Below, piece after piece: positions 1-15,017 of a stretch of DNA of 15,017 nt. A model generated the notes under the pieces. It was not told where the DNA came from. It searched no databases and was given only the letters and a program-made list of their open reading frames with translations. The DNA is taken from NCBI GenBank assembly GCA_013695175.1, contig JACDAZ010000378.1, positions 1 through 15,017 on the forward strand. The letters are read 5' to 3'. The DNA is from Flavisolibacter sp. (GTDB lineage: Bacteria; Bacteroidota; Bacteroidia; Chitinophagales; Chitinophagaceae). Numbering within the stretch: the first letter of the stretch is position 1; every line of letters starts with the position of its first letter. The position numbers were made by a program, and so were the translations under genes.

Positions 1-1529
1 GCCTGTAATCCCAATGGAATACCTAAATACCAATAAAGCAACAAAAAGATAGTCCATAATATAAAGAATGCTGCAGAATAAGGTAACATAGCAGATACCA
101 AAGTTCCAATTCCGGTTTTCTTTACATAGCGTTGTGCAAACACCACTACCAAAGGAAAATAAGGCATTAATGGTGTAATGATATTTGATACAGAATCACC
201 AACACGATAAGCAGCTTGAGTAAGATCAGGCGATATAGTTAATTGCATAAGCATTGGAACAAAAATGGGACTGAGTAAAGCCCATTTAGCAGATGCAGAT
301 CCAATGAAAATATTTACAAAACCGGTTAAAATGATGATACCTACAATGGTAACCTGTGCCGACAGTTGCATGGCACTTAGCCAGGCAGCACCTTTTAATG
401 CAAGTAAAGCCCCCAGGTTTGATTTTGAAAATGCATCAATAAACAAAGCAGCAAAAAATGCCATAACAATATAATAACCCATGCCGCTCATGGCCTTTGT
501 CATTCCTGTAATGATGTCTTTAGTTTTTGTATAGGAGCCGGATAAGAATCCATATATAACGCCGGGTATTAAGAATAATATAAAGATCAGTGGAACAATG
601 GATCGCATGATGGGTGCATCAAAAGCAGTTAATTCACCTGTTGGTGAACGTAGGGGAGAAGTAGCGGGGTTTGACCACAACCACAATCCCACCAAACCTA
701 ATATCAATACAAAAGCAGCAACATAAAATGCTTTTTTCTGTTTCCTTGTATTGTCTTCCATAACAGGTTTGTCTTCCATGTCTTCATCAACAATGGCTAC
801 TTTATTCAATCTTGGTTCCACAATCTTATCTGTTATATACCAGCCAATCAATACAATTAATAAACTGGATGCTGCAGTGAAATACCAGTTGTTCAAAGGG
901 TTCACGTTAATTTCCGGATCAATTATACGTGCTGCTGCCTGTGTAAAACCTTGTAATAAAGGATCTATTCCGGAAGGAATAAAATTGGCACTAAAGCCAC
1001 CCGATACACCGGCAAAAGCTGCAGCAATACCTGCTAAAGGATGTCTTCCGGCTACATAAAAAATAACACCGCCAAGTGGTATCACCAATACATAACCTGC
1101 ATCAGTTGCTGTATGACTTACAATAGCAACCAGTATCAGCATTGGTGTTAGCAACTTACGTGGCGTAAGGTTTAATAAAAAACGTAAGCCTGTATTAATA
1201 AAACCTGAGTGTTCTGCAACACCCACACCCAGCATGGCTACCAGTACAATTCCAAGAGGAGGAAAGGTGACAAACACTGTGATCATGTTTGACAAGAAAG
1301 CAGCAAGCGATGTTCCTGATAAAAGATTGAGAACCACAATAGGTTCTTTTGTTCGCGGATCAATTTCTGAAAATTGCGTTGGCGCCATGATGGCCGACAG
1401 AACCCAAACCAGTAACAACAAAAAGAAAAACAAAATAGCAGGATCGGGAAGTTTATTCCCTACTCTTTCAATTACATCTAAAAAACGGGTAACAAATCCT
1501 CTTTTTTGGACAGTTGGTTTTTTCTGCAT
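1..1529 (-). CDS. AbgT-family transporter (C-terminus cut by window edge)
   Basis: This is an integral inner-membrane permease of the AbgT family. Characterised members move p-aminobenzoyl-glutamate into the cell or export sulfonamides using the ion gradient; the substrate here cannot be read from sequence. I translated the minus strand from the ATG at 1529, the first ATG after an in-frame stop near 1598, and obtained about 509 codons without a stop. Family features include an N-terminal region reading NKLPDPAILFFFLLLL, a stretch SHTATDAGYVLVIPLGG, a stretch VSGGFSANFIPSGIDPL, and a C-terminal region with IGSASAKWALLSPIFVPML and VGDSVSNIITPLMPYFPL. Hydrophobic segments recur throughout. The last visible residues, GIPLGLQ, fall where AbgT proteins normally end, so only a few residues are missing. 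No ribosome binding site is visible, as usual in this phylum. It diverges from the toxin-antitoxin pair and shares a ~300-base intergenic region with it. Confidence 0.93.
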   Translation of the reverse strand, partial: MQKKPTVQKRGFVTRFLDVIERVGNKLPDPAILFFFLLLLVWVLSAIMAPTQFSEIDPRTKEPIVVLNLLSGTSLAAFLSNMITVFVTFPPLGIVLVAMLGVGVAEHSGFINTGLRFLLNLTPRKLLTPMLILVAIVSHTATDAGYVLVIPLGGVIFYVAGRHPLAGIAAAFAGVSGGFSANFIPSGIDPLLQGFTQAAARIIDPEINVNPLNNWYFTAASSLLIVLIGWYITDKIVEPRLNKVAIVDEDMEDKPVMEDNTRKQKKAFYVAAFVLILGLVGLWLWSNPATSPLRSPTGELTAFDAPIMRSIVPLIFILFLIPGVIYGFLSGSYTKTKDIITGMTKAMSGMGYYIVMAFFAALFIDAFSKSNLGALLALKGAAWLSAMQLSAQVTIVGIIILTGFVNIFIGSASAKWALLSPIFVPMLMQLTISPDLTQAAYRVGDSVSNIITPLMPYFPLVVVFAQRYVKKTGIGTLVSAMLPYSAAFFILWTIFLLLYWYLGIPLGLQ

Positions 1530-1749
1530 TGGTTGCTTTTTACCGAAAGTAGTGTGTTGCTGCTTATTTATCAATAACAGCAGGAATAATTATTATGATG
1601 TGTATTTATTGTTAACTGAAGTATTGCAGGTAGAAATAGGATTGATTTAATAAAAATTTTCCAAATATTGCCTAATATGTAATTACTTAATATTAATCTT
1701 CAATTTTTATTCATTCACATTTGCAATTAAAATGTTGTAAAAATCAATC

Positions 1750-1767
1750 TGTAATATAAATATTACA
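1750..1767. promoter_or_regulatory. Perfect inverted repeat, candidate operator
   Basis: TGTAATAT and ATATTACA form perfect 8-base arms around an AA spacer. It lies 36 bases upstream of the -7 box of the toxin-antitoxin genes, in the divergent region shared with the AbgT gene. Type II antitoxins commonly repress their own promoter through such dyads, so an operator is plausible. The region is very A+T-rich, so chance is not excluded. Confidence 0.35.
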
Positions 1768-1802
1768 ATAGTAAAGTATCATACATTCCGGATTGCTTTT
1801 AG

Positions 1803-1810
1803 TATATTTG
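1803..1810 (+). promoter_or_regulatory. Bacteroidota-type -7 box (TATATTTG) for the TA operon
   Basis: TATATTTG matches the Bacteroidota -7 consensus TAnnTTTG exactly and lies 14 bases before the ATG at 1825. That would give a very short leader. No convincing TTG box is seen about 19-20 bases upstream, so the call rests on the -7 element alone. Confidence 0.4.
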
Positions 1811-1824
1811 ATCGTGTATTTATA

Positions 1825-2058
1825 ATGAAAGCAGATCTAAACATATCACTTACATTTCGCCAAATTCTCGACCTGGTAAGGCAATTACCGAGACAGCAAA
1901 AAATACGGCTGACTAAGGAGTTGGAAAGAGAAGGTATTAATACCACACTTTCTCAAATACTTCAAGCTTTTAAGACTGATATACTTACACAAAAAATGAT
2001 TGACCAGGAAGTGGAAATCGTAAGACAAGAGCTTTATGAGCAGTCACAAAAGCATTAA
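1825..2058 (+). CDS. Putative antitoxin of a PIN-toxin pair
   Basis: This is a 77-residue, charged, mostly helical protein. A segment reading LTFRQILDLVRQLPRQQKIRLTKEL (in pieces: residues ~10-34) resembles the N-termini of small Bacteroidota antitoxin-like proteins, and the C-terminal half (TQKMIDQEVEIVRQELY) looks like the toxin-neutralising tail. It overlaps the next gene by 23 bases, the tight coupling typical of antitoxin-toxin pairs. Its role is inferred mainly from position and size. I cannot name a DNA-binding fold with confidence. It is expected to bind and block the PIN toxin and perhaps to repress its own promoter at the upstream dyad. Confidence 0.7.
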   Translation: MKADLNISLTFRQILDLVRQLPRQQKIRLTKELEREGINTTLSQILQAFKTDILTQKMIDQEVEIVRQELYEQSQKH

Positions 2059-2467
2059 AGCAATTATTGATACAAATATCTGGATTAGTTTTTTGATTGG
2101 TAAAAAGCTACACAGTATAAAAGACCTGATATCATCCCGCCAAATTATCATTGTACTTTCTGAGCAACTTTTGCTTGAATTTAAAATGGTTACAAAAAGA
2201 CCGAAACTGAAAAAATATTTTCCAGAGCAAAAGGTTGAGGAACTAATTGATTTTTTTAAAATTGTTGGACAAATACATGAACCAAATTTCAACAATTATT
2301 TGAGCAGAGACCCAAAAGATAATTTCTTACTTGATCTGGCTGTGATTTCAAAAGCAGATTTCCTGGTTACTGGTGATAAAGATTTACTTGTTTTAAACCC
2401 TTTCAAGAAAACTCAAATTTTGAATCCTGCAGACTTTGAAGCAGTGTTAATCAAATCCATTCAGTAG
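2036..2467 (+). CDS. PIN-domain toxin, putative ribonuclease
   Basis: This 143-residue protein is a single PIN domain of the 'putative toxin-antitoxin system toxin component, PIN family' type. Such proteins are Mg2+-dependent RNases that cut tRNA, rRNA or mRNA when free of antitoxin. The acidic residues expected of the fold are visible: D12 in IIDTNIWISFLI, E48 in LLLEFK, D92/D95 in SRDPKDNFLLDLA, and D114/D116 in VTGDKDLL. The length is normal for the family. The ATG at 2036 places the first beta strand at residues 7-12, as expected, and overlaps the antitoxin gene by 23 bases, suggesting translational coupling. It lies downstream of its antitoxin, the usual order. No truncation is seen. The RNA target is unknown. 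Confidence 0.87.
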   Translation: MSSHKSIKAIIDTNIWISFLIGKKLHSIKDLISSRQIIIVLSEQLLLEFKMVTKRPKLKKYFPEQKVEELIDFFKIVGQIHEPNFNNYLSRDPKDNFLLDLAVISKADFLVTGDKDLLVLNPFKKTQILNPADFEAVLIKSIQ

Positions 2468-2591
2468 CTGTGTTTATGAACTGGCAGCCTAATCAATATA
2501 ATTGCTATCAGTAAGATTCCAGATAACAGCAGCAATAATATTTATTAATGTGCAATTGATGTTAGTTACTTCATCATCTTCATTTTAAATT

Positions 2592-2660
2592 GGAACGCAG
2601 ATGCCACGGATCATTAAGATGGATTAAGATTTTTTTTTGCCACTTGGCACAAAGTATTGT
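2592..2660. repeat. Possible dispersed intergenic repeat remnant
   Basis: The gap between the PIN toxin and the protease (2468-2714) holds no gene. Within it, AACGCAGATGCCACGGAT followed by repeated GATTAAGAT-like words, a T-run and GCCACTTGGCACAAAG resembles short motifs I remember as recurring in intergenic DNA of Bacteroidota (ACGCAGAT..CACGGATTA and GCCAC..GGCACAAAG types). This rests on memory of motif style only. I see no clear rho-independent terminator for either convergent gene. Confidence 0.3.
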
Positions 2661-2714
2661 ATAAAAAGCTTAGATGTGAATAATCAACTTAATAAAGATT
2701 CAACTTAAGCAACT

Positions 2715-5700
2715 TCATTTTTTCTTTTCACTGATTTGTTTCAATAGCTCACTAACGGCAACATCTAATTGCGCATCTTTATTGGGTTCACCTAAAGGGT
2801 TGCTCACCGTTATATCAACAGGGCGTGGTTCCAGTTCCATATTATTTCCTTTATTGTCTGTAATTTTTATAAATGGAAGTCGTATGATGGTACCATCAAA
2901 TAGTGTAATGTTTGATGTATAAATAATCCATGCAGAGGTTGGTTCTCCCACAACTTTACCCAAGCCAAGTGTTTGATATCCTTCCGAAAAATCTTCAGCA
3001 TCTGAAAGTGAATGTTGATTGGTTACTAATATAGTTGGCGCATCCAGTGCTCTTTGTCCTAACATGGTACGTGCCGGCGCAGGCTCCAGTCCTCTTACTG
3101 TCATAGTCATATATCCTCTCCTTGCAAAAACATCAAGCGCAAAAGCATTTACAAAACCGCCATTATTATTCCTGATATCAATGACCACACCTTCTTTTGC
3201 ATGATTTTCAGCATCCATATCAATGTAAAGCTGGTCAAGTGAGTTTTGTCCCATGTCAAACATATGAACATAGCCCAACCTTCCATTGCTGATTTTATGT
3301 ACATAATCACGGCTTTGCTGTACCCACTGTTTGTATAATAATCCTTTTTCTGTATTAAGATTCACAGGTTTTACAACAACTTCTTTTGCGTTTGCTTCAT
3401 TAGCATTTGTACTAACAGAAAGTACCACCCTGCGATTTACTTTATTTTCCAGTAGCTGGTCAACATTAGTTGAACTATTTATTTGTTCACCATCAATGGC
3501 AGTTATAAAATCACCGGTTTTTATATTTCCAGATAAAGCAGCAGGACCTAATGCAATCACTTCTCTTACTCTTAACTTTCCATCTTTTTCATAAGCATCT
3601 CTTTCAAAGCGAAGCCCTAAATGACCTGTGTTGGTAGCAGATGGTGTATTGGCACCAACACCGGAATGGCTAGCATTTAATTCACCAACCATCAGGTTTA
3701 AAATTCTTCTTAATTCATCAGGTGTTTGAGCACCGGCAGCATAAGGTTCATATTTGGTTTTTACTTCCTGCCAGTTTACTCCATGAAAATTTTCATCATA
3801 AAATCCCTTGTTTTGTAATTCCCATGCCTGCCTGAAAACTTCCATTTTACGCTCTTTAAAATCTGCTGCCATTTCTGCTGTGAGGTTGATTGGTTTTACC
3901 TGACGCGAATCTATGTTCACTGATTGCACCCTGCCATTTTCTGTATAAAAAAGTTCTTTTCCATCGGCTGAAAACTGAATATGATTTTTAAAACCCGGTG
4001 TAAATGTGAGTTGTTTTAATACTGCAGGTTCACGTGATAATTCATCTAAAGAATAAGTGTAAATATTAGGCTGACCTGCAATGGAGGCAACTACAACTAA
4101 TGTATTGCCATCTTTACTTAAATCCATGTTATTCACATCCACACCTAAAGGAAGAAAACTTAATCTTTCACGGATACCCTCAAACGAAATTTGTTGCGGC
4201 TGCTGTGATGGGGCAGGTGGATTAACAGCGGGATCGGTTTTTGGTTTGGCTGGAGTTTCTGCAGGGGCAGGTTGTGAAAAAAGATCACGAAACTGGTCTT
4301 CACGAAAACGGGGTTGCCGCGGTTGCAGATCTATTCTTGCCACTTGTCCGTTTTCGGTACGTTGTACAGTTGTAAATAAAATTGTTTTGCCATCTCCTCC
4401 CCATGTTAAGTTGCCACCAAAACTATTTGCTAAAAAAGAGACCTGCCTGGCTTCACCACCCTGTGCAGGTACCACATGAATGTTGTGAAAAGATTTTGAT
4501 CCATAAGATGCATAAGCAATCCATTTATTATCCGGCGACCATGCTATAGAACCACTTGTTGCAATGGGTGAAAAAACTAAATTTCCTTTTGCCAGTAAAG
4601 TTTCTTTTCCCGATGCAAGATCCAGTACCCTGATTTCTTTTCTTGCTCTCACAAAAGCAAGTTTTTTACCATCCGGTGAAAGCGTTAAAGAACCAACATC
4701 TTCCGAGGCGGTTGTAAGCGGTGATTCTTTACCGGTTAAAAAATTATATTGATAAATATTTGTTTTTCCCCTTCTGTCAGAAGTATAGAATAAACTATTG
4801 CTGTTCGATGACCAGGTTAGACCTGTTTCCATTCCTGTAGTTGTGGTGATACGCACTGCGTCACCGCCATCTTTGGCACCTGCTACAAACACTTCTCCCT
4901 GTGCAGTAAAAGCTAATTTTTTACCATCGGGCGATAAACTTACATCACCAAAACCTGTAGTTAAACGCATGTAATCCACCGAAGGAGAAGCGGGTGCGCC
5001 GCGTAAGGTTATGGAAACCGGTTTGGATTCATTGGTTGTAATATCCATTTTCCAGATGGAAAAATCACGTTCAAAAACTATGGTATTACCGTTATAAGAA
5101 ATGGCAGGAAATAAAACACGTCCATCTTTAAACTGTGTTATTTGTTTTGCAGTACCATTCACCGGTTGCATCCATATGTTTTGATTTCCGTTACGGTCAG
5201 AAACATAATAAAGATTTTTTCCGTCTGCCGACCACATAGGCCAAAGTTGTTTGGCACCTTTTTCAGCAATACGTGTATATTTTTTATCATCTTCATTTAG
5301 TAACCAGATTTCTGATTCATCCAAATGACTGCGACCATTTCGCCACCACTGGATGGCTCCAAATCCGCGGGCTACGATTGCTAAAGAATTATTTGTTGGT
5401 GATGGGGCAGCAGAAAATTCATTGATGTACCTGTTGTCAGAAACAAGCATGGGTGTACCACCGCTTGCTTTTATGCGAAACACATCACGCATACCTGAAA
5501 TATCCCTGCTGATAGAAGAGAAATAAATATACTTACCATCTTTTGACCATGCACTCAGTTCATCATTACCATCATCATAGGTTAAGCGCCTTACTACATT
5601 TGATTGCAGGTCAAGAATATAAATATCTCCGTTACCAGAACGTGTAGAATGAAAAGCCAGTGATGTACCGTCAGGAGAAAATAAGGGCCTTGTTTCCATT

Positions 5701-5906
5701 GCCGGATGGGAAACCAATAAGCGGGCTTCGCCACCTGTTGCCGGAACGGTCCATATATCACCACCAGATACAAAAGCAATTTCATTGGATGTGGGTGATA
5801 AAGAGGGATCATAAAAATAATGCCTGCCCTGCACGGAACTTTGGGCAAAGCTGTAATAGTTTATGACAAGGGTAAATAGAATAGATAAGGCAAAAGATTT
5901 TCTCAT
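2715..5906 (-). CDS. Secreted Tricorn-like S41-family protease
   Basis: This 1063-residue periplasmic protein resembles archaeal Tricorn protease, which degrades oligopeptides and is gated by beta propellers. A signal peptide spans residues 1-21 (hydrophobic LSILFTLVINYYSFA, cleavage likely before Q22). TolB/PD40-type propeller repeats follow to about residue 540 (SPDGTSLAF, SADGKNLYYVSDRNG, SPDGKKLAF and others). A proline-rich linker lies near 540-570, and more propeller repeats reach about 680. The C-terminal core has the Tricorn-like histidine H747 (NASHSG), a PDZ domain at about 762-850 (GPAALSGNIKTGDFITAIDG), and the S41 catalytic region with S968-D969 (SLSDAEDF) and a glutamate near 1024-1026. 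The chain is full length and the expected catalytic residues are present. It is transcribed alone, convergent with the PIN toxin. Its leader contains an inverted repeat (5946-5965), and an imperfect copy of that leader occurs at 9697-9751. Confidence 0.93.
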   Translation of the reverse strand: MRKSFALSILFTLVINYYSFAQSSVQGRHYFYDPSLSPTSNEIAFVSGGDIWTVPATGGEARLLVSHPAMETRPLFSPDGTSLAFHSTRSGNGDIYILDLQSNVVRRLTYDDGNDELSAWSKDGKYIYFSSISRDISGMRDVFRIKASGGTPMLVSDNRYINEFSAAPSPTNNSLAIVARGFGAIQWWRNGRSHLDESEIWLLNEDDKKYTRIAEKGAKQLWPMWSADGKNLYYVSDRNGNQNIWMQPVNGTAKQITQFKDGRVLFPAISYNGNTIVFERDFSIWKMDITTNESKPVSITLRGAPASPSVDYMRLTTGFGDVSLSPDGKKLAFTAQGEVFVAGAKDGGDAVRITTTTGMETGLTWSSNSNSLFYTSDRRGKTNIYQYNFLTGKESPLTTASEDVGSLTLSPDGKKLAFVRARKEIRVLDLASGKETLLAKGNLVFSPIATSGSIAWSPDNKWIAYASYGSKSFHNIHVVPAQGGEARQVSFLANSFGGNLTWGGDGKTILFTTVQRTENGQVARIDLQPRQPRFREDQFRDLFSQPAPAETPAKPKTDPAVNPPAPSQQPQQISFEGIRERLSFLPLGVDVNNMDLSKDGNTLVVVASIAGQPNIYTYSLDELSREPAVLKQLTFTPGFKNHIQFSADGKELFYTENGRVQSVNIDSRQVKPINLTAEMAADFKERKMEVFRQAWELQNKGFYDENFHGVNWQEVKTKYEPYAAGAQTPDELRRILNLMVGELNASHSGVGANTPSATNTGHLGLRFERDAYEKDGKLRVREVIALGPAALSGNIKTGDFITAIDGEQINSSTNVDQLLENKVNRRVVLSVSTNANEANAKEVVVKPVNLNTEKGLLYKQWVQQSRDYVHKISNGRLGYVHMFDMGQNSLDQLYIDMDAENHAKEGVVIDIRNNNGGFVNAFALDVFARRGYMTMTVRGLEPAPARTMLGQRALDAPTILVTNQHSLSDAEDFSEGYQTLGLGKVVGEPTSAWIIYTSNITLFDGTIIRLPFIKITDNKGNNMELEPRPVDITVSNPLGEPNKDAQLDVAVSELLKQISEKKK

Positions 5907-5954
5907 AACAACAAAATGAGGTTGTAAATTATGGCTTATATCATTATTACAATC
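5899..5954. repeat. Left copy of an imperfect direct repeat flanking the RhuM/RNase H/helicase block
   Basis: This segment covers the start codon and leader of the protease gene. It aligns with 9697-9751 at about 42 of 55 positions with one gap, by my hand alignment; both begin TTTCTCATAAC and share AGGTT.TAAATTATG.CTTA. The two copies bracket a 3.7-kb block with the RhuM relic, the RNase H gene and the helicase gene, so they could be old attachment or insertion-site duplications. Confidence 0.5.
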
Positions 5955-5965
5955 AAAATTGTAAT
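5946..5965. promoter_or_regulatory. Perfect inverted repeat upstream of the protease gene
   Basis: ATTACAAT and ATTGTAAT are perfect 8-base arms around CAAA, about 40 bases upstream of the protease ATG at 5906 (minus strand). On that strand a weak -33/-7 pair (TTG, 18 bases, TAATTTAC) overlaps or follows it, so the dyad could be an operator. The same TTACA/TGTAA words recur in dyads at 1750 and 12718. Confidence 0.35.
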
Positions 5966-6123
5966 TGCAAATGTTTATGAATGGTTATATAAAATGATTA
6001 AAAGGGACTTCTTCAGCAGGTAAAAAATATGTGCTTATATCCGGAGACACTTATGCAGAAATGGGCTAAAAATAATGATAGATACATATAGGAAATGATG
6101 CAACCAAATTTTCAAATAGAGCT

Positions 6124-6383
6124 ATGAATGAGATTTTACTTTATAAAATTGAGTATAAACAAAAGGAAATAAAAGTTCATTTTGATGGAAAAACCCTTTG
6201 GCTTACGCAATTTCAAATGGCAGCATTGTTTAAACAAACAAAACAAAATATTAGTTTGCATATCAACAATTGTTTTAAATAAAAAGAACTGGAAAAAAAG
6301 AAGAGGGGGCAGACGGCAACTTTATACCAGTACAAATTTATTCATTCGAACAAATGAAGTGCCAAAGACAATTCCTTATGTAA
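6124..6383 (+). pseudogene. Decayed RhuM-family gene remnant
   Basis: From the ATG at 6124 a 52-residue reading frame matches the N-terminus of RhuM-family (virulence RhuM/DNA-binding) proteins: MNEILLY, then VHFDGKTLWLTQFQMAALF, then KQTKQNISLHINNCFK. It stops at 6280-6282, where intact members continue with a FKEGELE-like sequence. After the stop, two other frames carry what look like shifted continuations (KELEKK, then EEGADGNFIPVQIYSF, ending at the stop at 6381-6383), so at least a stop and a frameshift have accumulated. Intact members are roughly 300 residues, so most of the gene is gone. Such genes commonly sit in defence and mobile islands. The flanking gaps (5966-6123 and 6384-6527) hold no convincing gene. 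Confidence 0.72.
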
Positions 6384-6485
6384 GATTGGATTGACCTAAA
6401 AACAATATAAAACTTAAAATATTAGGTTAGTATTTTTAATAAACAAAAAATTATAATGCTATTAGCTTATATCATAAATTAGTGT

Positions 6486-6495
6486 GTTACGTAAC
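6486..6495. promoter_or_regulatory. 10-base perfect palindrome before the RNase H gene
   Basis: GTTACGTAAC is a perfect palindrome 32 bases upstream of the ATG at 6528. Its position fits an operator for the RNase H/helicase pair. It is short and could be chance. I see no good TAnnTTTG box nearby. Confidence 0.22.
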
Positions 6496-6527
6496 CAATT
6501 GACAACCCCTAAAATTAACGGCTTACA

Positions 6528-7481
6528 ATGACTGAAGAAGTCAAAATATATGTTTATAGTTCATGCCATATTTCAGAACGACTGGAAAACGATGATGCAG
6601 TTGGAACTGGTGGGTATGGAATTGTCATCAGTTCAAATGGCAAGCAAGTTGAGCAAATTTCTGGCGGTTTTTCCTTTACGACAAATGCTCGATTGGGCAT
6701 CATTGGAATTACGGAAGGGCTAAAAAGAATTAAAGTGTCGAGTAAAATTATAGTCTACATATCAAATGGGTACATCATTGACACTTTGACAAAAGGTTGG
6801 TTAGAGAATTGGAAAAAGAAAGGGTTCAAAAAGAAAAAGCACGTTGACCTTTGGAAAGAGTTGGATAGAATATTACAACAAGGCAGTCACACAATTTCAT
6901 ACAAACACTCCAAGGAGGTAAAATTCTCTAAAGACTTTCAACTTGCGGAGCAATTAGGAAAAGGAATGTCTGGCAAAAGGAATTTGCCAAATGATTTAAA
7001 CCAGTATGATAACGGAGCAGGACTTTTTGAGGCAACAGATAACATTCAAACCGAAGTTTTAAAAGTTGAAGACGACACACCAATCCTCGATAGCATTTGT
7101 GTTGACGCTTCTACGATAGAAAATCCTGGAGTTACTGAATATCGTGGCGTAGACACAAGAACGATGCAAGTATTTCAAAACAAGTATGATGAAGCAACAA
7201 ATAATATTGGTGAATTTTTAGCAATTGTTCATGCCCTTGCTCTTTACAAAAAGCAAAACAAGGAACTAAAAATTATTTATAGTGACAGCGCCATTGCTAT
7301 TTCATGGGTTAGGCAAAGAAAGTGCAAGTCAAAATATGAGCAGTCAGAAAGCAATGCAAAGCTTTTTGATGATATTAAAAGAGCTGTAGCTTGGCTTGAA
7401 AACAATAAGTTCGAAACAAAAATCTTAAAATGGAACACTGGTGCTTGGGGGCAAATTCCTGCTGACTATGGACGAAAATAA
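6528..7481 (+). CDS. Tandem RNase H protein: inactive N-domain, intact C-domain
   Basis: This 317-residue protein has two RNase H folds. RNase H cuts the RNA strand of RNA:DNA hybrids using a D-E-D-D metal-binding set. The C-terminal domain (about 186-317) is a Bacteroidota-type RNase H with all four residues visible: D193 (CVDAS), E229 (NNIGEF), D253 (YSDSAIAISWV) and D313 (IPADYGRK), spaced much as in E. coli RNase HI. The N-terminal domain (about 5-147) keeps the frame of RNase HI (GTGGYGIVI, FTTNARL, GYIIDTLTKGWLENWKKKGF, KHVDLWKELD), but the catalytic positions appear to read Y/S10-11, G57, S79 and F137, so it should be inactive. It may bind hybrids or structure the protein. A linker of about 40 residues joins them. 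It lies 52 bases upstream of the helicase gene on the same strand, so co-transcription is likely. The ATG at 6528 gives a natural start at the first beta strand. Confidence 0.85.
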   Translation: MTEEVKIYVYSSCHISERLENDDAVGTGGYGIVISSNGKQVEQISGGFSFTTNARLGIIGITEGLKRIKVSSKIIVYISNGYIIDTLTKGWLENWKKKGFKKKKHVDLWKELDRILQQGSHTISYKHSKEVKFSKDFQLAEQLGKGMSGKRNLPNDLNQYDNGAGLFEATDNIQTEVLKVEDDTPILDSICVDASTIENPGVTEYRGVDTRTMQVFQNKYDEATNNIGEFLAIVHALALYKKQNKELKIIYSDSAIAISWVRQRKCKSKYEQSESNAKLFDDIKRAVAWLENNKFETKILKWNTGAWGQIPADYGRK

Positions 7482-7533
7482 TTTGCTTTATATTGCGTTT
7501 AGATCGTATCGTTAATAGATTTTATTTCATATA

Positions 7534-9684
7534 GTGAATCAAACCAAAACAGATTTAAGCAACTTAAATGATAAGCAAAGGGAGGCCGTTGTCAGCGAAG
7601 AAAAACGGCTTTTAGTTTTGGCTGGTGCTGGCTCAGGCAAGACAAAGTCGCTTTTACAGAAACTTATTTACCTGATTGAAGAAAAAAGGGTAAGCCCGTC
7701 AAGTATTCTTGCCATCACTTTCACAAAGAACACGACCAATGAAATGATTGACCGCTTAATCATTTCAGCAGATACGACAGGACAATATGAAAGCATGTTG
7801 TTTGACAAGCGAATGAGCAAAGTTGATAAGGATAAGGAAAGATTTAGCAATCAGAAAAAGTACAAGTGGATTGATGGTTTAACAGTAAGAACTTTTCACA
7901 GCTTTTGTTATAGCATCTTGCGAAACTATGGGGTGAATGAGTTTGACAACAAGTTTAGAATAATCGGTGATGAAAAAAGAGATGAAGAAGATGAACTTTC
8001 AAAATATGTTGCTCCAGAAACAGTTTTTGAGGTAGTCCACAAGCTTTTAATTGAACAATGTGAGGACACGGAATTTTTACTGCAACTCAAACGGTATATT
8101 TTAGATTACATCATTGACAAAATACACTTAAAGAAAAATGACACTAAGTATTTACCCAAAGACGGTAAATATTTCACTACGCTTGACGGAACAAAAGTTC
8201 GTTCCAAATCTGAACAGTTTATTGCCGACTGGTTTTACAGGCATAGTATAAAATACGAGTATGAGCCTTTACTCAATGTTAAAGATTTTGCTTTTCATCC
8301 AGACTTTTTTATTGCTGATGCCAATCTTTATATTGAGCATGTAAGCGACAAAAGTTATTCAACCAAAGACAAAGAGGAACAATTTCAAAAAGGTAACTTG
8401 CTTTTGGTTAAGACCTATGAAAGTATGACAAAGGACTCCGCTTTATTTAATCATACTTTGGACAAGGTTTTAAAAAATCGGTTACCTGCAAACTATCGCA
8501 AGACAGTTTCACTTACCTACAAAGAAGAATTTAACGGCTATCATGAAAACGTAAAAGACTTTGTTACCCAAATCATGCGTATCACAGACATGATTAAAGT
8601 TGAGAATATTGACTTGAAGATGGTTTTAGAAAATGCAAGGAAAGACCAGCATGAAAGGGTTAGAATTTTTTATGAATTAGCCATCCCAATTGTTGAAAAG
8701 TATATTCAGTATTGCACAAACAAATCTTTTCTTGACTTCAACGACTTAATTTCAAGAAGCATATCCCTTTTTCAAAACCACGAAGACATAGCAAACAAAT
8801 ACAAAAGCAAATACCAGTACATTTTAGTAGATGAGTTTCAAGATGTGAATAATTTACAAGTTGAGCTAATCAAACTTTTACTTACCGACCAGACACAATT
8901 GTTTTGTGTTGGTGATGACTGGCAAAGTATTTATGGTTTTAGAGGGTCTAATGTGAGTTATATTGTTGACTTTGAAAATCACTTTCAAAATTCAAAAGTT
9001 GTAAAACTAAATTTGAATTATCGCAGCACACAAAATATTGTTGGGGCAAGCAATGAAGTAATTAAGCACAACAAATTTAAAGTTGAAAAAGAAATACATT
9101 CTTCAAAGCAATCAGAACATAAAATCGTTGTGTATTCTGGCAATAGCGAAGAAGAAAACATTCAATTTTGTTTGGATAAAGTGCAAGAGTTATTAGACGA
9201 TGGAATGACTAACGACGATATTTTATTTCTTTATCGAAGAAGTAAAATGTTTTCGCCGTATTTTTTTCGCTTTAAAAATGATAATGTAAGAGTTCAATCA
9301 AAAACTATTCACGCTGCAAAAGGACTAGAAGCAAAAGTTGTTTTCATTATTGGCTTGACGGAAGGTAGTGGTGGCTTTCCAGACATTTGGTTAGAGGATA
9401 GAATTTTTCAAATCATTAAAAAAGCAAACCATGATTTGCTTATGGAAGAAGAAAGACGGCTCTTTTATGTTGCAATTACCAGAGCAAAGGACAAACTTTT
9501 TCTAATAACTGAAAAAGGGAATGAATCAAGTTTTTTAAAAGAGATTCCAGATATATTTACCGTTAAGACAAGCATACCAATAAAATCAGTTGTTGAAAAA
9601 TTAATTATTTGCCCAAAGTGTTTTAGTCAGCTTGAAAAACTATTTACCTTTTGCCCTTATTGTGGACTCAAAACGACAGAGTGA
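7534..9684 (+). CDS. UvrD/Rep-like SF1A helicase with nuclease-like insert and zinc ribbon
   Basis: This 716-residue protein is an ATP-dependent 3'-5' DNA helicase by family. The SF1 motifs are complete: Walker A AGAGSGKT (30-37), Ia ITFTKNTTNEM (61-71), TVRTFHSF (117-124), Walker B LVDEFQD (431-437), VGDDWQSIYGFRG (459-471), LNYRSTQNI (494-502), HAAKGLEAKVVF (593-604) and VAITRAKDKLFL (646-657). Between motifs Ib and II, residues ~215-300 form a PD-(D/E)XK-like insert with E227 (RSKSEQF), D257 (HPDFFI) and E268 (YIEH), where a histidine stands at the usual lysine position. A C-terminal zinc ribbon has C693, C696, C707 and C710. The start is a GTG; a stop at 7516-7518 excludes a longer form and no in-frame ATG lies near. 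It probably acts with the upstream RNase H on nucleic-acid substrates in repair or phage defence; that role is inferred. Confidence 0.9.
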   Translation: MNQTKTDLSNLNDKQREAVVSEEKRLLVLAGAGSGKTKSLLQKLIYLIEEKRVSPSSILAITFTKNTTNEMIDRLIISADTTGQYESMLFDKRMSKVDKDKERFSNQKKYKWIDGLTVRTFHSFCYSILRNYGVNEFDNKFRIIGDEKRDEEDELSKYVAPETVFEVVHKLLIEQCEDTEFLLQLKRYILDYIIDKIHLKKNDTKYLPKDGKYFTTLDGTKVRSKSEQFIADWFYRHSIKYEYEPLLNVKDFAFHPDFFIADANLYIEHVSDKSYSTKDKEEQFQKGNLLLVKTYESMTKDSALFNHTLDKVLKNRLPANYRKTVSLTYKEEFNGYHENVKDFVTQIMRITDMIKVENIDLKMVLENARKDQHERVRIFYELAIPIVEKYIQYCTNKSFLDFNDLISRSISLFQNHEDIANKYKSKYQYILVDEFQDVNNLQVELIKLLLTDQTQLFCVGDDWQSIYGFRGSNVSYIVDFENHFQNSKVVKLNLNYRSTQNIVGASNEVIKHNKFKVEKEIHSSKQSEHKIVVYSGNSEEENIQFCLDKVQELLDDGMTNDDILFLYRRSKMFSPYFFRFKNDNVRVQSKTIHAAKGLEAKVVFIIGLTEGSGGFPDIWLEDRIFQIIKKANHDLLMEEERRLFYVAITRAKDKLFLITEKGNESSFLKEIPDIFTVKTSIPIKSVVEKLIICPKCFSQLEKLFTFCPYCGLKTTE

Positions 9685-9696
9685 CGAAGCATAATT

Positions 9697-9751
9697 TTTC
9701 TCATAACTAAAAAATAGGTTTTAAATTATGTCTTAAATAATAGTTCCAATC
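9697..9751. repeat. Right copy of the imperfect direct repeat (protease leader-like)
   Basis: This is the partner of 5899-5954. On the minus strand it contains an ATGAGAAAA start like that of the protease gene, preceded by a diverged version of its leader, but no open frame follows. It begins 12 bases after the helicase stop codon. The rest of the gap before hsdR (9752-9876) holds no gene; it contains a short direct repeat TTACTTGGT at 9778-9786 and 9795-9803. Confidence 0.5.
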
Positions 9752-9876
9752 CAATTCAGTCATTACAATGCCTAAATTTACTTGGTACAAATTATTACTT
9801 GGTGACATCTTAAAAATTTTATGAATAATATGTTTTAACTATCTTCAACCGCTAAGAAATTTACATACTAACTCAC

Positions 9877-12708
9877 TTGAAAAACGAGAAATTAACGAGA
9901 AAAGAAATTATTGATCTGCGATTGCTGCAGGCAGGTTGGAATGTAACTGACAAGACACATGTCATTGAAGAATTTGATATTCACCTTACTATTGTTGAAG
10001 AACCACAAACACCCTACTCCGGTCATCAATATAGCGACTATGTATTAATGGGAAAAAATGGAAAACCGATTGCGGTGGTGGAAGCTAAAAAAACTTCTGT
10101 TGACGCTGCACTGGGACGGGAGCAAGCCAAACAATATTGTTATAATATTCAATCAAAACATGGTGGTGAACTACCCTTTTGTTTCTATACTAACGGACAC
10201 GACATATATTTTTGGGATTTAGATAATTACCCACCAAAAAAAGTTTATGGTTTTCCAACCAGAGAAGATCTTGAACGCTATGCTTACATACGTAAAGCAA
10301 GAAAGCCTTTAGCAGGTGAACTTATTAATACAAAAATTGCAGGACGAAATTATCAGATTGCATCTATACGTGCTGTAATGGAAGCTGTTGAAAAAAGGAA
10401 ACGAAAATTTTTATTGGTAATGGCAACAGGTACAGGTAAAACAAGAACCTGTATTGCTTTAGTTGATGCATTAATGAGAGCTGGCTGGGCTGAAAGAGTT
10501 TTGTTTCTTGTTGACAGAATTGCTTTGCGTGATCAGACTTTAGATGCTTTTAAAGAGCATTTACCCAACGAACCAAGATGGCCAAAACAAGGTGAAAAAG
10601 AAATTGCTATAGATAGACGAATTTATGTTTCAACTTATCCAACTATGTTGAATGTAATTCGGAATGATGTCAAATCATTGAGTTCTCACTTCTTCGATTT
10701 GATTGTGGTGGATGAAAGCCACCGTAGCATTTACAATACCTACCAGGAAATTCTGGATTACTTCAATACTATTACTCTTGGCTTAACAGCCACGCCAACA
10801 GATGTAATTGACCATAACACTTTTCAATTGTTTGAAAGTGAAGATGGTGTTCCGACTTTTGCTTACTCATATGATGAAGCGGTTAATCACATTCCCCCTT
10901 TTTTGAGCAATTTTCAGGTAATGAAAATCAAAACAAGGTTTCAGGATGAAGGCATCAACAAAAGGACAATTTCATTGGAAGATCAGAAAAAATTGATGTC
11001 GGAAGGTAAAGAAATTGAAGAAATCAATTATGAAGGAACAGAGATTGAAAAAAAGGTAACCAACCGGGGTACAAATGCTTTAATAGTTCGTGAGTTCATG
11101 GAAGAATCTATTAAAGATGCAAACGGTGTATTACCAGGTAAGACCATTTTCTTTTGCATGACCAAGGCTCATGCCAGGCGAATGGAAGAAATATTCGATG
11201 CTTTGTATCCTGAGTATAAAGGAGAATTAGCAAAGGTATTGGTAAGTGACGACCCGAGAGTTTATGGCAATGGAGGCTTATTAGACCAGTTCAAACAAAA
11301 TGATTTTCCAAGAGTGGCATTAAGTGTTGATATGTTAGATACCGGTGTAGATATTCGGGAATTGGTGAATTTAGTTTTTGCAAAACCTGTTTATAGTTAT
11401 ACCAAATTTTGGCAAATGATAGGCAGGGGAACTCGTTTACTTGAATCTGAGAAAATAAAGCCCTGGTGCACACAAAAAGATAGTTTTCTGATTCTTGATT
11501 GCTGGGACAACTTTGAATATTTCAAACTCAATCCAAGGGGTAAAGAATTAAAGTCACAGATTCCTTTGCCTGTGCGTTTGTTTGGTGTTAGATTAGAAAA
11601 AATTAAAGAAGCTCAAATTCAAAGCATAACTGAAATTGTAACCAAAGAAGTTCAGAAAATCAGAAAGCAAATTGAAACACTTCCAAAAAATTCGGTGGTC
11701 ATTATGGAAGCCAAACATGATTTGCAGCGATTGGAAGATGAAAATTTTTGGAACAATCTGACTTCAGACAAAATGGAATATCTGGAAGATTTCGTAAAAC
11801 CATTACTCCGCACAGTTTCAGATGTAGATTTCAAAGCCATGCGATTTGAAAAAGATATTGTGGAAGTTTCATTGGCTCATTTAGCTGGTGAAACTGAACC
11901 TGCCCGTCCGGCAGGCAGGAAATTTGAAACGCTTAAAGAAAGCATCATTGAAGAAATTGGTGAACTGCCTTTAAGCATCAACATCGTTGCAAGAGAACAG
12001 GAATTGATTCGAAAAGCACAGAGCAACCATTATTGGGCAACCCCCGCAGGAAGCGAGGCAGGGATTCTTGAAGACAAGTTTGAAGAACTCATTCAAAAAC
12101 TTTCGCCTTTAATGAAATTCAGGGAAGCGGTCATCCCGTTAGCTCCTGCCAAATTCAATTTTAAAGACGTTGTTGCTGAAAAGGAATTTGTTGAGTTTGG
12201 CCCGCAACATGAAGCATTGAGTGTAGCCAAATACCGTGAATTAGTTGAAAAGAAAATCAATGAATTAGTATCAGGCAGTCCTATTTTATTAAAACTAAAA
12301 CAAGGACAAGAAATTACTTCAGATGAAGCCGAACAATTAGCCGAGGAATTACACAACGAGCATCCGCATATTACAATTGAATTACTTCGCAAGGTTTACA
12401 ACCACCGCAAAGCTGCATTGGTGCAATTCATCAAACATATTTTTGGCATTGAACATTTAGAAACTTTTGCTGAAACAGTAACCAAAGCATTTGATGATTT
12501 TATTGCCAAACATAGTTACCTCACCAGCCGTCAACTTCAATTCCTTGATTTGCTAAAGAACTTTGTTTTGGAAAAAGGTGATGTGAGCAAGCGCAACCTG
12601 ATTGAATCTCCTTTCACCATGATTCACCCTGAAGGCATCAGGGGAATATTCAATCAAAAGGAAATTGACGAAATTTTAAGTTTAACAGAAAAAGTATTAG
12701 CGGCATAA
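9877..12708 (+). CDS. hsdR: Type I restriction enzyme R subunit (HsdR, EcoEI-like)
   Basis: This is the restriction and DNA-translocating subunit, 943 residues, which works with HsdM and HsdS to cut unmodified DNA. The N-terminal endonuclease domain has D54 (YSDYVL), E69-x-K71 (VVEAKK) and a REQAKQY motif (81-87). The SF2 motor has Walker A ATGTGKTR (183-190), DESH (279-282), TATP (304-307) and motif VI WQMIGRGTRL near 512-521. The C-terminal region (from about 600) is of EcoEI_R_C type, ending GIRGIFNQKEIDEIL...VLAA. The start is TTG at 9877; a stop at 9853-9855 excludes a longer form, and the first methionine (M58) would remove the nuclease aspartate. Two G+C-rich palindromic insertions lie in frame near residues 675-681 and 723-731. 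No hsdM or hsdS is in the window. The last ~48 bases resemble segments repeated in the array downstream. Confidence 0.94.
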   Translation: MKNEKLTRKEIIDLRLLQAGWNVTDKTHVIEEFDIHLTIVEEPQTPYSGHQYSDYVLMGKNGKPIAVVEAKKTSVDAALGREQAKQYCYNIQSKHGGELPFCFYTNGHDIYFWDLDNYPPKKVYGFPTREDLERYAYIRKARKPLAGELINTKIAGRNYQIASIRAVMEAVEKRKRKFLLVMATGTGKTRTCIALVDALMRAGWAERVLFLVDRIALRDQTLDAFKEHLPNEPRWPKQGEKEIAIDRRIYVSTYPTMLNVIRNDVKSLSSHFFDLIVVDESHRSIYNTYQEILDYFNTITLGLTATPTDVIDHNTFQLFESEDGVPTFAYSYDEAVNHIPPFLSNFQVMKIKTRFQDEGINKRTISLEDQKKLMSEGKEIEEINYEGTEIEKKVTNRGTNALIVREFMEESIKDANGVLPGKTIFFCMTKAHARRMEEIFDALYPEYKGELAKVLVSDDPRVYGNGGLLDQFKQNDFPRVALSVDMLDTGVDIRELVNLVFAKPVYSYTKFWQMIGRGTRLLESEKIKPWCTQKDSFLILDCWDNFEYFKLNPRGKELKSQIPLPVRLFGVRLEKIKEAQIQSITEIVTKEVQKIRKQIETLPKNSVVIMEAKHDLQRLEDENFWNNLTSDKMEYLEDFVKPLLRTVSDVDFKAMRFEKDIVEVSLAHLAGETEPARPAGRKFETLKESIIEEIGELPLSINIVAREQELIRKAQSNHYWATPAGSEAGILEDKFEELIQKLSPLMKFREAVIPLAPAKFNFKDVVAEKEFVEFGPQHEALSVAKYRELVEKKINELVSGSPILLKLKQGQEITSDEAEQLAEELHNEHPHITIELLRKVYNHRKAALVQFIKHIFGIEHLETFAETVTKAFDDFIAKHSYLTSRQLQFLDLLKNFVLEKGDVSKRNLIESPFTMIHPEGIRGIFNQKEIDEILSLTEKVLAA
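11899..11919. repeat. In-frame palindromic insertion in hsdR (CCTGCC..GGCAGG)
   Basis: CCTGCC and GGCAGG arms surround CGTCC, followed by a second overlapping GGCAGG. The element encodes PARPAGR (residues 675-681) between GETE and a KFETLKESIIEE region that I recall as contiguous in relatives. The G+C content is far above that of the gene around it. It resembles a mobile palindrome that often reads as PAGRQ-like peptides in Bacteroidota proteins (from memory). Confidence 0.5.
12041..12064. repeat. Second G+C-rich in-frame insertion in hsdR
   Basis: A G+C-rich stretch containing CCCCGC and GCGAGG, which pair imperfectly, encodes PAGSEAGIL (residues 723-731). It interrupts what reads in relatives, as I recall, as NHYWAT directly joined to a DKFEELI region. 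It keeps the reading frame. Confidence 0.42.
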
Positions 12709-12710
12709 AG

Positions 12711-12824
12711 TGAAACCGTTACAAATTGTAACACTTTGAAATAATTGAAACCAGTTGATATCAAATTGTAGTCAATCAAAAAAGAAACTAAATGAAACCG
12801 TCACGGAATTGCCACAATTTGAAA
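12711..12824. promoter_or_regulatory. Three degenerate TGAAACC repeats with a dyad upstream of the BRO gene
   Basis: The 139-base hsdR-BRO gap holds three related segments starting TGAAACC at 12711, 12746 and 12793. The first and third align over about 31 bases (TGAAACCGT.AC..AATTG..ACA.TTTGAAA). The first contains a perfect dyad, GTTACA-AAT-TGTAAC, at 12718-12732. Such iterated sites could bind a regulator of the BRO gene. They could also be a decayed local duplication. Confidence 0.4.
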
Positions 12825-12847
12825 AGGATTCGAAAAAATGAAATGCA

Positions 12848-13705
12848 ATGCAAAAGCAAAATGAAATAAAAATATTTGAGGAGCAAAAAGTGAGAACTGC
12901 CTGGGACGCAGAACAAGAAAAGTGGTATTTCTCAATTATTGATGTAATTGAAATTTTAACCGGAACAGACAGGCCAAGAAAGTATTGGAGCGATCTGAAA
13001 ACTAAACTGAAAAAGGAAGGAAGTCAGTTGTCCGAAAAAATCGGACAACTGAAATTATTGTCCTCAGACGGAAAATCCTATAAAACCGATGTAGCTGATA
13101 CCGAACAGCTTTTCCGACTTATTCAATCTATTCCCTCGCCCAAAGCAGAACCATTTAAACTGTGGTTGGCACAGGTAGCATCTGAAAGATTGGATGAAAT
13201 GCAAGATCCGGAACTCAGTATTGACCGTGCATTGGAACAATACATGAAACTTGGTTATTCAGAAAACTGGATTAATCAAAGGCTCAAAAGCATTGAAATA
13301 CGTAAAGAATTAACGGACGAGTGGAAAAAACGCGGACTAAAAGAAGTCGTTCAGTTTGCAACACTTACTGAAATTATAACCAAAGCATGGAGTGATAAAA
13401 ACACAAAAGAATACAAAGTCTTGAAGGGTTTGAAAAAAGAAAACCTGAGAGACAACATGACGAATACCGAACTCATTTTAAACATGCTTGCGGAAGCATC
13501 GACAAAAGACATTTCGGCTGCAACCAATCCGAAAGATTTTGATGAAAGCAAAAAAGTGGCTAAGCAAGGCGGCAATGTAGCCAAAGTGGCCAGAAAAGAA
13601 TTGGAAGCCAAAACTGGTAAACAAGTAGTAACTCCTCTCAATGCCAGAACAGCTTTACTATTAAATGAGGGTGACCAAAAGAAATCGAAAAAGAAGAAAA
13701 ACTAA
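12848..13705 (+). CDS. BRO-N/DinD-like protein (antirepressor family)
   Basis: This 285-residue protein starts with a BRO-N-type domain (about residues 8-118: VRTAWDAEQEKWYFSIIDV, ILTGTDRPRKYWSDLK, FRLIQSIPSPKAEPFKLWLAQVA). It continues with a region like DNA-damage-inducible protein D (about 120-265: YMKLGYSENWINQRLKSIE, RDNMTNTELILNMLAEAST, GGNVAKVARKELEAKTGK.VVT). It ends in a lysine-rich tail. BRO-N domains bind DNA, and relatives are phage antirepressors or SOS-induced proteins. Genes of this kind are often found inside type I restriction loci in Bacteroidota, and here it follows hsdR by 139 bases. The ATG at 12848 is the first in frame. Its function in restriction loci is not established; regulation of the system is a guess. 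Confidence 0.85.
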   Translation: MQKQNEIKIFEEQKVRTAWDAEQEKWYFSIIDVIEILTGTDRPRKYWSDLKTKLKKEGSQLSEKIGQLKLLSSDGKSYKTDVADTEQLFRLIQSIPSPKAEPFKLWLAQVASERLDEMQDPELSIDRALEQYMKLGYSENWINQRLKSIEIRKELTDEWKKRGLKEVVQFATLTEIITKAWSDKNTKEYKVLKGLKKENLRDNMTNTELILNMLAEASTKDISAATNPKDFDESKKVAKQGGNVAKVARKELEAKTGKQVVTPLNARTALLLNEGDQKKSKKKKN

Positions 13706-13880
13706 TGCTTCAAAACAACTATAAACTCGTATTAGCAGCATAACCCCGAAGGGGTGACATAAAATGCCAGGTACATTTATACCAACCGATAAAGAATTTC
13801 ACCCCTTCGGGGTTTTGTGGAATCAAAAACATTTATCTATAATTTTATCATCCCTTCGGGATTACAATAATCAACAAATA

Positions 13881-13928
13881 GAGATTTATGGAATTTAAAA
13901 TTTAATCGAACAATTATTAGCAGCATAA
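13881..13928 (+). repeat. hsdR 3'-end-like segment, copy a
   Basis: This aligns without gaps to the last 48 bases of hsdR (12661-12708) at 37 of 48 positions by hand count, ending TTAGCAGCATAA against TTAGCGGCATAA. A stop codon interrupts the frame. It is followed at once by a palindrome. A partial sixth copy (GTATTAGCAGCATAA) ends at 13743, just before array unit 1. Confidence 0.6.
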
Positions 13929-13976
13929 CCCGAAGGTGGGAAAAGATTATGGAAAATAGCAATAATCAAACAAAAA

Positions 13977-14023
13977 GCGATAGACGAATTTTACATTTAA
14001 CCGAACACGTATTAGCAGCATAA
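13977..14023 (+). repeat. hsdR 3'-end-like segment, copy b
   Basis: This aligns to the hsdR 3' end at about 38 of 47 positions with one gap. In one frame it still reads RILHLTEHVLAA-stop, against EILSLTEKVLAA-stop in HsdR (9 of 12 residues identical). The upstream AATAATCAAACAAAA also resembles the hsdR sequence encoding FNQK. Confidence 0.65.
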
Positions 14024-14094
14024 CCCCGAAGGGGTGAAAAGATTATAGAAAATAACAACGATTAAAACAAAAACCCCGAAGGGGTGACATAAAA

Positions 14095-14556
14095 ATGCCA
14101 GGTACATTCTCACAAATTTATATTCAGATTGTCTTTGCCGTAAAAGGCAGGGAAAATCTTATTGTTCAATCATGGAAAGATGATTTGCATAAATACATAT
14201 CGGGAATCATTAAAGGCAAAGAGCAAAAATCCATCATTGTAAATGGAATGCCTGATCATATTCATGCTTTTGTTGGGCTAAGGCCCTCTATGCCTATTTC
14301 TGATTTGGTACGAGACATCAAAAACAATTCGTCCAATTTTATCAACGAACATAAATTTGTGAAAGGCAAATTTGCCTGGCAAGAGGGATATGGCGCTTTT
14401 TCTTATTCTCATTCACATATTACAAATGTGTATGACTACATTTTAAATCAGGAAGAACACCACAAGAAAAAAACTTTCAGGGAAGAATATCATGAATTGC
14501 TTAAAAAATTTGAAATCGAATTCAATGAAAAATATTTGTTTGAATGGATAGACTAA
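14095..14556 (+). CDS. IS200-type Y1 (HUH) transposase, RAYT-like
   Basis: This 153-residue single-strand DNA transposase has the HUH metal-binding motif H55-I56-H57 (MPDHIHAFVG). The likely catalytic tyrosine is Y115, four residues before the conserved Q119 (VYDYILNQEEHHKK). The region WQEGYGAFSYSHS (95-107) is typical of the Bacteroidota branch of the IS200 family. The length is normal for a single-domain TnpA and no damage is seen. The ATG lies 7 bases after a palindrome whose right arm, AAGGGGTGA, is also the only ribosome-binding-site-like sequence. The hairpin could therefore limit translation. No TnpB or other accessory gene is present. Dense palindromes on both sides suggest a relationship like that of RAYT proteins and REP elements, in which the transposase recognises the palindromes. 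Confidence 0.9.
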   Translation: MPGTFSQIYIQIVFAVKGRENLIVQSWKDDLHKYISGIIKGKEQKSIIVNGMPDHIHAFVGLRPSMPISDLVRDIKNNSSNFINEHKFVKGKFAWQEGYGAFSYSHSHITNVYDYILNQEEHHKKKTFREEYHELLKKFEIEFNEKYLFEWID

Positions 14557-14716
14557 ATTGCCAAAGGCATGAAATCATTATAACCATGAATGAATATTCG
14601 ACAATCAAATCCCGAAGGGATGACATAATAATTTCACCCCTTCGGGGTTTGGTGGAACCAAAATTATTTATCTATAATCATTTCATCCCTTCGGGATTAG
14701 AATAACCAAACAAATA

Positions 14717-14763
14717 GAGATTTATGGAATTAAAATCTAACCGAACAAATATTAGCAGCATAA
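14717..14763 (+). repeat. hsdR 3'-end-like segment, copy c
   Basis: This is the equivalent of copy a in unit 2 (offset 836). It ends with ATTAGCAGCATAA, has one base deleted relative to copy a, and is followed by the palindrome at 14763. Confidence 0.55.
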
Positions 14764-14811
14764 CCCTGAAAGGGTGAAAAGATTATGGAAAATAACAATA
14801 ATCAAACAAAA

Positions 14812-14860
14812 GAGATAGACCGAAATTTAAAATCTAACCAAATAAAAATAAACAGCTTAA
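14812..14860 (+). repeat. hsdR 3'-end-like segment, copy d (most diverged)
   Basis: This is the equivalent of copy b in unit 2. The beginning (GAGATAGACCGAAATTTAAA) is close to hsdR GAAATTGACGAAATTTTAAG. The end has decayed to AACAGCTTAA. It precedes the palindrome at 14860. Confidence 0.45.
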
Positions 14861-14907
14861 CTCTGAAAGGGTGAAAAGATTATAAAACTAACAATGATCA
14901 AAAAAAA

Positions 14908-15017
14908 ACCCGAAGGGGTGACACAAAAATGCGTGAAACATTCATACCCACCGATAAAGAATTTCACCCCTTCGGGGTTTTGTGGAATCAAAAACATTTA
15001 TCTATAATTATATCACC
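14908..15017. mobile_element. Array unit 3: deleted element derivative, cut by window edge
   Basis: This closely matches 13743-13852 of unit 1, with changes concentrated in the codons after the ATG (GCGTGAAACATTC for GCCAGGTACATTT). It has the same deleted structure as unit 1, with no transposase body. An open frame from 14929 runs off the window end. The array therefore continues to the right. Confidence 0.6.

Follow-up and report, generated by a model that had tools for sequence, protein, structure and literature searches.

Y1 transposases and the palindromes that accompany them have been described in several forms. IS200/IS605 elements (subclass 1.1) have hairpins at their ends and a Y1 transposase with a Y[IV]ENQ motif, and the class 2 enzymes, TnpA_REP or RAYT, have the motif Y---NP and palindromes with a 5′ GT[AG]G foot. 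Subclass 1.2 of the TnpA_Y1 family is described by Quentin et al. 2018 (PMC6006769) as low in copy number, about 148–150 aa in length, marked by the motifs Y---Q--HH, DH[IV]H and WQ, found mostly in Bacteroidetes and Cyanobacteria and generally, not absolutely, without palindromic ends. The automatic REP search of that study demanded a GTAG or GTGG foot. In addition, REP clusters, BIMEs and REPtrons, in which palindromes are reiterated in tandem together with flanking DNA, have already been described (PMC3733652, PMC8266576).

The palindrome array analysed here is both an instance and a variant of this reiteration of REP clusters. Its palindromic units also stand in tandem with flanking sequence, with a unit of 95–97 bp, and what it adds is captured DNA that records another allele of a defence gene. 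It differs from the REP clusters in that no GT[AG]G foot is seen, the transposase motif is not the Y---NP of class 2, the palindrome occupies a single locus in the assembly save for one match with 1 mismatch, and the flanking DNA resembles the hsdR end of another allele. The window, by which we mean the whole stretch of DNA that was analysed, is the complete 15,017-base contig C292 of a 3.2 Mb assembly in 547 contigs. From left to right, it carries hsdR, a BRO-N domain gene and the palindrome array, which surrounds a Y1 transposase gene (Table 1). The palindromes have the form ACCCC-GAA-GGGGT and make hairpins when folded as single-stranded DNA; the complete left end forms two (z −2.37), and 4 of 200 shuffles fold equally well. 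Within a pair, the starts of the units that carry an hsdR-like tail are separated by 95 and 97 nt; from pair to pair the distance is 835 nt. The contig end falls within the repeat array, and in an assembly of 547 contigs the copy number and order of the array may therefore be imperfect. No tRNA was found that could mark a landing site, and Rfam gave nothing at gathering thresholds. Elsewhere in the window, a small ORF lacking a Pfam match overlaps a PIN-domain gene (1825–2467), by its look a toxin-antitoxin pair, and positions 12454–12490 of hsdR share a 37-nt likeness of 76% with positions 13352–13388 of the BRO-N gene, both coding, which is possibly due to chance.

Table 1. Features of the hsdR end and the palindrome array in the window
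Feature	Position	Strand	Basis
hsdR, type I restriction subunit with EcoEI_R_C domain	9877–12708	+	Pfam ResIII, EcoEI_R_C, HSDR_N; same order in relatives
Last 48 nt of hsdR, the part copied in the array	12661–12708	+	
BRO-N domain gene, between hsdR and array	12848–13705	+	Pfam Bro-N; relatives
s1, truncated tail remnant directly 3′ of the BRO-N stop	13706–13743	+	Last 16 nt equal the end of s3
Mini-element: inner left palindrome and tnpA start, then right-end palindromes; read as internally deleted	13744–13865	+	Repeat families D2, D3, D4; sequence
s2, hsdR-tail copy, with about 14 nt before it like the left-end spacer	13866–13928	+	Alignments, shuffles
95-bp chimeric unit: palindrome and left-end spacer (13929–13976), hsdR tail s3 (13977–14023)	13929–14023	+	Alignments; BLAST
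Complete left end: outer palindrome, spacer of about 36 nt, inner palindrome, to tnpA start	14022–14094	+	BLAST matches, other genomes
tnpA, Y1 HUH transposase, 153 aa	14095–14556	+	Pfam Y1_Tnp, 3.9e-25
Right-end palindromes of the full element	14607–14699	+	Repeats D2, D3, I4, I17
s4, hsdR-tail copy, counterpart of s2	14700–14763	+	Repeats, shuffles, alignments
Second 95-bp chimeric unit: palindrome, spacer and decayed hsdR tail s5 (about 14812–14858)	14764–14858	+	Alignments
Left end and start of another mini-element, within which the contig stops	14859–15017	+	Sequence, repeats

The motifs of the window transposase (DHIH at residue 54, WQ at 95 and YILNQEEHH at 115) fit subclass 1.2, its 153 aa comparing with the length given above. 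The protein shares with IS200/IS605 a score above the cut-off of the NCBIfam transpos_IS200 model (64.9 bits against 55) and hairpins at the element ends, but it has YILNQEEHH where subclass 1.1 has Y[IV]ENQ, and no further gene in the assembly encodes a protein more than 59% identical to it: the own genome holds seven tnpA matches, two of them pieces on one contig, and all except the query are 35–59% identical. It is also distinct from RAYT, scoring 26.8 bits with the NCBIfam model REP_Tyr_transpos (cut-off 80) and having YILNQ in place of Y---NP. By eye, the window palindromes lack a GT[AG]G foot, with 5′ bases such as CATA/AAAA on the plus strand and TGTC/TTTC on the minus strand. Subclasses 2.6 and 3 likewise lack this foot (PMC6006769). 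The wider sample of 61 tnpA rows carries the same motifs, with Y---Q--HH in 58/61, DHxH in 59/61 and WQ in 58/61. Unlike the published description of subclass 1.2, 45 of these 61 loci carry palindrome arrays, defined as at least three related 5-3-5 palindromes within 800 bp, compared with 0 of 108 control-region windows and 1 of 100 windows taken from the same tnpA loci at a distance of more than 3 kb. These counts suggest that palindromic ends are usual, in this bacterial order, for transposases that have been described as a subclass generally without them.

A reading of the sequence alone had proposed that five segments of the array end in one sequence and align with the last ~48 bases of hsdR, each directly before a palindrome. 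The common ending held for four of them: TTAGCAGCATAA occurs four times in the window, always in the array (13732, 13917, 14012 and 14752), and the fifth segment (14800–14858) ends in AAACAGCTTAA. The corresponding string at the hsdR stop, TTAGCGGCATAA, occurs once in the window, at 12697. The sequence and the unit alignments bear out the palindrome directly 3′ of each segment, and the hsdR-derived part does measure 47–48 nt; the ~14–17 nt before it resemble the left-end spacer of the element. One segment, s3, still encodes an HsdR-like end, as had been proposed, in the frame RILHLTEHVLAA followed by a stop codon. The proposed comparison with shuffled controls was made by local alignment of each segment with positions 12640–12708, using 2000 dinucleotide shuffles per segment and two scorings. 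The scores of s2, s3 and s4 were reached by 0 and 0 of 2000 shuffles, that of s5 by 1 and 0, and that of s1 by 12 and 12. As a second control, the segments were compared with all stop-ending 66-mers of window positions 1–13600 on both strands (n = 1493). For s2, s3, s4 and s5 the best 66-mer was the one at the hsdR stop at 12708, with scores of 33, 37, 30 and 26, and the best scores outside 12640–12790 of the plus strand were 17, 14, 17 and 19, with s3 taken here as 13958–14023. The best window match of s1 is not hsdR (17, at 10657), and s1 is recognisable solely because it shares 16 identical nt with the s3 end (CGTATTAGCAGCATAA); by itself it does not rise above background. Judged by these alignments, the segments are genuine copies of the 3′ end of an hsdR gene.

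The source of these copies was examined by BLAST with the array alone (13706–14094) against 396 genomes of the order, which gave matches in 55 genomes, the own included. Many of the listed matches are the palindrome-spacer-palindrome unit, starting at its edge (query 316/317). Among the matches listed, the array also matches hsdR 3′ ends in four other genomes, G070 (88%), G027 (86%), G123 (84%) and G230 (82%), and these matches stop within the stop codon, where the palindrome begins. The scores of s3 against the four foreign tails (43, 40, 39 and 41, in that order) exceed its score of 37 against the local hsdR, and s2 and s4 behave as s3 does; s5 hardly differs (26–28 foreign, 26 local), and s1 does not distinguish foreign from local tails. 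In addition, ACCGAA is present in s3, s4 and the four foreign hsdR genes, where the local hsdR has ACAGAA. The proposal that an hsdR end was captured is borne out by these matches, and the better fit of s2–s4 to foreign tails means that the source was another or an earlier allele of this hsdR family. As far as the alignments tell, the array is not copied from the present local hsdR, or the local hsdR has changed since. Further BLAST matches to the tail part of the array in G253, G118 and G074, the first two of which (L191 and L192, in unannotated DNA) score 25 and 28 against s3, were left out of these conclusions.

The 95-bp unit shows where element and gene were joined. It is a chimera: the first 48 nt match the outer palindrome and spacer with which the element itself begins, the last 47 nt match hsdR, and in the unit alignments the switch to hsdR falls where a complete left end would continue with the inner palindrome. 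At the join lies a short CAAA-type run that is present in both the left-end spacer and hsdR: ACAAAAA at the spacer end, TCAAAAA in the G027 hsdR, TCAAAAG in the local gene and TCAAAG in G070 and G123. Because the run common to both sides is 4–6 nt long, differs among hsdR alleles and lies in A+T-rich DNA, it is weak evidence for the route of joining. The chimera fits a local tandem duplication of an hsdR-element junction.

From the chimera and the spacings, which are observed, we infer a history that we consider probable as a whole. A low-copy, subclass 1.2-type Y1 (HUH) element whose palindromic ends resemble REP sequences would once have stood directly behind the stop codon of an hsdR gene of this family. 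Tandem duplication would then have copied its left end along with 47 nt of the neighbouring hsdR, with the join in the CAAA-type run, giving the palindrome-spacer-tail unit, and element parts and tail units would next have been repeated by a larger duplication whose copies lie 835 bp from each other. A later exchange of the hsdR 3′ part and the space behind it may have brought BRO-N in on the array side of today's hsdR, in which case the array would preserve, as a fossil, the end of a different hsdR allele. The truncated s1, which follows immediately on the BRO-N stop, may be the remnant of an older hsdR end replaced when BRO-N came in. There is no sign of a present function of the hsdR tail.

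Such an exchange is supported by the slot 3′ of hsdR, which holds different genes in relatives: a BRO-N, a KilA-N or a DUF4062/Fic-like_C gene. Between hsdR and the presumed hsdM, assigned in these relatives by resemblance, lie BRO-N and a further ORF in G027, KilA-N in G230, a DUF4062/Fic-like_C gene in G070 (and in G004, by resemblance only), and no gene in G123. HsdM_N and N6_Mtase searches of the whole own assembly (G000) returned no hsdM partner, which may have been lost at the contig break inside the array. The proposed starting state was sought behind 17 hsdR loci (11 + 6) with readable downstream DNA of up to 1.5 kb, several of them just 33–40% identical in protein. No such palindrome array stands behind any of the 17, which speaks against this history, and the sole string of the searched forms there is one CCCTCTGGG in L037.

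The tail could also be part of the mobile unit, if cleavage took place upstream of it and the extended left end moved, tandem copies then arising by adjacent transposition. This fits the position of s2 and s4, which directly follow right-end palindromes as a junction of right and left ends would, and IS200/IS605 Y1 transposases do form such right-left end junctions. Circular single-stranded intermediates are described in PMC6006769. A tail that moved with the element should recur elsewhere, and the sequence-only reading had suggested that it was captured and then spread. Searched in the own genome with at most 1 mismatch, the palindrome string CCCCGAAGGGGTGA gave eight matches, seven on the window contig and one, with 1 mismatch, elsewhere; no unlinked tail-bearing copy was seen. 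Some of the left-end matches listed in other genomes begin up to 18 bases before the palindrome, but none among the matches listed runs through the tail, and next to two such left ends, in G153 and G392, the best tail scores were 14 and 17. A scan of 84,980 species genomes, from which records near the window's own genome were possibly left out, with the pattern TTAGCNGCATARN{0,3}CCCNAAGGG gave four unrelated hits, with no array visible in the ~1.1 kb read at each. Spreading thus finds no support beyond the window locus; as far as these searches reach, the tail is absent from other copies of the element. The capture of the tail appears to be a local event, and we regard movement of the tail with the element as unlikely.

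Another alternative is that the segments are target sites, with the element inserting at or behind hsdR ends and the array gathering them as landing sites, as had also been suggested. This bears on where related elements stand. We examined the 60 tnpA loci that scored best outside the own genome, out of 124 genomes with a match, which are not a random sample. Eight of them (L093, L094, L095, L103, L104, L106, L115 and L143) lie among type I restriction genes, all eight codirectional with them, compared with 0 of 40 loci of DDE-type IS and 0 of 18 random regions (the stretches that existed out of 20 requested). The Fisher p value is 0.006 when all 58 controls are taken together and 0.02 when the comparison is with the 40 IS loci alone, for regions of unequal size (644.5 kb for tnpA, 458.8 kb for the IS loci and 224.2 kb for the random regions). 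The hsd reference proteins came partly from the tnpA loci themselves, and adding 10 from other loci still gave 8/60. L104 matches the hsd references weakly, its assignment resting on Pfam N6_Mtase and Methylase_S. HsdM_N alone is found at four loci (L103, L106, L115 and L143) against 0.255 expected (Poisson ~1.4e-4, with rounded genome sizes). In 4 of those 8 loci (L093, L104, L106 and L115), compared with 2 of the other 52, the start of the tnpA match lies at most 10 nt from an upstream stop codon. These placements would suit a target at gene ends, but they vary: tnpA follows hsdR, hsdS or a methylase gene or precedes hsdM or hsdR, and the restriction label is scattered on the tnpA tree. Moreover, 47 nt of repeated sequence is more than a short target site would account for. 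No sequence target emerges from these insertions, and we hold it highly unlikely that hsdR ends served as landing sites.

A chance resemblance to hsdR in A+T-rich DNA, multiplied by growth of the array, is extremely improbable: s1 taken alone stays compatible with it, for the reasons given above, but it is rejected for s2–s4, whose scores were equalled neither by shuffles nor by the other window sites compared, and by the independent matches of the array to hsdR ends in four genomes. The local duplication of an hsdR-element junction is the simplest history and the one that we retain.

Restriction loci are generally rich in mobile DNA. Given this, the sampling of top hits and the small control sets, the association of subclass 1.2-like tnpA with type I restriction operons is only suggestive; such genes accompany a larger share of the tnpA loci than of the control regions compared. 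A restriction-specific tnpA clade was considered and rejected: the nine rows concerned, the window included, need 9 changes on the tree, compared with a shuffled mean of 8.6, and at least 5 of the 9 are forced by well supported branches. This distribution suggests repeated arrival rather than one co-inherited pair. Among the open-access papers listed in our searches, judged by their titles and the first lines of their abstracts, none links such transposases to restriction operons.

Two of these loci have features of their own. The type I restriction operon of L106 (G040:C6, 3590–10153) contains two Y1 transposase genes that differ from each other: the first separates hsdR from hsdM, with a start that overlaps the hsdR stop (TAATG), and the second separates hsdM from hsdS. 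In L094, a GIY-YIG domain is matched between the HsdR helicase parts (3733–5691), perhaps a homing-type insertion, and the final residues and the stop codon of an ORF upstream of tnpA, HsdS-like by eye, lie within a palindrome.

Copies of gene ends are found at other tnpA loci as well, which speaks for the history inferred above. The tail copied there is that of tnpA itself, which precedes palindromes in L098 (45/45 nt), L104 (twice, ~36–40 nt), L116 (34 nt) and L141 (24 nt). Because the likeness in L098 extends ~20 nt past the 45 searched, some of these copies could be leftovers of deleted element copies. Across the 61 tnpA loci, 10 of 533 ORF ends have a second copy at the threshold, compared with 0 of 175 in the 18 control regions. 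The ten comprise the window hsdR, the four tnpA tails at L098, L104, L116 and L141, and five other repeats or palindrome overlaps (L093, L105, L118, L138 and L144), which we do not count as tail copies.

Our findings suggest that the sequence of another allele of an adjacent gene can be preserved in a palindrome array as a fossil that is still readable, so that past exchanges at restriction loci may be traced from such tails. Both the claim of a fossil allele and that concerning the transposase subclass are directly testable. In a broader and unlikely scenario, subclass 1.2 would be a separate REP-like system that has entered type I restriction operons many times independently, often abutting the stop codon of the gene before it, with arrays that capture and amplify gene 3′ ends and so supply short homologies for swapping genes between hsdR and hsdM. 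As a separate observation on palindrome arrays, L195 (G054:C219, ~31701–33453), in another genome, carries a long, regular one, with matches 168 bp or multiples of this apart.
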